Positions 1 to 64,000 of a DNA stretch of 64,000 nucleotides are shown piece after piece. The position numbers and the translations under genes are program-made. Location of the stretch: the NCBI RefSeq assembly GCF_900112845.1, contig NZ_FONG01000005.1, positions 186,001 through 250,000 of the forward strand, written 5' to 3'. Within the stretch, counting starts at the first letter, position 1, and each line of letters opens with the position of its first letter. The stretch is from Actinacidiphila alni (GTDB lineage: Bacteria; Actinomycetota; Actinomycetes; Streptomycetales; Streptomycetaceae). The notes beneath the pieces were generated by a model. It searched no databases. It had not been told where the DNA came from and saw only the letters and a list, made by a program, of their open reading frames with translations.

Positions 1-720
1 GTCACCCCGGACGACGGTGCCGAGGAGATCGCCTACCCGATCTCCAAGCGCGCCAAGCTGATGGTGGGCGAGGGCGACCACGTCGAGGTCGGCGAGAAGC
101 TGACCTTCGGTGCCACCAACCCGCACGACGTGCTGCGGATCCTCGGCCAGCGCCAGGTGCAGATCCACCTGGTGCAGGAAGTGCAGAAGGTCTACAACTC
201 GCAGGGTGTGTCGATCCACGACAAGCACATCGAGATCATCATCCGGCAGATGCTGCGCCGGGTGACGATCATCGAGTCCGGCGACGCGGAGCTGCTGCCC
301 GGCGAGCTGGTCGAGCGCGGCCGGTTCGAGACCGAGAACCGCCGTGTGGTGTCCGAGGGCGGTCACCCGGCCTCCGGCCGTCCGCAGTTGATGGGTATCA
401 CCAAGGCGTCGCTGGCCACGGAGTCCTGGCTGTCGGCCGCCTCCTTCCAGGAGACGACCCGGGTGCTGACCGACGCGGCGATCCACGCCAAGTCGGACTC
501 GCTGCTGGGCCTGAAGGAGAACGTCATCATCGGCAAGCTGATCCCGGCCGGTACGGGCCTCGCCCGCTACCGCAACATCCGGGTGGAGCCGACCGAGGAG
601 GCCAAGGCCGCGATGTACTCGGCCGTCGGCTACGACGACATCGACTACAGCCCGTTCGGCACCGGCTCCGGCCAGGCCGTCCCGCTGGAGGACTACGACT
701 ACGGCCCGTACAACGGCTAG
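1..720 (+). CDS. rpoC: RNA polymerase beta' subunit, C-terminal part (partial)
   Basis: This is the last 239 codons of the beta' subunit of RNA polymerase; the reading frame is open from base 1, so the gene begins upstream. The hallmark C-terminal segment is present, with [19 protein letters not shown] followed by [20 protein letters not shown] and the [16 protein letters not shown] stretch. The protein ends in an acidic Tyr-rich tail ([10 protein letters not shown]), as in other actinobacteria. A strong hairpin follows the stop codon, so the rpoB-rpoC transcript probably ends there. Identification is certain. Confidence 0.98.
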
Positions 721-751
721 TCGGCGTCGTCCCGTCGTCGCAGTGCTGTCA

Positions 752-786
752 CAGAGCGGCCGTCCCTCTCGGGGGCGGCCGCTCTG
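752..786 (+). terminator. Hairpin after rpoC
   Basis: An 11-bp perfect stem (752-762 with 776-786) is extended by four inner pairs, one of them G-T, around a five-base loop. It lies 32 bases past the rpoC stop. There is no T-run after it, as is common for GC-rich actinobacterial terminators. Confidence 0.7.
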
Positions 787-801
787 CGGCATTATGGAAG
801 C

Positions 802-1293
802 ATGCTGGCCGGGGATGCGGATCGGGAACGTGCGGTGAACGTACTGAAGGACGCGTTCACCGAGGGCCGTTTGCGGCAGGGGGAGTACGAGGAGCGGATC
901 GGCCGGGCCTACGCGGCGCGTACGTACAGCGAGTTGGACGAGCTGACCGCGGACATCCCGCGGTCCGGGCCGGCGCAGCCGTATCCGGTGCCGGCCACGT
1001 TCAAGCCGCTGCCGCGGCCGATGCCGCCGTATCCGCAGCCGTACCCGTACGGTTATCCGCCGCCGCCGAAGACCAACGGGGCCGCGATCGGCGCGCTGGT
1101 CTGCTCGCTGGTGGGCTCGTTCAGCTTCGGGCTGGGGTCGGCCGGCGCCATCGCGCTCGGGCACGTGGCCAAGAAGCAGATCAAGGAGCGCGGCGACCAG
1201 GGCGACGGGATGGCGACGGCCGGACTGGTGATCGGCTATCTCGGTCTGGCCTTCTGGATCCTGGTCTGGGTGCTGAGCGCCGTCGGCAGCTGA
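802..1293 (+). CDS. DUF1707 / DUF4190 small membrane protein
   Basis: The protein has 163 residues. Residues 1-55 match the DUF1707 pattern (GDADRERAVNVLKDAFTEG, then ERIGRAYAARTYSELDELTADIP). A Pro/Tyr-rich linker spans about 57-92. A DUF4190-type region follows with two hydrophobic segments (about 95-120 and 137-160). The first domain is predicted cytosolic and the second membrane-embedded. No biochemical function is known for either family. A CATTAT hexamer (790-795) ends six bases before the ATG and the only SD-like GGAAG abuts the start, so the mRNA may be leaderless. It stands alone between rpoC and the str operon. Confidence 0.85.
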   Translation: MLAGDADRERAVNVLKDAFTEGRLRQGEYEERIGRAYAARTYSELDELTADIPRSGPAQPYPVPATFKPLPRPMPPYPQPYPYGYPPPPKTNGAAIGALVCSLVGSFSFGLGSAGAIALGHVAKKQIKERGDQGDGMATAGLVIGYLGLAFWILVWVLSAVGS

Positions 1294-1331
1294 CCGGACC
1301 GAAGCGGCTGATCTGCGCGTTTGCATTTGTT

Positions 1332-1360
1332 TTGACCACAGCCGATGCGGTAGGTACGCT
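1332..1360 (+). promoter_or_regulatory. Candidate promoter of the str operon (rpsL)
   Basis: TTGACC at 1332-1337 and TACGCT at 1355-1360 are separated by 17 bases, fitting a housekeeping (HrdB-type) promoter. It would give a leader of about 185 bases before rpsL. The assignment is from the hexamers and spacing alone. Confidence 0.65.
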
Positions 1361-1480
1361 CTGACCTTGTGCCTGGGGTGTGCCCGGGTCCTCGCGCGTG
1401 CCATGCGACCGCGTGAGGCCACCGAGGCCGCGTCACCCGAAATACGCACTTCTCCGTTTGTTCGGATACGTGTGGGGTCC

Positions 1481-1507
1481 GCGACACACCCGACCGCGTG
1501 GGTCGGG
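1481..1507 (+). promoter_or_regulatory. Leader hairpin shared with the rpsJ leader
   Basis: The stem CCCGACC / GGGTCGG encloses the loop GCGTG and is preceded by GCGACACA. It lies 48 bases before the rpsL start. The rpsJ leader carries the same 26-base block (12676-12701) with a single difference, 47 bases before its start codon. The matching sequence and spacing suggest a shared cis-acting RNA signal for ribosomal protein operons; the function is inferred. Confidence 0.55.
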
Positions 1508-1554
1508 CCCCAGGTTAGATGTATCGAGATCGGCACACAGAAACCGGAGAAACG

Positions 1555-1926
1555 GTGCCTACGATCCAGCAGCTGGTCCGAAAGGGCCGGCAGGACAAGG
1601 TCGAGAAGAACAAGACGCCCGCGCTGAAGGGTTCCCCCCAGCGTCGTGGCGTTTGCACGCGTGTGTACACGACCACCCCCAAGAAGCCGAACTCGGCCCT
1701 GCGTAAGGTCGCCCGTGTGCGCCTGACCAGCGGCATCGAGGTCACCGCTTACATCCCGGGTGAGGGCCACAACCTGCAGGAGCACTCGATCGTGCTCGTG
1801 CGCGGTGGTCGTGTGAAGGACCTTCCGGGTGTTCGCTACAAGATCATCCGCGGTTCGCTCGACACGCAGGGCGTCAAGAACCGTAAGCAGGCTCGCAGCC
1901 GCTACGGCGCCAAGAAGGAGAAGTAA
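1555..1926 (+). CDS. rpsL: 30S ribosomal protein S12
   Basis: S12 (123 residues) sits in the decoding centre of the small subunit and influences translational fidelity. The GTG start with GGAGA just upstream gives the family-standard N-terminus [12 protein letters not shown]. The [17 protein letters not shown] segment and [10 protein letters not shown] are present. Lys43 and Lys88, the usual sites of streptomycin resistance or dependence mutations, are both wild-type, so no resistance change is seen. It is the first gene of rpsL-rpsG-fusA-tuf and lies 2 bases before rpsG. Confidence 0.98.
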
Positions 1927-1928
1927 GA

Positions 1929-2399
1929 ATGCCTCGTAAGGGCCCCGCCCCGAAGCGCCCGGTCATCATCGACCCGGTTTACGGCTCCCCGCTGGTGACG
2001 TCCCTCGTCAACAAGATCCTCCTGCACGGCAAGCGCTCCACCGCCGAGCGCATCGTGTACGGCGCCCTCGAGGGCCTGCGTGAGAAGTCGGGCAACGACC
2101 CGGTCATCACGCTCAAGCGCGCGCTGGAGAACATCAAGCCCACCCTGGAGGTCAAGTCCCGCCGCGTCGGCGGTGCGACCTACCAGGTCCCGGTCGAGGT
2201 CCGCCCCGGCCGTCAGAACACGCTGGCGCTGCGCTGGCTGGTCGGCTACTCCCGCGCCCGGCGCGAGAAGACCATGACCGAGCGCCTGATGAACGAGATC
2301 CTCGACGCCAGCAATGGCCTGGGTGCTTCCGTGAAGCGCCGCGAGGACACGCACAAGATGGCCGAGTCCAACAAGGCCTTCGCGCACTACCGCTGGTAG
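1929..2399 (+). CDS. rpsG: 30S ribosomal protein S7
   Basis: S7 (156 residues) nucleates assembly of the 16S 3' major domain (the 30S head) and contacts the E-site tRNA. It starts [11 protein letters not shown] and shows the conserved [19 protein letters not shown] and [13 protein letters not shown] segments, ending in HYRW. Length is normal for the family. It starts two bases after the rpsL stop, so translation is likely coupled. In other bacteria S7 represses its own operon; no dedicated S7 site is recognisable here. Confidence 0.98.
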
Positions 2400-2438
2400 T
2401 CACCACCCCCATCGAGAACCGAGAGAAGACTGAGCCAC

Positions 2439-4568
<2,130 letters not shown>

Positions 4569-4649
4569 GTCGCTCTAGGCTTGCATCCAGCAAAGATCAC
4601 CTGGCGCCGATGAAGCAAGGCGTACAGATCCACTCCCAGGAGGACCCCA

Positions 4650-5843
<1,194 letters not shown>

Positions 5844-5867
5844 CCGCCTGCGGCTCGCAGAGCCTCA

Positions 5868-5909
5868 AAAGGGTGCCCCGTAACGCTTCGGCGTTACGGG
5901 GCACCCTTT
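5868..5909. terminator. Terminator of the str operon
   Basis: A perfect 19-bp stem (5868-5886 with 5891-5909) is closed by a TTCG tetraloop. It starts with AAA and ends with TTT followed by GCTTT, so it can work on both strands. It lies between tuf and the convergent PIG-L gene. Confidence 0.88.
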
Positions 5910-5939
5910 GCTTTGCGCTGCGGGCGAGTGGGGGCTTGT

Positions 5940-5960
5940 CGCGCAGTTCCCCGCGCCCCT
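5940..5960. repeat. Solo end of the dispersed palindromic element
   Basis: This 21-base sequence (core GCAGTTCCCCGCGCCCCT) is identical to the right terminal inverted repeat of the ~130-bp elements at 7815, 52732, 58675 and 63005. It directly abuts the stop codon of the PIG-L gene. The rest of the element is missing here. Confidence 0.85.
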
Positions 5961-7733
5961 TTAAAAACGGGCGCTGTACTCCGTCGAACTTGCGGGGAGG
6001 GGATACGTCAGCGTGATCGTGCCCGTTGGGGATCCGGCCGCGGTCGGGATGTCGCCCGGGGTGGGGAGGTGCTTCAGCGGGGCGTACGCGACGGGGGCGG
6101 CGGGGGAGGGCTGGGTCCAGTGGTGGACGGTGGTGTGGCCCGAGCCGAAGACGTGGATACGGCCGCGCCCGTCGGTGACGACGGCGAGCCCGTCCTGGAC
6201 CTCGCCGCCGCCGAGATCGCGCCACGGGCTCCACACCCCGGCGGTCAGCACCCGGGTGCTGACACCCTTGGCGGCGTTGCGGGCGAACAGGTGCACACTG
6301 CCGTCCGGCGCGGTGACCGCGACCGGCACACCCGTCCGCCGCGTACGGTCCTGGTCGGTCTCCGGGCTGCCGAGCGAGGACCAGCCGCCGCCGCGCCACA
6401 TGACGATGTCCCGGGTGTTCGGGCCGCCGTGCCCCTCCAGGACCGCGAAGCGCAGCGCGAACAGCAGGGTCTCGCCGTCGCGGGTGCGCACGCACGACAG
6501 GGCCGGCGCGAGCGTCCCGCCGCCCAAGTCCTGCGGTTCGCCCCACACCCCGCTGCCCGGCCGGGTCTCCGCCCGCCGCACCGCCCGGTTGCCGAGCACC
6601 TCGTACGCGTACGGCCCCGCCACGATCCGGTGCGCGCCCGAATAGCGGCGGTGGGTGGAGCGGATCCAGCCCTTGCGGTTGGCCAGCGGCTCGTTCTCGC
6701 CCTGGCCGTAGTCGCCGCAGCCCGCCTTGTTGCCGCACTGCCAGGCCGCGTTGCCGCCGTACTGGAACAGGAAGCGGGCCTTCAGCGCGACCGTGGCGGG
6801 CGGCAGGTTGTACGGCCAGTGGTGGGCGTAGTAGCCGCGGTAGGCAGTGGTGGTGAAGGCGGGCACCACGCCGGCGGCGCCCGCCGCCGACCGTGACACC
6901 CACTGCGCCATCGCCTTCCAGGTGAACAGCGCCGCCGCCGTGTGGTCGCGGTGGTCGGAGAAGCCGGGCTGCTCGGCGCCGACGGTGTGCGCCTGGATGT
7001 CCGGGTCCGGGTCGAGGGTCCTGATCTCCGTCGGCCGGAAGCGTTCCATCAGGCCCGCGAGGACGTCCAGCAGCCGCTGGTGGGTGTAGACGCTGTGCCG
7101 GTCGTCGGCGGCGGGCGCGTCCCGCGCGTCGACGTACGGCAGCGCGATGCCCGGTCGCGACCACATCAGCGGCAGGCTCGCGCCCGGCGCGGGCTCGTGC
7201 ATCGACACCTGGAGGAACACCAGGCGGGCGTGGCGGTCGCCGTGCCGCAGCGCGTCCATCTCCGCGCGCAGCCCGCCGCCGAGGTCGAGCACCTCGGTCG
7301 TCCACGGCGTGAAGTGCGGCAGGCCGAGCATCGTCGCGTACGCCTGCCGCAGGCCCTGGTGCCGCGCCGAGGAGTACGCGGCGCGGTCGTGCCGGTGGTG
7401 GTGGCGCGGGCCGAACGGTTCGTGGTTCACACCGGTCGACTCGCCGGCCGTCACGTACACCGAGACCACGGGGGTGCCGGCCTGGAGCGAGTGGACGGTG
7501 TCCGGGTTCATGAAGAACAGGTCGTCGTCCGGGTGCGCCAGCACCTGCATCACCAAAGGGGTGCCCATTTCGCCGTACGGCTGCGTCGCCAGTGGGTCGG
7601 GCGGCGCCGCCATCCTCTCGGGCGCCGCCGTCCGCACCGTCGTCGTGCACCCGCTCAGTGTCGCGGCGGCGGCCCCGAGGGTTGCCAGGAGCGCGCGGCG
7701 CGACGGGGGTTGTGGGGTGTGATCGTCCTTCAC
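5961..7733 (-). CDS. PIG-L family deacetylase lipoprotein with propeller-like C-terminus
   Basis: The protein has 590 residues. The N-terminus has twin Arg at 12-13, a hydrophobic stretch and a lipobox LSGC ending at Cys29, so a Tat-type lipoprotein signal is likely. Residues 60-330 match the PIG-L/LmbE fold: AHPDDD at 66-71 gives the first metal ligands and SDHRDHTAA supplies the later His. This family removes N-acetyl or N-acyl groups from amino sugars using Zn2+. The C-terminal 200 residues hold W-rich repeats (GVWSPWRDLGGG) like sialidase or PLL-type propellers, probably for ligand binding. The substrate is unknown; an extracellular glycan is plausible. An element end and a full element copy flank it. 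Confidence 0.85.
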   Translation of the reverse strand: MKDDHTPQPPSRRALLATLGAAAATLSGCTTTVRTAAPERMAAPPDPLATQPYGEMGTPLVMQVLAHPDDDLFFMNPDTVHSLQAGTPVVSVYVTAGESTGVNHEPFGPRHHHRHDRAAYSSARHQGLRQAYATMLGLPHFTPWTTEVLDLGGGLRAEMDALRHGDRHARLVFLQVSMHEPAPGASLPLMWSRPGIALPYVDARDAPAADDRHSVYTHQRLLDVLAGLMERFRPTEIRTLDPDPDIQAHTVGAEQPGFSDHRDHTAAALFTWKAMAQWVSRSAAGAAGVVPAFTTTAYRGYYAHHWPYNLPPATVALKARFLFQYGGNAAWQCGNKAGCGDYGQGENEPLANRKGWIRSTHRRYSGAHRIVAGPYAYEVLGNRAVRRAETRPGSGVWGEPQDLGGGTLAPALSCVRTRDGETLLFALRFAVLEGHGGPNTRDIVMWRGGGWSSLGSPETDQDRTRRTGVPVAVTAPDGSVHLFARNAAKGVSTRVLTAGVWSPWRDLGGGEVQDGLAVVTDGRGRIHVFGSGHTTVHHWTQPSPAAPVAYAPLKHLPTPGDIPTAAGSPTGTITLTYPLPASSTEYSARF

Positions 7734-7814
7734 GCCCGGTAAGAGCCGACGCGTGGCGATCAGGTTGCCTCGCCACCGCGGAGGACGGTCCCCTCCTGCG
7801 GAGTGCGTTCAGTT

Positions 7815-7944
7815 AGGGGCGCGGGGAACTGCGCGCTCAGCCCCCACCGGCCCGGTGGTCGCAAAAACAACAGCGTCTGCCCCACTGGGGGCGGTTTTTG
7901 TCTGTAGGCGCGCGCGGGCTGGGCGCGCAGTTCCCCGCGCCCCT
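7815..7944. repeat. Dispersed ~130-bp palindromic element, copy A
   Basis: 21-bp terminal inverted repeats (AGGGGCGCGGGGAACTGC... and its complement) bound a conserved core. The core has a hairpin GCCCC-ACTG-GGGGC (7879-7892) followed by GG and five T; on the other strand a T-rich tract GTTGTTTTTG follows. It lies downstream of the minus-strand ABC permease and could terminate it. The inner right part is of the GTCTGTAGG type, like copy B. There is no target-site duplication and no coding capacity. Confidence 0.85.
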
Positions 7945-8020
7945 GAGGGTGAACGTCTTCCGCACGCGCGGGTACAGGGGCCGCGCCCCTGACGGGGCGC
8001 CCTACTCCGCTGGCGCGGGC

Positions 8021-9886
8021 TTATGGGCGGATGAGGCGGTCGGCGGCGCGGGTGGTGAGGAGGAGAAGGAAGGCGGTGAGGAGGGTGGCGAGGAGGAGGA
8101 GTTGGGCCGCGGCGGAGCCGGAGAAGGTGTGGTGGAGGGGCCCGTTGAGGGCGAGAGCGAGGGCCGTGACGGAGATGAGGGGCCCGGCCGCGTACCAGGC
8201 GACGAACAGAAGCGGGCCCGGCCCGCCCGCCGGGGTGTTGCCGCCGAGGAAGAGCAGATGGGTGCGGGCCGGCCCGCGGCAGGCGGAGAAGAGCGAGGCC
8301 GCGGTGAAGGGCGGCGCGCACAGCGGCACGAGAAGAAGGGCGGCCGGCGTACCCGCGACGGCGAGCGGCACCGCGGCCAGCAGGCCGAGGAGGACGCCGA
8401 GCACAGCGGGCACGACGGCGTGCCGCAGCATCAGCGTGCGGAAGCGGAAGGGCGCCCAGGCGCCCCTGCGCACGTCGTCGGTCTCCAGCCGCGCCGTCTC
8501 GGCGAGCGCGCCGACCGCCGCGTAACCGAAGAGCAGGCCGACGACGAGCCCGACCACCCGCCGCTCACCGCCGAGGTCCACGCCGAGCGCGGCGGTCGCG
8601 GTGCCGCACGCCGTCCACACGGCGGCCCGGCCGAGCCGGCCGGGCGCCCGCAGCAGGGCCAGCAGGTCGCGCCACTCGACCACGAGGTGCCGGCCGAGCC
8701 GGCCGCGCGGCGGCGGCAGCCGCAGCCCGCGGGCGGTGCTGCCACCGCCCGCCTCCATGATCGCGAGCTTGGCGGCGCGCAGTTCCATGGACCACATCAC
8801 CGAGGAGACGGTGGTCGCGGTGGCGGCCCGCTCCCTGAGCCGGCCCGTCGGCACCAGGGCGGCGTCGCCGTACGCGCGGTACACGGCCGCCGCGGTGGCC
8901 GCGGCGAGCAGTACGACCGCGGCCGGCCAGCCGGGCACCGAGCCGCCGGTCGCGCGGATCACCGGCTGCGCGGCCCAGCCCCACGGCCCCGACCACAGCT
9001 CGGCCCACTCCAGGACGCGCGCCCGGTGGCCGGCCGCCGCCAGCGCGCTCTGGGCGACCAGGGCGCCCAGCAGCAGGACGGCGGGCGCGGTCCACCGCCG
9101 GACGGCGCGGGTCAGCCGGGGCCGCCGTTCGACGGCCATGCCGAGCGCGACGGCGAGCAGCGGCAGGCACAGCGCGGCCGGGAGCATGCCGAGCAGGGCG
9201 GGCCCGATGGCGGCGCGGCCGGTGACCCGCAGGACGACGCCGGCCGCGACTCCGGCCAGCAGGCCGGGCAGCAGCGCGAGGCCGGCCGACAGCCGGAACC
9301 ACGGGCGCAGCACCGCGGCCCGCCGTACCGGCTGGGTCAGCAGCCAGCCGACGGTCGGCCCCGGTACGACGACCGGACCGCGCCACAGGGCGTCGCGCGC
9401 GGCGAGCAGCGCGAGCGCGACGGTGACGGTGGTGAACAGCGCGGGCAGCCCGCGTTGCAGATCGCGGCCGACCCCGGCGTAGTCGGCGCCGTGCTCCAGC
9501 TCGCGCAGGAAGTGCACCGCCAGGCCGCTGCCGTAGCCGATGACGCCGAGCAGCACGCAGTAGAGCAGGACCGCCAGGTCCTTCCCCTGCTCCCTGCGGT
9601 GCGCCCGCCTCTTCCGCCTCAGCCACGCCAGCGTCTCGGCGGTCCTGTCGTCCTCCGCCTCACTCCAGACCTCGTCGTCCGCGTCCTCGACGGAATCCGC
9701 CTCCGCGACGTCATCGCGATCCGCGCCCGGGTCCGTGTCCAGGCCCGCAGCCGCGTCCGCGTCCGGGCCGGTGTCCGCGACGGCACGCGCGTCCGTGTCC
9801 AGGCCCGCGACAGCGTCCGCCTCCGCGTCGGCATCGCGGTCCGGGTCGGCGCCGCGGCCGGCCGCCGCCGTCGTTTCCCGCGTCAC
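8021..9886 (-). CDS. ABC transporter integral membrane subunit
   Basis: The protein has 621 residues; its GTG start overlaps the TGA of the ATPase gene (GTGA), so the two are coupled. Residues 8-75 are very Asp/Ala-rich and repetitive (AGLDTD occurs twice, from a 60-base DNA repeat) and should be cytosolic and disordered. About twelve hydrophobic segments follow from residue 95. It resembles the large uncharacterised ABC-permease-like proteins of streptomycetes (possibly DUF6297), but I cannot name a substrate. With one ATPase and no binding protein, export is more likely than import. Confidence 0.75.
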   Translation of the reverse strand: MTRETTAAAGRGADPDRDADAEADAVAGLDTDARAVADTGPDADAAAGLDTDPGADRDDVAEADSVEDADDEVWSEAEDDRTAETLAWLRRKRRAHRREQGKDLAVLLYCVLLGVIGYGSGLAVHFLRELEHGADYAGVGRDLQRGLPALFTTVTVALALLAARDALWRGPVVVPGPTVGWLLTQPVRRAAVLRPWFRLSAGLALLPGLLAGVAAGVVLRVTGRAAIGPALLGMLPAALCLPLLAVALGMAVERRPRLTRAVRRWTAPAVLLLGALVAQSALAAAGHRARVLEWAELWSGPWGWAAQPVIRATGGSVPGWPAAVVLLAAATAAAVYRAYGDAALVPTGRLRERAATATTVSSVMWSMELRAAKLAIMEAGGGSTARGLRLPPPRGRLGRHLVVEWRDLLALLRAPGRLGRAAVWTACGTATAALGVDLGGERRVVGLVVGLLFGYAAVGALAETARLETDDVRRGAWAPFRFRTLMLRHAVVPAVLGVLLGLLAAVPLAVAGTPAALLLVPLCAPPFTAASLFSACRGPARTHLLFLGGNTPAGGPGPLLFVAWYAAGPLISVTALALALNGPLHHTFSGSAAAQLLLLATLLTAFLLLLTTRAADRLIRP

Positions 9887-10587
9887 GGCCGCAGGCCCAG
9901 CTCGCGCAGGACCGCGGCGGGCGCGCCGGAGGCGATGACGCGGCCGTCCTCCAGGGCGATCATGCGGTCGGCGACGGCCTCGGCGAGGTCGGTCTGGTGG
10001 GTGGCGAGCAGGACGGCGACGCCGTCGGCCTTCTCGGCGGCGAGGAGTTCGGCCAGGCGCTGCCGGGCGTCGGGGTCGAGCCGCTGTTCCGGCTCGTCCA
10101 GGATCAGCAGGTCGCGCGGCCGGACGAGGGCGGCGGCGAGCAGCAGCGACTGCATCTGGCCCGAGGACAGCGAGCCGGGCAACGCGTCGGCGTGGTCGGA
10201 CAGCCGCCGGTCGGCCAGCACCTGGTCGATCCAGGCGTCGGCGTCGTCCACCGCGTGCGCGACGGTGACCAGTTCCAGGTGCTCGCGGACGGTGAGGTCC
10301 GGGTAGCAGGCGACGGCGTCGCCGACGACCGCGACCCGGGCGCGTACCTGCGGGTCGTCCTCGCTGACCGCGCGGCCCGCGAACAGCGCCTCGCCGGACG
10401 TCGGGGCGTCCCGGCCCGCAGCGATCCGCAGCAGCGTCGACTTGCCGGATCCGTTGTGCCCGAACAGGGCGGTGCACCCGCCCGGCACCAGGTCCAGGTC
10501 CAGCGGCAGCAGCGCCTTGCGCTCGCCGTAGCTGCGGCTCACCTTGCGCAGCCGCAGCAGCGCGCCCGCACCCTTGGTCGCCTTCAT
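9883..10587 (-). CDS. ABC transporter ATP-binding protein
   Basis: The protein has 234 residues. Walker A is GHNGSGKST, the signature region is LPGSLSSGQMQ (a variant of LSGGQ), Walker B is LLILDEPEQRLD, and the switch His is in LLATHQTD. The start was set at the ATG with GGAGGG seven bases upstream; an upstream ATG at 10656 has no ribosome site. It forms an operon with the downstream permease through a GTGA overlap. The SSGQ signature is unusual but within the range for active exporters. Confidence 0.88.
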   Translation of the reverse strand: MKATKGAGALLRLRKVSRSYGERKALLPLDLDLVPGGCTALFGHNGSGKSTLLRIAAGRDAPTSGEALFAGRAVSEDDPQVRARVAVVGDAVACYPDLTVREHLELVTVAHAVDDADAWIDQVLADRRLSDHADALPGSLSSGQMQSLLLAAALVRPRDLLILDEPEQRLDPDARQRLAELLAAEKADGVAVLLATHQTDLAEAVADRMIALEDGRVIASGAPAAVLRELGLRP

Positions 10588-10674
10588 GCGGGCCCTCCGT
10601 GCCGTGGGTGGATATGCCGAGACCCTAATACGCCGCGCTGTGCCGTCCGCCGCCACATCAGCGCCACATCACTG

Positions 10675-10698
10675 CCCTATTGGTATAGACCTATAGGG
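10675..10698. promoter_or_regulatory. Short inverted repeat between ABC operon and small secreted gene
   Basis: CCCTAT at 10675-10680 and ATAGGG at 10693-10698 form a 24-base dyad with a smaller inner GGT/ACC dyad. It lies in an AT-richer patch between divergent genes. It could be a repressor operator; no protein family can be assigned. Confidence 0.3.
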
Positions 10699-10789
10699 CG
10701 TCATCCCGATAGCATGCGAGCGCAATCGCACCACTCCGCACGGTCCCTGACTGTCTGTCAGGAAATCTGTCACTTTGAGGAGTCGGAAC

Positions 10790-11011
10790 GTGAGACAACG
10801 CATCGGACTGTTCGCCGCCGCCGCGGTCGCCGCCCTGATCCCGCTCGGCGCCGCGACCTCCGCGCACGCGTCGCAGGAATTCCCGCACCTGGCGGGCATC
10901 TACACCACGCAGGAGCAGTGCCAGGCGGCCGGCGTCGCGGGCCACGACCTGTGGGGTCCGGTCTTCCTCTGCCAGGGCGTCGGCCAGTACTTCTACCTCT
11001 ACACCCACTGA
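10790..11011 (+). CDS. Small secreted protein, two cysteines
   Basis: The protein has 73 residues. The GTG start is chosen because GAGGAG lies seven bases upstream. It has a signal peptide: RQR, a hydrophobic Ala-rich core, then a probable cut after SAHA (about residue 27). The mature part of about 46 residues holds exactly two Cys (in EQCQAAG and FLCQGVG), which can form one disulfide, and ends FYLYTH. It resembles other tiny exported streptomycete proteins of unknown role. No toxin, bacteriocin or chaplin motif is present. It is monocistronic. Confidence 0.72.
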   Translation: MRQRIGLFAAAAVAALIPLGAATSAHASQEFPHLAGIYTTQEQCQAAGVAGHDLWGPVFLCQGVGQYFYLYTH

Positions 11012-11152
11012 CCCCACCGGCACCGTGCGCCACCGGGGGCGGCAGGCCCGCCCCCGGCCCGGCGACCGCCGTGACGGCCTTGTGACACCCGATCACCCGC
11101 AGGACGCCCGGCCGCCTTCCGCCGGTGCCCCGGCCGGGCCACAATTCCCGGT

Positions 11153-12322
11153 GTGACAGCTATGGGGGGACCGGGGGAGACGCGGGACACGGAGCACGCA
11201 CCGGCCGAACCTGCCGTGGCCGGCGGCAGCGGCGAGGACGACGGCAGCCCGCTGCGGTCGCTGATCCTCGGCCTGCTGCTGGGCGCCACGATCGCCGCCC
11301 TGGTGTGCGGGCTCGTCATCGGCAGGCCCGCCCTGTGGGGCCCGGGCGCCGGGGTCACGGCGCTGTTCCTGCTGGCCGGGACCGGCGTCTTCGAGCGGAG
11401 GACGGACAAGCCGGTCGTGGAACGGCGCAAGGCGCTGGCCATGATCGAGAGCCGGCGCGCCACCAGCACCGGCGAATCCGCGGACATCCCCGTCGCCTTC
11501 GATCTGACGGTGGCGCCCGACGAGCGGCCCGCGTACCGGGTGAACACCGACGAGACCATCAATCTGGTGGACATCCCCGACTACAAGGTGCGCGGGATCG
11601 TGGTGGTGGAGTACCGCGTCGACAAACCGTGGGAAGTCGCCCTCGTCGCCGAGCCGGACGCCGAGTGGTCGCGGCGGCGGGCGGAGGCGGTGCTCGACTC
11701 GGCGCCGGAGTCGTCCCGGGAGAAGGACACCGCGCAGAAGGTCGGGCTCGGCTGCCTGATGGCGTTCTTCGGGCTGCTGGCCGGGGCCGCCGTGATCGTC
11801 GTCCTCTTCCGCGGCGACCTGTTCAAGGACGACGGCGCCGACTCCGGCGCGCACCCCGCACCCTCGGTCTCCGCGTCGTCGGATGCGACGTCGGACTCGT
11901 CGTCGACCACCACCACCGTCACCGACAGCATCACGACCGCCGACGTCAGCGGCTCGATCCTGACCGGCGGGCTGCTGCGGACGACCGCGAACTCGATGGT
12001 CACCGCGGGCGCGCCCACCGCGATCCGCCTCACGATCAGCGAGCACCGGATGACCGCGCGCGGCACCACGCCCGCCGAGTGGACCGCGGACCGGCTGCCG
12101 GTCCCGCTGAGCACCCTGCCGTACGAGAAGATGCCCGCGCTGGTGCGCGAGGCGAGGACGACGCTCCATGTGAACGGCGCCGGCGACTGGCAGATCGACG
12201 TCACCCGCGATGCGAAGACCAAGGCCGTGCGGATCGTGGTGACCGTCCGGGACGGCAACGGCGACGCCACCCTGACCGCGGACGAGACGGGACGGGTCAC
12301 GCACCGCGACCCCCGCAGCTAG
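11153..12322 (+). CDS. Uncharacterised membrane protein, three hydrophobic segments
   Basis: The protein has 389 residues and is not recognised. An acidic N-terminus (1-32) is followed by two hydrophobic segments (about 35-55 and 62-76), a soluble stretch of about 120 residues, a third hydrophobic segment (about 197-220), a Ser/Thr-rich linker (230-265, many consecutive Ser and Thr) and a C-terminal soluble domain probably outside the cell. The GTG start has no ribosome site, but CACAAT ends seven bases upstream, so the mRNA may be leaderless. An in-frame ATG three codons in is an alternative start. No catalytic motif was found. Confidence 0.72.
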   Translation: MTAMGGPGETRDTEHAPAEPAVAGGSGEDDGSPLRSLILGLLLGATIAALVCGLVIGRPALWGPGAGVTALFLLAGTGVFERRTDKPVVERRKALAMIESRRATSTGESADIPVAFDLTVAPDERPAYRVNTDETINLVDIPDYKVRGIVVVEYRVDKPWEVALVAEPDAEWSRRRAEAVLDSAPESSREKDTAQKVGLGCLMAFFGLLAGAAVIVVLFRGDLFKDDGADSGAHPAPSVSASSDATSDSSSTTTTVTDSITTADVSGSILTGGLLRTTANSMVTAGAPTAIRLTISEHRMTARGTTPAEWTADRLPVPLSTLPYEKMPALVREARTTLHVNGAGDWQIDVTRDAKTKAVRIVVTVRDGNGDATLTADETGRVTHRDPRS

Positions 12323-12375
12323 CCCGCCGCGCGGGTCATTGGGCAGCCTGTACGCGGCCCCCGCGCGCCCCAGGT

Positions 12376-12403
12376 TTGGCGATCGGACGCGGAGGGGTAA
12401 GCT
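12376..12403 (+). promoter_or_regulatory. Candidate promoter of the S10 operon
   Basis: TTGGCG (12376-12381) and TAAGCT (12398-12403) are separated by 16 bases. A second, weaker possibility is TTGGCC at 12415 with CACACT at 12440. Either would give an rpsJ leader of about 300-340 bases. Confidence 0.45.
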
Positions 12404-12748
12404 CTCCGGCTCGATTGGCCACGGCCATGCCCCATATGGCACACTGTCCAAGTTGCTCGGTCGAGCGCCGATGCTGCGCGCCTCCCGTCGGGGGGACCGG
12501 AAGCGAGTCCCACAGTACTCGTCGCCCTACCTGCCCCTCGGGGCAGCACTGGGGCGGACGTACGGGAATCTTCCGGGAAGCGTCAGTGCGGTTCCGGCCA
12601 GGCATCCGGTGGGTGTTATCTCCCACGCAACCCCCTGCCAAGGGATTTCCGCATGCGGAAATTCACGGAAGGGGCGCGACACGCCCGACCGCGTGGGTCG
12701 GAGTAGCGGATGCCAGAGCGTAAATGAGACAAGGACTACGGAGTAGCC
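12404..12748 (+). other. Long leader of the S10 operon
   Basis: This gene-free stretch before rpsJ carries several inverted repeats. CTGCCCC-TCG-GGGCAG lies near 12531-12546, and TTTCCGCATGCGGAAA lies near 12647-12662. The hairpin shared with the rpsL leader is at 12685-12701. In other bacteria L4 regulates the S10 operon through such a leader; whether L4 binds here is unknown. Short open frames have no ribosome sites. Confidence 0.5.
12676..12701 (+). promoter_or_regulatory. Leader hairpin shared with the rpsL leader
   Basis: CCGACC-GCGTG-GGTCGG is preceded by GCGACACGC. It differs from the rpsL copy (1481-1506) at one base of 26 and lies 47 bases before the rpsJ ATG, against 48 bases for rpsL. 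Confidence 0.55.
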
Positions 12749-13057
12749 ATGGCGGGACAGAAGATCCGCATCCGGCTCAAGGCCTACGACCACGAGGTCA
12801 TCGACTCCTCGGCGAAGAAGATCGTCGAGACGGTGACCCGTACTGGTGCGCAGGTCGCGGGCCCGGTGCCGCTGCCCACTGAGAAGAACGTGTACTGCGT
12901 CATCAAGTCGCCGCACAAGTACAAGGACTCGCGCGAGCACTTCGAGATGCGCACGCACAAGCGCCTGATCGACATCCTCGACCCGACGCCCAAGACCGTT
13001 GACTCGCTGATGCGCCTGGACCTTCCGGCCGGCGTCGACATCGAGATCAAGCTCTGA
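12749..13057 (+). CDS. rpsJ: 30S ribosomal protein S10 (NusE)
   Basis: S10 (102 residues) binds the 30S head and, as NusE with NusB, takes part in transcription antitermination of rRNA operons. It shows [34 protein letters not shown] and [23 protein letters not shown] precedes the ATG (CTACGGAGTAGCCATG). It is the first gene of the S10 operon, which runs to rpsQ with very short gaps or overlaps. Confidence 0.98.
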
Positions 13058-13070
13058 GAGGCGCGGAGAG

Positions 13071-13715
13071 ATGACCAAGCAGATCAAGGGCATCCTGGGC
13101 GAGAAGCTCGGCATGACCCAGGTCTGGGACGAGAACAACCGTGTCGTCCCAGTCACTGTCGTCAAGGCCGGACCGAACGTCGTCACCCAGGTCCGTACGA
13201 ACGACGCCGACGGCTACGAGTCGGTCCAGCTCGCCTTCGGCGAGATCGACCCGCGCAAGGTGAACAAGCCCCTCAAGGGCCACTTCGCGAAGGCCGACGT
13301 CACCCCCCGCCGCCACCTGGTGGAGCTGCGCACCGCGGACGCCGCGGAGTACGCGCTCGGCCAGGAGATCACCGCCGAGGTGTTCGAGGCCGGCATCAAG
13401 GTCGACGTGACCGGCAAGAGCAAGGGCAAGGGCTTCGCCGGTGTCATGAAGCGTCACAACTTCAAGGGCCTCGGCGCCGGACACGGTGTCCAGCGCAAGC
13501 ACCGCTCTCCCGGCTCCATCGGTGGCTGCGCCACCCCGGGCCGTGTGTTCAAGGGCCTGCGCATGGCGGGCCGCATGGGCAACGAGCGGGTCACCACCCA
13601 GAACCTGACCGTCCACGCCGTTGACGCGGAGAAGGGCCTGCTGCTCATCAAGGGCGCGGTTCCTGGTCCGAACGGCGGCCTCGTCCTGGTCCGCACCGCG
13701 GCCAAGGGGGCCTGA
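13071..13715 (+). CDS. rplC: 50S ribosomal protein L3
   Basis: L3 (214 residues) is an early 50S assembly protein whose extended loop reaches the peptidyl transferase centre. Typical segments are [37 protein letters not shown] and [22 protein letters not shown] directly precedes the ATG. It lies 13 bases after rpsJ and 5 before rplD. Confidence 0.98.
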
Positions 13716-13720
13716 AGGAT

Positions 13721-14398
13721 ATGAGCACCATTAACGTCCTGTCGCCGTCGGGCGACACCGCCGGGACCGTAGAGCTCCCGGCCGAGATCTTCGACGCCAA
13801 GGTCAGCATCCCGCTGATCCACCAGGTCGTCGTCGCGCAGCTCGCCGCCGCCCGCCAGGGCACGCACAAGGTGAAGACGCGTGGCGAGGTCCGCGGTGGT
13901 GGCCGCAAGCCGTACCGCCAGAAGGGCACCGGCCGCGCCCGTCAGGGTTCGACCCGCGCCCCGCAGTTCGCCGGCGGTGGCGTCGTCCACGGTCCCGTGC
14001 CGCGCGACTACTCGCAGCGCACCCCGAAGAAGATGGTCAAGGCCGCCCTCCGCGGTGCCCTGACCGACCGTGCGCGGCACAACCGCATCCACGTCGTCTC
14101 CGGCGTCGTCGAGGGCTCCGCGCCGTCGACGAAGGCCGCCAAGAGCCTGCTCGCCAAGATCAGCGAGCGCAAGAACGTGCTCCTGGTCGTCGAGCGCGCC
14201 GACGAGACCGCGTGGCTGTCCGCCCGCAACCTGCCCCAGGTGCACATCCTGGAGGCCGGTCAGCTGAACACGTACGACGTGCTCGTCTCCGACGACGTGG
14301 TCTTCACCAAGGACGCCTTCGAGCGTTTCGTGGCCGGGCCCGCCGCCTCCGGCAAGGCCGTTGCCTCCGAGGATGAGCTCGAAGGGAGCGAAGCCTGA
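13721..14398 (+). CDS. rplD: 50S ribosomal protein L4
   Basis: L4 (225 residues) lines the peptide exit tunnel with a basic loop, seen here as [20 protein letters not shown]. That loop is where macrolide-resistance changes occur elsewhere; no deletion or insertion is apparent. In other bacteria L4 also represses its operon. The stop TGA shares one base with the rplW ATG, so translation is coupled. Confidence 0.98.
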
Positions 14399-14739
14399 TG
14401 AGCGAGGCAACTGCCGCCAACGGCGCGGTCGTCACCAGCAAGACCTACACGGACCCGCGTGACCTGCTGATCAAGCCGGTGGTGTCCGAGAAGAGCTACG
14501 CGCTGCTGGACGAGAACAAGTACACGTTCGTCGTCGACCCGCGCGCGAACAAGACCCAGATCCGGCAGGCCGTCGAGGCGGTCTTCCAGGTCAAGGTCAT
14601 CGGGGTCAACACGATCAACCGGCAGGGCAAGCGCAAGCGCACCCGCACCGGTTTCGGCAAGCGTGCCAACACCAAGCGCGCCATCGTGACCCTTGCCGAG
14701 GGCGACCGAATCGACATCTTCGGCGGCCCGGTCTCCTAA
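14398..14739 (+). CDS. rplW: 50S ribosomal protein L23
   Basis: L23 (113 residues) lies at the tunnel exit and is the docking site for trigger factor and SRP. It shows [20 protein letters not shown] and [18 protein letters not shown], with the basic loop [16 protein letters not shown] 12-residue N-terminal extension ([12 protein letters not shown]) is typical of actinobacteria. It overlaps rplD by one base (TGATG). Confidence 0.97.
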
Positions 14740-14786
14740 CGGGGACCGGATCGTGTCGAAGTCCTGAATTCACCGAGGACTGAGAA

Positions 14787-15623
14787 ATGGGTATCCGCAA
14801 GTACAAGCCGACGACTCCGGGCCGTCGTGGCTCCAGCGTCGCCGACTTTGTCGAGATCACGCGGTCCACGCCGGAGAAGTCGCTGGTCCGCCCGCTGCAC
14901 AGCAAGGGCGGCCGTAACAACGCCGGTCGTGTGACCGTCCGCCACCAGGGCGGTGGCCACAAGCGCGCCTACCGAGTCATCGACTTCCGTCGCCATGACA
15001 AGGACGGCGTGCCCGCCAAGGTCGCGCACATCGAGTACGACCCCAACCGCACCGCGCGCATCGCGCTGCTGCACTACGCGGACGGCGAGAAGCGCTACAT
15101 CCTCGCCCCCGCGCGGCTCCAGCAGGGCGACCGGATCGAGAACGGCCCCAACGCTGACATCAAGCCGGGCAACAACCTGCCGCTGCGCAACATCCCGGTC
15201 GGTACGACGATCCACGCGATCGAGCTGCGGCCCGGTGGCGGCGCGAAGATCTCCCGTTCCGCGGGCGCTTCCGTGCAGCTGCTGGCGAAGGAAGGCACCA
15301 TGGCCACCCTTCGCATGCCGTCCGGCGAGGTCCGGATGGTCGACGTCCGCTGCCGCGCCACGATCGGCGAGGTCGGCAACGCCGAGCAGTCGAACATCAA
15401 CTGGGGCAAGGCCGGCCGCATGCGGTGGAAGGGCGTCCGCCCGACCGTCCGCGGTGTCGCCATGAACCCGGTGGACCACCCGCACGGTGGTGGTGAGGGC
15501 AAGACCTCCGGTGGTCGCCACCCGGTCTCCCCGTGGGGTCAGAAGGAGGGTCGTACTCGTTCTCCCAAGAAGGCGAGCAACAAGTACATCGTCCGCCGCC
15601 GCAAGACGAACAAGAAGCGCTAG
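14787..15623 (+). CDS. rplB: 50S ribosomal protein L2
   Basis: L2 (278 residues) binds 23S rRNA domain IV, helps join the subunits and is close to the peptidyl transferase centre. The conserved [13 protein letters not shown] segment with its functionally important His is intact, as are [19 protein letters not shown] and the basic C-terminus. The 47-base gap after rplW contains only the ribosome site (CCGAGGAC). Confidence 0.98.
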
Positions 15624-15635
15624 GAGCGGGTGTAG

Positions 15636-15917
15636 ATGCCGCGCAGTCTCAAGAAGGGGCCCTTCGTCGACGACCACCTGATCAAAAAGGTGGACGTGCA
15701 GAACGAGGCAGGCACCAAGAACGTCATCAAGACCTGGTCCCGCCGCTCGATGATCGTCCCGGCGATGCTGGGTCACACGATCGCGGTGCACGACGGCCGT
15801 AAGCACGTCCCGGTGTTCGTCACTGAGTCGATGGTCGGCCACAAGCTCGGCGAGTTCGCACCGACCCGCACCTTCCGCGGGCACGAGAAGGACGACCGCA
15901 AGTCGCGGCGTCGCTGA
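15636..15917 (+). CDS. rpsS: 30S ribosomal protein S19
   Basis: S19 (93 residues) pairs with S13 in the 30S head. [39 protein letters not shown] and [16 protein letters not shown] are all present. It starts 12 bases after rplB with TAGGAGCGG upstream and ends in a basic tail. Confidence 0.98.
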
Positions 15918-15962
15918 GCGGGCTGAACCGTGACGACGAAGACAGACACTGAAGGGACAACC

Positions 15963-16310
15963 ATGGAAGCCAGGGCCCAGGCGCGGTACATCCGCGTCAC
16001 GCCCATGAAGGCCCGCCGCGTGGTGGACCTCATCCGTGGCATGGACGCCACGGAGGCTCAGGCGGTCCTGCGTTTCACCCCGCAGGCCGCGAGCGTGCCG
16101 GTCGGCAAGGTGCTGGACAGCGCCATCGCCAACGCCGCGCACAACTACGACCACACCGACGCCGAGTCGCTGTTCGTCAGCGAGGCGTACGTGGACGAGG
16201 GCCCGACCCTGAAGCGGTTCCGGCCGCGCGCCCAGGGCCGTGCGTACCGGATCCGCAAGCGGACCAGCCACATCACCGTGGTCGTCAGCAGCAAGGAAGG
16301 AACCCGGTAA
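15963..16310 (+). CDS. rplV: 50S ribosomal protein L22
   Basis: L22 (115 residues) forms the tunnel constriction with L4. The ATG at 15963 is preferred because GAAGGGAC precedes it and the product starts [19 protein letters not shown]; an upstream in-frame ATG would add eleven unconserved residues. The beta-hairpin [19 protein letters not shown] is normal in length, so no macrolide-type duplication is seen. Its stop shares a base with the rpsC ATG. Confidence 0.96.
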
Positions 16311-17143
16311 TGGGCCAGAAGGTAAACCCGTACGGGTTCCGGCTCGGCATCACCACGGACTTCAAGTCCCGGTGGTACGCCGACAAGCTGTACAAGGACT
16401 ACGTCAAGGAAGACGTCGCCATCCGCAAGATGATGACGCAGGGCATGGAGCGGGCGGGCATCTCCAAGGTGGAGATCGAGCGCACCCGTGACCGTGTCCG
16501 CGTCGACATCCACACCGCCCGGCCGGGCATCGTCATCGGCCGCCGCGGCGCGGAGGCCGACCGTATCCGCGGCGACCTGGAGAAGCTGACCGGCAAGCAG
16601 GTCCAGCTCAACATCCTCGAGGTCAAGAACCCGGAGATGGACGCTCAGCTGGTGGCCCAGGCCGTCGCCGAGCAGCTGTCCTCCCGCGTCTCCTTCCGCC
16701 GTGCCATGCGCAAGAGCATGCAGGGCACCATGAAGGCCGGCGCCAAGGGCATCAAGATCCAGTGCGGCGGCCGTCTCGGCGGCGCCGAGATGTCCCGCTC
16801 CGAGTTCTACCGCGAGGGCCGGGTCCCGCTGCACACCCTGCGCGCCAACGTGGACTACGGCTTCTTCGAGGCCAAGACCACCTTCGGCCGGATCGGTGTG
16901 AAGGTCTGGATCTACAAGGGCGACGTCAAGAACATCGCCGAGGTCCGCGCCGACAACGCCGCGGCCCGCGCCGGCAACCGCCCGGCCCGCGGCGGCGGCA
17001 ACGAGCGTCCGCAGCGTCGCGGTGGCGAGCGCGGTGGCCGTGGCCGCCGTCCGCAGACCGACGGCGGGGCCCCCAAGGCCGCCGACGCTCCCGCGACTGA
17101 GGCCCCGGCGGCGACGCCGGAGACCCCCGGAACGGAAGGCTGA
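16310..17143 (+). CDS. rpsC: 30S ribosomal protein S3
   Basis: S3 (277 residues) lines the mRNA entry channel. [20 protein letters not shown] and the KH-domain [14 protein letters not shown] motif are present. After about residue 215 comes a Gly/Arg- then Ala/Pro-rich extension of about 60 residues ([20 protein letters not shown]) that ends acidic. Such tails are usual in streptomycetes and probably disordered. The start overlaps the rplV stop (TAATG). Confidence 0.98.
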
Positions 17144-17149
17144 GTCACC

Positions 17150-17569
17150 ATGCTGATCCCCCGCAGGGTCAAGCACCGCAAGCAGCACCACCCCGGCCGT
17201 GACGGCATGGCCAAGGGCGGCACGGAGCTGGCGTTCGGCGAGTACGGCCTGCAGGCCGTCACGCCCGCCTACGTGACCAACCGGCAGATCGAGTCCGCTC
17301 GTATCTCCATCACCCGTCACATCAAGCGCGGCGGCAAGGTCTGGATCAACATCTACCCGGACCGCCCGCTCACCAAGAAGCCGGCCGAGACCCGCATGGG
17401 TTCCGGTAAGGGTTCTCCCGAGTGGTGGATCGCGAACGTCAAGCCCGGTCGGGTGATGTTCGAGCTGTCTTTCCCGAACGAGAAGGTTGCTCGTGAGGCG
17501 CTGACCCGCGCCGCGCACAAGCTTCCGATGAAGTGCCGCATCGTGCGGCGCGAGGCAGGTGAGCTGTAA
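17150..17569 (+). CDS. rplP: 50S ribosomal protein L16
   Basis: L16 (139 residues) lies near the A-site tRNA elbow. It shows [38 protein letters not shown] and the C-terminal [17 protein letters not shown]-type segment. It begins six bases after rpsC and its stop shares a base with the rpmC ATG (TAATG). Confidence 0.98.
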
Positions 17570-17802
17570 TGGCGGCCGGTACCAAGGCTTCCGAGCTGCG
17601 CCAGCTGGGCGACGAGGAACTCGTCAACAAGCTGCGCGAGGCGAAGGAGGAGCTGTTCAACCTCCGCTTCCAAGGAGCCACCGGGCAGCTCGAGAACAAC
17701 AGCCGGCTCAAGGTGGTCCGCAAGGACATCGCCCGGATCTACACGTTGATGCACGAGCGTGAGCTGGGCATCGAGACGGTGGAGACGGTGGAGAGCGCCT
17801 GA
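17569..17802 (+). CDS. rpmC: 50S ribosomal protein L29
   Basis: L29 (77 residues) is a two-helix protein near the tunnel exit beside L23. It shows [19 protein letters not shown] and [20 protein letters not shown]. The C-terminal [16 protein letters not shown] tail is acidic. It overlaps both neighbours by one base (TAATG and TGATG). Confidence 0.97.
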
Positions 17803-18089
17803 TGAGCGAGAAGAATGTGACTGAGACGACCGAAGCGCAGCGCGGCTTCCGCAAGACCCGTGAGGGTCTGGTGGTCAGCGACAAGATGGACAAGACCGTC
17901 GTGGTCGCCGTCGAGGACCGTGTGAAGCACGCCCTGTACGGCAAGGTCATCCGCCGCACCAACAAGCTCAAGGCGCACGACGAGCAGAACGCCGCGGGCA
18001 TCGGCGACCGGGTCCTCCTCATGGAGACCCGGCCGACCTCCGCGACCAAGCGGTGGCGCGTCGTCGAGATCCTCGAGAAGGCCAAGTAA
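17802..18089 (+). CDS. rpsQ: 30S ribosomal protein S17
   Basis: S17 (95 residues) is an OB-fold protein of the 30S body needed early in assembly. An N-terminal extension ([12 protein letters not shown]) precedes the family core [17 protein letters not shown] and [16 protein letters not shown]. It is the last gene of the tightly packed S10 cluster; two hairpins follow before rplN. Confidence 0.97.
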
Positions 18090-18092
18090 TCA

Positions 18093-18158
18093 CCTGAGGG
18101 CACTCCCTCAGGACCGTTCCGTCAGGCTCGGCGGCGGCCCGCTCGCACAGAGCGGGCC
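18093..18158 (+). terminator. Two tandem hairpins between rpsQ and rplN
   Basis: Hairpin 1 is CCTGAGGG-CACT-CCCTCAGG (18093-18112). Hairpin 2 has a 9-bp stem GGCCCGCTC / GAGCGGGCC (18136-18158) with a five-base loop. There is no T-run. They mark the S10/spc boundary and may cause partial termination or act as mRNA processing or stability elements. Confidence 0.55.
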
Positions 18159-18193
18159 CCGCCGGGAACCGACGCGACAATCAGGAGATAGAC

Positions 18194-18562
18194 GTGATCC
18201 AGCAGGAGTCGCGACTTCGTGTCGCCGACAACACTGGTGCCAAGGAGATCCTTTGCATCCGTGTTCTCGGTGGCTCGGGTCGCCGCTACGCGGGAATCGG
18301 TGACGTCATCGTCGCCACCGTCAAGGACGCGATCCCCGGTGGCAACGTGAAGAAGGGCGAGGTCGTCAAGGCGGTCATCGTCCGGACCGTCAAGGAGCGC
18401 CGTCGCGCCGACGGCTCGTACATCCGGTTCGACGAGAACGCCGCCGTCATCCTCAAGAACGACGGCGACCCCCGCGGCACCCGTATCTTCGGCCCCGTCG
18501 GCCGTGAGCTGCGCGAGAAGAAGTTCATGAAGATCGTCTCGCTCGCGCCGGAGGTGCTGTAA
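18194..18562 (+). CDS. rplN: 50S ribosomal protein L14
   Basis: L14 (122 residues) forms intersubunit bridges with 16S rRNA and contacts L19. The GTG start follows CAGGAGAT and gives [20 protein letters not shown]. The family segments [17 protein letters not shown] and RVFGPV-type [18 protein letters not shown] are present. It begins the spc cluster, four bases before rplX. Confidence 0.98.
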
Positions 18563-18565
18563 CCG

Positions 18566-18889
18566 ATGAAGATCAAGAAGGGCGACCTGGTCCAGGTCAT
18601 CACCGGCAAGGACAAGGGCAAGCAGGGCAAGGTCATCGTGGCCTACCCCGCCCAGGACCGTGTCCTCGTCGAGGGTGTCAACCGGGTCAAGAAGCACACC
18701 AAGGCCGGCCAGACCGACCGTGGCTCCAAGACCGGCGGCATCATCACCACCGAGGCGCCCATCCACGTCAGCAACGTGCAGCTGGTTGTTGAGAAGGACG
18801 GCAAGAAGGTCGTGACCCGCGTCGGCTACCGGTTCGACGACGAGGGCAACAAGATCCGCGTCGCCAAGCGGACCGGTGAGGACATCTGA
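18566..18889 (+). CDS. rplX: 50S ribosomal protein L24
   Basis: L24 (107 residues) is a 50S assembly initiator with a KOW motif, seen in [37 protein letters not shown] and the C-terminal [18 protein letters not shown] match the family. Its stop shares one base with the rplE ATG (TGATG). Confidence 0.98.
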
Positions 18890-19449
18890 TGACTGCCACC
18901 ACCACTGCCCCCCGCCTGAAGACGCGCTACCGCGAGGAGATCACGGGCAAGCTGCAGGAGCAGTTCTCCTACGAGAACGTCATGCAGATCCCCGGTCTCA
19001 CCAAGATCGTGGTCAACATGGGTGTGGGCGACGCCGCCCGCGACTCCAAGCTGATCGAGGGCGCCATCCGCGACCTCGCCACGATCACCGGCCAGAAGCC
19101 GCAGGTCACCAAGGCCCGCAAGTCCATCGCGCAGTTCAAGCTGCGTGAGGGCCAGCCGATCGGCGCCCACGTCACCCTCCGCGGTGACCGCATGTGGGAG
19201 TTCCTGGACCGGCTGCTGTCGCTCGCGCTGCCGCGCATCCGCGACTTCCGCGGCCTGTCGCCGAAGCAGTTCGACGGCCGGGGCAACTACACCTTCGGTC
19301 TCACGGAGCAGGTCATGTTCCACGAGATCGACCAGGACAAGATCGACCGCGTCCGGGGTATGGACATCACCGTGGTCACCACGGCGACCAACGACGACGA
19401 GGGCCGCGCCCTCCTGCGTCACCTCGGCTTCCCGTTCAAGGAGGCGTGA
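18889..19449 (+). CDS. rplE: 50S ribosomal protein L5
   Basis: L5 (186 residues) binds 5S rRNA and the P-site tRNA. It shows [40 protein letters not shown] and [18 protein letters not shown]. It overlaps rplX by one base and is followed after three bases by the S14 gene. Confidence 0.98.
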
Positions 19450-19452
19450 GCC

Positions 19453-19638
19453 GTGGCGAAGAAGGCTCTCATTGCCAAGTCCGCCCGTAAGCCGAAGTTC
19501 GCTGTGCGCGCGTACAACCGCTGCCAGCGCTGCGGCCGGCCGCACTCCGTCTACCGCAAGTTCGGCCTGTGCCGTGTGTGCCTTCGTGAGATGGCCCACC
19601 GCGGCGAGCTGCCGGGCGTGACCAAGAGCTCCTGGTAG
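19453..19638 (+). CDS. rpsN: 30S ribosomal protein S14, zinc-binding type
   Basis: This is the short (61-residue) S14 type Z, sometimes called rpsZ. Four Cys (24, 27, 40, 43) in [10 protein letters not shown] and GLCRVCLRE form the Zn ribbon. The GTG start follows GGAGGCGTGAGCC. Actinobacteria often keep a second, Cys-free S14 elsewhere for zinc starvation; that copy is not in this window. After it comes an unusually long gap before rpsH. Confidence 0.97.
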
Positions 19639-19683
19639 TTCCGGGCGACCGGACCACCAGGAACTCTCGGTAAGCATCAGGAC

Positions 19684-19704
19684 GGTCGGGAGCCCGACCT
19701 TTTT
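19684..19704 (+). terminator. Intrinsic terminator-like hairpin inside the spc cluster
   Basis: GGTCGGG-AG-CCCGACC is followed at once by five T. This is the only classical hairpin plus T-run in the ribosomal cluster, and it sits between rpsN and rpsH with essential genes downstream. It is either a leaky terminator or an attenuator. A separate promoter for rpsH onward may lie in the rest of the gap. Confidence 0.7.
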
Positions 19705-19869
19705 ACCGTAAGGTAGAAGGGTTGGGCGCCCGCCGCCCGATTCGACTTACTACGCCGTAGGTCCCCGTGCCGCACCCGTCCCGACGTGCCCGCCACCGAG
19801 CGGAGCACCTCTCGGGGAGAGGGATGGCACAGATAGGAAACCCCGGCGAGAGAGGCCCAGGGCCAACTC

Positions 19870-20268
19870 ATGACCATGACCGACCCCATCGCAGACATGC
19901 TGACCCGTCTGCGTAACGCGAACTCGGCGTACCACGACGATGTCGTGATGCCGTTCAGCAAGATCAAGTCGCACATCGCGGAGATCCTCCAGCAGGAGGG
20001 CTACATCACCGGCTGGAAGGTCGAGGACGCCGAGGTCGGCAAGAACCTCGTCCTCGAGCTGAAGTTCGGCCCGAACCGCGAGCGCTCGATCGCCGGCATC
20101 AAGCGCATCAGCAAGCCGGGCCTGCGGGTCTACGCAAAGTCCACCAACCTGCCGAAGGTGCTCGGCGGCCTGGGCGTGGCGATCATCTCCACGTCCCACG
20201 GTCTGCTCACCGGCCAGCAGGCGCAGAAGAAGGGCGTGGGTGGGGAAGTCCTCGCCTACGTCTGGTAA
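19870..20268 (+). CDS. rpsH: 30S ribosomal protein S8
   Basis: S8 (132 residues) binds the central 16S domain; in E. coli it represses the spc operon. It shows [20 protein letters not shown] and the C-terminal [21 protein letters not shown] second ATG two codons downstream is also possible. It is preceded by a 231-base gap with the terminator-like hairpin, so it may be transcribed partly from its own promoter. Confidence 0.97.
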
Positions 20269-20289
20269 CCGGGAAAGCGAGGTAGAGCA

Positions 20290-20829
20290 ATGTCGCGCAT
20301 CGGCAAGCTGCCCATCTCGGTTCCCGCCGGAGTGGACGTCACCATCGACGGCCGTACGGTCGGTGTCAAGGGCCCCAAGGGTTCCCTGTCGCACACCATC
20401 GCCGCGCCGATCGAGATCGCTAAGGGCGAGGACGGCACGCTGCACGTCACGCGTCCCAACGACGAGCGTGTCTCGAAGGCCCTGCACGGCCTGTCCCGCA
20501 CGCTGGTGGCGAACATGATCACCGGCGTGACCGCGGGCTACAGCAAGGCACTCGAGATCAGCGGTGTCGGCTACCGCGTCCAGGCGAAGGGCTCCAACCT
20601 GGAGTTCGCGCTGGGCTACAGCCACCCCATTCTCGTCGAGGCCCCCGAGGGGATCTCCTTCAAGGTCGAGTCCCCGACGAAGTTCTCCGTCGAGGGCATC
20701 GACAAGCAGAAGGTCGGCGAGGTGGCCGCCAACATCCGCAAGCTGCGGAAGCCCGACCCGTACAAGGCCAAGGGCGTCAAGTACGCCGGCGAGGTCATCC
20801 GCCGCAAGGTCGGAAAGGCTGGTAAGTAG
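20290..20829 (+). CDS. rplF: 50S ribosomal protein L6
   Basis: L6 (179 residues) has two similar domains and lies near the factor-binding site. [40 protein letters not shown] and [20 protein letters not shown] are diagnostic. AGCGAGGTAGAGC precedes the ATG. It lies two bases before rplR. Confidence 0.98.
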
Positions 20830-20831
20830 CC

Positions 20832-21215
20832 ATGGCATACGGTGTGAAGATCGCCAAGGGCAAGGCGTACAAGGGTGCGGCGCTCAAGCGCCGGCACATC
20901 CGGGTCCGCAAGCGGATCTCCGGTACGCAGGAGCGTCCGCGCCTGGTCGTGACCCGGTCCAACCGGGGCATCGTGGCGCAGGTCATCGACGACCTCGCGG
21001 GCCACACGCTCGCGTCGGCGTCGACCCTCGACGCGTCCATCCGCGGCGGCGAAGGCGACAAGAGCGCCAAGGCCAAGCAGGTCGGCCAGCTCGTGGCCGA
21101 GCGTGCGAAGGCCAAGGGCGTCGAGGCTGTCGTGTTCGACCGTGGCGGCAACCAGTACGCGGGGCGCATCGCCGCCCTGGCGGACGCCGCCCGCGAAGCC
21201 GGACTGAAGTTCTGA
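20832..21215 (+). CDS. rplR: 50S ribosomal protein L18
   Basis: L18 (127 residues) binds 5S rRNA with L5. It shows [33 protein letters not shown] and the C-terminal [20 protein letters not shown]. The length is normal for actinobacteria. It starts two bases after the rplF stop. Confidence 0.98.
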
Positions 21216-21257
21216 TCCGGTTCCGTAGCTAGCGGAAAACGAAGAGAGGTAATTCCA

Positions 21258-21863
21258 ATGGCTGGACCCCAGCGCCGCGGAAGCGGTGCCGGTGGCGGCG
21301 AGCGACGGGACCGTAAGGACCGGCGGGACGGCGGCCAGCAGGCCGAGAAGACCGCCTATGTCGAGCGGGTCGTCGCGATCAACCGCGTCGCCAAGGTTGT
21401 GAAGGGTGGTCGTCGCTTCAGCTTCACCGCGCTGGTCGTGGTGGGCGACGGTGACGGCACCGTCGGTGTCGGCTACGGCAAGGCCAAGGAGGTGCCGGCC
21501 GCCATCGCCAAGGGTGTGGAGGAGGCCAAGAAGCACTTCTTCAAGGTCCCCCGTATCCAGGGCACCATCCCGCACCCGATCCAGGGCGAGAAGGCCGCGG
21601 GCGTCGTCCTGCTCAAGCCTGCTTCCCCCGGTACCGGTGTGATCGCCGGTGGCCCGGTGCGCGCCGTCCTGGAGTGCGCCGGTATCCACGACGTGCTGTC
21701 CAAGAGCCTCGGCTCGGACAACGCGATCAACATCGTGCACGCCACGGTGGCCGCGCTCCAGGGGCTGCAGCGCCCCGAGGAGATCGCCGCCCGCCGCGGT
21801 CTGCCGATCGAGGACGTCGCGCCCGCCGCCCTGCTGCGTGCGCGTGCCGGGGTGGGTGCGTAA
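21258..21863 (+). CDS. rpsE: 30S ribosomal protein S5
   Basis: S5 (201 residues) stands at the 30S neck and affects fidelity and spectinomycin binding. An N-terminal extension of about 35 residues rich in Gly, Arg and Asp precedes the core [40 protein letters not shown] and [17 protein letters not shown] complete the two domains. GAGAGG precedes the ATG, and the stop shares a base with the rpmD ATG. Confidence 0.98.
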
Positions 21864-22045
21864 TGGCCCGCCTGAAGGTCACCCAGACCAAGTCCTACAT
21901 CGGCAGCAAGCAGAACCACCGTGACACCCTGCGTTCGCTCGGCCTGAAGCGGCTGAACGACGTGGTGGTCAAGGAGGACCGCCCGGAGATCCGCGGCATG
22001 GTCCGGACCGTCCGCCACCTCGTCACGGTCGAGGAGGTCGACTGA
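21863..22045 (+). CDS. rpmD: 50S ribosomal protein L30
   Basis: L30 (60 residues) is a small 50S protein. It runs from [20 protein letters not shown] to HLVTVEEVD and contains the family pattern [20 protein letters not shown]. The ATG overlaps the rpsE stop (TAATG), and rplO follows after two bases, the standard rpsE-rpmD-rplO arrangement. Confidence 0.96.
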
Positions 22046-22047
22046 TC

Positions 22048-22503
22048 ATGGGTAACGACAACCCGATCAAGATCCACAACCTCCGTCCGGCTCCGGGCGC
22101 CAAGACCGCCAAGACCCGCGTGGGTCGTGGTGAGGCGTCCAAGGGCAAGACGGCCGGTCGTGGCACCAAGGGCACCAAGGCCCGCTACCAGGTTCCGGAG
22201 CGCTTCGAGGGCGGGCAGATGCCCCTCCACATGCGGCTCCCGAAGCTCAAGGGCTTCAAGAACCCGTTCCGCACCGAGTACCAGGTCGTCAACCTGGACA
22301 AGCTCGCGGCCCTCTACCCCGAGGGTGGCGAGGTCACGGTGGCCGATCTGGTCGCCAAGGGCGCGGTGCGCAAGAACCAGCTCGTCAAGGTGCTCGGCAC
22401 CGGCGAGGTGACCGTGGCGCTCCAGGTGACCGTGGACGCGGTTTCCGGGTCCGCCCAGCAGAAGATCACCGCCGCCGGCGGTACCGTGACCGAACTCATC
22501 TGA
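22048..22503 (+). CDS. rplO: 50S ribosomal protein L15
   Basis: L15 (151 residues) is a late 50S assembly protein. It shows [40 protein letters not shown] and [20 protein letters not shown]. It is the last ribosomal gene before a strong hairpin, so the spc ribosomal transcript probably ends here and secY has its own promoter. Confidence 0.98.
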
Positions 22504-22519
22504 GTCCCATGTCACACCC

Positions 22520-22563
22520 GACCGGGGATGCCCAGCACCTAGGGGCATCCCCGGTCGTTCTTT
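22520..22563 (+). terminator. Terminator between rplO and secY
   Basis: A perfect 14-bp stem GACCGGGGATGCCC / GGGCATCCCCGGTC (22520-22533 with 22543-22556) with a nine-base loop is followed by GTTCTTTCC. It lies 17 bases after the rplO stop. Confidence 0.85.
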
Positions 22564-22706
22564 CCTGTGTATTTCCTTGGCCGATTGGTCATTCCTAGGG
22601 AGCCTGCCTCGCGGGTAGGGTGGCCAAGGTTCCCGTACGGCCAAGTATTCAGTCAGCACCTCATCAGACCGTCCTTCCGCCGTGCGCGGGGGGTGCAGGA
22701 GGCACC

Positions 22707-24023
22707 GTGCTCACCGCGTTCGCACGGGCGTTCAGGACGCCCGACCTGCGGAAGAAGCTGCTGTTCACGTTGGGCATCGTGGTGATCTACCGACTCGGCG
22801 CGCACGTGCCGGTGCCGGGGATCGACTACTCGGTGGTCAACCAGTGCATCAAGGACACGAAGAGCAGCAACAGCCTCTTCGGCCTGGTGAACATGTTCAG
22901 CGGCGGCGCTCTGCTCCAGCTCACGATCTTCGCGCTCGGGATCATGCCGTACATCACGGCGAGCATCATCCTGCAGCTGCTGACCGTGGTGATCCCGCGT
23001 CTGGAGGCCCTCAAGAAGGAGGGCCAGGCGGGCACGACGAAGATCACGCAGTACACCCGCTACCTGACCGTCGCGCTGGCGGTCCTGCAGGGCACCGGCC
23101 TGGTGGCCACCGCCCGTTCCGGCAGCCTCTTCTCCAGCTGCCAGAACAAGTTCGACATCGTGCCGAACCAGTCGATCTTCACCACCGTGACGATGGTCAC
23201 CACCATGACCGCCGGCACCGTGATGATCATGTGGCTCGGTGAGCTGATCACCGACAAGGGCATCGGCAACGGCATGTCGATCCTGATGTTCGTCGCCATC
23301 GCGGCCGGCTTCCCCGGCTCGCTGTGGGCGATCAAGGTCTCCGGCAAGATCGCCGGCGGCTGGGTGGAGTTCCTCGCGGTGATCGCCGTCGGCCTCGCGA
23401 TGGTCGGCCTGGTGGTCTTCGTGGAACAGGCCCAGCGCCGCATCCCGGTGCAGTACGCGAAGCGCATGATCGGCCGCCGGTCGTACGGCGGCACGTCGAC
23501 GTACATCCCGCTGAAGGTCAATCAGGCGGGTGTGATCCCGGTCATCTTCGCGTCGTCGCTGCTCTACATCCCGGCGCTGATCGTCCAGTTCTCCGGTTCG
23601 ACCGCGGGCTGGGCGCAGTGGATCAGCCGCAACATGACCAAGGGCGACCACCCGATCTACATGGCCGCCTACTTCCTGCTGATCGTGTTCTTCGCCTTCT
23701 TCTACGTCGCTATCTCGTTTAACCCCGAGGAAGTGGCGGATAATATGAAGAAGTATGGTGGCTTCATCCCGGGTATCCGGGCCGGCCGCCCCACCGCGGA
23801 GTACCTGAGTTACGTGCTGAACCGCATCACGTGGCCGGGATCGCTGTATCTGGGTCTCATCGCTCTCGTGCCGACGGTCGCCATCGCGGTCTTCAACGGG
23901 AGCAACGGCAGCTTCCCGCTGGGCGGTACGAGCATCCTCATCATCGTGGGTGTCGGTCTCGAGACGGTGAAGCAGATCGAGAGCCAGCTCCAGCAGCGTA
24001 ACTACGAAGGGTTCCTCCGCTGA
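22707..24023 (+). CDS. secY: Protein translocase subunit SecY
   Basis: SecY (438 residues) is the channel subunit of the Sec translocon. The GTG start is set by AGGAGG at 22697-22702 and gives [20 protein letters not shown]; an upstream in-frame ATG would add unconserved residues. About ten membrane segments are visible. SecY-typical motifs are [52 protein letters not shown] and a C-terminal [14 protein letters not shown]. Its stop overlaps the adk ATG (TGATG), so the two are coupled. Confidence 0.97.
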
Positions 24024-24679
24024 TGCGAATCGTCCTGGTCGGGCCCCCCGGCGCCGGCAAGGGTACGCAGGCCGCGTTCCTCGCCAAGAACCTGTCGATC
24101 CCGCACATCTCCACGGGCGACCTGTTCCGCGCCAACATCAGCCAGGGGACCGACCTGGGCAAGCAGGCGAAGGCGTACATGGACGCCGGCAATCTGGTCC
24201 CGGACGAGGTCACCATCGGCATGGCCGAGGACCGCCTGGACCAGGCCGACGCCACCGACGGCTTCCTGCTCGACGGCTTCCCGCGCAACGAGTTCCAGGC
24301 GCGGGCGCTGGACACCTACCTCGCCCGGCACGGCATCGCGCTCGACGGCGTGCTGGACCTGGAGGTCCCCGAGGACGAGGTCGTCAAGCGGATCGCCGGC
24401 CGCCGGGTCTGCCGCAACAACAGCGCGCACGTCTTCCACGTCGAGTACAAGCAGCCCAAGACCGAGGGCGTCTGCGACGAGTGCGGCGGCGAGCTGTACC
24501 AGCGCAGCGACGACGCGGAGGACAAGGTGCGGACCCGCCTGGAGGTCTACCACCGCGAGACCGAGCCGATCATCGACTACTACAAGCAGCAGGACCTTGT
24601 GGTGACGATCTCGGCGCTCGGCCCGGTGGCCGAGGTCACCCAGCGGGCGATGGACGCCCTGCGGGCGGGCAACGCGTAG
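24023..24679 (+). CDS. adk: Adenylate kinase
   Basis: The enzyme (218 residues) interconverts AMP + ATP and 2 ADP. The P loop is [10 protein letters not shown], followed by [12 protein letters not shown] and [10 protein letters not shown]. The LID domain keeps [11 protein letters not shown], but its first zinc pair is altered: CRNNSAH replaces the usual Cys-x-x-Cys, so only three of four Cys ligands remain. The enzyme should still be active. It overlaps secY and is followed by a strong hairpin. Confidence 0.97.
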
Positions 24680-24700
24680 CCCGCGCCCCACTGAGCACGG

Positions 24701-24740
24701 CATACGGCCGTGGTGCCCCGACGGGCACCACGGCCGTATG
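24701..24740. terminator. Perfect hairpin between adk and map
   Basis: An 18-bp perfect stem (24701-24718 with 24723-24740) is closed by the loop CGAC. There is no T-run after it. It begins 21 bases past the adk stop and ends 43 bases before map, consistent with a GC-rich terminator for secY-adk. Confidence 0.75.
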
Positions 24741-24783
24741 GTTGAACAGGTACAACCGCGACACGAGGAAGGCGCCAGCCGCG

Positions 24784-25620
24784 ATGGTGGAGATCAAGAC
24801 CCCCGATCAGATCGCCAAGATGCGTGAGGCCGGGCTGGTCGTGGCGGCGATCCATCGGGCGACCCGTGCCGCGGCGGTGCCCGGGGCGACGACCAAGGAC
24901 CTCGACGAGGTCGCCGCGAAGGTGATCGCGGACCACGGTGCCAAGCCCAACTTCCTCGGCTACGGCGGCTTCCCCGGCAACATCTGCACGTCGGTCAACG
25001 ACGTGGTGGTGCACGGCATCCCGGACCGGGAGACGGTCCTCAAGGACGGCGACATCATCTCCATCGACGCCGGCGCCATCGTGGACGGCTGGCACGGCGA
25101 CGCGGCCTTCACCTGCTTCGTGGGCGGCGGGCACGCGCCGGAGCTGGTCGAGCTGAGCCGGGTCACCGAGGAGTCCATGTGGGCGGGGATCGCCGCCTTC
25201 CGCAAGGGCAACCGCCTGGAGGACATCTCCCGGGCGATCGAGGGCTACATCCGCCGCCAGCCGCGGCCCGCCTCCGGCAAGTACGGCATCGTCGAGGACT
25301 ACGGCGGCCACGGCATCGGCACCGAGATGCACATGGACCCGCACCTGCTGAACTACGTCACCAAGAAGCGCGGCCGGGGCATCAAGCTGGTCCCCGGCGT
25401 CTGCCTGGCCATCGAGCCCATGGTGACCCTCGGCACCCCGCGCACCCACGTCCTCGAGGACGAGTGGACGGTCAAGTCCGACGACGGCTCCTGGTCCTCC
25501 CACTGGGAGCACTCCATCGCCCTCACCGACCAGGGCCCCCTGGTCCTCACCGCCGAGGACGGCGGCAAGGCGAAGCTGGCGGAATACGGCGTGACGGCCG
25601 CCCCCGATCCGCTGGGTTGA
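24784..25620 (+). CDS. map: Methionine aminopeptidase, type I
   Basis: The enzyme (278 residues) removes the initiator Met from new proteins. Metal ligands are recognisable: Asp in ISIDAG, Asp in HGDAAF, His in GHGIGTEMH, Glu in AIEPMV and the last Glu in WEHSIAL. VNDVVVHGIPD is also diagnostic. ATG at 24784 and GTG at 24787 are both possible starts; GAGGAAGG lies 11-14 bases upstream. Its place next to adk and infA is standard. Confidence 0.96.
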   Translation: MVEIKTPDQIAKMREAGLVVAAIHRATRAAAVPGATTKDLDEVAAKVIADHGAKPNFLGYGGFPGNICTSVNDVVVHGIPDRETVLKDGDIISIDAGAIVDGWHGDAAFTCFVGGGHAPELVELSRVTEESMWAGIAAFRKGNRLEDISRAIEGYIRRQPRPASGKYGIVEDYGGHGIGTEMHMDPHLLNYVTKKRGRGIKLVPGVCLAIEPMVTLGTPRTHVLEDEWTVKSDDGSWSSHWEHSIALTDQGPLVLTAEDGGKAKLAEYGVTAAPDPLG

Positions 25621-25707
25621 GGGCGCGGGGCGTACGTATGTGCCGTGGCTTAATGATCTTCGGGGCCGGGCATACATCCCTGATTCGTCTTTCCGGGTGG
25701 CGTGACG

Positions 25708-25713
25708 TAGACT
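25708..25713 (+). promoter_or_regulatory. Candidate -10 hexamer for infA-rpmJ
   Basis: TAGACT matches the streptomycete -10 pattern TAnnnT. TTCGTC, 18 bases upstream, is a poor -35. It would give a leader of about 65 bases for infA. Confidence 0.4.
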
Positions 25714-25785
25714 GACACGTCGGCTCCCGCGTGTCCTTTGGCATGTCCGGGGGTCGACCAAGGTAGCCGATCCCGAAAGCAGGAC

Positions 25786-26007
25786 ATGGCCAAAAAGCAA
25801 GGCGCCATCGAAATCGAGGGCACCGTGATCGAGTCTCTGCCGAACGCGATGTTCAAGGTGGAGCTGCAGAACGGTCACAAGGTCCTCGCGCACATCAGCG
25901 GCAAGATGCGGATGCACTACATCCGTATCCTCCCGGATGACCGGGTCGTGGTGGAGCTGTCTCCCTACGACCTGACGCGCGGACGGATCGTCTACCGATA
26001 CAAGTAG
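25786..26007 (+). CDS. infA: Translation initiation factor IF-1
   Basis: IF-1 (73 residues) is an OB-fold protein that blocks the 30S A site during initiation. AGCAGGAC precedes the ATG and the product runs from [20 protein letters not shown] to [29 protein letters not shown] is conserved. An upstream in-frame ATG adds unconserved residues and was rejected. It is followed 38 bases later by rpmJ. Confidence 0.98.
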
Positions 26008-26045
26008 CAACCGAGTAGATCTCAAGACCCGGAGAACCTCACCTC

Positions 26046-26159
26046 ATGAAGGTCAAGCCGAGCGTCAAGAAGATCTGCGACAAGTGCAAGGTGATCCGCC
26101 GTCACGGCCGGGTCATGGTCATCTGCGACAACCTGCGCCACAAGCAGCGCCAGGGCTGA
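26046..26159 (+). CDS. rpmJ: 50S ribosomal protein L36, zinc-binding type
   Basis: L36 (37 residues) is the smallest 50S protein. It reads [20 protein letters not shown] and then [17 protein letters not shown]. Cys11, Cys14, Cys27 and His32 form the Zn site, so this is the zinc form. The ribosome site is CCGGAGAA. It is followed by a 197-base gap before rpsM with no convincing hairpin. Confidence 0.97.
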
Positions 26160-26356
26160 CGCACGCCGACCCCCTGCATCCGCAGAACTTCGCGCGACGC
26201 ACATCAGTACATACGCAGTGCCCGTCTCCTGCTTCAAGGTGACGACACCTCCGGCGGAGGCCGGAGACCCGGACGTACCACTGTTCCGGCACGGAACGGT
26301 CGGCGGGCGGGATCCGGCACTGCGGAAGACCTCCGAAACCATCAGGAGCCAAGAAA

Positions 26357-26737
26357 ATGGCACGCCTTTCAGGCGTTGACCTCCCGCGCGAGAAGCGCGT
26401 GGAGATCGCCCTCACCTACGTCTTCGGCATCGGCCGCTCGCTCTCGAAGCAGGTGCTGAAGGAAACCGGTGTGAACCCCGACACCCGCGTCCGCGACCTT
26501 GCCGAGGAAGACCTCGTCAAGCTCCGCGAGTACGTGGACGCGAACTTCAAGACCGAGGGTGACCTCCGTCGCGAGGTTCAGGCCGACATCCGCCGCAAGG
26601 TCGAGATCGGCTGCTACCAGGGCCTGCGCCACCGTCGTGGCCTGCCGGTCCACGGTCAGCGCACTCACACCAACGCCCGTACCCGCAAGGGTCCGCGTCG
26701 CGCCATCGCCGGTAAGAAGAAGCCGGGCAAGAAGTAG
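26357..26737 (+). CDS. rpsM: 30S ribosomal protein S13
   Basis: S13 (126 residues) forms intersubunit bridges from the 30S head. It shows [39 protein letters not shown] and [20 protein letters not shown] with a Lys-rich C-terminus. CAGGAGCC precedes the ATG. It starts the alpha operon (rpsM-rpsK-rpsD-rpoA-rplQ). Confidence 0.98.
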
Positions 26738-26805
26738 TCCTCAGCGGACGCTCATCAGCGGTCTTCGCTGTAGGACCGACCACCTCCACCGGGAGAAATT
26801 GACAC

Positions 26806-27210
26806 ATGCCTCCTAAGGGCCGTCAGGGCGCAGCCAAGAAGGTGCGCCGCAAGGAAAAGAAGAACGTCGCTCACGGGCACGCCCACATCAAGAGCACGTT
26901 CAACAACACGATCGTCTCGATCACCGACCCCGCGGGCAACGTGATCTCCTGGGCCTCCGCCGGCCACGTCGGCTTCAAGGGCTCGCGCAAGTCCACCCCC
27001 TTCGCCGCGCAGATGGCCGCCGAGTCGGCCGCCCGCCGCGCGCAGGAGCACGGCATGCGCAAGGTGGACGTCTTCGTGAAGGGTCCCGGCTCCGGCCGGG
27101 AGACCGCGATCCGCTCCCTCCAGGCCACCGGCCTCGAGGTCGGCTCGATCCAGGACGTCACCCCGACCCCGCACAACGGCTGCCGCCCGCCCAAGCGCCG
27201 CCGCGTCTGA
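26806..27210 (+). CDS. rpsK: 30S ribosomal protein S11
   Basis: S11 (134 residues) lies on the 30S platform near the E site. It shows [40 protein letters not shown] and [31 protein letters not shown] precedes the ATG. It lies 68 bases after rpsM and 27 bases before rpsD. Confidence 0.98.
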
Positions 27211-27237
27211 CCCGCGACAACAGGAGACACGAGACAT

Positions 27238-27864
27238 ATGGCGCGTTACACCGGGGCCGACTGCAAGCGTTGCCGTCGGGAGAAGCAGAAGCTCTTCCTC
27301 AAGGGGAGCAAGTGCGAGAGCGCGAAGTGCCCGATCGAGATCCGTCCTTACCCCCCGGGTGAGCACGGACGCGGGCGCACCAAGGACAGCGAGTACCTGC
27401 TTCAGCTGCGTGAGAAGCAGAAGTGCGCGCGGATCTACGGTGTCCTCGAGAAGCAGTTCGTGAACTACTACAAGGAAGCGAACCAGAAGACCGGCAAGAC
27501 CGGTGAGAACCTTCTGCGCATCCTTGAGACCCGTCTCGACAACGTGGTGTACCGGGCCGGCTTCGCCAAGTCCCGCGACCACGCCCGTCAGCTGGTCCGT
27601 CACGGACACATCACCGTCAACGGCCGCAAGACCGACATCCCGTCGGCCCGCGTGGCCGTGAGCGACATCGTCGAGGTCCGCGAGTCGTCCCGCAACCTGA
27701 CCCCGTTCGCGGTGGCCCAGGGCGAGGCCGGCGACAAGACCGTGCCGGCGTGGCTGGAAGCCAACGCGGGCAAGCTGCGGATCCTCGTGCACAGCCTGCC
27801 CGAGCGCCAGGTGATCGACACCCAGGTGCAGGAGCAGCTCATCGTCGAGCTGTACTCGAAGTAA
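27238..27864 (+). CDS. rpsD: 30S ribosomal protein S4, zinc-binding (C+) type
   Basis: S4 (208 residues) initiates 30S assembly and lies at the mRNA entry. The N-terminus carries four Cys (9, 12, 26, 31) in DCKRCRREK and SKCESAKC, the Zn-binding form. RPYPPGEHGRGRTKDSEYLL and the S4 RNA-binding segment RLDNVVYRAGFAKSRDHARQ follow. This place, between rpsK and rpoA, is usual for many bacteria; as I recall, well-studied Streptomyces keep a Cys-free S4 gene elsewhere, so this could be a genus difference or a second paralogue. Confidence 0.95.
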   Translation: MARYTGADCKRCRREKQKLFLKGSKCESAKCPIEIRPYPPGEHGRGRTKDSEYLLQLREKQKCARIYGVLEKQFVNYYKEANQKTGKTGENLLRILETRLDNVVYRAGFAKSRDHARQLVRHGHITVNGRKTDIPSARVAVSDIVEVRESSRNLTPFAVAQGEAGDKTVPAWLEANAGKLRILVHSLPERQVIDTQVQEQLIVELYSK

Positions 27865-27902
27865 GCGACCGCTTACTCGCGGGTACGACTGCGGTCGATG
27901 TC

Positions 27903-27934
27903 GGGCGGTCCGCCGGGAAACCGGCGGTCCGCCC
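27903..27934 (+). promoter_or_regulatory. GAAA-tetraloop hairpin between rpsD and rpoA
   Basis: The 14-pair stem GGGCGGTCCGCCGG / CCGGCGGTCCGCCC has one T-T mismatch and a GAAA loop. It lies 61 bases before rpoA. It may be a partial terminator, a processing site or a regulatory target in the alpha operon. Confidence 0.45.
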
Positions 27935-27995
27935 GTACCCTCGTAGTACAGGGGGCGTCAAATAGCGGGCGCCCACGAAAGAAGGACCGACACTC

Positions 27996-29018
27996 ATGCT
28001 GATCGCTCAGCGTCCCTCGTTGACCGAAGAGGTCGTCGACGAATTCCGCTCCCGGTTCGTGATCGAGCCGCTGGAGCCGGGCTTCGGCTACACCCTCGGC
28101 AACTCCCTCCGCCGTACGCTCCTCTCCTCGATCCCCGGTGCCGCTGTCACCAGCATCCGGGTCGACGGTGTCCTGCACGAGTTCACCACCGTGCCGGGCG
28201 TCAAGGAGGACGTGACCGACGTCATCCTCAACATCAAGCAGCTCGTCGTCTCCTCGGAGCACGACGAGCCGGTCGTGATGTACCTGCGCAAGCAGGGCCC
28301 GGGTGTCGTCACCGCCGCCGACATCGCGCCCCCGGCCGGTGTCGAGGTGCACAACCCCGACCTGGTCCTGGCGACGCTGAACGCCAAGGGCAAGCTGGAG
28401 ATGGAGCTGACCGTCGAGCGCGGTCGCGGCTACGTCTCCGCGGTGCAGAACAAGCAGCAGGGCCAGGAGATCGGCCGTATCCCGGTCGACTCCATCTACA
28501 GCCCGGTGCTCAAGGTCACCTACAAGGTCGAGGCGACCCGTGTCGAGCAGCGCACCGACTTCGACAAGCTGATCGTCGACGTCGAGACCAAGCAGGCCAT
28601 GCGGCCGCGCGACGCCATGGCGTCCGCGGGCAAGACCCTGGTCGAGCTGTTCGGCCTGGCCCGCGAGCTGAACGTCGACGCCGAGGGCATCGACATGGGC
28701 CCGTCCCCGACGGACGCCGCCCTGGCCGCGGACCTGGCGCTGCCGATCGAGGAGCTGGAACTCACCGTCCGCTCCTACAACTGCCTCAAGCGCGAGGGCA
28801 TCCACTCCGTGGGTGAGCTCGTCGCCCGCTCCGAGGCCGACCTGCTCGACATCCGCAACTTCGGTGCGAAGTCGATCGACGAGGTCAAGGCGAAGCTGGC
28901 CGGCATGGGCCTGGCCCTCAAGGACAGCCCGCCCGGATTCGACCCCACCGCCGCCGCCGACGCCTTCGGCGCCGACGACGACGTGGACGCCGGTTTCGTG
29001 GAGACCGAGCAGTACTGA
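27996..29018 (+). CDS. rpoA: RNA polymerase alpha subunit
   Basis: Alpha (340 residues) dimerises to start RNA polymerase assembly and binds activators and UP elements. The N-terminal domain shows [20 protein letters not shown] and [20 protein letters not shown]. The C-terminal domain carries [20 protein letters not shown] and [18 protein letters not shown]. It ends in an acidic tail. GAAAGAAGGAC precedes the ATG. Confidence 0.98.
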
Positions 29019-29066
29019 TCGCTTCCAGCGCGGATCGGGGCCGACGGTCCCGGCCCGCGCCGGACG

Positions 29067-29114
29067 CCTCTCCGGCCCCGACGGGCCGGGGAGGTTCCGG
29101 GGCGAAGCCCCGGA
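29067..29114 (+). terminator. Hairpins between rpoA and rplQ
   Basis: A 12-pair GC-rich stem around 29067-29094 (CCTCTCCGGCCC with GGGCCGGGGAGG, one G-T pair) is followed at once by TCCGGGGC-GAA-GCCCCGGA (29096-29114). There is no T-run. Partial termination or RNA stability control between rpoA and rplQ is possible. Confidence 0.4.
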
Positions 29115-29193
29115 CCCCATCGAGCTGGCACCCGCCAGTTCGCACTGACACCGGTACCTGACACGGCCGGTGCAGCGGAGAAGGAGAAAGACC

Positions 29194-29751
29194 ATGCCTC
29201 AGCCCGCAAAGGGTGCCCGTCTCGGCGGCGGTGCCGCGCACGAGAAGCTGCTCCTCGCGAACCTCGCGAAGTCGCTCTTCGAGCACGGCCGGATCAAGAC
29301 CACCGAGGCCAAGGCGCGCCGGCTGCGTCCGGTCGCGGAGCGGCTGATCACCAAGGCGAAGAAGGGCGACATCCACAACCGTCGCCAGGTTCTTCAGACG
29401 ATCACGGACAAGAGCGTCGTCCACACGCTCTTCACCGAGATCGCGCCGCGGTACGAGAACCGCCCGGGTGGCTACACCCGCATCACCAAGGTCGGCAACC
29501 GCCGCGGCGACAACGCGCCGATGGCCGTCATCGAGCTGGTCGAGGCGCTGACCGTGGCCCAGCAGGCCACGGGCGAGGCCGAGGCCGCCACCAAGCGTTC
29601 CGCCAAGGAGCGCGCCGGTGACGAGGCCCTGGCCGACCTCAAGAAGGACGCCGAGCCCGTCGAGGACGCGAAGCCCGAGGCCGCGGAGGACGCGGTCGAG
29701 GACGCCGCTCCCGCCGCGGACGAGGAGTCCGGGGAGTCCAAGGACGCCTGA
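29194..29751 (+). CDS. rplQ: 50S ribosomal protein L17
   Basis: L17 (185 residues) lies at the tunnel exit side of the 50S. AAGGAG at 29181-29186 fixes the ATG, giving [20 protein letters not shown]. The core ends near residue 125; the last 60 residues are an Ala/Glu/Asp-rich tail (for example [20 protein letters not shown]), a usual actinobacterial extension and probably disordered. A terminator follows. Confidence 0.97.
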
Positions 29752-29772
29752 GCGCGTTCCGACGACCGACGG

Positions 29773-29806
29773 ACGGGCCCGTACCCCCTCGGGGGTGCGG
29801 GCCCGT
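29773..29806 (+). terminator. Terminator after rplQ
   Basis: A 16-pair stem (29773-29788 with 29791-29806, one G-T pair) has a very tight loop and is followed by TCCGCTGTTCC. It lies 21 bases past the rplQ stop and ends the alpha operon. Confidence 0.8.
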
Positions 29807-29842
29807 TCCGCTGTTCCAGCCGTTCTGACAGGGAGTATGCGG

Positions 29843-30694
29843 GTGAGCGACGAGGTGCCGGCCGGGCTCGTACGGGTACGGCTCGATCTGGCCTATGACG
29901 GTGCCGACTTCTCCGGGTGGGCCAAGCAGCGCACCCGGCGGACCGTGCAGGGCGAGCTGGAGGCGGCGATCCCCACGGTGCTGCGGATGAGCGAGCCGGT
30001 GGAACTGACCGTCGCCGGGCGCACCGACGCGGGGGTGCACGCGCGCGGCCAGGTGGCGCACGTGGACCTGCCGGCCGACGTGTGGGCCGCCGAGGGCGGC
30101 AATCTGCGCCGCCGGCTGGCCGGACGGCTGCCCTGGGACGTACGGGTGTGGCAGGTGTCGCAGGCCCCGCCCGGCTTCAACGCGCGCTTCTCGGCGGTCT
30201 GGCGGCGGTACGCGTACCGGGTCGGCGACCACCCCGGCGGTGTCGACCCGCTGCTGCGCGGCCATGTGCTGTGGCACGACCGCCCGGTGGACGTGGACCG
30301 GATGAACGCGGCGGCCGAACTCCTGCTCGGCGAGCACGACTTCGCGGCCTACTGCAAGAAGCGCGAGGGCGCCACGACCATCCGCACCCTGCTCGACCTG
30401 CGCTGGGAGCGCACCGCCGACGGGCTCGCGGTCGCGACCGTGCGGGCCGACGCCTTCTGCCACAACATGGTGCGGGCCCTGATCGGCGCGATGATCCTGG
30501 TCGGCGACGGCCACCGCCCGCCCGGCTTCCCCGCGGAAGTCCTGGCCGGCCGCGAACGCCACTCCGCCGTCAAGGTCCTGCGCCCCCACGGCCTCACCCT
30601 GGAGGAGGTCGGCTACCCCGCCGACCACCTCCTGGCCGCCCGCGCGGAGGAGGCCCGCAACAAAAGGTCGCTGCCGTGCGTCCCTGCCGAGTGA
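29843..30694 (+). CDS. truA: tRNA pseudouridine synthase A
   Basis: The enzyme (283 residues) makes pseudouridine at positions 38-40 of tRNA anticodon arms. The catalytic Asp is in [28 protein letters not shown] and [17 protein letters not shown] are diagnostic. The GTG at 29843 is preferred because GGGAG lies seven bases upstream; ATG at 29837 would sit one base from it. It converges with the next gene, with only three bases between the stop codons. Confidence 0.93.
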
Positions 30695-30697
30695 TCC

Positions 30698-32182
30698 TTA
30701 CGGCGTCGCCGTGGACTTCGCGGCGGCGTCGCGGCCGCGCTGGATGATGCGCTGGAAGGCGTAGTCGGAGGCGTCGTTGGCCGCCTGGCGGGCGGTCTTG
30801 TCGGCCTTCGTGAGGGTCTTGCCGTTCTTGAAGCCGGCGATGGTGAAGTAGGCGTAGCGGCCGACCGCGTTGGACGTCATCTGGCAGGAGACGCCGCGGC
30901 AGAAGTCCTTGACGCCGCCGCCGTAGAGCGGGGCCAGGTAGTGGGCGGTCTTCTGCACCTTCACCGCGTGCGCCGCGTCGTCGAAGACGGCGACGCCGAC
31001 CGTGACGGCGACACCGCCGCGGGTGAAGGTCGCGCGGACCAGCTGCTTGCAGCCGTCGGCCTTGAGCGCTGTCGCGAGGTCGCTGCGGGCGCCGGTGTCG
31101 CACTGGTCGGTCATCGCGGTGGTGACCCGGTCGTACTGTGCGGTTTTGGCCTTGAGGATCAGGGACGGGAAGAAGGCCGTCGGATTGATCGGCGCGGTGT
31201 CCTTGGCCGCCGTGGAGATGAAGTCCAGCGGATTGGGCGGCGGCGGGGGAGCGACCGAGGAGAACGTCGGGGTGGGCGGCAGTGGCGACGGTGTGCCGGT
31301 GGCCGAGGCCGACGAGCTCGGCCCGGCGATCGACTTGTCGTCGTCGGAGCCGCCGGACTTCACGACGGCCGCGGCGACCGCGCCCGCGATCACCACGACG
31401 GCCAGGATGCCGCCGCCGAGCAGCATCAGCTTGCGGCGGCGGGCGCCGCGCGCGGTCTGCTCGTCGGCGAGCGCGTTCCAGTCGGGGGTGCCGGCCGAGG
31501 TCTCCGGGCCCTGCCCGGCGCCGGGCGGACGCCCGCCCGCCCGGCTCGCGCTGTGCGCGCCGCCGGCCTGCTGGCGCGGCCGGCGGGGGAAGGGCTGGCG
31601 GTGGGTGCCCATGCCGGGCGCGCCTTGGGGCGCGTCGTCCCGGCCGGGGGCCGCGGGGGCGGTGGGGCCGGCGGCGGGGCTCGCGGTGGCTGCGGGTGCC
31701 GTACCGGGGCCCGCGGGCGCGGCCTGCCCGGCCGGGGCTTGTCCGGGGGCTTGTCCGGTTGGGGCCTGCGGACTTTGGGGAGCGGCGCCCCCCGGCGGCA
31801 GCGACGGGTGCGGTTGCGGCGCGGGCCGCTCCGGGACGCCGGGCCGGATCTGGTACGCGCCCTGCTCGCCCTGCGCCGGCGGAGACCAGGCCGGGCCCGC
31901 GGACGGCGCCTGCGGCGCGCTGCCTCCGGAGCCGACGTCGGAGCCGGCGTCCTGGCGGAACGGGCGCCGCGGGTCGTCCGCCGTCGCGGGCGACGGCATC
32001 GCGCCCGGCGCCGCGTCGTACGGCGACTGCTGCCGCGGAGGCTGTGGCGGCTGCGCGGCGGCGTGGCGCGGCTGCGAACGGGACGGGATGACACGTCCCT
32101 CAAGGACCTCGCGCTCGCCCTCGGGGGCGCTCGTGGGGGGTTCCTGTGGAGGCTGCGGCTGCTGCCCGGGCCCATCAGTCAT
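30698..32182 (-). CDS. Pro-rich single-pass membrane protein
   Basis: The protein has 494 residues and is of unknown function. The first half is Pro/Gln/Ala/Gly-rich and probably cytosolic and disordered. RRRKLMLLGGGILAVVVIAG marks one membrane segment near residues 240-265, followed by a Ser/Pro linker and an extracellular domain of about 190 residues with four Cys (including FCRGVSCQM). Such proteins are common in streptomycetes. TATGAT ends seven bases before the chosen ATG, so a leaderless mRNA is likely. Two further ATGs lie 9 and 12 bases upstream. Confidence 0.75.
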   Translation of the reverse strand: MTDGPGQQPQPPQEPPTSAPEGEREVLEGRVIPSRSQPRHAAAQPPQPPRQQSPYDAAPGAMPSPATADDPRRPFRQDAGSDVGSGGSAPQAPSAGPAWSPPAQGEQGAYQIRPGVPERPAPQPHPSLPPGGAAPQSPQAPTGQAPGQAPAGQAAPAGPGTAPAATASPAAGPTAPAAPGRDDAPQGAPGMGTHRQPFPRRPRQQAGGAHSASRAGGRPPGAGQGPETSAGTPDWNALADEQTARGARRRKLMLLGGGILAVVVIAGAVAAAVVKSGGSDDDKSIAGPSSSASATGTPSPLPPTPTFSSVAPPPPPNPLDFISTAAKDTAPINPTAFFPSLILKAKTAQYDRVTTAMTDQCDTGARSDLATALKADGCKQLVRATFTRGGVAVTVGVAVFDDAAHAVKVQKTAHYLAPLYGGGVKDFCRGVSCQMTSNAVGRYAYFTIAGFKNGKTLTKADKTARQAANDASDYAFQRIIQRGRDAAAKSTATP

Positions 32183-32361
32183 GCCGCGCATCATATTGCC
32201 GGTCCGGCCCCGTACATATTCCGATCATCGGGCCACCGGGCCGGGCCGGGCCCGCACCAGGTCAGACCGGATCCGGGCCCCGGCCGGGCGCGGTGGTCCG
32301 GATGCCGGACCGCGGGAAAACAGGTTGGGGCGGATCGCCCCGCACAGGGAGAATCCAGGTC

Positions 32362-33984
32362 ATGGGACATGTGGAAGCGGCGCACCTCGAGTACTACCTG
32401 CCGGACGGGCGGGCGCTGCTCGGCGACGTCTCGTTCCGGGTCGGCGACGGCGCGGTCGTCGCCCTGGTCGGCGCCAACGGCGCGGGCAAGACGACGCTGC
32501 TGCGGCTGATCTCCGGCGAGATCGCCCCGCACGGCGGCACCGTCACGGTCAGCGGCGGCCTCGGCGTGATGCGCCAGTTCGTCGGCAGCGTCCGCGACGA
32601 CCGGACCGTACGCGACCTGCTGGTATCGGTGGCGCACCCGCGGATCCAGGCCGCCGCCAAGGCGGTCGACGCGGCCGAGCTGGCGATCATGGCGCAGGAC
32701 GACGAGCCCGCGCAGATGGCGTACGCGCACGCGCTCGCCGAATGGGCCGAGGCCCGCGGCTACGAGGCCGAGACCCTGTGGGACATGTGCACGACGGCCG
32801 CGCTCGGTGTGCCGTACGAGCGGGCGCAGTGGCGCGAGGTCAAGACGCTCTCCGGCGGCGAGCAGAAGAGGCTCGTACTGGAGGCGCTGCTGCGCGGCCC
32901 GGACGAGACGCTGCTGCTGGACGAGCCGGACAACTATCTGGACGTGCCCGGCAAGCGCTGGCTGGAGGAGCAGCTGGAGCAGACCCGCAAGACGGTGCTG
33001 TTCGTCAGCCACGACCGGGAGCTGCTGGCCCGCAGTGCGCAGAAGATCGTCGCCGTCGAGACCGGGCCGGCCGGCTCCACGGTGTGGGTGCACGGCGGCG
33101 GCTTCGGCACCTTCCACGAGGCCCGCAAGGAACGCTTCGCCCGCTTCGAGGAGCTGCGCCGGCGCTGGGACGAGGAGCACGCCAAGCTCAAGGCGATGGT
33201 GCTGCGGCTGCGCCAGCAGGCCGCCAACAGCCCCGACATGGCCTCCCGCTACCACGCGGCGCAGACCCGGCTGAAGCGGTTCGAGGTCGCCGGCGCCCCG
33301 CAGGAACCGCCGCGCGAGCAGGACATCAAGATGCGGCTCAAGGGCGGCCGTACCGGCGTACGCGCCGTGACCTGCGAGAAACTGGAACTGACCGGCCTGA
33401 TGAAGCCGTTCGACCTGGAGGTCTTCTACGGCGAGCGGGTCGCGGTCCTCGGCTCCAACGGCTCCGGCAAGTCGCACTTCCTGCGGCTGCTGGCGGGCGA
33501 CACGGGCGTGGCGCACACCGGCACGTACAAGCTCGGCGCCCGGGTGGTGCCCGGGCACTTCGCGCAGACGCACGCGCACCCCGAACTGCTCGGCCGCACC
33601 CTGGTGGACATCCTGTGGACCGAGCACGCCCGCGACCGGGGCCGCGCCATGTCGGTGCTGCGCCGCTACGAACTGGAGCGGCAGGGCGACCAGCCCTTCG
33701 ACAAGCTGTCCGGCGGCCAGCAGGCCCGCTTCCAGATCCTGCTGATGGAACTGGCGGGCACGACCGCGCTGCTGCTCGACGAACCGACCGACAACCTGGA
33801 CCTGGAGAGCGCCGAGGCCCTCCAGGAGGGCCTGGAGTCGTACGACGGGACGGTGCTCGCCGTCACCCACGACCGCTGGTTCGCCCGCACCTTCGACCGC
33901 TATCTGGTCTTCGGCAGCGACGGTCTGGTCCGGGAGACGTCCGAGCCGGTGTGGGACGAGCGGCGGGTGGAGCGCGAACGCTGA
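32362..33984 (+). CDS. ABC-F type ATPase
   Basis: The protein has 540 residues with two ATP-binding domains and no membrane segment. Domain 1 has GANGAGKTTLLRL, LSGGEQKRLVLE and LLLDEPDNYLD; domain 2 has GSNGSGKSHFLRL, LSGGQQARFQI and LLLDEPTDNLDL. A charged linker (about 250-310) joins them. Both catalytic Glu and switch His residues (VSHDREL, VTHDRWF) are present. ABC-F proteins act on ribosomes, in translation factor or antibiotic protection roles; this one lies next to rplM. A specific resistance role cannot be inferred. Confidence 0.9.
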   Translation: MGHVEAAHLEYYLPDGRALLGDVSFRVGDGAVVALVGANGAGKTTLLRLISGEIAPHGGTVTVSGGLGVMRQFVGSVRDDRTVRDLLVSVAHPRIQAAAKAVDAAELAIMAQDDEPAQMAYAHALAEWAEARGYEAETLWDMCTTAALGVPYERAQWREVKTLSGGEQKRLVLEALLRGPDETLLLDEPDNYLDVPGKRWLEEQLEQTRKTVLFVSHDRELLARSAQKIVAVETGPAGSTVWVHGGGFGTFHEARKERFARFEELRRRWDEEHAKLKAMVLRLRQQAANSPDMASRYHAAQTRLKRFEVAGAPQEPPREQDIKMRLKGGRTGVRAVTCEKLELTGLMKPFDLEVFYGERVAVLGSNGSGKSHFLRLLAGDTGVAHTGTYKLGARVVPGHFAQTHAHPELLGRTLVDILWTEHARDRGRAMSVLRRYELERQGDQPFDKLSGGQQARFQILLMELAGTTALLLDEPTDNLDLESAEALQEGLESYDGTVLAVTHDRWFARTFDRYLVFGSDGLVRETSEPVWDERRVERER

Positions 33985-34026
33985 CCGGCGGGGCAGGGCG
34001 GGCCCGGGGTCGGGACCGACGGCGTT

Positions 34027-34056
34027 TTGACCCGTACGGGGGCGCCCGGGTATTCT
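34027..34056 (+). promoter_or_regulatory. Candidate promoter of rplM-rpsI
   Basis: TTGACC (34027-34032) and TATTCT (34051-34056) are separated by 18 bases, one of the best matches to a housekeeping promoter in the window. Transcription would start near 34063, giving a leader of about 205 bases. Confidence 0.72.
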
Positions 34057-34127
34057 TCGATGTCGTTATGCGTATTGGCTTGCTCCATCTCACGTGAGGG
34101 GCCCTTACGCCGGTCCACCGGGCCGAT

Positions 34128-34178
34128 GACCAGCGGCAGGCAGACGGGTTGCGTCCCCGGGTGCCGCCAGGGCTGGTC
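34128..34178 (+). promoter_or_regulatory. Possible structured leader of rplM
   Basis: GACCAGC (34128-34134) pairs with GCTGGTC (34172-34178) and closes a GC-rich internal region (GGCAGGC... GTGCCGCC). It lies in the 205-base leader of rplM and could be a binding site for an autoregulating ribosomal protein. This is inference from pairing only. Confidence 0.35.
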
Positions 34179-34268
34179 TGATCGTCCGGGTGGCCTTGTA
34201 CAAGGACCCGTCTCCCGGCCCTCCCACGGGCCCGCGGAGACACCATCACTGAAGAAGCGAAGGCGACC

Positions 34269-34712
34269 GTGCGTACGTTCAGCCCCAAGCCCGGCGATGT
34301 CACCCGCCAGTGGCACGTAATCGACGCGCAGGACGTGGTCCTGGGCCGTCTGGCGACCCAGGCCGCGACCCTCCTGCGGGGCAAGCACAAGCCCATCTAC
34401 GCCCCGCACGTCGACACCGGCGATTTCGTCATCATCATCAACGCCGACAAGGTGCACCTGTCGGGCAACAAGAAGACCCAGAAGATGGCCTACCGCCACT
34501 CCGGGTACCCGGGCGGTCTGCGCTCCGTGCGCTACGACGAGCTGCTCGCCAAGAGCCCGGAGAAGGCTGTCGAGAAGGCCATCAAGGGCATGCTCCCGAA
34601 GAACTCCCTGGGCCGTCAGATGCTCGGCAAGCTGAAGGTCTACGCGGGCGACCAGCACCCGCACGGCGCTCAGCAGCCGGTGCCGTTCGAGATCACCCAG
34701 GTCGCGCAGTAG
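34269..34712 (+). CDS. rplM: 50S ribosomal protein L13
   Basis: L13 (147 residues) is an early 50S assembly protein. It shows [40 protein letters not shown] and [20 protein letters not shown]. The GTG start follows GAAGCGAAGGCGACC. It forms a two-gene operon with rpsI, 40 bases downstream. Confidence 0.98.
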
Positions 34713-34752
34713 TCCCGGCCACCAGCTACCAGAAAGAAATCTGAGGAGAATC

Positions 34753-35268
34753 GTGGCTGAGACCACTGCCGAGACCCCCGTCGAGGGCGAAGAGACCTTC
34801 GACGAGATCACGACCTTCGAGTCCGAGACCCCCGAGTCGGAGTACACCTCCGAGTCGCTCGCCTCGCGCTTCGGCGACCCGCAGCCGGCCGCCGGCACCG
34901 GCCGCCGCAAGCAGTCCATCGCCCGCGTCCGGATCGTTCCGGGCACCGGGAAGTGGAAGATCAACGGCCGCACCCTCGAGGGCTACTTCCCGAACAAGGT
35001 GCACCAGCAGGAAGTCAACGAGCCCTTCAAGGTGCTCGAACTGGACAACCGGTACGACGTCGTGGCCCGCATCAGCGGCGGCGGCATCTCCGGCCAGGCC
35101 GGTGCGCTGCGCCTGGGCGTCGCCCGCGCGCTCAACGAGGCGGACGTGGACAACAACCGCGGCCCGCTGAAGAAGGCCGGCTTCCTGACCCGTGACGACC
35201 GCGCGGTCGAGCGGAAGAAGGCCGGTCTGAAGAAGGCCCGCAAGGCGCCGCAGTTCAGCAAGCGCTAA
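34753..35268 (+). CDS. rpsI: 30S ribosomal protein S9
   Basis: S9 (171 residues) has a C-terminal tail that reaches the P-site tRNA; it ends KAPQFSKR with the conserved final Arg. The core begins [20 protein letters not shown]. Before it is an acidic extension of about 48 residues (rich in Glu and Thr) typical of streptomycetes. GAGGAGAATC precedes the GTG. A long hairpin follows. Confidence 0.98.
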
Positions 35269-35309
35269 AACGCCCTACGGCGCGGGAACCAATGCCGCGC
35301 CGGGCGCAT

Positions 35310-35349
35310 CGAACGCCTCGGAGACACTCTTGTGCCTCCGAGGCGTTCG
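35310..35349. terminator. Terminator after rpsI
   Basis: An 18-position stem (35310-35327 with 35332-35349) has one A-C mismatch and the loop TCTT. There is no T-run after it. It begins 42 bases past the rpsI stop. Confidence 0.8.
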
Positions 35350-35519
35350 CATTACTGGGAATCGGCGCAAATGTCTGTTGATATGACACTGGGCGCCGGG
35401 CACTGAGCCGCACCACCACCCTCGCCCGGCCGCACCACCGCGCCATCGCGCGACCCCACGGTCTCGCGCACCGCACCATCGCGCACCCGCACGACCGCAC
35501 GGATCATCGGAGGAAAACA

Positions 35520-36878
35520 GTGGGACGACTCTTCGGCACCGACGGGGTGCGGGGTATGGCGAACGCCGACCTCACCGCCGAGCTGGCTCTGGGCCTTTCG
35601 GTCGCGGCGGCGCACGTGCTCGGCGAAGCCGGCACCTTCGCCGGACACCGGCCGGTGGCGGTCGTCGGACGCGATCCGCGGGCCTCGGGCGAATTCCTGG
35701 AGGCCGCCGTCGTGGCGGGCCTCGCCAGCGCGGGCGTGGACGTCCTGCGGGTCGGTGTGCTGCCCACCCCGGCGGTGGCGTATCTCACCGGCGCGCTGGG
35801 TGCCGACCTCGGCGTGATGCTGTCCGCCAGCCACAACGCGATGCCGGACAACGGGATCAAGATCCTGGCCCGCGGCGGCCACAAGCTCGACGACGAGCTG
35901 GAGGAGCGGATCGAGGAGGTCTACGCCGAGCACCGCACCGGCGCCCCCTGGCAGCGCCCCACCGGCGGCGGCGTCGGGCGGGTCCGCGACTACGACGAGG
36001 GCTTCGACCAGTACGTCGCCCACCTCATCGGCGTCCTGCCCAACCGGCTCGACGGCCTGAAGATCGTGCTGGACGAGGCGCACGGCGCCGCCTCCCACGT
36101 CTCGCCCGAGGCGTTCTCCCGGGCCGGCGCCGAAGTGATCACCATCGGCGCCCAGCCCGACGGCCTCAACATCAACGACGGCTGCGGCTCCACCCACCTC
36201 GGCCTGCTCAAGGCCGCCGTCGTCGAGCACGGCGCCGACCTCGGCATCGCGCACGACGGCGACGCCGACCGCTGCCTGGCCGTGGACGCGGCCGGCGAGG
36301 AGGTCGACGGCGACCAGATCCTGGCGATCCTCGCCCTCGCCCTGCGCGAGCGCGGCGCGCTGCGGCAGAACACCGTCGTCGGCACCGTGATGTCCAACCT
36401 CGGCTTCAAGCTGGCGATGGAACGCGAAGGCATCGAGCTGGTGCAGACCGCGGTCGGCGACCGCTATGTGTTGGAGTCGATGAAGGAGCGCGGCTACGCG
36501 CTCGGCGGCGAGCAGTCAGGACACGTCATCGTCCTCGACCACGCCACCACCGGAGACGGCACCCTCACCGGCCTGCTGCTGGCCGCCCGCGTCGCCGCCA
36601 CCGGCCGCTCGCTGGCCGACCTCGCCGGCGTGATGCGGCGGCTGCCGCAGGTCCTCGTCAACGTCCCCGACGTCGACAAGAGCCGCGTCGCCACCACCCC
36701 GGAACTGCTGGCCGCCGTCGCCGACGCCGAGACCGAACTCGGCACCACCGGCCGCGTCCTGCTCCGCCCCTCCGGCACCGAGCCACTGGTGCGCGTCATG
36801 GTCGAGGCCGCCGACATCGACCACGCCCGCGCGGTCGCGAGCCGGCTGGCCGACGTGGTCAAGTCCACTTTGGGCTGA
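35520..36878 (+). CDS. glmM: Phosphoglucosamine mutase
   Basis: The enzyme (452 residues) converts glucosamine-6-phosphate to glucosamine-1-phosphate, the step toward UDP-GlcNAc for peptidoglycan. Active-site Ser104 lies in [13 protein letters not shown], metal binding in [13 protein letters not shown], the sugar loop in [10 protein letters not shown] and the phosphate loop in [24 protein letters not shown] precedes the GTG. It has its own promoter region after the rpsI terminator, as in other actinobacteria. Confidence 0.97.
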
Positions 36879-36941
36879 GCCTCCTGACACGGCGCCGGTT
36901 CCCGGTCAAGGGGCCGACGCCGTACGGGCGGTGACGTCGCG

Positions 36942-37877
36942 TCAGATCGAGACCGTCCGCCGCTGCTTCGCCCAGAGCCACTTCTGGGCGAGCAGCGTCA
37001 GCGTGCCCGCCACCGCGATCCCCGCCAGGTTGACCACCAGCTGCACCGTGGAGCCCCACGCCTCGCCCCAGTCCGCGTAGCTGATCGCCAGCGCCGCGTT
37101 GGCCGCCGCCGGCACCGTCGTCACCGAGATCGCCACCCCGACCAGCGCACCGGACTTGGACGAGGTCAGCGACAGGATCCCCGCGATCCCGGCCAGGAAC
37201 GCCACCACGAACGAGTCCCAGCTCGGCTGCCAGATGAACTGCGTCGCCGGATGCGGCGCGTCGAACCGCCCCTGCGTGAACAGCCCGAACACGCTCATCA
37301 GCGCGCTGAACCCGCCGGTCAGCAGCATCGCCACCGGGAAACCGATCAGCAGCGCCACCGACGACCGCGCCACCAGGCCGCGCCGCCGCCGTACCAGCCC
37401 CGTACAGATCCCCGCCAGCGGACCGAACTCCGGGCCGACCACCATCGCCCCCACGATCAGGATCGAGCTGTCCAGCATCACGCCGTACGCGGCGAGCATC
37501 GTGGCCACCGTCAGGAACGCCAGATAGGTGATGGTGAGCGTCGACTCCTCGTGGGTCTCCTCGACCAGCGACTCCCACAGCACCGCGTCCGCGCCCTCGC
37601 CCGGCGCGTCGTCCTCCGCCTTGTCGGCGCTGGTCGACAGCGTCAGATCGATGTTCTCCACCGCGATCGAACCGGCGTCCGCCACGCCCAGCCCCCGCAG
37701 CCCCGTCAGCAGCCCGTCCGCCGCCTCCCGTGCCACGTCACAGGTCACCACGTCGCCGAGCGGGTCGTACGCGGCGCCGCGCAGCACCGTCAGATGCGTG
37801 GCGCCCACGGTCGAGCAGACCAGCCGGGTGACCTCCTCGGTGCGGTCGGCCGGCACGATCATCCGCAGGTGCAGCAC
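36942..37877 (-). CDS. DUF389 membrane protein
   Basis: The protein has 311 residues. An N-terminal soluble domain (1-110, beginning MLHLRMIVPADRTEEV) precedes about six hydrophobic segments. The DUF389 signature is visible in GVMLDSSILIVGAMVVGPEF and in SVALLIGFPVAMLLTGG. The family's function is unknown. It lies convergent to glmM and 43 bases downstream of coaA on the same strand, so it may be cotranscribed with coaA. Confidence 0.85.
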   Translation of the reverse strand: MLHLRMIVPADRTEEVTRLVCSTVGATHLTVLRGAAYDPLGDVVTCDVAREAADGLLTGLRGLGVADAGSIAVENIDLTLSTSADKAEDDAPGEGADAVLWESLVEETHEESTLTITYLAFLTVATMLAAYGVMLDSSILIVGAMVVGPEFGPLAGICTGLVRRRRGLVARSSVALLIGFPVAMLLTGGFSALMSVFGLFTQGRFDAPHPATQFIWQPSWDSFVVAFLAGIAGILSLTSSKSGALVGVAISVTTVPAAANAALAISYADWGEAWGSTVQLVVNLAGIAVAGTLTLLAQKWLWAKQRRTVSI

Positions 37878-37919
37878 GGGGTGGCTCCCGTCGTCGGGGT
37901 CGGGCGACCCCGGGCGGGG

Positions 37920-38897
37920 TCACAGCTTGCGCAGTGACAGCCGCTGGACCTTGTGGCGCGGGCCCTTGCGGAGGACCAGGGTGGCGCGGCTGCGTGTCGG
38001 CAGCACATTCTGCTGCAAATTGGGGCGGTTGACGGTGCGCCACATCAGGCGGGCGTAGTCGAGGGCCTCCTCCTCGGAGACCTGGGTGTACTTGCGGAAG
38101 TACGAGTGCGGGTCCTGGAACGCGGTCTCGCGCAGCTTCCTGAACCGCCCGAGGTACCACTGCTCGATGTCCTCGGTCCGGGCGTCCACGTACACGCTGA
38201 AGTCGAAGTGGTCGGCCAGGCCGATCCGGGTGCGGCCGTCCTTGCCGGGCAGCGCCGGCTGGAGGACGTTCAGGCCCTCCACGATCAGGATGTCCGGGCG
38301 GCGCACCGTCAGCGTCTCGCCGGGCACGATGTCGTAGATCAGGTGCGAGTAGACCGGCGCGGTCACCTCGTCGCGGCCCGCCTTCACGTCCGCCACGAAA
38401 CGGGTCAGCGCCCGCCGGTCGTACGACTCCGGGAAGCCCTTGCGGGACATCAGGCCGCGGCGGTGCAGCTCCGCGTTGGGATACAGGAAGCCGTCGGTGG
38501 TGACCAGCTCCACCCGCGGGTGCTCGGGCCACCGGGCCAGCAGTGCCTGGAGCAGCCGGGCCGTCGTGGACTTGCCGACCGCCACACTGCCCGCCACCCC
38601 GATCACGAACGGCGTCCCCGGCTGCGCGCCGTGCCCCCCGCCCGCGTCGCCGAGGAAGGTGTTCAGCGCGCCGCGCAGCCCGCTGTGCGCGCCCACGTAC
38701 AGATTCAGCAGCCGGGACAGCGGCAGATAGACGTCCACCACCTCGTCCAGGTCGATGACGTCGCCGAGGCCGCGCAGCCGCTCCACTTCCCCGGCGGTCA
38801 GGGGCAGCGGGGTGCGCTCGCGCAGCGCGCTCCACTCCTCCCGGGTCAGATCGACGTACGGGCTCGCCGTGGCGGGAGCGGTGGGGGTGGTCGGCAC
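37920..38897 (-). CDS. coaA: Pantothenate kinase, type I
   Basis: The enzyme (325 residues) phosphorylates pantothenate, the first committed step of coenzyme A synthesis. The P loop [11 protein letters not shown] spans residues 100-110. [36 protein letters not shown] and [11 protein letters not shown] are typical. The GTG start has GGAGGG directly adjacent, which is close for a ribosome site. It is divergent from acpS, which uses CoA, a sensible functional pairing. Confidence 0.95.
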
Positions 38898-39031
38898 CCC
38901 TCCATTGTCCCGGCAGGGCGTACGGGCGGCGCGGGCGGGGCGGCCGTACGCCCGGTCCGCACCGCCGTACGCCCTAAGCTGACGGCCATGAACGCAGCGA
39001 CGCGCGCCGCCGGCCGACGAGGCGGCGACCG

Positions 39032-39400
39032 GTGATCGTCGGGGTCGGCATCGACGTCGCCGCCATCGACCGGTTCGCCGCCGCCCTGGACCGCACCCCC
39101 GGCATGGCCGACCGGCTCTTCCTCCCCGCCGAACTGCTGCTGCCCACCGGCGAACGCCGCGGCATCGCCTCGCTGGCCGCCCGCTTCGCCGCCAAGGAAG
39201 CCCTCGCCAAGGCGCTCGGTGCCCCCGGCGACCTGCACTGGCTCGACGCCGAGGTCATCGCCGAACCCTCCGGACAGCCCCGGCTGGTGGTCAGCGGCAC
39301 CGTCGCGGCCCGCGCCGCGGCCCTCGGCGTCCGCTCCTGGCACGTCTCGCTCAGCCACGACGCGGGCGTGGCGTCGGCCGTCGTGATCGCCGAGGGGTAG
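39032..39400 (+). CDS. acpS: Holo-[acyl-carrier-protein] synthase
   Basis: The enzyme (122 residues) moves the 4'-phosphopantetheine arm from CoA to acyl carrier protein. [16 protein letters not shown] holds the Mg-binding Asp, and [16 protein letters not shown] the conserved Glu. [19 protein letters not shown] closes the fold. The GTG start overlaps the stop of a possible 15-codon upstream frame (GTGA). It sits 84 bases before nnr. Confidence 0.94.
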
Positions 39401-39484
39401 GGCAGGCTTGGAGTACGGGCAGCACGGCGCCACCCACACACCGGGCGTCCGCCCCGCCCACGACCCGGCCGGAGGACACATCCC

Positions 39485-40930
39485 ATGAGGTACGCGCACG
39501 CAGTGGAGACCGTACGGGCCGCCGAGGGCGAACTGATGGCCCGGCTGCCCGAAGGCGCGCTCATGCAGCGCGCCGCGGCCGGACTCGCCGCCGCCTGCCG
39601 CGACCTGCTCGGCCGCACCTACGGGGCGCGCGTCGTCGTCCTGGCCGGCAGCGGCGACAACGGCGGCGACGCGCTCTACGCCGGCGCCCGGCTCGCCGGG
39701 CGCGGCGCCGCCGTCACCGCCGTCCTGCTCGCCCCCGAACGCGCCCACCGCGGCGGCCTCGCCGCGCTGCTCGCCGCCGGGGGACGCGTCGCCGACGAGG
39801 ACCGGGCCGCGGCGCTCATCGGCCGCGCCGACCTCGTGCTCGACGGGATCGTCGGCATCGGCGGCAAGGGCGGGCTGCGGCCCGCCGCCGTACCGCTCGC
39901 CGAGGCCGCCCGGGAGTCCCGGGCCGCCGTCGTCGCCGTCGACCTGCCCAGCGGCGTCGACGCCGACACCGGGGAAGTCCTCGGCGACGCCGTGCACGCC
40001 GACGCCACCGTCACCTTCGGCACCTACAAGCCCGGGCTCCTCGTCGACCCCGCCGCCACCCTCGCCGGGGCGCCCCGGCTCATCGACATCGGCCTCGGCC
40101 CGTACCTCGCCGACCCCCAGCTCGAAGCGCTCCAGAACGCCGATGTCGCCGCGCTGCTGCCGCGCCCGGAAGGATCGAGCGACAAGTACCGGCGGGGCGT
40201 CGTCGGGATCGCCGCCGGGTCCGAGCGCTACCCCGGCGCCGCCGTCCTCGCCGTCTCCGGCGCCCTGCGCGGCGGGGCAGGCGCCGTCCGCTACGCCGGG
40301 CCCGGCGGTGACGCCGTCCTCGCCCGGCACCCCGAAGTCCTCGTCTCCGCCGGGGCGCCGGCCGGCGCCGGGCGCGTCCAGGCGTGGGTCGTCGGGCCCG
40401 GCCTCGGTGACTCCGCCGACGCGCGGCGGGCCGTCGCGGACGTCCTCGCCTCCTCGGTGCCGGTGCTTGTCGATGCGGACGGGCTCCGGCTGTTGTCGCC
40501 CGAGGCCGTACGGGGCCGGTCGGCCCCGACCCTGCTCACCCCGCACGCCGGGGAGGCCGCCGCTCTTCTCGGGCGGTCCCGGGAGGAGGTCGAGGCGCGG
40601 CGCCTCGACGCCGTGCGCGGCCTTGCCGCGCGCTACGGTGCCACCGTCCTTCTCAAGGGGGCCACCACCCTCGTGGCCGAGCCCTCGTCCCGGGCGGCGG
40701 TCCGGGTCAACCCCACGGGGACGCCGTGGCTGGCCACGGCCGGCTCCGGTGACGTCCTCTCCGGGGTCACCGGGTCCCTCCTTGCGGCCGGCCTCTCCCC
40801 GCTCGACGCCGCGTCCTGCGGTGCCTATCTTCACGGGCTCGCGGCTCGTCTCGCCTCCCGCGGGGCGCCCCTCTCCGCCCTGGACGTCGCCGACGCCCTC
40901 CCCACCGCGTGGGGCTCCCTCTCCTCCTAG
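39485..40930 (+). CDS. nnr: Bifunctional NAD(P)H-hydrate epimerase / ADP-dependent dehydratase
   Basis: The protein (481 residues) repairs damaged NAD(P)H hydrates. The N-terminal YjeF_N (epimerase) domain spans about 1-215 with VLAGSGDNGGDALYAGARLA and DLPSGVDADTGEV. The C-terminal dehydratase domain has GLRLLSPEAV, LTPHAGEAAALLG and ATAGSGDVLSGVTGSLLAAG (ADP-binding, catalytic Asp). GGAGGACAC precedes the ATG. A large palindrome follows. Confidence 0.95.
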   Translation: MRYAHAVETVRAAEGELMARLPEGALMQRAAAGLAAACRDLLGRTYGARVVVLAGSGDNGGDALYAGARLAGRGAAVTAVLLAPERAHRGGLAALLAAGGRVADEDRAAALIGRADLVLDGIVGIGGKGGLRPAAVPLAEAARESRAAVVAVDLPSGVDADTGEVLGDAVHADATVTFGTYKPGLLVDPAATLAGAPRLIDIGLGPYLADPQLEALQNADVAALLPRPEGSSDKYRRGVVGIAAGSERYPGAAVLAVSGALRGGAGAVRYAGPGGDAVLARHPEVLVSAGAPAGAGRVQAWVVGPGLGDSADARRAVADVLASSVPVLVDADGLRLLSPEAVRGRSAPTLLTPHAGEAAALLGRSREEVEARRLDAVRGLAARYGATVLLKGATTLVAEPSSRAAVRVNPTGTPWLATAGSGDVLSGVTGSLLAAGLSPLDAASCGAYLHGLAARLASRGAPLSALDVADALPTAWGSLSS

Positions 40931-40953
40931 CCCTGGCGGCGCCGGGCCTTGTC

Positions 40954-41487
40954 TTTCCCGCCCGCCCTCCCGTGCGGGTGCGTGTGCGGGGTGCGGGTGC
41001 CGCCTGTGCGGGGGTCGGTGCCGGGCCGGGGTGTCTCCTCGAGCTGCGTGCGGCACCCTTTCCCCGTAAGGGCACCCGTGTGTCTGCACGCAAATCTGCG
41101 GGGACACCCCGACCCGGCCCCTCCTCGCCGTCGGCGTCCTCCCCACCACTGGGGTGAGGGGTCAAAGACCAGGTTGGGCGCCCGGGGAATGCGGTACCCG
41201 ACAAGGGCACCCATGGGTGACCCGGGCGACATCGGTACCCATGGGGCACCGGATCTCGGGGGCACCCATACGGTCTTTGACCTCTCCCCCTAGTGGCCGG
41301 CAGCCGCCAACGGCGAGGAGGGGCCGCCGTGGGGTGCCCCCGCAGATTTGCGTGCCGACACCAGGGCACCGAAAACGGACGAACGGCTCCGCACGCAGCT
41401 CGAGGAGGCACCCCGCGGTGGCACCGACCCACGACGAGTGGCGCCCGCAGACGCCAACGCACCCGCACGGGTGGGCGGGCGGGGAAA
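40954..41487. repeat. 534-bp imperfect palindrome between nnr and alr
   Basis: The outer ends match as TTTCCC-GCCCGCCC and its complement. Aligned blocks in both arms include CCCGTGCGGGTGCG, CTCCTCGAGCTGCGTGCGG, GCACGCAAATCTGCGGGG and CGGCCCCTCCTCGCCGT. The arms then reach GGTCAAAGACC (41160-41170) and GGTCTTTGACC (41272-41282). The pairing continues inward to CCCATGGGT / ACCCATGGG (41210-41218 and 41237-41245). I estimate arm identity at roughly three quarters. It fills almost the whole 582-base gap and holds no convincing gene. It may be a decayed inverted duplication or a very large RNA hairpin upstream of alr. Confidence 0.85.
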
Positions 41488-41512
41488 CGGAGCGGTGAGA
41501 GACTGACCCGTA

Positions 41513-42700
41513 ATGAACGGAAAGCCGCTGCGCGCCTGGGCGCAGATCGACCTGACCGCCCTGCGGTCGAACGTGTCCGCGCTCAAGGCAAAAGCGCCGA
41601 CCGCCGCTTTCATGGCGGTCGTAAAGGCCGACGCGTACGGCCACGGCATGGTGCCGTGCGCGAAAGCCGCGGTCGAGGCGGGAGCCACGTGGCTGGGCAC
41701 GGCGACGCCGGAGGAAGCCCTCGCACTGCGAAAAGCGGGCCTGACGGCCCGCACGCTGTGCTGGCTGTGGACGCCGGGCGGCCCCTGGCGGGAGTGCGTC
41801 GAGGCCGACATCGACGTGACGGTCAGTGGGTTGTGGGCGCTGCGCGAAGTGACCGCGGCGGCCGAGGAAGCGGGCCGCACGGCCAGGGTGCAGCTGAAGA
41901 TCGACGCGGGCCTGGGCCGCAACGGGGCCCAGCCGGAGCAGTGGCCGGAGCTGACCGCGCAAGCCCGGGCAGCGGAAGAAGCCGGCCTGATCAAGGTGAC
42001 GGGAGTGTGGGCGCACTTCAGTTGCGCCGACGAACCCGGCCACCCTTCGATCGAGCGCGAGCTGACCGTGTTCCGGCAGGCCCTGGCCGTGGCGGAAGCG
42101 GCCGGCCTGGAGCCGGAGGTGCGGCACATCGCGAATTCGCCGGGCACGCTGACGCTCCCGGAGGCGCACTTCGACCTGGTGCGGCCGGGGGTCGCGATGT
42201 ACGGGATCTCACCGGTGCCGCAGATCGGCTCCCCGGCGGAGTTCGGGCTGCGGCCGGTGATGACGGTCGCGGGCCGGCTGGCGTCGGTGAAGCGGGTGCC
42301 GGGCGGCCACGGGGTGAGCTACGGGCACCAGTACGTGACCCCGGGCGAGACGACGCTGGCGCTGGTCCCGCTGGGCTACGCGGACGGCGTGCCCCGGCAC
42401 GCCTCGGGCACAGGACCGGTGCTGGTGGCGGGCAAGTGGCGGACGGTCGCGGGCCGGGTCGCGATGGACCAGTTCGTGGTGGACCTGGGCGGCGACGCGG
42501 CGGAACCGGGCGACGAGGCGGTGCTGTTCGGGCCGGGCGACGGCGGCGAGCCGACCGCCGAGGACTGGGCGCGGGCGTGCGGCACGATCGCGTACGAGAT
42601 CGTCACCCGGATCGGAGGGCGCGTCCCGCGGGTATACGTCGGGGACACGGGTGGCAGAACCCGGTCCGACGACGATGGAGCAGCGTGCCCGAGGGCGTGA
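41513..42700 (+). CDS. alr: Alanine racemase
   Basis: The enzyme (395 residues) makes D-alanine for peptidoglycan using PLP. The PLP Lys is in MAVVKADAYGHGMVP. The C-terminal domain holds GVSYGHQYVTPGETTLALVP (catalytic Tyr region) and GRVAMDQFVVDLG. There is no strong ribosome site before the ATG. Its 3' end overlaps the alpha/beta hydrolase gene by 16 bases. The upstream palindrome covers its expected promoter and leader. Confidence 0.96.
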   Translation: MNGKPLRAWAQIDLTALRSNVSALKAKAPTAAFMAVVKADAYGHGMVPCAKAAVEAGATWLGTATPEEALALRKAGLTARTLCWLWTPGGPWRECVEADIDVTVSGLWALREVTAAAEEAGRTARVQLKIDAGLGRNGAQPEQWPELTAQARAAEEAGLIKVTGVWAHFSCADEPGHPSIERELTVFRQALAVAEAAGLEPEVRHIANSPGTLTLPEAHFDLVRPGVAMYGISPVPQIGSPAEFGLRPVMTVAGRLASVKRVPGGHGVSYGHQYVTPGETTLALVPLGYADGVPRHASGTGPVLVAGKWRTVAGRVAMDQFVVDLGGDAAEPGDEAVLFGPGDGGEPTAEDWARACGTIAYEIVTRIGGRVPRVYVGDTGGRTRSDDDGAACPRA

Positions 42701-43881
42701 AGTGGGAGAGGGCCGGCCTGGTCGGCGCGGCGATCGGTGTGGTGGCGGCCGGTGCCGCGGCGGGCGTGGCGATAGAGCGCGTCACCGTGGGCCGCGGGAT
42801 GCGCCGCAGGGCCCGGCTGGCGCTGGACGCGACGGGCCCGTACGGGACGCTGCGCGGCCGGGCGGGCACGGCCGTGGCGGAGGACGGCACGGAGCTGTAC
42901 TTCGAGACCGACGACGCCGATCCGCCGGAGGCCGAGCAGGCCCCGGCCGCCCGCCGCTCCCGCAACTGGCTGCGCCGCCGCGCGGAGGCGGGACCGCCGG
43001 TGACGGTGGTGTTCTCGCACGGCTACTGCCTGACCCAGGACTCCTGGCACTTCCAGCGCGCGGCGCTGCGCGGCACCGTACGGGCGGTGTACTGGGACCA
43101 GCGCAGCCACGGCCGCAGCGAGCGCGGCCGGGACCAGGTGGCGGGGCGGCCCGCCACGATCGACCAGCTGGGCCGGGATCTGAAGGCGGTGCTGGACGCG
43201 GCGGTCCCGGAGGGCCCGGTGGTGCTGGTCGGGCACTCGATGGGCGGGATGACGGTGATGGCCTTCGCCGACCAGTTCCCGGAGTACGTGGCGGAGCGGG
43301 TCGCGGGTGTGGCCTTCGTGTCGACGTCGGCGGGCAAGCTCGCGGCGGTGACGCTGGGGCTGCCGGCGGCGGGCGCGCGGGCGTTCCGAGCGCTGGCGCC
43401 GGGGGTGCTGCGGATGCTGGGCAGCCAGGTGGACCTGGTGGAGCGGACCCGGCGGGCGACCGCCGACCTGTTCGCGGGGATCATCAAGAAGTATTCGTTC
43501 GGGTCCGATGTCGATCCGGCGGTGGGGCGGTTCGCGGAGCGGCTGATCGAGTCGACGCCGATCGACGTGGTCGCGGAGTTCTACCCGGCGTTCACCGAGC
43601 ACGAGAAGGGCGACGCGCTGTCGGTGCTCGACGGGCTGCCCGGCCTGGTGCTGGCCGGTGACAAGGACCTGCTGACGCCGAGCGCGCACAGCACGGAGAT
43701 CGCCGAGAAGCTGCCGGACGCGGAGCTGGTGATCGTCGAGGGCGCGGGCCATCTGGTGCTGATGGAACGGCCGGAGCTGGTGAACGCGGCGCTCGCGCTG
43801 CTGATCGCGCAGGCCGCGGACGGGGTACGGTCGCCGGTCCCGCAGGCGCTGCGGGAGCTGGCGGGGGCCGTCGACGCGTAG
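42685..43881 (+). CDS. Alpha/beta hydrolase, membrane-anchored
   Basis: The protein has 398 residues. A hydrophobic N-terminal segment (about 8-30, GLVGAAIGVVAAGAAAGVAI) precedes the hydrolase fold: FSHGYCLTQDSWHFQ (oxyanion region), DQRSHGRSERG, the nucleophile elbow GHSMGGMTV, an acid near VLAGDKDLLTPS and the His in EGAGHLVLMERP. The substrate is unknown; esterase or lipase activity is likely. It overlaps alr by 16 bases and lies 11 bases before tsaE. GTG at 42697 is an alternative start. Confidence 0.88.
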   Translation: MPEGVKWERAGLVGAAIGVVAAGAAAGVAIERVTVGRGMRRRARLALDATGPYGTLRGRAGTAVAEDGTELYFETDDADPPEAEQAPAARRSRNWLRRRAEAGPPVTVVFSHGYCLTQDSWHFQRAALRGTVRAVYWDQRSHGRSERGRDQVAGRPATIDQLGRDLKAVLDAAVPEGPVVLVGHSMGGMTVMAFADQFPEYVAERVAGVAFVSTSAGKLAAVTLGLPAAGARAFRALAPGVLRMLGSQVDLVERTRRATADLFAGIIKKYSFGSDVDPAVGRFAERLIESTPIDVVAEFYPAFTEHEKGDALSVLDGLPGLVLAGDKDLLTPSAHSTEIAEKLPDAELVIVEGAGHLVLMERPELVNAALALLIAQAADGVRSPVPQALRELAGAVDA

Positions 43882-43892
43882 CATGCGCAGTC

Positions 43893-44423
43893 ATGGCCAC
43901 ACCGCACGACACGGTCTCCGTGACGCTCACCGTCCCCACTCCCGACAGCATGCGCGGCCTCGGCCGCCGGCTCGCGGCCCTGCTGGCGCCCGGCGATCTC
44001 GTCCTGCTCAGCGGTGAGCTGGGCGCGGGCAAGACGACGCTGGCCCGCGGTCTCGGCGAGGGCCTGGGCGTACGCGGCGCCGTCACCTCGCCGACCTTCG
44101 TGATCGCCCGTGTCCACCCGTCGCTGTCCGGCGGTCCCGCCCTGGTGCACGTGGACGCGTACCGCCTGGGGGGCGGTCTGGACGAGATGGAGGACCTGGA
44201 CCTCGACGTGTCGCTGCCGGAGTCGGTGGTGGTCGTGGAGTGGGGCGACGGCAAGGTCGAGGAGCTGTCGGAGGCCCGCCTCCAGGTCGTGATCGCCCGC
44301 ACCCTGGGCGGCGCGGCGGACGCCGCCGCGGCGGAGGACGGCGCCGACGACGTACGGGACGTGACCGTCACGGGCATCGGCCCCCGCTGGTCCGGCCAGG
44401 ATCTCTCGGCCCTGCGCGCCTGA
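43893..44423 (+). CDS. tsaE: tRNA t6A biosynthesis ATPase TsaE
   Basis: The protein (176 residues) is the ATPase that works with TsaB and TsaD to make N6-threonylcarbamoyladenosine at tRNA position 37. The P loop is LSGELGAGKTTLARGLGEGL, followed by VTSPTFVIARVHP, VHVDAYRL and VVVEWGDGKVEEL. A C-terminal extension of about 35 residues is actinobacterial. tsaB and tsaD lie 1-2 kb downstream, separated by one gene on the other strand. Confidence 0.95.
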   Translation: MATPHDTVSVTLTVPTPDSMRGLGRRLAALLAPGDLVLLSGELGAGKTTLARGLGEGLGVRGAVTSPTFVIARVHPSLSGGPALVHVDAYRLGGGLDEMEDLDLDVSLPESVVVVEWGDGKVEELSEARLQVVIARTLGGAADAAAAEDGADDVRDVTVTGIGPRWSGQDLSALRA

Positions 44424-44572
44424 CCCGTACGCCGTGCGTCGTACGCCGTATGCCCGCGCCCGACCCGTACGCGCCCGTCCCGTACGCCCGCCCGGCCGGT
44501 ATCTCCGACAGGCTGTCGGCAAGATGTTGCGCAGGGGGGCGGGGGCGTGGTCTGCTGGTTCCGGATACCCAC

Positions 44573-44586
44573 TTAGGGGAACCTAA
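44573..44586. promoter_or_regulatory. TTAGG-N4-CCTAA palindrome
   Basis: The 14-base palindrome TTAGGGGAACCTAA lies 23 bases upstream of a small candidate gene. The half-sites match those of DtxR/DmdR iron boxes, but the spacer is 4 rather than 9 bases, so it is not a canonical iron box. Confidence 0.3.
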
Positions 44587-44609
44587 CCACGCCCGTTCTG
44601 GGAGTCGCC

Positions 44610-44801
44610 ATGCCGCTGCCCCGAGAATCCGCTTCGCGTCCCGCCCCGCCCGCGCCCTCGGCGACCACGGCCGCCGCCGTGCTGTCCTCCTGTGCCGCCG
44701 CCCACGCGGTCTCGACGCCCCCGCGGGAGCCGTCCGACGCCCGCAAGGCCCGCGCCGACCACGGCACCGACACCCGCGCCGAGCGCCCCGCCCGGCCGTG
44801 A
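44610..44801 (+). CDS. Possible small Pro/Ala-rich protein
   Basis: A 63-codon frame starts MPLPRESASRPAPPAPS with GGGAG six bases before the ATG. Third positions are nearly all G or C, as in real genes here, but the content is low-complexity and no family is recognised. A short hydrophobic stretch (TTAAAVLSSCAAAHAV) with one Cys might be a weak lipoprotein-like signal. The 438-base interval from tsaE to the next gene holds nothing else convincing. Confidence 0.4.
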   Translation: MPLPRESASRPAPPAPSATTAAAVLSSCAAAHAVSTPPREPSDARKARADHGTDTRAERPARP

Positions 44802-44861
44802 ACGCCGACGGGCGACGGCAGTGATGCCGTCGCCCGTACGAGTGCGCTTGCTTCGGTGCGC

Positions 44862-45416
44862 CTACTTCACCACGTAGACCGTGCTGCCGATCGTCGCGAT
44901 CTGCCACAGCGCGGTGCCGTCCAGCCGGGTCTCCCGGATCGCGGCGGTTTTCTTGTCCGGGTCGGGCGGCGCCGTTGAGCCGTTCGTCGCCGCGCTGAAC
45001 CCGACGTTTATCCCGCCGGTCGTCGCGAAGAGGACGACGTGCTCGACCTGGGCGCCGTCGCCTCCTATGCCGGAGGCGCGGCGCGAGAAGACCCGGTGTA
45101 TCCCCTTGCTCGGCGCCACATTGCCCGCGACCACGGTGTAGGTCCGCTGGACCTTCTCCGCCTCGCCGACCAGCCAGACCCGCTTGCCGGAGATGCTGTA
45201 GACGACGCGGCGGCCGGTGCCGGAGTCGGCGGGCACCGGGTACGTCTTCGGGGTCGGCTTCGTGCTGGGCGACTTGGTGGCCGACGAGGACGGCCTGGCG
45301 GCCGCCGCCGGCTGGTCGGGCGCGGAGCCCGCCGCCTGCGCGGCGAGCACCGCGATGATGACGATGGCGCCCGCGGTGAGCCCCGTCACCAAGGTGCTCG
45401 ACTTGATCCGCGCCAC
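44862..45416 (-). CDS. Degenerate L,D-transpeptidase-like membrane protein
   Basis: The protein has 184 residues. The GTG at 45416 is chosen because GGAGG lies six bases upstream. One membrane segment (about 8-30) is followed by a Ser/Thr/Pro linker and a domain resembling YkuD: VVYSISGKRVWLVGEAEK, YTVVAGNVAPSKGIHRVFSR and LWQIATIGSTVYVV at the end. The usual catalytic SHGCxR motif is missing; AAIRETRLDG stands in its place, so it should not catalyse transpeptidation. It may be a binding or scaffold protein at the wall. It lies on the opposite strand between tsaE and tsaB. Confidence 0.7.
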   Translation of the reverse strand: MARIKSSTLVTGLTAGAIVIIAVLAAQAAGSAPDQPAAAARPSSSATKSPSTKPTPKTYPVPADSGTGRRVVYSISGKRVWLVGEAEKVQRTYTVVAGNVAPSKGIHRVFSRRASGIGGDGAQVEHVVLFATTGGINVGFSAATNGSTAPPDPDKKTAAIRETRLDGTALWQIATIGSTVYVVK

Positions 45417-45527
45417 GGTTGTCCTCCGGATGGGTTCGCGCATGCTCCCGGTTGACGGTAGCAGCCGCGCCGCCCGCGGCCACGACCGTGACGCTGCGCG
45501 CCCCCGGACAAGCCCTACGCTGGGGGC

Positions 45528-46193
45528 GTGCTGCTGCTTGCCTTCGATACCGCCACACCCGCCGTCACCGCCGCCCTGCACGACGGGGAGCGGGTGCTCG
45601 CCGAGTCGACCGTCGTGGACGCGCGGCGGCACGGCGAACTGCTGCTGCCCGCCGTCGACCGCGTCCTGACCACCGCCGGACGTGCCCTCGCCGACGTCAC
45701 CGGCCTGGTCGTCGGCGTCGGCCCGGGACCGTACACGGGGCTGCGGGTCGGCCTGGTGACCGCCGCGTCCTTCGCCGATGTGCTCGGCGTGCCGGTGCAC
45801 GGCGTGTGCACCCTGGACGGGCTGGCCTGGGCGGCGGGCGAGGCCGGGCTCGACGGGCCGTTCACGGTGGCCACCGACGCCCGCCGCAAAGAGGTGTACT
45901 GGGCGCGCTACGACGGCCCCCGCAGCCGTGCCACCGAGCCCGCCGTGGACCGCCCGGCCGACATCGCCGACGCCGTACGCGGCTTGCCGGCGGTCGGCGC
46001 GGGCGCCGCGCTGTACCCGGAGGTCTTCACCGACCGCCGCGCCGACCCCGACCACCTGTCGGCGGGTTCGCTGGCCGCGCTCGCCGCCCACCGGCTCGCG
46101 GCGGGCGAGCCCTTCGAGCCGCCGCTGCCGCTGTATCTGCGGCGGCCCGACGCGCAGGTGCCGGCCGGCTACAAGGCGGTCCTGCCGAAGTGA
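45528..46193 (+). CDS. tsaB: tRNA t6A biosynthesis protein TsaB
   Basis: The protein (221 residues) is the inactive ASKHA-fold partner that dimerises with TsaD. It begins LLLAFDTATPAVTAALHDGE and carries GVGPGPYTGLRVGLVTA. TACGCT (45516-45521) ends six bases before the GTG and there is no ribosome site, so a leaderless mRNA is likely. The stop overlaps the rimI GTG (GTGA). Confidence 0.94.
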   Translation: MLLLAFDTATPAVTAALHDGERVLAESTVVDARRHGELLLPAVDRVLTTAGRALADVTGLVVGVGPGPYTGLRVGLVTAASFADVLGVPVHGVCTLDGLAWAAGEAGLDGPFTVATDARRKEVYWARYDGPRSRATEPAVDRPADIADAVRGLPAVGAGAALYPEVFTDRRADPDHLSAGSLAALAAHRLAAGEPFEPPLPLYLRRPDAQVPAGYKAVLPK

Positions 46194-46747
46194 CCGGGAC
46201 CGTCGTGGACGGCGGTGGCGCGCCCGGCGCCGCCGCCGTGACGCTGCGCGAGATGCGCTGGTGGGACCTGGACGACGTGCTGGCCCTTGAGCACGACCTG
46301 TTCCCCGAGGACGCCTGGTCGCGCGCGATGTTCTGGTCGGAGCTGGCCGACGCCCGGCACCCGGACGCGACCCGTACGTATGTGGTGGCGGCGGACGGCG
46401 GCGGCCGGATCGTCGGCTACGCGGGGCTGGCCGCCGTCGCCGGTACGGGTGATGTGCAGACCATCGCCGCCGCCCGCGACCACTGGGGCACCGGCCTCGG
46501 CGCCCGGCTGCTGACCGCGCTGCTGAGCGCGGCGACCGCCGCCGAGTGCCACGAGGTGCTGCTGGAGGTGCGGGTCGACAACGCCCGCGCCCAGCGGCTC
46601 TACCAGCGGTTCGGCTTCGAGCCGATCGGCTTCCGCAAGGGCTACTACCAGCCCGGCAACGTCGACGCGCTGGTGATGCGCCTGGCCGACCCCGCCGCCG
46701 CCCCGCTCCCGATCCCCGGCGACCGGCCGGACGCGGAAGGAAACTGA
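46190..46747 (+). CDS. rimI: Ribosomal protein S18 alanine N-acetyltransferase RimI
   Basis: The protein (185 residues) is a GNAT-fold acetyltransferase for ribosomal protein N-termini. It shows [40 protein letters not shown] (acetyl-CoA loop) and [20 protein letters not shown]. The GTG overlaps the tsaB stop, and tsaD follows after five bases; tsaB-rimI-tsaD is the usual actinobacterial order. The exact in vivo substrate is inferred from the family. Confidence 0.92.
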
Positions 46748-46752
46748 GATCC

Positions 46753-47892
46753 ATGGCTGACGAACCCCTGGTGCTCGGCATCGAGACCTCGTGCGACGAG
46801 ACCGGTGTCGGCATCGTGCGCGGCCACACCCTGCTGGCCGACGCGGTCGCCTCCAGCGTCGACGAGCACGCCCGGTACGGCGGTGTGGTCCCCGAGGTGG
46901 CCAGCCGCGCGCACCTGGAGGCGATGATCCCGACCGTGCAGCGCGCCCTGAAGGACGCCGGGGTCGCCGCGAGCGACCTGGACGGCATCGCGGTGACCGC
47001 GGGTCCCGGGCTCGCGGGCGCCCTGCTGGTCGGGGTGTCGGCGGCGAAGGCGTACGCGTACGCGCTCGGCAAGCCGCTGTACGGCGTCAATCACCTGGCC
47101 TCGCACATCTGCGTCGACCAGCTCGAACACGGCGCGCTGCCGGAGCCGACGATGGCGCTGCTGGTGTCCGGCGGCCACTCCTCGCTGCTGCTGGCGCCCG
47201 ACATCACCAGCGACGTACGGCCGCTGGGCTCGACCATCGACGACGCGGCGGGCGAGGCGTTCGACAAGGTGGCCCGGGTGCTGGGCCTGGGCTTCCCCGG
47301 CGGCCCCGCGGTCGACCGGCACGCCCGCGACGGCGACCCGAAGGCGATCGCCTTCCCGCGCGGCCTGACCGGCGCGCGCGACCCGCTGTACGACTTCTCC
47401 TTCTCCGGCCTGAAGACCGCCGTGGCCCGCTGGGTCGAGGCGCGCCGCCGCGACGGGCAGGACGTGCCGGTCGCCGATGTGGCCGCGTCCTTCCAGGAGG
47501 CGGTGGTGGACGTGCTGACCCGCAAGGCGATCCGCGCCTGCAAGGACAACGGCGTCGACCATCTGATGATCGGCGGGGGAGTGGCCGCCAACTCCCGGCT
47601 GCGCTCGCTGGCGCAGGAGCGCTGCGAGGACGCGGGCATCCTGCTGCGGGTGCCGCGCCCCAAGCTGTGCACCGACAACGGCGCGATGGTCGCCGCGCTC
47701 GGCGCCGAGATGGTCGCGCGCGGGCGCGCCGCCTCCACCCTGGACCTGCCCGCCGACTCCTCGCTGCCGGTCACGGAGGTCTCGGTCCCGGGCCACACCC
47801 ACGAGCACGGTCACGTTTCCGCGGACGGCCACGGGCATGCGCACGACCACGACCACGTGCACGAGCTGAGCAAGGACAATCTGTACGGATGA
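46753..47892 (+). CDS. tsaD: tRNA t6A transferase subunit TsaD
   Basis: The enzyme (379 residues) transfers threonylcarbamoyl to A37 of tRNA. It shows [15 protein letters not shown], the metal-binding [31 protein letters not shown] and [11 protein letters not shown]. Unusually, the last 30 residues are very His-rich (ten His, including [10 protein letters not shown]), a likely metal-binding tail outside the catalytic core. The stop overlaps the next ATG (ATGA). Confidence 0.96.
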
Positions 47893-48161
47893 CCGTCACC
47901 TTGATGTGGGAGGCCGCCGCCGCCGAAGGGCGCGGCCCCGACCTCCTCGCCTGGGCCAGGAAGCGGAGCCGCACCCTTCCGGGGACGCCGGCCCGCCGCG
48001 AATTCCTGACCGCGCCCGACGACCGGGTGCTCGTACTGACCTGGTGGGACGCGCCGTACGACGCCGTGCTGCCGGAACTGCCGGACCCGGACGCGGAGCT
48101 GGTACGCCGTCAGGTGCACCGCTGGCGGTTCACCTCGGTGTCGGTGGAACCCGCGACCTGA
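47889..48161 (+). CDS. Small conserved protein downstream of tsaD
   Basis: The protein has 90 residues and is of unknown function. Its ATG overlaps the tsaD stop, so translation is coupled. It reads [20 protein letters not shown], with [19 protein letters not shown] and [12 protein letters not shown] near the end. The pattern resembles a small ferredoxin-like alpha/beta fold (dimeric barrel type), but this is a guess. No catalytic residue stands out. Confidence 0.72.
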
Positions 48162-48180
48162 ATCTCCCCTCAGGCAGGGT

Positions 48181-49068
48181 GTGCACCACATCACCCGCGC
48201 CCGTACCCGTACCCGCCTGTTCGTCCCGCTGCTGGCGGTGACCGCGCTGCTGCTCGGCGGCGCGGGCTGCTCCGCGCACAAGGACGACGCGGCGCCGCCG
48301 TCCCCGTCCCCCTCCGACACCGGCGCGCACGCGCCGTCGGCCGCCGGCAAGGCCGCGGCCGCCGGGAAGAGCGCCGCGGCGGCGCGGGCCGCCGCCTTCC
48401 GCAAGTGGGGGATCCCGCTGCTCCCGCCGCCGCCCGCGCCGCCCGCGGTGAAGCCGGTGAAGACGGGCAAGGGGCTGCTGCCGGTGGTCAGCGATGTGCC
48501 GACCACCAAGAAGATCGTCTTCGTCACCTTCGACGACGGCGCCGAGAAGGACCCGAAGTTCGTCGCGATGATGAAGGACCTGAAGATCCCCTTCACCATG
48601 TTCCTGACCGACGACATCATCAGGAGCGACTACGGCTTCTTCAAGCCGCTCCAGGCGCTGGGCAATTCGATCCAGAACCACACCCTCAGCCACCCCGACC
48701 TGCACACGAAGTCGCTCGCGGGCCAGAAGCACGAGATCTGCGGCCAGGAGACGAAGCTCACCCACGAGTACGGCACCGCGCCCGGCCTCTTCCGCCCGCC
48801 GTACGGCAACTACAACACCGACACCAAGGCCGCGGTGAACTCCTGCGGGCACCTGCGGGCGATCATCCTGTGGCGCGAGTCGATGCAGATCAAGAAGGTG
48901 CAGTTCCAGCGGCCCGACCACAGGTTCCACCCGGGCGACATCATCCTGGCGCACTTCCGCGGGCCGAGCGAGCTCAAGGGCGAGTCGATGACGAGGATGA
49001 CCGCGAACATGCTGCGGCAGATCGCCCAGCAGGGCTTCACCGTGGCCCGCCTGGACGACTACGTCTGA
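48181..49068 (+). CDS. Polysaccharide deacetylase (NodB) lipoprotein
   Basis: The protein has 295 residues. The N-terminus has Arg-rich residues, a hydrophobic core and a lipobox ending at Cys30, so it is a predicted lipoprotein. A low-complexity Ala/Pro linker follows. The NodB domain shows VFVTFDDGAEKDPKFVAMM (catalytic Asp), NHTLSHPDLHT (metal His pair), LFRPPYGNYN and DIILAHFRG. It likely deacetylates peptidoglycan or another surface glycan. It lies 19 bases after the small gene behind tsaD. Confidence 0.9.
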   Translation: MHHITRARTRTRLFVPLLAVTALLLGGAGCSAHKDDAAPPSPSPSDTGAHAPSAAGKAAAAGKSAAAARAAAFRKWGIPLLPPPPAPPAVKPVKTGKGLLPVVSDVPTTKKIVFVTFDDGAEKDPKFVAMMKDLKIPFTMFLTDDIIRSDYGFFKPLQALGNSIQNHTLSHPDLHTKSLAGQKHEICGQETKLTHEYGTAPGLFRPPYGNYNTDTKAAVNSCGHLRAIILWRESMQIKKVQFQRPDHRFHPGDIILAHFRGPSELKGESMTRMTANMLRQIAQQGFTVARLDDYV

Positions 49069-50270
49069 TACGTCCGATACGTCTGAGTGTCGCCTTCCCC
49101 GGCCGGCCGGCCCAGCATCATGGCCGGGGCGCCCGCGACCCGGGTCAGGAAGACGGTCGCCGCGTTCGGCCCCCGCGGCTTCACGCGGCGCCGCACCTCC
49201 TCCGGCTCCACCGCCGAGCCGCGCTTCTTCACCGTCAGCGTGCCCACCTCGCGCTCCCGCAGCAGCGCCTTGAGCCGCTTGAGGCCGAACGGCAGCACCT
49301 CGTCGATCGCGTACGCCGTCGCGTACGGGGTCGGCCGCAGCTCGTCGGCGGTCAGATAGGCGATGGTTTCGTCGATCAGCCCGCCGCCGATCTCCTCGGC
49401 GGCCTCGGCGACCAGATGCGCGCGGATGACGGCGCCGTCCGGCTCGTACAGGAACCGGCCGACGGGGCGGACCTCCGGGTCGGGCAGGCCGCGGCCGGTG
49501 AGGGCGGCACCGGACGGCAGCAGGGTGGCGCGGACCCGGCCGGGCGCGGTGCCGAACCACAGCGCGGCCTCCTTCACGTCCCCGCCGTCCGCGACCCACT
49601 CCGCCTCGGCGTCCTCCGGCACCGCCTCGTGCGGGATGCCGGGCGCGACCTTGACCGCGGCCACCGGCACCGTACGGGCGGCCGTCAGCGCCCGGGACAG
49701 CGGCGGCGAGTACGCCTCGGGGTCGAAGGTGCGGCCCCGTCCCGTGCGTCGCGCCGGGTCGACGAACACCGCGTCGTACCCGGCGGTGTCCACCTCCGTG
49801 ACGTCGGCGCACCGCACCTCGATCAGGTCCGCCAGACCCAGCGCGGCGGCATTGGCGCGGGCCGCCGCGCACGTCGGCGCGTCCCGGTCGACCGCCAGCA
49901 CCTGGATGCCGGCCCTGGCCAGCGCGATCGCGTCGCCGCCGATGCCGCCGCACAGGTCGGCCAGCCGCCGCACGCCCAGCTCCTTGAAGCGGGCCGCCCG
50001 GTGCGCGGCCACGCTCGCGCGGGTGGACTGCTCGACGCCGTTGGGCGTGAAGTACATCCGGTACGCGTCCTCCGCCCCGAACTTCGCCACCGCCCGTTGC
50101 CGCAGCCGGGCCTGGGCGAGCGCCGCCGACACCAGACCGGCGTCGTACGTGCGCCGCAGCCGGGTGGCGACGGCCAGTTCGTCGGCGGGGTCGTGCTCCC
50201 GCAGCTGTGCGAGCAGCGCCTGTCCCGCAGCCGATTCCAGTTCGGCGAATACGTCCACGTCCACCCGCAC
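49059..50270 (-). CDS. SAM-dependent methyltransferase, THUMP-like
   Basis: The protein has 403 residues. The GTG at 50270 is favoured: GGGGA lies four bases upstream and upstream codons run into the groES control region. The central domain has LADLCGGIGGDAIALARAG and VLAVDRDAPTCAAARAN (SAM binding) and AVFVDPARRTGRGRTFDPE. The C-terminal part (from about 320) matches the THUMP-like domain with LKALLREREVGTLTVKKRGS, suggesting an RNA substrate. It overlaps the deacetylase gene tail-to-tail by 10 bases. Confidence 0.85.
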   Translation of the reverse strand: MRVDVDVFAELESAAGQALLAQLREHDPADELAVATRLRRTYDAGLVSAALAQARLRQRAVAKFGAEDAYRMYFTPNGVEQSTRASVAAHRAARFKELGVRRLADLCGGIGGDAIALARAGIQVLAVDRDAPTCAAARANAAALGLADLIEVRCADVTEVDTAGYDAVFVDPARRTGRGRTFDPEAYSPPLSRALTAARTVPVAAVKVAPGIPHEAVPEDAEAEWVADGGDVKEAALWFGTAPGRVRATLLPSGAALTGRGLPDPEVRPVGRFLYEPDGAVIRAHLVAEAAEEIGGGLIDETIAYLTADELRPTPYATAYAIDEVLPFGLKRLKALLREREVGTLTVKKRGSAVEPEEVRRRVKPRGPNAATVFLTRVAGAPAMMLGRPAGEGDTQTYRTYQT

Positions 50271-50303
50271 ATTGTCCCCGTACGCTCGTCCGGGTGCCGT
50301 CGC

Positions 50304-50330
50304 CTGGCACTCCGCTTGACCGAGTGCTAA
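50304..50330. promoter_or_regulatory. CIRCE element 1 (HrcA operator)
   Basis: CTGGCACTC-N9-GAGTGCTAA matches the CIRCE consensus TTAGCACTC-N9-GAGTGCTAA. It contains the -35 hexamer of the groES promoter, so HrcA bound here would block RNA polymerase. Confidence 0.93.
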
Positions 50331-50344
50331 GTGCGTCCTAGTCT
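50316..50344 (+). promoter_or_regulatory. Promoter of groES-groEL1
   Basis: TTGACC (50316-50321) and TAGTCT (50339-50344) are separated by 17 bases. The expected start near 50351 falls in the second CIRCE. The two operators thus bracket the promoter. Confidence 0.85.
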
Positions 50345-50349
50345 CGGTT

Positions 50350-50376
50350 CTGGCACTCGGCACCGCTGAGTGCCAG
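50350..50376. promoter_or_regulatory. CIRCE element 2 (HrcA operator)
   Basis: CTGGCACTC-N9-GAGTGCCAG is a near-perfect dyad. It covers the predicted transcription start of groES and would also be in the mRNA leader. Confidence 0.92.
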
Positions 50377-50478
50377 ACACTCAGCGACGGGCAGGTCCGG
50401 CACCCGCGACGACGGGCCTACCAGGTCGCCGACCCAGACAGACACTCCCGTGAGCCCTTTGAAGGGGGAGGTCGGATC

Positions 50479-50787
50479 GTGACGACCGCCAGCACCAAGG
50501 TTGCCATCAAGCCGCTCGAGGACCGCATCGTGGTCCAGCCGCTGGATGCCGAACAGACCACGGCCTCGGGCCTGGTCATCCCGGACACCGCCAAGGAGAA
50601 GCCCCAGGAGGGCGTCGTCCTGGCCGTCGGTCCGGGCCGCTTCGAGGACGGCAACCGCCTGCCGCTCGACGTCGCCGTCGGCGACGTCGTGCTCTACAGC
50701 AAGTACGGCGGCACCGAGGTGAAGTACAACGGCGAGGAGTACCTCGTCCTCTCGGCTCGCGACGTCCTCGCGATCGTCGAGAAGTAA
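50479..50787 (+). CDS. groES: Co-chaperonin GroES
   Basis: GroES (102 residues) is the lid of the GroEL chamber. It shows [20 protein letters not shown], the mobile loop [17 protein letters not shown] and [31 protein letters not shown] precedes the GTG. It is under double CIRCE control and is followed by groEL1 after 160 bases. Confidence 0.98.
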
Positions 50788-50790
50788 GAA

Positions 50791-50815
50791 GCGGGCCGCC
50801 TTCGCCGCGGCCCGC
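50791..50815 (+). terminator. Hairpin between groES and groEL1
   Basis: The stem GCGGGCCGC / GCGGCCCGC encloses a seven-base loop, three bases past the groES stop. With no T-run it may be a partial terminator or an RNA processing/stability element that sets the groES to groEL ratio. Confidence 0.55.
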
Positions 50816-50938
50816 CGCTCTGCCGCAGCAGCGATCCCGCCCCGGGTCTCCGCGTCCTACGGACCGGGCGCCCGGGGCGGTGTCGTCTGCCGCTCCTTGC
50901 CGTCCTTGACGACGTGATTTGACGAGTAGACGAGGTAG

Positions 50939-52573
<1,635 letters not shown>

Positions 52574-52731
52574 CCTCCGCTTCCCGCCCGGCCCGGCCGC
52601 CCCCCACCCCGGGGGCGCCCGGGCCGCGCCTTTTCTCCCGCGAAGTGCGGTGCCCCTCCGGGGCGGGGTGCGTGATCTCCTGCGGAGTGCGGCGCCTGAT
52701 GTCTCCTGCGGAGTGCGGGAGTCATGTTTTT

Positions 52732-52861
52732 AGGGGCGCGGGGAACTGCGCGCTCAGCCCCCACTGGCCGGTGGTCGCAAAAACAACAGCGTCTGCCCCG
52801 CTGGGGGCGGTTTTTTGTCTGAAGGCGCGCGCGGGCTGGCCGCGCAGTTCCCCGCGCCCCT
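52732..52861. repeat. Dispersed ~130-bp palindromic element, copy B
   Basis: It has the same 21-bp terminal inverted repeats as copy A. The central hairpin GCCCC-GCTG-GGGGC (52795-52808) is followed by GG and six T; AAAACAAC on the left gives a T-rich tract on the other strand. It lies between the convergent groEL1 and SDR genes, where it could stop transcription both ways. Confidence 0.88.
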
Positions 52862-52864
52862 GAC

Positions 52865-53015
52865 GGGGCATCCCACCTCCGCACAGCGCGGGCGAGGGGC
52901 CGCGCCCCTATCGGGCGCCCACTTCCGCCGGCGCAGCGCCGCGTCCCCGCGCCCCTGGAGGGGCATCCCACCTCCGCACAGTGCGGGCAAGGGGCCGCGC
53001 CCTTATCGGGCACCC
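52865..53015. repeat. Direct repeat of a 56-base module beside copy B
   Basis: GGGGCATCCCACCTCCGCAC... occurs at 52865-52920 and again at 52960-53015, with roughly 90% identity by eye. Both end in CGCGCCC-TATCGGGC. The second copy is preceded by a partial element end (TCCCCGCGCCCCT). Related modules flank copies A and C. No gene is present in 52574-53033. Confidence 0.75.
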
Positions 53016-53033
53016 CTCTCCGGAGGAGACGGG

Positions 53034-53810
53034 TCAGAGTTTGGGGTCGAAGCGGCGGCCGGCACGGGTGGAAGCGGCGGCGTAGAGCCGTGAGGGGACA
53101 TGCCGGGCGAGGGCGACGGCGAGCTTGTAGCGGACGGAGGGCACGCTGACGGTGCGGCGAAGAGCGAGGTCACGGAGGCACGCCGTGACAACGGCATCCG
53201 CGTCGAGCCACGCCACCGCCGGCAGGCGCCCGGCGTCCATGCCGGCCCGGGCGTGGAACTCGGTCCGGACGAACCCCGGGCAGAGAGCGAGCAGCCGCAC
53301 CCCGGACCCCGCCGCCTCGGCGGCGACCCCTTCCGTGAAGCGGACGACCCACGCCTTGCTCGCCCCGTACGTGCCACGCGGCATAAAAGCCGCGACGGAC
53401 GCGACGTTGACGACGAAGCCGTACCGCCGCTCCCGCATCGCCCCGACCGCGGCGGCGGTGAGCCGCAGCACCGCCTCGCAGTGCAGCTTGAGCATGCGCA
53501 GCTCGTCGGCGACGGGCACGTCGAGGAAGGTGCCGCGGTTGCCGGCGCCGGCGTTGTTGACGAGGACGTCCACCGGCCGCGCCCGGTCCCGCAGCCGGGC
53601 CTCGACGGCGGCGATGCCGTCGTCCTCGGTGAGGTCGGCGGGGAGCACCTCCACCTCGACGCCGTACCGCTGCCGCAGGTCCGCCGCGGTGGCGGCGAGC
53701 CGCCGCTCGTCGCGGGCGACGAGGACCAGGCCGTGTCCGTCGGCCCCGAGCCGCCGGGCGAAGGCCGCGCCGATGCCGGAAGTCGCGCCGGTGATCAGTG
53801 AAGTCGTCAT
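53034..53810 (-). CDS. Short-chain dehydrogenase/reductase
   Basis: The protein has 258 residues. The NAD(P)-binding TGATSGIGAAFARRLGADG, LVNNAGAGNRGTFLDVP, catalytic Ser in VVNVASVAAFMP and YGASK (Tyr and Lys) are in order, and PGFVRTEFHARAGM follows. The substrate is unknown. TAGGCT ends six bases before the ATG and there is no ribosome site, suggesting a leaderless mRNA. It lies 20 bases downstream of the MOSC genes on the same strand. Confidence 0.9.
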   Translation of the reverse strand: MTTSLITGATSGIGAAFARRLGADGHGLVLVARDERRLAATAADLRQRYGVEVEVLPADLTEDDGIAAVEARLRDRARPVDVLVNNAGAGNRGTFLDVPVADELRMLKLHCEAVLRLTAAAVGAMRERRYGFVVNVASVAAFMPRGTYGASKAWVVRFTEGVAAEAAGSGVRLLALCPGFVRTEFHARAGMDAGRLPAVAWLDADAVVTACLRDLALRRTVSVPSVRYKLAVALARHVPSRLYAAASTRAGRRFDPKL

Positions 53811-53830
53811 CCCCGCAGCCTAGGACGGGC

Positions 53831-54526
53831 TCAGGTTCCGGCTCCGGCCGAGGCGGGCCGCAGGCGGCTGCGAATCGTCTCCAGGTACGTGCGGTTGATG
53901 GTGTCGGCGGCGACCAGGACGCCCGGCAGCAGCCCGGGTTCGAGCGTCATCGCGCGGAAGAGGTGTGCGACGGTGACGTGGTGGCCGGGGCGGTGGACGA
54001 CCTCGACGGTGTCGCCGGCCCGGACGTCGCCGGGCGTGATCACCCGCAGGAAGGCGCCGGGCCGCGCGGCCCGCGTGAACCGTTTGACCCAGTGCTCCTC
54101 CTCCACCCACCCGGCGAAGGTGCGGCAGGGGATGCGCGGCGAGGTCACCTCAAGGACGAGCCCGGCGGCGCCGATCCGCCAGCGCTCGCCGATGAGGGCG
54201 GCGTTGACGTCGAGCCCGGTGGTGGTCAGATTCTCGCCGAAGCGGCCGTCAACCAGCTCCCGCCCGGTCTCCCGCTCCCAGTGGTCGAGATCCTCGCGGG
54301 CGTAGGCGTACACGGCCTGCTCGTCGCCGCCGTGGAAGCGCAGGTCGCACACGTCGTCCCCGGCCAGGCCGCTGCCCGCGGCGCCGCGCGGACCGGGCGC
54401 GGCGACGGCGACGGGGCCGTCCACCGGCCGCTTCCTGATCCCGGTGCGGTTGCCGTCCGCGTCGGTGTACGGCACGGTCATCGCGCGGGCGACATTGACG
54501 GAACGGACGTATGACGGCTTCGGCAT
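53831..54526 (-). CDS. MOSC domain protein (YiiM-like), second copy
   Basis: The protein has 231 residues. It shows GLAGDDVCDLRFHGGDEQAV, YAYAREDLDHWERETGRELV, GENLTTTGLDVNAALIGERW and the conserved Cys in TSPRIPCRTFAGW. MOSC domains bind molybdenum- or sulfur-carrying cofactors, and YiiM-type proteins reduce N-hydroxylated compounds. The upstream neighbour is a clear paralogue. GTG at 54535 is an alternative start. Confidence 0.87.
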   Translation of the reverse strand: MPKPSYVRSVNVARAMTVPYTDADGNRTGIRKRPVDGPVAVAAPGPRGAAGSGLAGDDVCDLRFHGGDEQAVYAYAREDLDHWERETGRELVDGRFGENLTTTGLDVNAALIGERWRIGAAGLVLEVTSPRIPCRTFAGWVEEEHWVKRFTRAARPGAFLRVITPGDVRAGDTVEVVHRPGHHVTVAHLFRAMTLEPGLLPGVLVAADTINRTYLETIRSRLRPASAGAGT

Positions 54527-54536
54527 GAGCGGCACC

Positions 54537-55214
54537 CTAGTGCGGTTCGCGGTCGAGGCGGCGGCGAATGGCGGCGCGGTCCTCGGCGGGGAAGGCGTCG
54601 AGGCCGACCAGCAGGGGGAGCAGCTCCGGTTCGGTGGTGAGCGCGCGGAAGGACACGGCGACCGTGACCTCGTGGCCGGGCCGGTGCACGACGTCGACCG
54701 GGTCGCCCGCGCGGATCTCGCCGGGCTCCAGCACCCGCAGATACGGGCCGGGCAGCGCCTCGCGGGTGAAGCGCCGCAGCCAGCCCGCCTCCTCCAGCCG
54801 GCCGGCGAAGGTCGCGCAGGGGATGCGCGGGCAGGAGATCTCCAGCAGCGGGCCCGTACCGGCGGCGCCGATCCGCCAGCGCTCGCCGATCAGGGCGGCG
54901 TTGACGTCGATGCCGGCGGTGGTCAGATTCTCGCCGAAGAAGCCGTCGGCGAAGGTGCGGCCCAGCTCGCGGCCCCAGTGGTCGAGGTCCTCGCGGGCGT
55001 AGGCGTACACGGCCTGGTCGGCGCCGCCGTGGTGCTTGACGTCGTGGGCGCGGTCGCCGGCCAGGCCGACGGCCCCGGTGCCCTTGGGGCCCGGCGCGCT
55101 GACCCGTACGGGGCCGGTGACCGGCCGCTTGTCGATGCCGGTGGCCGGCAGCCGCTTCCAGGGGTTGGGGCGGGGGCGGCCGATGTTGACGCTCAGCAGC
55201 GTGGCGGGCGGCAT
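54537..55214 (-). CDS. MOSC domain protein (YiiM-like), first copy
   Basis: The protein has 225 residues and is a paralogue of the next gene: GLAGDRAHDVKHHGGADQAV, YAYAREDLDHWGRELGRTFA, GENLTTAGIDVNAALIGERW and SCPRIPCATFAGR align throughout, including the Cys. The two are in tandem, 10 bases apart, and downstream of the GNAT gene with a one-base gap. Mo-cofactor or sulfur handling is a family inference. Confidence 0.88.
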   Translation of the reverse strand: MPPATLLSVNIGRPRPNPWKRLPATGIDKRPVTGPVRVSAPGPKGTGAVGLAGDRAHDVKHHGGADQAVYAYAREDLDHWGRELGRTFADGFFGENLTTAGIDVNAALIGERWRIGAAGTGPLLEISCPRIPCATFAGRLEEAGWLRRFTREALPGPYLRVLEPGEIRAGDPVDVVHRPGHEVTVAVSFRALTTEPELLPLLVGLDAFPAEDRAAIRRRLDREPH

Positions 55215-55215
55215 G

Positions 55216-56004
55216 TCAGCCCTGGAGGAGATAGGGCGTGGTGACGCTCAGGGCGGCGAAGCCGAGGCGCTGGAGGATGGGCCGGCTCTGGTCGGAGGCG
55301 TCGACCTGGAGGTAGCGGTAGCCGCGCGCGGCGGCGATACGGGCGCGGTGCGCGACCAGCGCGCGGTAGATGCCGCGGCCGCGCCACTGCTCGGCGGTGC
55401 CGCCGCCCCACAGGCCGGCGAAGTCGGTGCCCGGGTGCAGTTCCATACGGGCCGCGGAGACGGGGCGGTCGCCCGCCATCGCGAGCGTCATCAGGACGGT
55501 GTCGGGGGAGTCGGCCAGCGCGCCGAGCAGCCGCGTACGCAGCCGGTCCGCGCTGGCGCCGAACGCTTCCTCGTGCACCTTCGCCACCAGATCCACCCCG
55601 GCGGCGTCCGTCACGTCCACCAGCCGCACCCCGTCCGGCAGTACCGGCTCCTGCGGCAGTCGCGCCACCTCGGCGACCATCAGGGTCTCCGGCGGCTCCG
55701 GTACGAAGCCGGCCTTCCGCAGGCGCTCGCCCAGGTCGGCGGGGCGGTCGTGCGAGTAGAGCTTCCACTCGAATTCGCGGCCCTCGCCCTCGGGGGACCG
55801 CAGCCACGCGACCTGCGCGGCGATCGCGGCGTCGGCACTGTCCTCGTCCAGCTCCGACCAGAGCACCCCGGTCCAGTCGTGCACCGCGGCCCCCACCTGC
55901 CGCACCACCCCGCCCCCGGCCTCCACCCGGGTCCCCACCCCCTCCGGCGGCGCGTCCCGCCGCATCTGCCGGTCAAAGATCTCCCGCATCTCACCGTTGC
56001 CCAT
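55216..56004 (-). CDS. GNAT family acetyltransferase
   Basis: The protein has 262 residues. The C-terminal half carries the acetyl-CoA loop in EQWRGRGIYRALVAHRARIA and the end QVDASDQSRPILQRLGF. The N-terminal half (1-120) is less conserved and may be a second, degenerate GNAT fold. The substrate is unknown. GGGGGG lies just before the ATG at 56004. It heads a minus-strand run of GNAT, two MOSC genes and an SDR. Confidence 0.85.
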   Translation of the reverse strand: MGNGEMREIFDRQMRRDAPPEGVGTRVEAGGGVVRQVGAAVHDWTGVLWSELDEDSADAAIAAQVAWLRSPEGEGREFEWKLYSHDRPADLGERLRKAGFVPEPPETLMVAEVARLPQEPVLPDGVRLVDVTDAAGVDLVAKVHEEAFGASADRLRTRLLGALADSPDTVLMTLAMAGDRPVSAARMELHPGTDFAGLWGGGTAEQWRGRGIYRALVAHRARIAAARGYRYLQVDASDQSRPILQRLGFAALSVTTPYLLQG

Positions 56005-56477
56005 CCCCCCATCCCAACACGCCCCCGCCCGGCCCCCAACCGATTTCCGCCTCCGGCGCGGCAGCGGAAAGCGCGCTGCGCGCGCCGGCGAGGAAGCCCT
56101 GACGCGCTGCGCGCGGACGGAGGGGGTTGGGCGCTGCGCGCGGGCGGAGGGGGTGGCGTACGGCGCTGCGGGCGCGGCAGCGGCGGCGCTGGGCTTCGAG
56201 GCGCGGGCGCGGCGGGCGCCAGGGTGGTGGACGGCACGTCCACCGGCAGCCCGGGCGCGGCGGGTGCTGGCGCGGCAGGGGCGAAGGGTCGGAGCGTGGC
56301 GCGGAGGCGGACAGGGCGACGTCGGCGGAAGGGTGTTGCGCGGGGGCGCGGCAGTGGGGAGGTGCCGGAGCGCGCGGCAGGCGCAAAGCGCTGGTGCGTT
56401 GCGCGTGGGCGTGGGCGTGGGCGTGGCGGCGTTGACGGTCCGGAGCGCGGCGGGAGCCCCGTCGTGTCGGGGGCGGG
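56005..56477. other. Gene-free, G-rich low-complexity stretch
   Basis: No convincing gene was seen. It contains a 27-base tandem duplication (56104-56130 and 56131-56157, core CGCTGCGCGCGGACGGAGGG) and four GTGGGC hexamers near 56404-56426. Long open frames on both strands are low-complexity artefacts of the high GC content. Confidence 0.6.
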
Positions 56478-57584
56478 TCAGGACAGGGCTTGGAGGGCGG
56501 TTTCCACGTCGGTGGGGGTGTTGTGGAGGTGGAAGGCGAAGCGGAGGTTGCCGGCGCGGGCGGAGTGGGTGATGGCGGCGGCGGTGAGGCGGGGGGAGGC
56601 GGCGGCGGGGAGGTCGGGGACGGCGACGATGGGGGTGGGGAACGGGGCCGGGACGGGGGTGTGGCCCAGGGCGGTGAGGCCGGCGCGGAAGCGGGCCGCG
56701 AGGGCCGTGCCGTGGGCGTGGAGCGCGGGGACGCCGACGGCCTCGATCAGGGAGAGGGAGGCGGCGGCGCCGACGAAGGGGAGATAGGCGGGGCGGGCGT
56801 CGAAGCGGCGGGCGCCGGGCGCGAGCCGCTCGATCGGTCCGTAGCAGGACGTCCACGGGTCGTCGGCGGCGTACCAGCCCGCGAAGGCGGGCGACAGCGT
56901 CGGCTCGGCGCCCGCCCGTACGGTCAGGAAGCAGGCACCGTGCGGGCTGATCAGCCACTTGTAGGCGTGGCACACCAGATAGTCGTAGTCGTCCGCGCAC
57001 ACCGGCAGCCAGCCGACCGACTGGGTGCCGTCCAGCAGCGTACGGGCGCCGTGCTCCGCCGCCGCGGCCCGGATCGCGGCCAGGTCGGCGACCCGCCCGT
57101 CCGCGGACTGCGCGGCGCTGACGGCGACCAGCGCGGTGCCGGGCCGTACGGCGTCGGCGACGGCCTCCAGCGGCACGATCCGCAGCTTCAGGTCGGTACG
57201 GGCCGCGAAGGGGTGCACGAGCGAACTGAAGTCCCCGTCCGCGACGACCACCTCGGCGCCCGCCGGCAGCTGCGCCGCGATCAGCCCGACGCTCCCGGCG
57301 ACCGTGCTCGCCAGCGCGACCCGTTCGACCGGCACCCCGGTGATCCGGCCGAAGGCGGCCCGCGCGGCGACCACCGCGGCCTCGAAGCCGCCGGTGTCGG
57401 GCCGCCCGGCGGCCCACGCGTCGACCGCCGCGCGCAGCGCCGTCGCGGTACGGGCCGGCAGCAGCCCGAGCGTGGCGGTGTTCAGATACGGCGCGCCGGC
57501 GTCGAGGCCGGCGTACTCCGCGCGGACGAGGTCGGCCGTCGCGCTGTCGAAAGCCCCGTCGGGGGTCCTGTCGGAGGTTTCCAT
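56478..57584 (-). CDS. Class V aminotransferase
   Basis: The protein (368 residues) is a PLP enzyme of fold type I. The PLP Lys is 209 in VCHAYKWLISPHG, with Asp185 in TLLDGTQSVGW. APYLNTATLGLLP at the N-terminus matches class V enzymes such as cysteine desulfurases or isopenicillin-N-epimerase-like proteins. The reaction is not predictable. It is divergent from the LysR gene, which may control it. Confidence 0.85.
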   Translation of the reverse strand: METSDRTPDGAFDSATADLVRAEYAGLDAGAPYLNTATLGLLPARTATALRAAVDAWAAGRPDTGGFEAAVVAARAAFGRITGVPVERVALASTVAGSVGLIAAQLPAGAEVVVADGDFSSLVHPFAARTDLKLRIVPLEAVADAVRPGTALVAVSAAQSADGRVADLAAIRAAAAEHGARTLLDGTQSVGWLPVCADDYDYLVCHAYKWLISPHGACFLTVRAGAEPTLSPAFAGWYAADDPWTSCYGPIERLAPGARRFDARPAYLPFVGAAASLSLIEAVGVPALHAHGTALAARFRAGLTALGHTPVPAPFPTPIVAVPDLPAAASPRLTAAAITHSARAGNLRFAFHLHNTPTDVETALQALS

Positions 57585-57645
57585 GACTCCTCAGCCTGGG
57601 CCGATCCCGCCCCAAAGTCCATTGCCGATATCTGTCGAGTACCCC

Positions 57646-57658
57646 TAAGAACCGCTTA
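57646..57658. promoter_or_regulatory. T-N11-A LysR-type box
   Basis: TAAG-N5-CTTA fits the T-N11-A rule for LysR-type operators. It lies in the 84-base divergent gap between the aminotransferase and lysR genes and overlaps a TATGGT -10-like hexamer (57657-57662) for the regulator gene. Confidence 0.6.
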
Positions 57659-57668
57659 TGGTTGACGG

Positions 57669-58574
57669 ATGATCGAGGCACGTCATCTCAGGGTGCTGCG
57701 CGCCGTCGCCCGTACCGGCTCCTTCTCCGCCGCCGCCCGCGAACTGGGCTGCACCCAGCCCGCCGTCAGCCAGCAGATGAAGGCGCTTGAGCACTCCGCG
57801 GGCACCCCGCTGCTGATCCGCGGGCCGCGCGAGATGCGGATGACGGAGGCGGGCGAGGCGCTGGTACGGCACGCGGCCGGCATCCTCGCCGGGCTGACCG
57901 CCGCCGAGGAGGAGGTCGCGGCGATCGCCGGGCTGCGGGCGGGCCGCGTACGGCTGGCGTCGTTCCCCTCGGGCAGCTCCACCCTGGTGCCGAGCGCGGT
58001 CGCGGCGATGCGCTCGCAGTACCCGGGCACGAAGGTCTCCCTGGAGGAGGCCGAACCGCCGCGCTCGGTGGAGATGCTGCGGGCGGGCGACTGCGACATC
58101 ACGCTCGCCTTCCGTTACGTGGATCTGCCGACGCCCGCCGAGGAGTCCTGGGCCGATCTCGTGGTCAGGCCGCTGCTCACCGACCGGCTGGTCGGGGTGG
58201 TGCCGGACGGCCACCCCTTCGCGCTCGACGGGCGGCCGGTCGACATCGGCGAACTGGCCGACGAGCAGTGGATCGCGGGCTGCCCGCGCTGCCGCCGGCA
58301 CCTCGTGGAGGTGTGCGAGCGGGCCGGGTTCACGCCGCGGATCGATTTCGCCACGGACGACTATCCGGCGGTCGTGGGGCTCGTCGCCGCCGGGCTCGGG
58401 GTGGCCGTCCTGCCCGAGCTGGCTCTGGAGTCCGTACGGCCCAAGGGGGTCGCCGTGGTCGAGGTGCGGCCGGCCGTCCAGCGCGAGGTCGTCGCCCTCA
58501 CCCTGCCCGACCTCGCCAACGTGCCGGCGGTCGACATGATGCTTGGGCGCCTCGCGCTCGCGGCCACCCGATAA
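57669..58574 (+). CDS. LysR family transcriptional regulator
   Basis: The protein has 301 residues. The N-terminal helix-turn-helix reads HLRVLRAVARTGSFSAAARE and GCTQPAVSQQMKALE. The effector-binding domain starts near residue 92 (GRVRLASFPSGSSTLVPSAV) and includes GLGVAVLPELALE. TATGGT ends six bases before the ATG, so the mRNA may be leaderless. It probably regulates itself and the divergent aminotransferase. The effector is unknown. Confidence 0.9.
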   Translation: MIEARHLRVLRAVARTGSFSAAARELGCTQPAVSQQMKALEHSAGTPLLIRGPREMRMTEAGEALVRHAAGILAGLTAAEEEVAAIAGLRAGRVRLASFPSGSSTLVPSAVAAMRSQYPGTKVSLEEAEPPRSVEMLRAGDCDITLAFRYVDLPTPAEESWADLVVRPLLTDRLVGVVPDGHPFALDGRPVDIGELADEQWIAGCPRCRRHLVEVCERAGFTPRIDFATDDYPAVVGLVAAGLGVAVLPELALESVRPKGVAVVEVRPAVQREVVALTLPDLANVPAVDMMLGRLALAATR

Positions 58575-58674
58575 CCCGCGCCCCCGCGGGCCGCGGCCCC
58601 CCGTACCCGCACCCCTGCGGAACCGGGCGCCCCACCGGGGGCGCGGCCCCTATACGGAGAAGGGATGCCCCGTC

Positions 58675-58803
58675 AGGGGCGCGGGGAACTGCGCGGCCCG
58701 CCCCCACCGGCCCGGTGGTCGCGAAACAACAGCGTCTGCCCCGCTGGGGCGGTCTTTTGCCCGCACCACGGATGTGGCTGAGCGCGCAGTTCCCCGCGCC
58801 CCT
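58675..58803. repeat. Dispersed ~130-bp palindromic element, copy C
   Basis: It has the same terminal inverted repeats; the core GCCCC-GCT-GGGGC is followed by GGTCTTTTG. The inner right part (CCGCACCACGGATGTGGCTG) matches copy D rather than A and B. It lies between convergent lysR and wbl. The left flank extends the inverted repeat (GATGCCCCGTC), matching the right flank of copy B. Confidence 0.87.
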
Positions 58804-58942
58804 AAAAGACCTCAGGCGCCGCCTGCCCCGAAGGCGCCCCCCTCCGCAGGAGATCAGGCACCCCCGGCAGGGGATCGGGCGCCGCACCCCGCAGGAGGGG
58901 GCCTCAGGCACCGTTCTCCGCAAGCGCTCCGCAGGAGGGGCC

Positions 58943-59308
58943 TCAGGCGTGGGAGGGGCTGGCCTCGGGTTCGACGTCGGCGTCGAGGTCGAGCTCGTCG
59001 TCGTCCGCGGCATCGGAAGCCGGAACCCGCGAGCGCGAGCGCCCCATCATCGCCTCACGATCGTCCTCGGTGAGCCCGCCCCAGACCCCGTAGGGCTCGC
59101 GGACGGCGAGGGCGTGGGTGGCGCATTCCGCGCGGACGGGGCACCGCATGCACACCTCTTTGGCGGATGCCTCGCGCGCGCTCCGGGCGGCGCCCCGCTC
59201 GCCCTCGGGGTGGAAGAAGAGCGAGCTGTCGACGCCTCGGCAGGCGGCCACGAGCTGCCAGTCCCAGAGGTCGGCGTTCGGGCCGGGAAGGCGGGAGAAG
59301 TCTGCCAT
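58943..59308 (-). CDS. WhiB-like (Wbl) regulator
   Basis: The protein has 121 residues. Four Cys in AACRGVD, KEVCMRCPVRAEC (CxxC-x5-C) bind a [4Fe-4S] cluster. The GVWGGLTEDDREAM turn and the basic GRSRSRV segment follow. An acidic tail ends it. GAGGGGAC precedes the ATG. Wbl proteins act with sigma factors in actinobacterial development and stress. Divergence from bldM and the family suggest a developmental role; I cannot name the exact member. Confidence 0.92.
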   Translation of the reverse strand: MADFSRLPGPNADLWDWQLVAACRGVDSSLFFHPEGERGAARSAREASAKEVCMRCPVRAECATHALAVREPYGVWGGLTEDDREAMMGRSRSRVPASDAADDDELDLDADVEPEASPSHA

Positions 59309-59364
59309 TGCTTGTCCCCTCGGAAGGTCTCTGTCGGTCAAGGGAGGAGCCCGCGTCTCGACCG

Positions 59365-59389
59365 TACATCTACTGTCGTAGTAGATGTA
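59365..59389. promoter_or_regulatory. Perfect 25-bp inverted repeat between wbl and bldM
   Basis: Ten-base arms TACATCTACT and AGTAGATGTA are separated by GTCGT. It lies 57 bases upstream of the wbl start in an AT-rich patch, a classical operator shape. The regulator is unknown. Confidence 0.75.
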
Positions 59390-59619
59390 AATATGACTCA
59401 TCGCCAATCTAGTGGCGAATAGCCCACAAGGCGCGAAAGAGCGGCCAAACAGTGCAAAGTGCGACATACAACCCGTTCGGCAGTATCCGGGCGGCGCCCA
59501 TCGAGCGCAGATGAATCGTTCCGCCTCCGAAATACCGCCCGTCTCACCCGTCTGACCTGCGGCACCGGCATTCCGTGCCCGCATGATCACGTAGAGTGCC
59601 GAAGGCCGTCGGCAAACTT

Positions 59620-59647
59620 CGTAACTCTTTCGGGTGAGGGTCGTTGA
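59620..59647 (+). promoter_or_regulatory. BldN-type (sigma BldN) promoter of bldM
   Basis: CGTAAC (59620-59625) and CGTTGA (59642-59647) with a 16-base spacer match the promoter that sigma BldN is known to use for bldM in Streptomyces coelicolor. Confidence 0.88.
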
Positions 59648-59770
59648 GTCTGGCGGAAGCGGTTGGCGGACAAACGAATCGGGCAGGTGCCCGAGCCCGT
59701 CAGCCTCAACGGTGAACATTCGTACAGCCTGGAGGCACAACGTGACGCGGTTCAGCTGCGGAGGGCGGTC

Positions 59771-60382
59771 ATGACTTCCGTCCTCGTCTGCGACGACTCC
59801 CCGCTCGCCCGAGAGGCCCTGCGCCGCGCGGTGGCCACCGTGCCCGGCGTCGAGCGCGTGACCACGGCCGCCAACGGCGAGGAAGTCCTCCGCCGCTGGG
59901 GTGCCGACCGGTCGGACCTGATCCTGATGGACGTCCGGATGCCCGGCCTCGGCGGGGTGGAGACCGTACGCCGGCTGCTGTCCGCGGACCCCGGCGCCCG
60001 GATCATCATGCTCACGGTCGCCGAGGACCTGGACGGGGTGGCCCTGGCCGTCGCCGCCGGTGCCCGCGGCTACCTGCACAAGGACGCCTCGCGCGCCGAA
60101 CTGCGCGCCACCGTCACGCAGGCGCTCGCCGACCCCACCTGGCGGCTGGCCCCGCGGCGGCTGCGCTCGGCCGAGATGGGCGCCGCGCCCACCCTGACCG
60201 CCCGCGAGATCCAGGTCCTCGAAGGCATGAGCCACGGCCGGTCCAACGCCGAGATCGGCCGCGAGCTGTTCCTGTCCGAGGACACCGTCAAGACGCACGC
60301 GCGGCGGCTGTTCAAGAAGCTCGGCGCGTCCGACCGGGCCCACGCCGTGGCGCTCGGTTTCCGCTGGGGCCTGGTCCGCTGA
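59771..60382 (+). CDS. bldM: Developmental response regulator BldM
   Basis: BldM (203 residues) is an atypical response regulator needed for aerial mycelium and spores. The receiver has VLVCDDSPLAREALRRAV, Asp54 in LILMDVRMPGLGG, Thr in MLTVAEDL and Lys in YLHKDAS. The LuxR-type helix-turn-helix is LTAREIQVLEGMSHGRSNAE and FLSEDTVKTHARRLFKKLG. GGAGGG five bases before the ATG fixes the start. In known BldM, Asp54 phosphorylation is not required. Its neighbours (wbl, ECF sigma, guaB) match the known streptomycete locus. Confidence 0.95.
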   Translation: MTSVLVCDDSPLAREALRRAVATVPGVERVTTAANGEEVLRRWGADRSDLILMDVRMPGLGGVETVRRLLSADPGARIIMLTVAEDLDGVALAVAAGARGYLHKDASRAELRATVTQALADPTWRLAPRRLRSAEMGAAPTLTAREIQVLEGMSHGRSNAEIGRELFLSEDTVKTHARRLFKKLGASDRAHAVALGFRWGLVR

Positions 60383-60461
60383 CCGGTCGTGCCGTACGCC
60401 CGCGGGCGCGGCCGATACGGCGAAGTCGCCCACAAATCCTCGGTTTCCCGGGGGAGGACGC

Positions 60462-60518
60462 ATGCTTGACGTATGGACTTCCTCGGGGATCGGCGGGGGC
60501 CGCACATGGTGGAGATGA
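60462..60518 (+). other. Possible upstream ORF with three Trp
   Basis: An 18-codon frame [18 protein letters not shown] has a strong ribosome site (GGGGAGGAC five bases before the ATG). Its stop overlaps an in-frame ATG of the downstream sigma frame (ATGA at 60515-60518). It contains three Trp, two adjacent. It could be a leader peptide; translation is unproven. Confidence 0.35.
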
Positions 60519-60550
60519 CAGCGTCGGCTTCGGCCGCACATGGCCCGGCT

Positions 60551-60622
60551 CACAGCGCAGGCCACAACGCGGGCCACAGCGCAGGTCACGGTGCAGGTCA
60601 GGATGTGGGTCACGGCGCGGCC
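60551..60622 (+). repeat. Six tandem 12-base repeats upstream of the ECF sigma gene
   Basis: Units follow CACRGYGCRGGY: 60551, 60563, 60575, 60587, 60599 and 60611, the last two degenerate. If translated in the sigma frame they give a His-Xaa-Ala-Gly repeat. Third-position G/C is only moderate here, so translation is doubtful. Confidence 0.75.
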
Positions 60623-60703
60623 CCCGGCCCCGCGCATAACGCTTCGGCGCAGAAATACGGCCGCGATGACGCGGATCGCGGTGCGGCGAGGCACCATGGG
60701 TGG

Positions 60704-62960
<2,257 letters not shown>

Positions 62961-63004
62961 TGGCTTGCCCTTTTCCCGCACCTCTGCGGAGGAGGGTGCC
63001 CCGT

Positions 63005-63136
63005 AGGGGCGCGGGGAACTGCGCGAGCAACCCGCCACCGGGCCGGTGGTCGCATAAACAACAGCGTCTGCCCCGCTGGGGGCGGTTTTTGACCCGCGCC
63101 ACGGATGTGGCTGAGCGCGCAGTTCCCCGCGCCCCT
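63005..63136. repeat. Dispersed ~130-bp palindromic element, copy D
   Basis: It has the same inverted repeats and core (GCCCC-GCTG-GGGGC, then GG and five T). The inner right part is shared with copy C. It lies in the 267-base gap between guaB and guaB3, both on the plus strand, and so probably terminates guaB. Confidence 0.87.
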
Positions 63137-63227
63137 GATGGTTACCGTCCTCCGCGGGAGGGGCGAGCCCGCCCCCGGGGCGACCGGGGATACTAGGGGG
63201 CGCAGGCCAAACGGAAAGGCACAGGAC

Positions 63228-64000
63228 GTGACAGAGATCGAGATCGGCCGGGGCAAGCGTGGCCGCAGGGCATACAGCTTCGACGACATCGCCGTCGTGC
63301 CCAGTCGGCGCACCCGGGACCCGAAAGAAGTCTCGATCGCCTGGCAGATCGACGCCTACCGCTTCGAGCTGCCGTTCCTCGCGGCGCCGATGGACTCGGT
63401 GGTGTCGCCGGAGACGGCGATCAGGATCGGCAACCTCGGCGGCCTCGGGGTGCTGAACCTGGAGGGTCTGTGGACCCGCTACGACGACCCGGAGCCGCTG
63501 CTCGCGGAGATCTCGGAGCTGGACGACAGCCGGGCCACCGCGCGCCTCCAGGAGATCTACGCGGCGCCGATCCGCGAGGAGCTGATCGGGCAGCGGATCA
63601 AGGAGGTGCGGGACGCGGGCGTGGTGACCGCCGCCGCGCTGTCGCCGCAGCGCACCGCGCAGTTCTCCAAGGCCGTGGTGGACGCGGGCGTCGACCTGTT
63701 CGTGATCCGCGGCACGACCGTCTCGGCCGAGCACGTCTCCGGCTCGCACGAGCCGCTGAACCTCAAGCAGTTCATCTACGAGCTCGACGTGCCGGTGATC
63801 GTCGGCGGCTGCGCCACGTACACCGCCGCCCTGCACCTGATGCGGACCGGCGCCGCGGGCGTCCTGGTCGGCTTCGGCGGCGGCGCGGCGCACACCACGC
63901 GCAATGTGCTGGGCATCCAGGTGCCGATGGCGACCGCGGTCGCCGATGTGGCGGCGGCCCGCCGGGACTACATGGACGAGTCCGGCGGCCGGTACGTGCA
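63228..64000 (+). CDS. GuaB3-type IMP dehydrogenase family protein (partial)
   Basis: At least 257 residues are present; the 3' end is outside the window. It begins VTEIEIGRGKRGRRAYSFDD after GGAAAGGCACAGGAC. AAPMDSVVSPETAIRIGNLG and GGCATYTAALHLMRTGAAGV match the family barrel. CBS domains are absent. Where GuaB has SICTTR, it has GGGAAHTTRNVLGI, so the usual catalytic Cys is missing. Its reaction is uncertain; other bacterial paralogues include GMP reductases. Confidence 0.9.
   Translation, partial: MTEIEIGRGKRGRRAYSFDDIAVVPSRRTRDPKEVSIAWQIDAYRFELPFLAAPMDSVVSPETAIRIGNLGGLGVLNLEGLWTRYDDPEPLLAEISELDDSRATARLQEIYAAPIREELIGQRIKEVRDAGVVTAAALSPQRTAQFSKAVVDAGVDLFVIRGTTVSAEHVSGSHEPLNLKQFIYELDVPVIVGGCATYTAALHLMRTGAAGVLVGFGGGAAHTTRNVLGIQVPMATAVADVAAARRDYMDESGGRYV

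Follow-up and report, generated by a model that had tools for sequence, protein, structure and literature searches.

Modular palindromic repeats at gene 3′ ends in Actinacidiphila alni and other Streptomycetaceae

Introduction

Between groEL and a convergent gene of Actinacidiphila alni stands a palindromic sequence of about 130 bp, and the question it raises is whether it is a mobile repeat, a two-way transcription terminator, or both. It lies in contig NZ_FONG01000005.1, of which positions 186,001-250,000 (64 kb, hereafter the window) were analyzed within the 8.27-Mb genome (G000; the contig is our C19). A preliminary description had reported, for the window, four full copies and one solo end of a dispersed, amplified element that may spread like a REP or MITE sequence. 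Similar GC-rich repeats occur in Streptomyces sequences. We found no description of this repeat in the open-access literature, which is not proof of its absence there: its exact 19-mer and a 17-mer were unmatched, and 12-mers matched only papers with eukaryote titles.

Results

The element in the window

The four full copies and the solo end were re-located at the positions first proposed, and all nine ends in the window are exact to AGGGGCGCGGGGAACTGCGCG, which bears out the 21-bp terminal inverted repeats. The core hairpin, GCCCC-N3-GGGG(G)C, was likewise found in 4/4 copies. The features are as follows, with genes named by eye from their protein sequences:

52732..52861, + strand: full element between groEL and a convergent SDR gene
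52732..52752, + strand: left terminal inverted repeat, 21 bp, exact match
52753..52760, + strand: left subterminal module CTCAGCCC, for which the A. alni genome has about four common variants, this one included
52761..52774, + strand: small hairpin CCACTGGCCGGTGG, from the sequence and the 80-copy alignment
52779-52787: A-rich stretch 5′ of the core hairpin, i.e., T's on the other strand (window sequence)
52795..52816, + strand: core hairpin GCCCC-GCT-GGGGGC, then GG and six T (window sequence)
52841..52861, - strand: right terminal inverted repeat, 21 bp, exact match
7815..7944, + strand: full element, tandem, between two leftward genes, exact ends
58675..58803, + strand: full element with a short T-run and exact ends, flanked by a LysR gene and a WhiB-like ORF that converge on it
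63005..63136, + strand: full element, tandem, between guaB and a guaB-like gene, exact ends
5940..5960, - strand: solo end, exact, abutting the stop codon of a PIG-L-like gene that converges with tuf

Three copies had been placed between convergent genes; this count is right if the solo end at 5940 is included with the 52732 and 58675 copies, and the full copies alone give two, those at 7815 and 63005 being tandem. Mechanical ORFs run across the window copies. No relevant Rfam match above the gathering score was obtained, and a subthreshold match to MIR1437 was judged to be due to chance. Elsewhere in the window, at 29121-29175, is an L17 ribosomal protein leader RNA (RF03132). The flanks of the 52732 element (52620-52730 and 52862-53030) consist of further short repeats (CTCCTGCGGAGTGCGG, GGGGCATCCCACCTCCGCA, and AGGGGCGCGGGGACGC, among others), and a number of 3′ intergenic regions resemble patchworks of such words.

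Copies in the A. alni genome

The whole genome contains 102 + 99 = 201 occurrences of the exact 19-mer end, GGGGCGCGGGGAACTGCGC (backward control: 0). A 15-mer from the core has 82 exact matches and 16 more at one mismatch; at no more than two mismatches there are 147 matches, against 53 in the backward control. From 91 rows we dropped five longer than 170 bp, which join a counted element to a degenerate end, and thus retained 86 distinct full elements, mostly 128-133 bp in length. The element is therefore dispersed, amplified, and palindromic, as had been proposed.

Each element reads as an outer flank word, the 21-bp end, a subterminal module, a small hairpin (CCACCGGnCCGGTGG), an A-rich stretch, the core hairpin GCCCC-GCT-GGGGGC, GG and a T-run, the right module, and the inverted end. 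In an alignment of 80 copies, which leaves out two unoriented rows and four rows outside 127-133 bp, positions 1-21 are invariant, and most variation falls in columns 22-26, 38, 50-55, 83-84, and 86-113. Sampling by the core gave 98 matches, one of them a chance match in coding-like DNA. The remaining 97 elements have 194 ends, of which 173 are exact, eight carry one mismatch, 10 carry a hairpin, and three are lost. Cores (at no more than one mismatch) are unevenly distributed, with one in 371 kb of contig C16, one in 509 kb of C20, and 14 in 384 kb of C23.

The hairpin-carrying ends belong to ten copies in which a near-identical hairpin of about 30 bp, in two slightly different forms, sits at one fixed point within one end and never in both ends of the same copy:

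Inserted hairpin, right end: loci L022, L028, L061, L067, L070, L084, and L102
Inserted hairpin, left end: loci L051, L090, and L101

It has the look of a variant "long end" module, or else of a second small element that goes to one fixed target. A permissive pattern for one kind of small inserted hairpin gave few matches: 0 in the window, three in 335 kb of A. alni loci, two in 80 guaB loci, and three in 20 relatives (reversed control: 0). By eye, four loci of relatives (L202, L205, L212, and L213) have different hairpins near the same point of the end.

Distribution among genomes

The exact 19-base end is present in 25/35 genomes of the same genus and in 230/394 Streptomycetaceae genomes representing 9/17 genera, with 0 to 542 copies in each. 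In a phylum-wide sample it was found in 7/296 genomes, all seven being Streptomycetaceae, and 0 of 287 sampled genomes of the phylum outside that family carry it. In the ten congeneric genomes that lack exact copies, allowing up to two mismatches brings only 0-7 matches, against 0-3 in the backward control, so the lack of the repeat in them is real. A low-copy genome (G022) has an end variant of its own: nine of the 32 near matches listed read GGGGCGCGGGGAACCGCGC, and four are exact. No exact 21-mer of the end was found in viral contigs, and carriage by plasmids was rejected after a blastn search of the 52732 element against plasmids returned no match.

Facing pairs of ends, 62-92 bases apart, occur in only 56/394 Streptomycetaceae genomes, although single ends occur in 230, which makes the half, and not the pair, the widespread unit. 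Direct arrays of elements or halves were observed at L227 (693-1332), L134 (110-430), and L217 (turned; 6347-6581), with periods of about 170, 50-70, and 108 bp, respectively.

Of the same-genus interiors, 47/62 match A. alni interiors at E <= 1e-3, whereas in another genus (g14) 14 loci from 14 genomes share the end and 0/14 of their interiors match at that threshold. The ends of other genomes were collected by exact or near-exact end searches, so their invariance across genomes is partly a product of ascertainment.

Gene context

Of the 86 A. alni copies, 44 have tandem genes on either side, 38 have convergent genes, and two have divergent genes; the other two overlap a called gene. The expectation for 84 copies, scaled from how intergenic bases divide among the three classes in 80 loci from other species, is 47.5 tandem, 12.6 convergent, and 23.9 divergent (chi-square = 71). 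The proposed enrichment at gene 3′ ends is therefore upheld and is strong, and copies are not scattered at random within genes or promoters. The same tendency is visible in 15 related genomes, where 62 copies comprise 41 tandem, 15 convergent, three divergent, two overlapping a called gene, and one at an edge (chi-square = 17 for 59 copies). Because both sets of counts depart from the intergenic background, we conclude that 3′ ends are preferred and divergent (promoter) regions avoided; the preference could come either from target choice or from selection. These contexts derive from a simple codon-bias gene caller whose start codons are unreliable. At least one gene escaped it, the WhiB-like ORF at 58675; the copy there was accordingly counted as tandem and is read by eye as convergent.

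Shuffling of modules and similarity within genomes

The left and right subterminal modules of A. alni copies are close to linkage equilibrium (mutual information = 0.225 bits, against 0.172 +- 0.045 after shuffling; p = 0.12), and of 84 combinations of six blocks 83 are distinct. At p < 0.05, 10 of the 15 block pairs show no association, and the five associated pairs are mostly on the right side (adL-adR: 0.049; subL-hpL: 0.031; modR-subR: 0.014; modR-adR: 0.034; subR-adR: 0.012), so shuffling is extensive yet incomplete. The outer flanks also reuse a few words (AGGTCTTTT in 20, GTGCCCGAT in 19, and CATGTTTTT in 11 of 168 flanks), and the inverted-repeat match between the two flanks of one copy is no greater than that between shuffled flanks.

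Copies resemble others of their own genome. Among 52 elements from 11 related genomes, 28 (0.54) had their nearest neighbor within their own genome, against a mean of 0.08 and a maximum of 0.23 in 2000 shuffles. This set left out three unoriented rows, four genomes with a single sample, and three of the four tandem copies at L227, and 12 random A. alni copies were added as further possible neighbors. The mean interior difference was 0.20 within and 0.33 between genomes, with the A. alni sample included. The intergenic site between guaB and guaB3 allows the comparison to be made at one locus: at least one end (at no more than one mismatch) is present in 9/17 relatives with a readable spacer, and in 7/7 genomes the element there is nearer to same-genome copies than to copies at the orthologous site (at most 25 A. 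alni copies were used). Exchange between copies and repeated replacement at favored sites would each give genome-specific cores, which could also reflect independent recent insertions instead of conversion.

Termination and RNA structure

The functional explanation for these patterns is that the element is a two-way transcription terminator, or a protector of 3′ mRNA ends, under selection, and that it owes its spread to its usefulness at gene ends. Its enrichment at 3′ ends, in A. alni and in related genomes alike, is what this explanation leads one to expect, as are the few ends lost (3/194) and the very stable RNA fold predicted for the four window copies (z = -5.9 to -8.1).

T-runs were said to follow the hairpin on both strands. 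This holds for the window copies, with a weaker run in the 58675 copy (TCTTTT), whose opposite side has only three A's. It also holds for most A. alni copies, at least 5 T in 6 nt being found at the center of 56/84 copies on one strand and of 72/84 on the other, in keeping with a terminator. As a general rule, however, the suggestion that the element may be kept as a two-way terminator is not supported: in the 15 related genomes a T-run was found in just 1/62 copies (0/59 oriented copies, and one G016 copy among three unoriented rows). Because A/T tracts are common in A. alni and so rare in its relatives, terminator function would be at best a local addition.

In tandem pairs of A. alni the strong T-run is directed downstream in 30 cases vs. 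13 (p = 0.014), or 29 vs. 13 (p = 0.02) when the 58675 copy is moved to the convergent class, a bias that lends weak support to a putative terminator role in this species. The corresponding counts in relatives, 22 vs. 19 (p = 0.76), speak against such a role there, and the difference between A. alni and relatives is itself not significant (p = 0.18).

We obtained usable groEL flanks for 17 of 19 relatives (all except L205 and L209), and the element is missing after groEL in 16 of them, L199 being the one that has it. A perfect stem of 13-20 bp lies within 110 nt of the stop codon in 8/17, against at most 7 bp in coding controls (n = 90), and the remaining 9/17 appear by eye to have imperfect stems. 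Since other hairpins, perfect or imperfect, occur there, groEL ends without the element in 16/17 relatives, which tells against the functional explanation. In A. alni the 52732 element begins 158 bp past the groEL stop; the longest perfect stem before it is 7 bp, not above the control, though by eye a longer, imperfect hairpin can be made out there, with TTTT after it. Hairpins between stop codon and element are slightly weaker (median of -26.7) than those at element-free gene ends (-29.5), and a T-rich tail accompanies 19/114 of the former, against 4/94 of the latter, in both cases on a GC background that gives hairpins everywhere.

A conserved RNA structure was rejected for lack of covariation support. 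RNAalifold gave a covariation term of -0.04, with one pair, the outermost (columns 1-134), changed on both sides in 1/59 sequences; the set had been chosen by near-exact ends, so the ends could not show covariation, and the interior also shows none. This, too, weakens the functional explanation, as does the distribution, with ends in only 230 and facing pairs in only 56 of the 394 genomes. We regard selection for termination or end protection as possible but rather unlikely. As judged from its letters, the element can resemble a two-way terminator in A. alni, and that resemblance is not what the family conserves.

Mobility and classification

The likeness to REP and MITE sequences proposed at the outset applies to the architecture, i.e., solo and paired REP-like units and multicopy terminal inverted repeats, and does not extend to a Y1 transposase or a target duplication. 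No target duplication had been reported, and we found none: with k of 2-10 and offsets of -1 to 1, the match between the two sides of the 86 copies was never significantly above that of shuffled pairs. A MITE with target duplication is rejected on this ground. Y1_Tnp (PF01797) has 0 matches in the A. alni genome, and mobilization of the RAYT/IS200 type is rejected for that reason. The element has two inverted REP-like units around a spacer, plus solo units, as REPINs do, and it is short, multicopy, and bounded by terminal inverted repeats, as MITEs are. Its ends start with AGGGGCGC and not with a GTAG-type foot. Given that the genome has no RAYT/Y1 transposase and that no duplication is seen, we file it as neither a REPIN nor an ordinary MITE.

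Y1_Tnp is present in 7/35 genomes of the genus, six of which have no exact copy of the end (G007, G009, G013, G019, G021, and G025; G029 has both), a pattern that may reflect only shared ancestry. No transposase-like gene was seen by eye in two A. alni regions with unpaired ends. A clean empty site was not obtained because guaB identity to the nearest relative reaches only 93%.

An ordinary MITE, i.e., an internally deleted insertion sequence moved by the DDE transposase of an autonomous copy in the family, would account for the short length, the terminal inverted repeats, the high copy number, and the patchy occurrence among genomes. We hold it to be improbable: apart from the missing duplication in 86 copies, the interior is no remnant of one parent, being unrelated across genera that share the end (0/14 g14 matches), half-units and direct arrays exist, and no autonomous copy was seen by eye in the two A. 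alni regions with unpaired ends. It is very unlikely indeed that the repeat is a binding site for a host protein or a chromosome-organizing sequence with an unimportant interior, which would suit an end whose very sequence, beyond its pairing, is near-invariant in the A. alni genome, but about 42% of family genomes (164/394) have no exact copy and the ten zero-copy members of the genus are empty at no more than two mismatches too.

Discussion

The explanation that we favor, and consider probable, places the element in a Streptomycetaceae family of intergenic palindromic repeats that are modular and non-autonomous, spread or homogenized between copies, and tolerated at gene ends. The unit would be the half, a 21-bp end with its subterminal module, and two facing halves around a core would make the 130-bp element. 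The ends may be fixed since something acts on their sequence, be it a trans factor such as a recombinase or strand exchange anchored in identical blocks. Copies would spread to new 3′-intergenic sites and overwrite each other, whether through conversion or through template switching from one invariant block to another; they would survive mainly where neither a gene nor a promoter is broken. In A. alni, a core with A/T tracts may additionally stop transcription from both sides. For the mechanism we infer non-autonomous behavior of the REPIN, BOX, or ERIC type. Against the favored explanation, neither the Y1_Tnp search of the genome nor the reading by eye of two regions with unpaired ends turned up a mobilizing enzyme, five block pairs depart from full shuffling, and the 3′ clustering and the copy number could instead reflect function.

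A bolder version can be put forward only tentatively. Repeats of the whole family would spread as interchangeable modules, in which the near-invariant 21-bp end, recognized by a recombinase or serving as an anchor for strand exchange, lets any interior be carried. Unrelated interiors would have been captured across genera, copies would be kept alike by continual exchange, and about 100 copies in one species would have been turned into two-way terminators. If the favored explanation is right, high-GC bacteria offer a case in which intergenic repeats are combinatorially shuffled and homogenized genome-wide, and the Y1 transposase that accounts for REPINs is not involved. The matter concerns over half of the sampled Streptomycetaceae genomes (230/394 with the exact end, up to 542 copies in one). 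RNA data could record such hairpins as sRNAs or as 3′ ends, and the hairpins could also break short-read assemblies or serve as recombination sites.

Comparison with known systems

Intrinsic terminators of Streptomyces are similar to the element in being GC-rich hairpins at gene ends, and 55 bidirectional 3′-end pairs are given for S. clavuligerus (PMC8269248). They differ in that upstream A-rich tracts are reported to be virtually absent from them (PMC12207403), whereas A. alni copies carry such tracts and the copies of relatives have no T-runs.

A second comparison is with intergenic palindromes of comparable length. ERIC and Correia elements are about 100-160 bp long and make TA duplications, unlike the Streptomycetaceae element, which has none. 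Reported ERIC copy numbers range from 30 to 711 per genome; in Yersinia, ERIC is found at gene 3′ ends, where it influences mRNA decay (PMC10969869).

REPs and REPINs share with the element a short extragenic palindromic unit that occurs solo, in inverted pairs, and in clusters, with many copies at gene ends. RAYT-linked REPs begin with a conserved GTAG foot at the hairpin. The start of our ends has no such foot, and the A. alni genome has no Y1_Tnp domain. Gene conversion was reportedly raised for the spread of REP sequences in the title of a 1988 paper by Higgins, which PMC4681348 cites.

BOX elements are modular. Together with RUP and SPRITE of Streptococcus pneumoniae, they resemble the element by description, as clustered, short repeats. 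These repeats insert into one another, and SPRITE is terminator-like (PMC10969869); the Streptomycetaceae element differs from them in that its ends are near-invariant over many genera and its middle is replaced.
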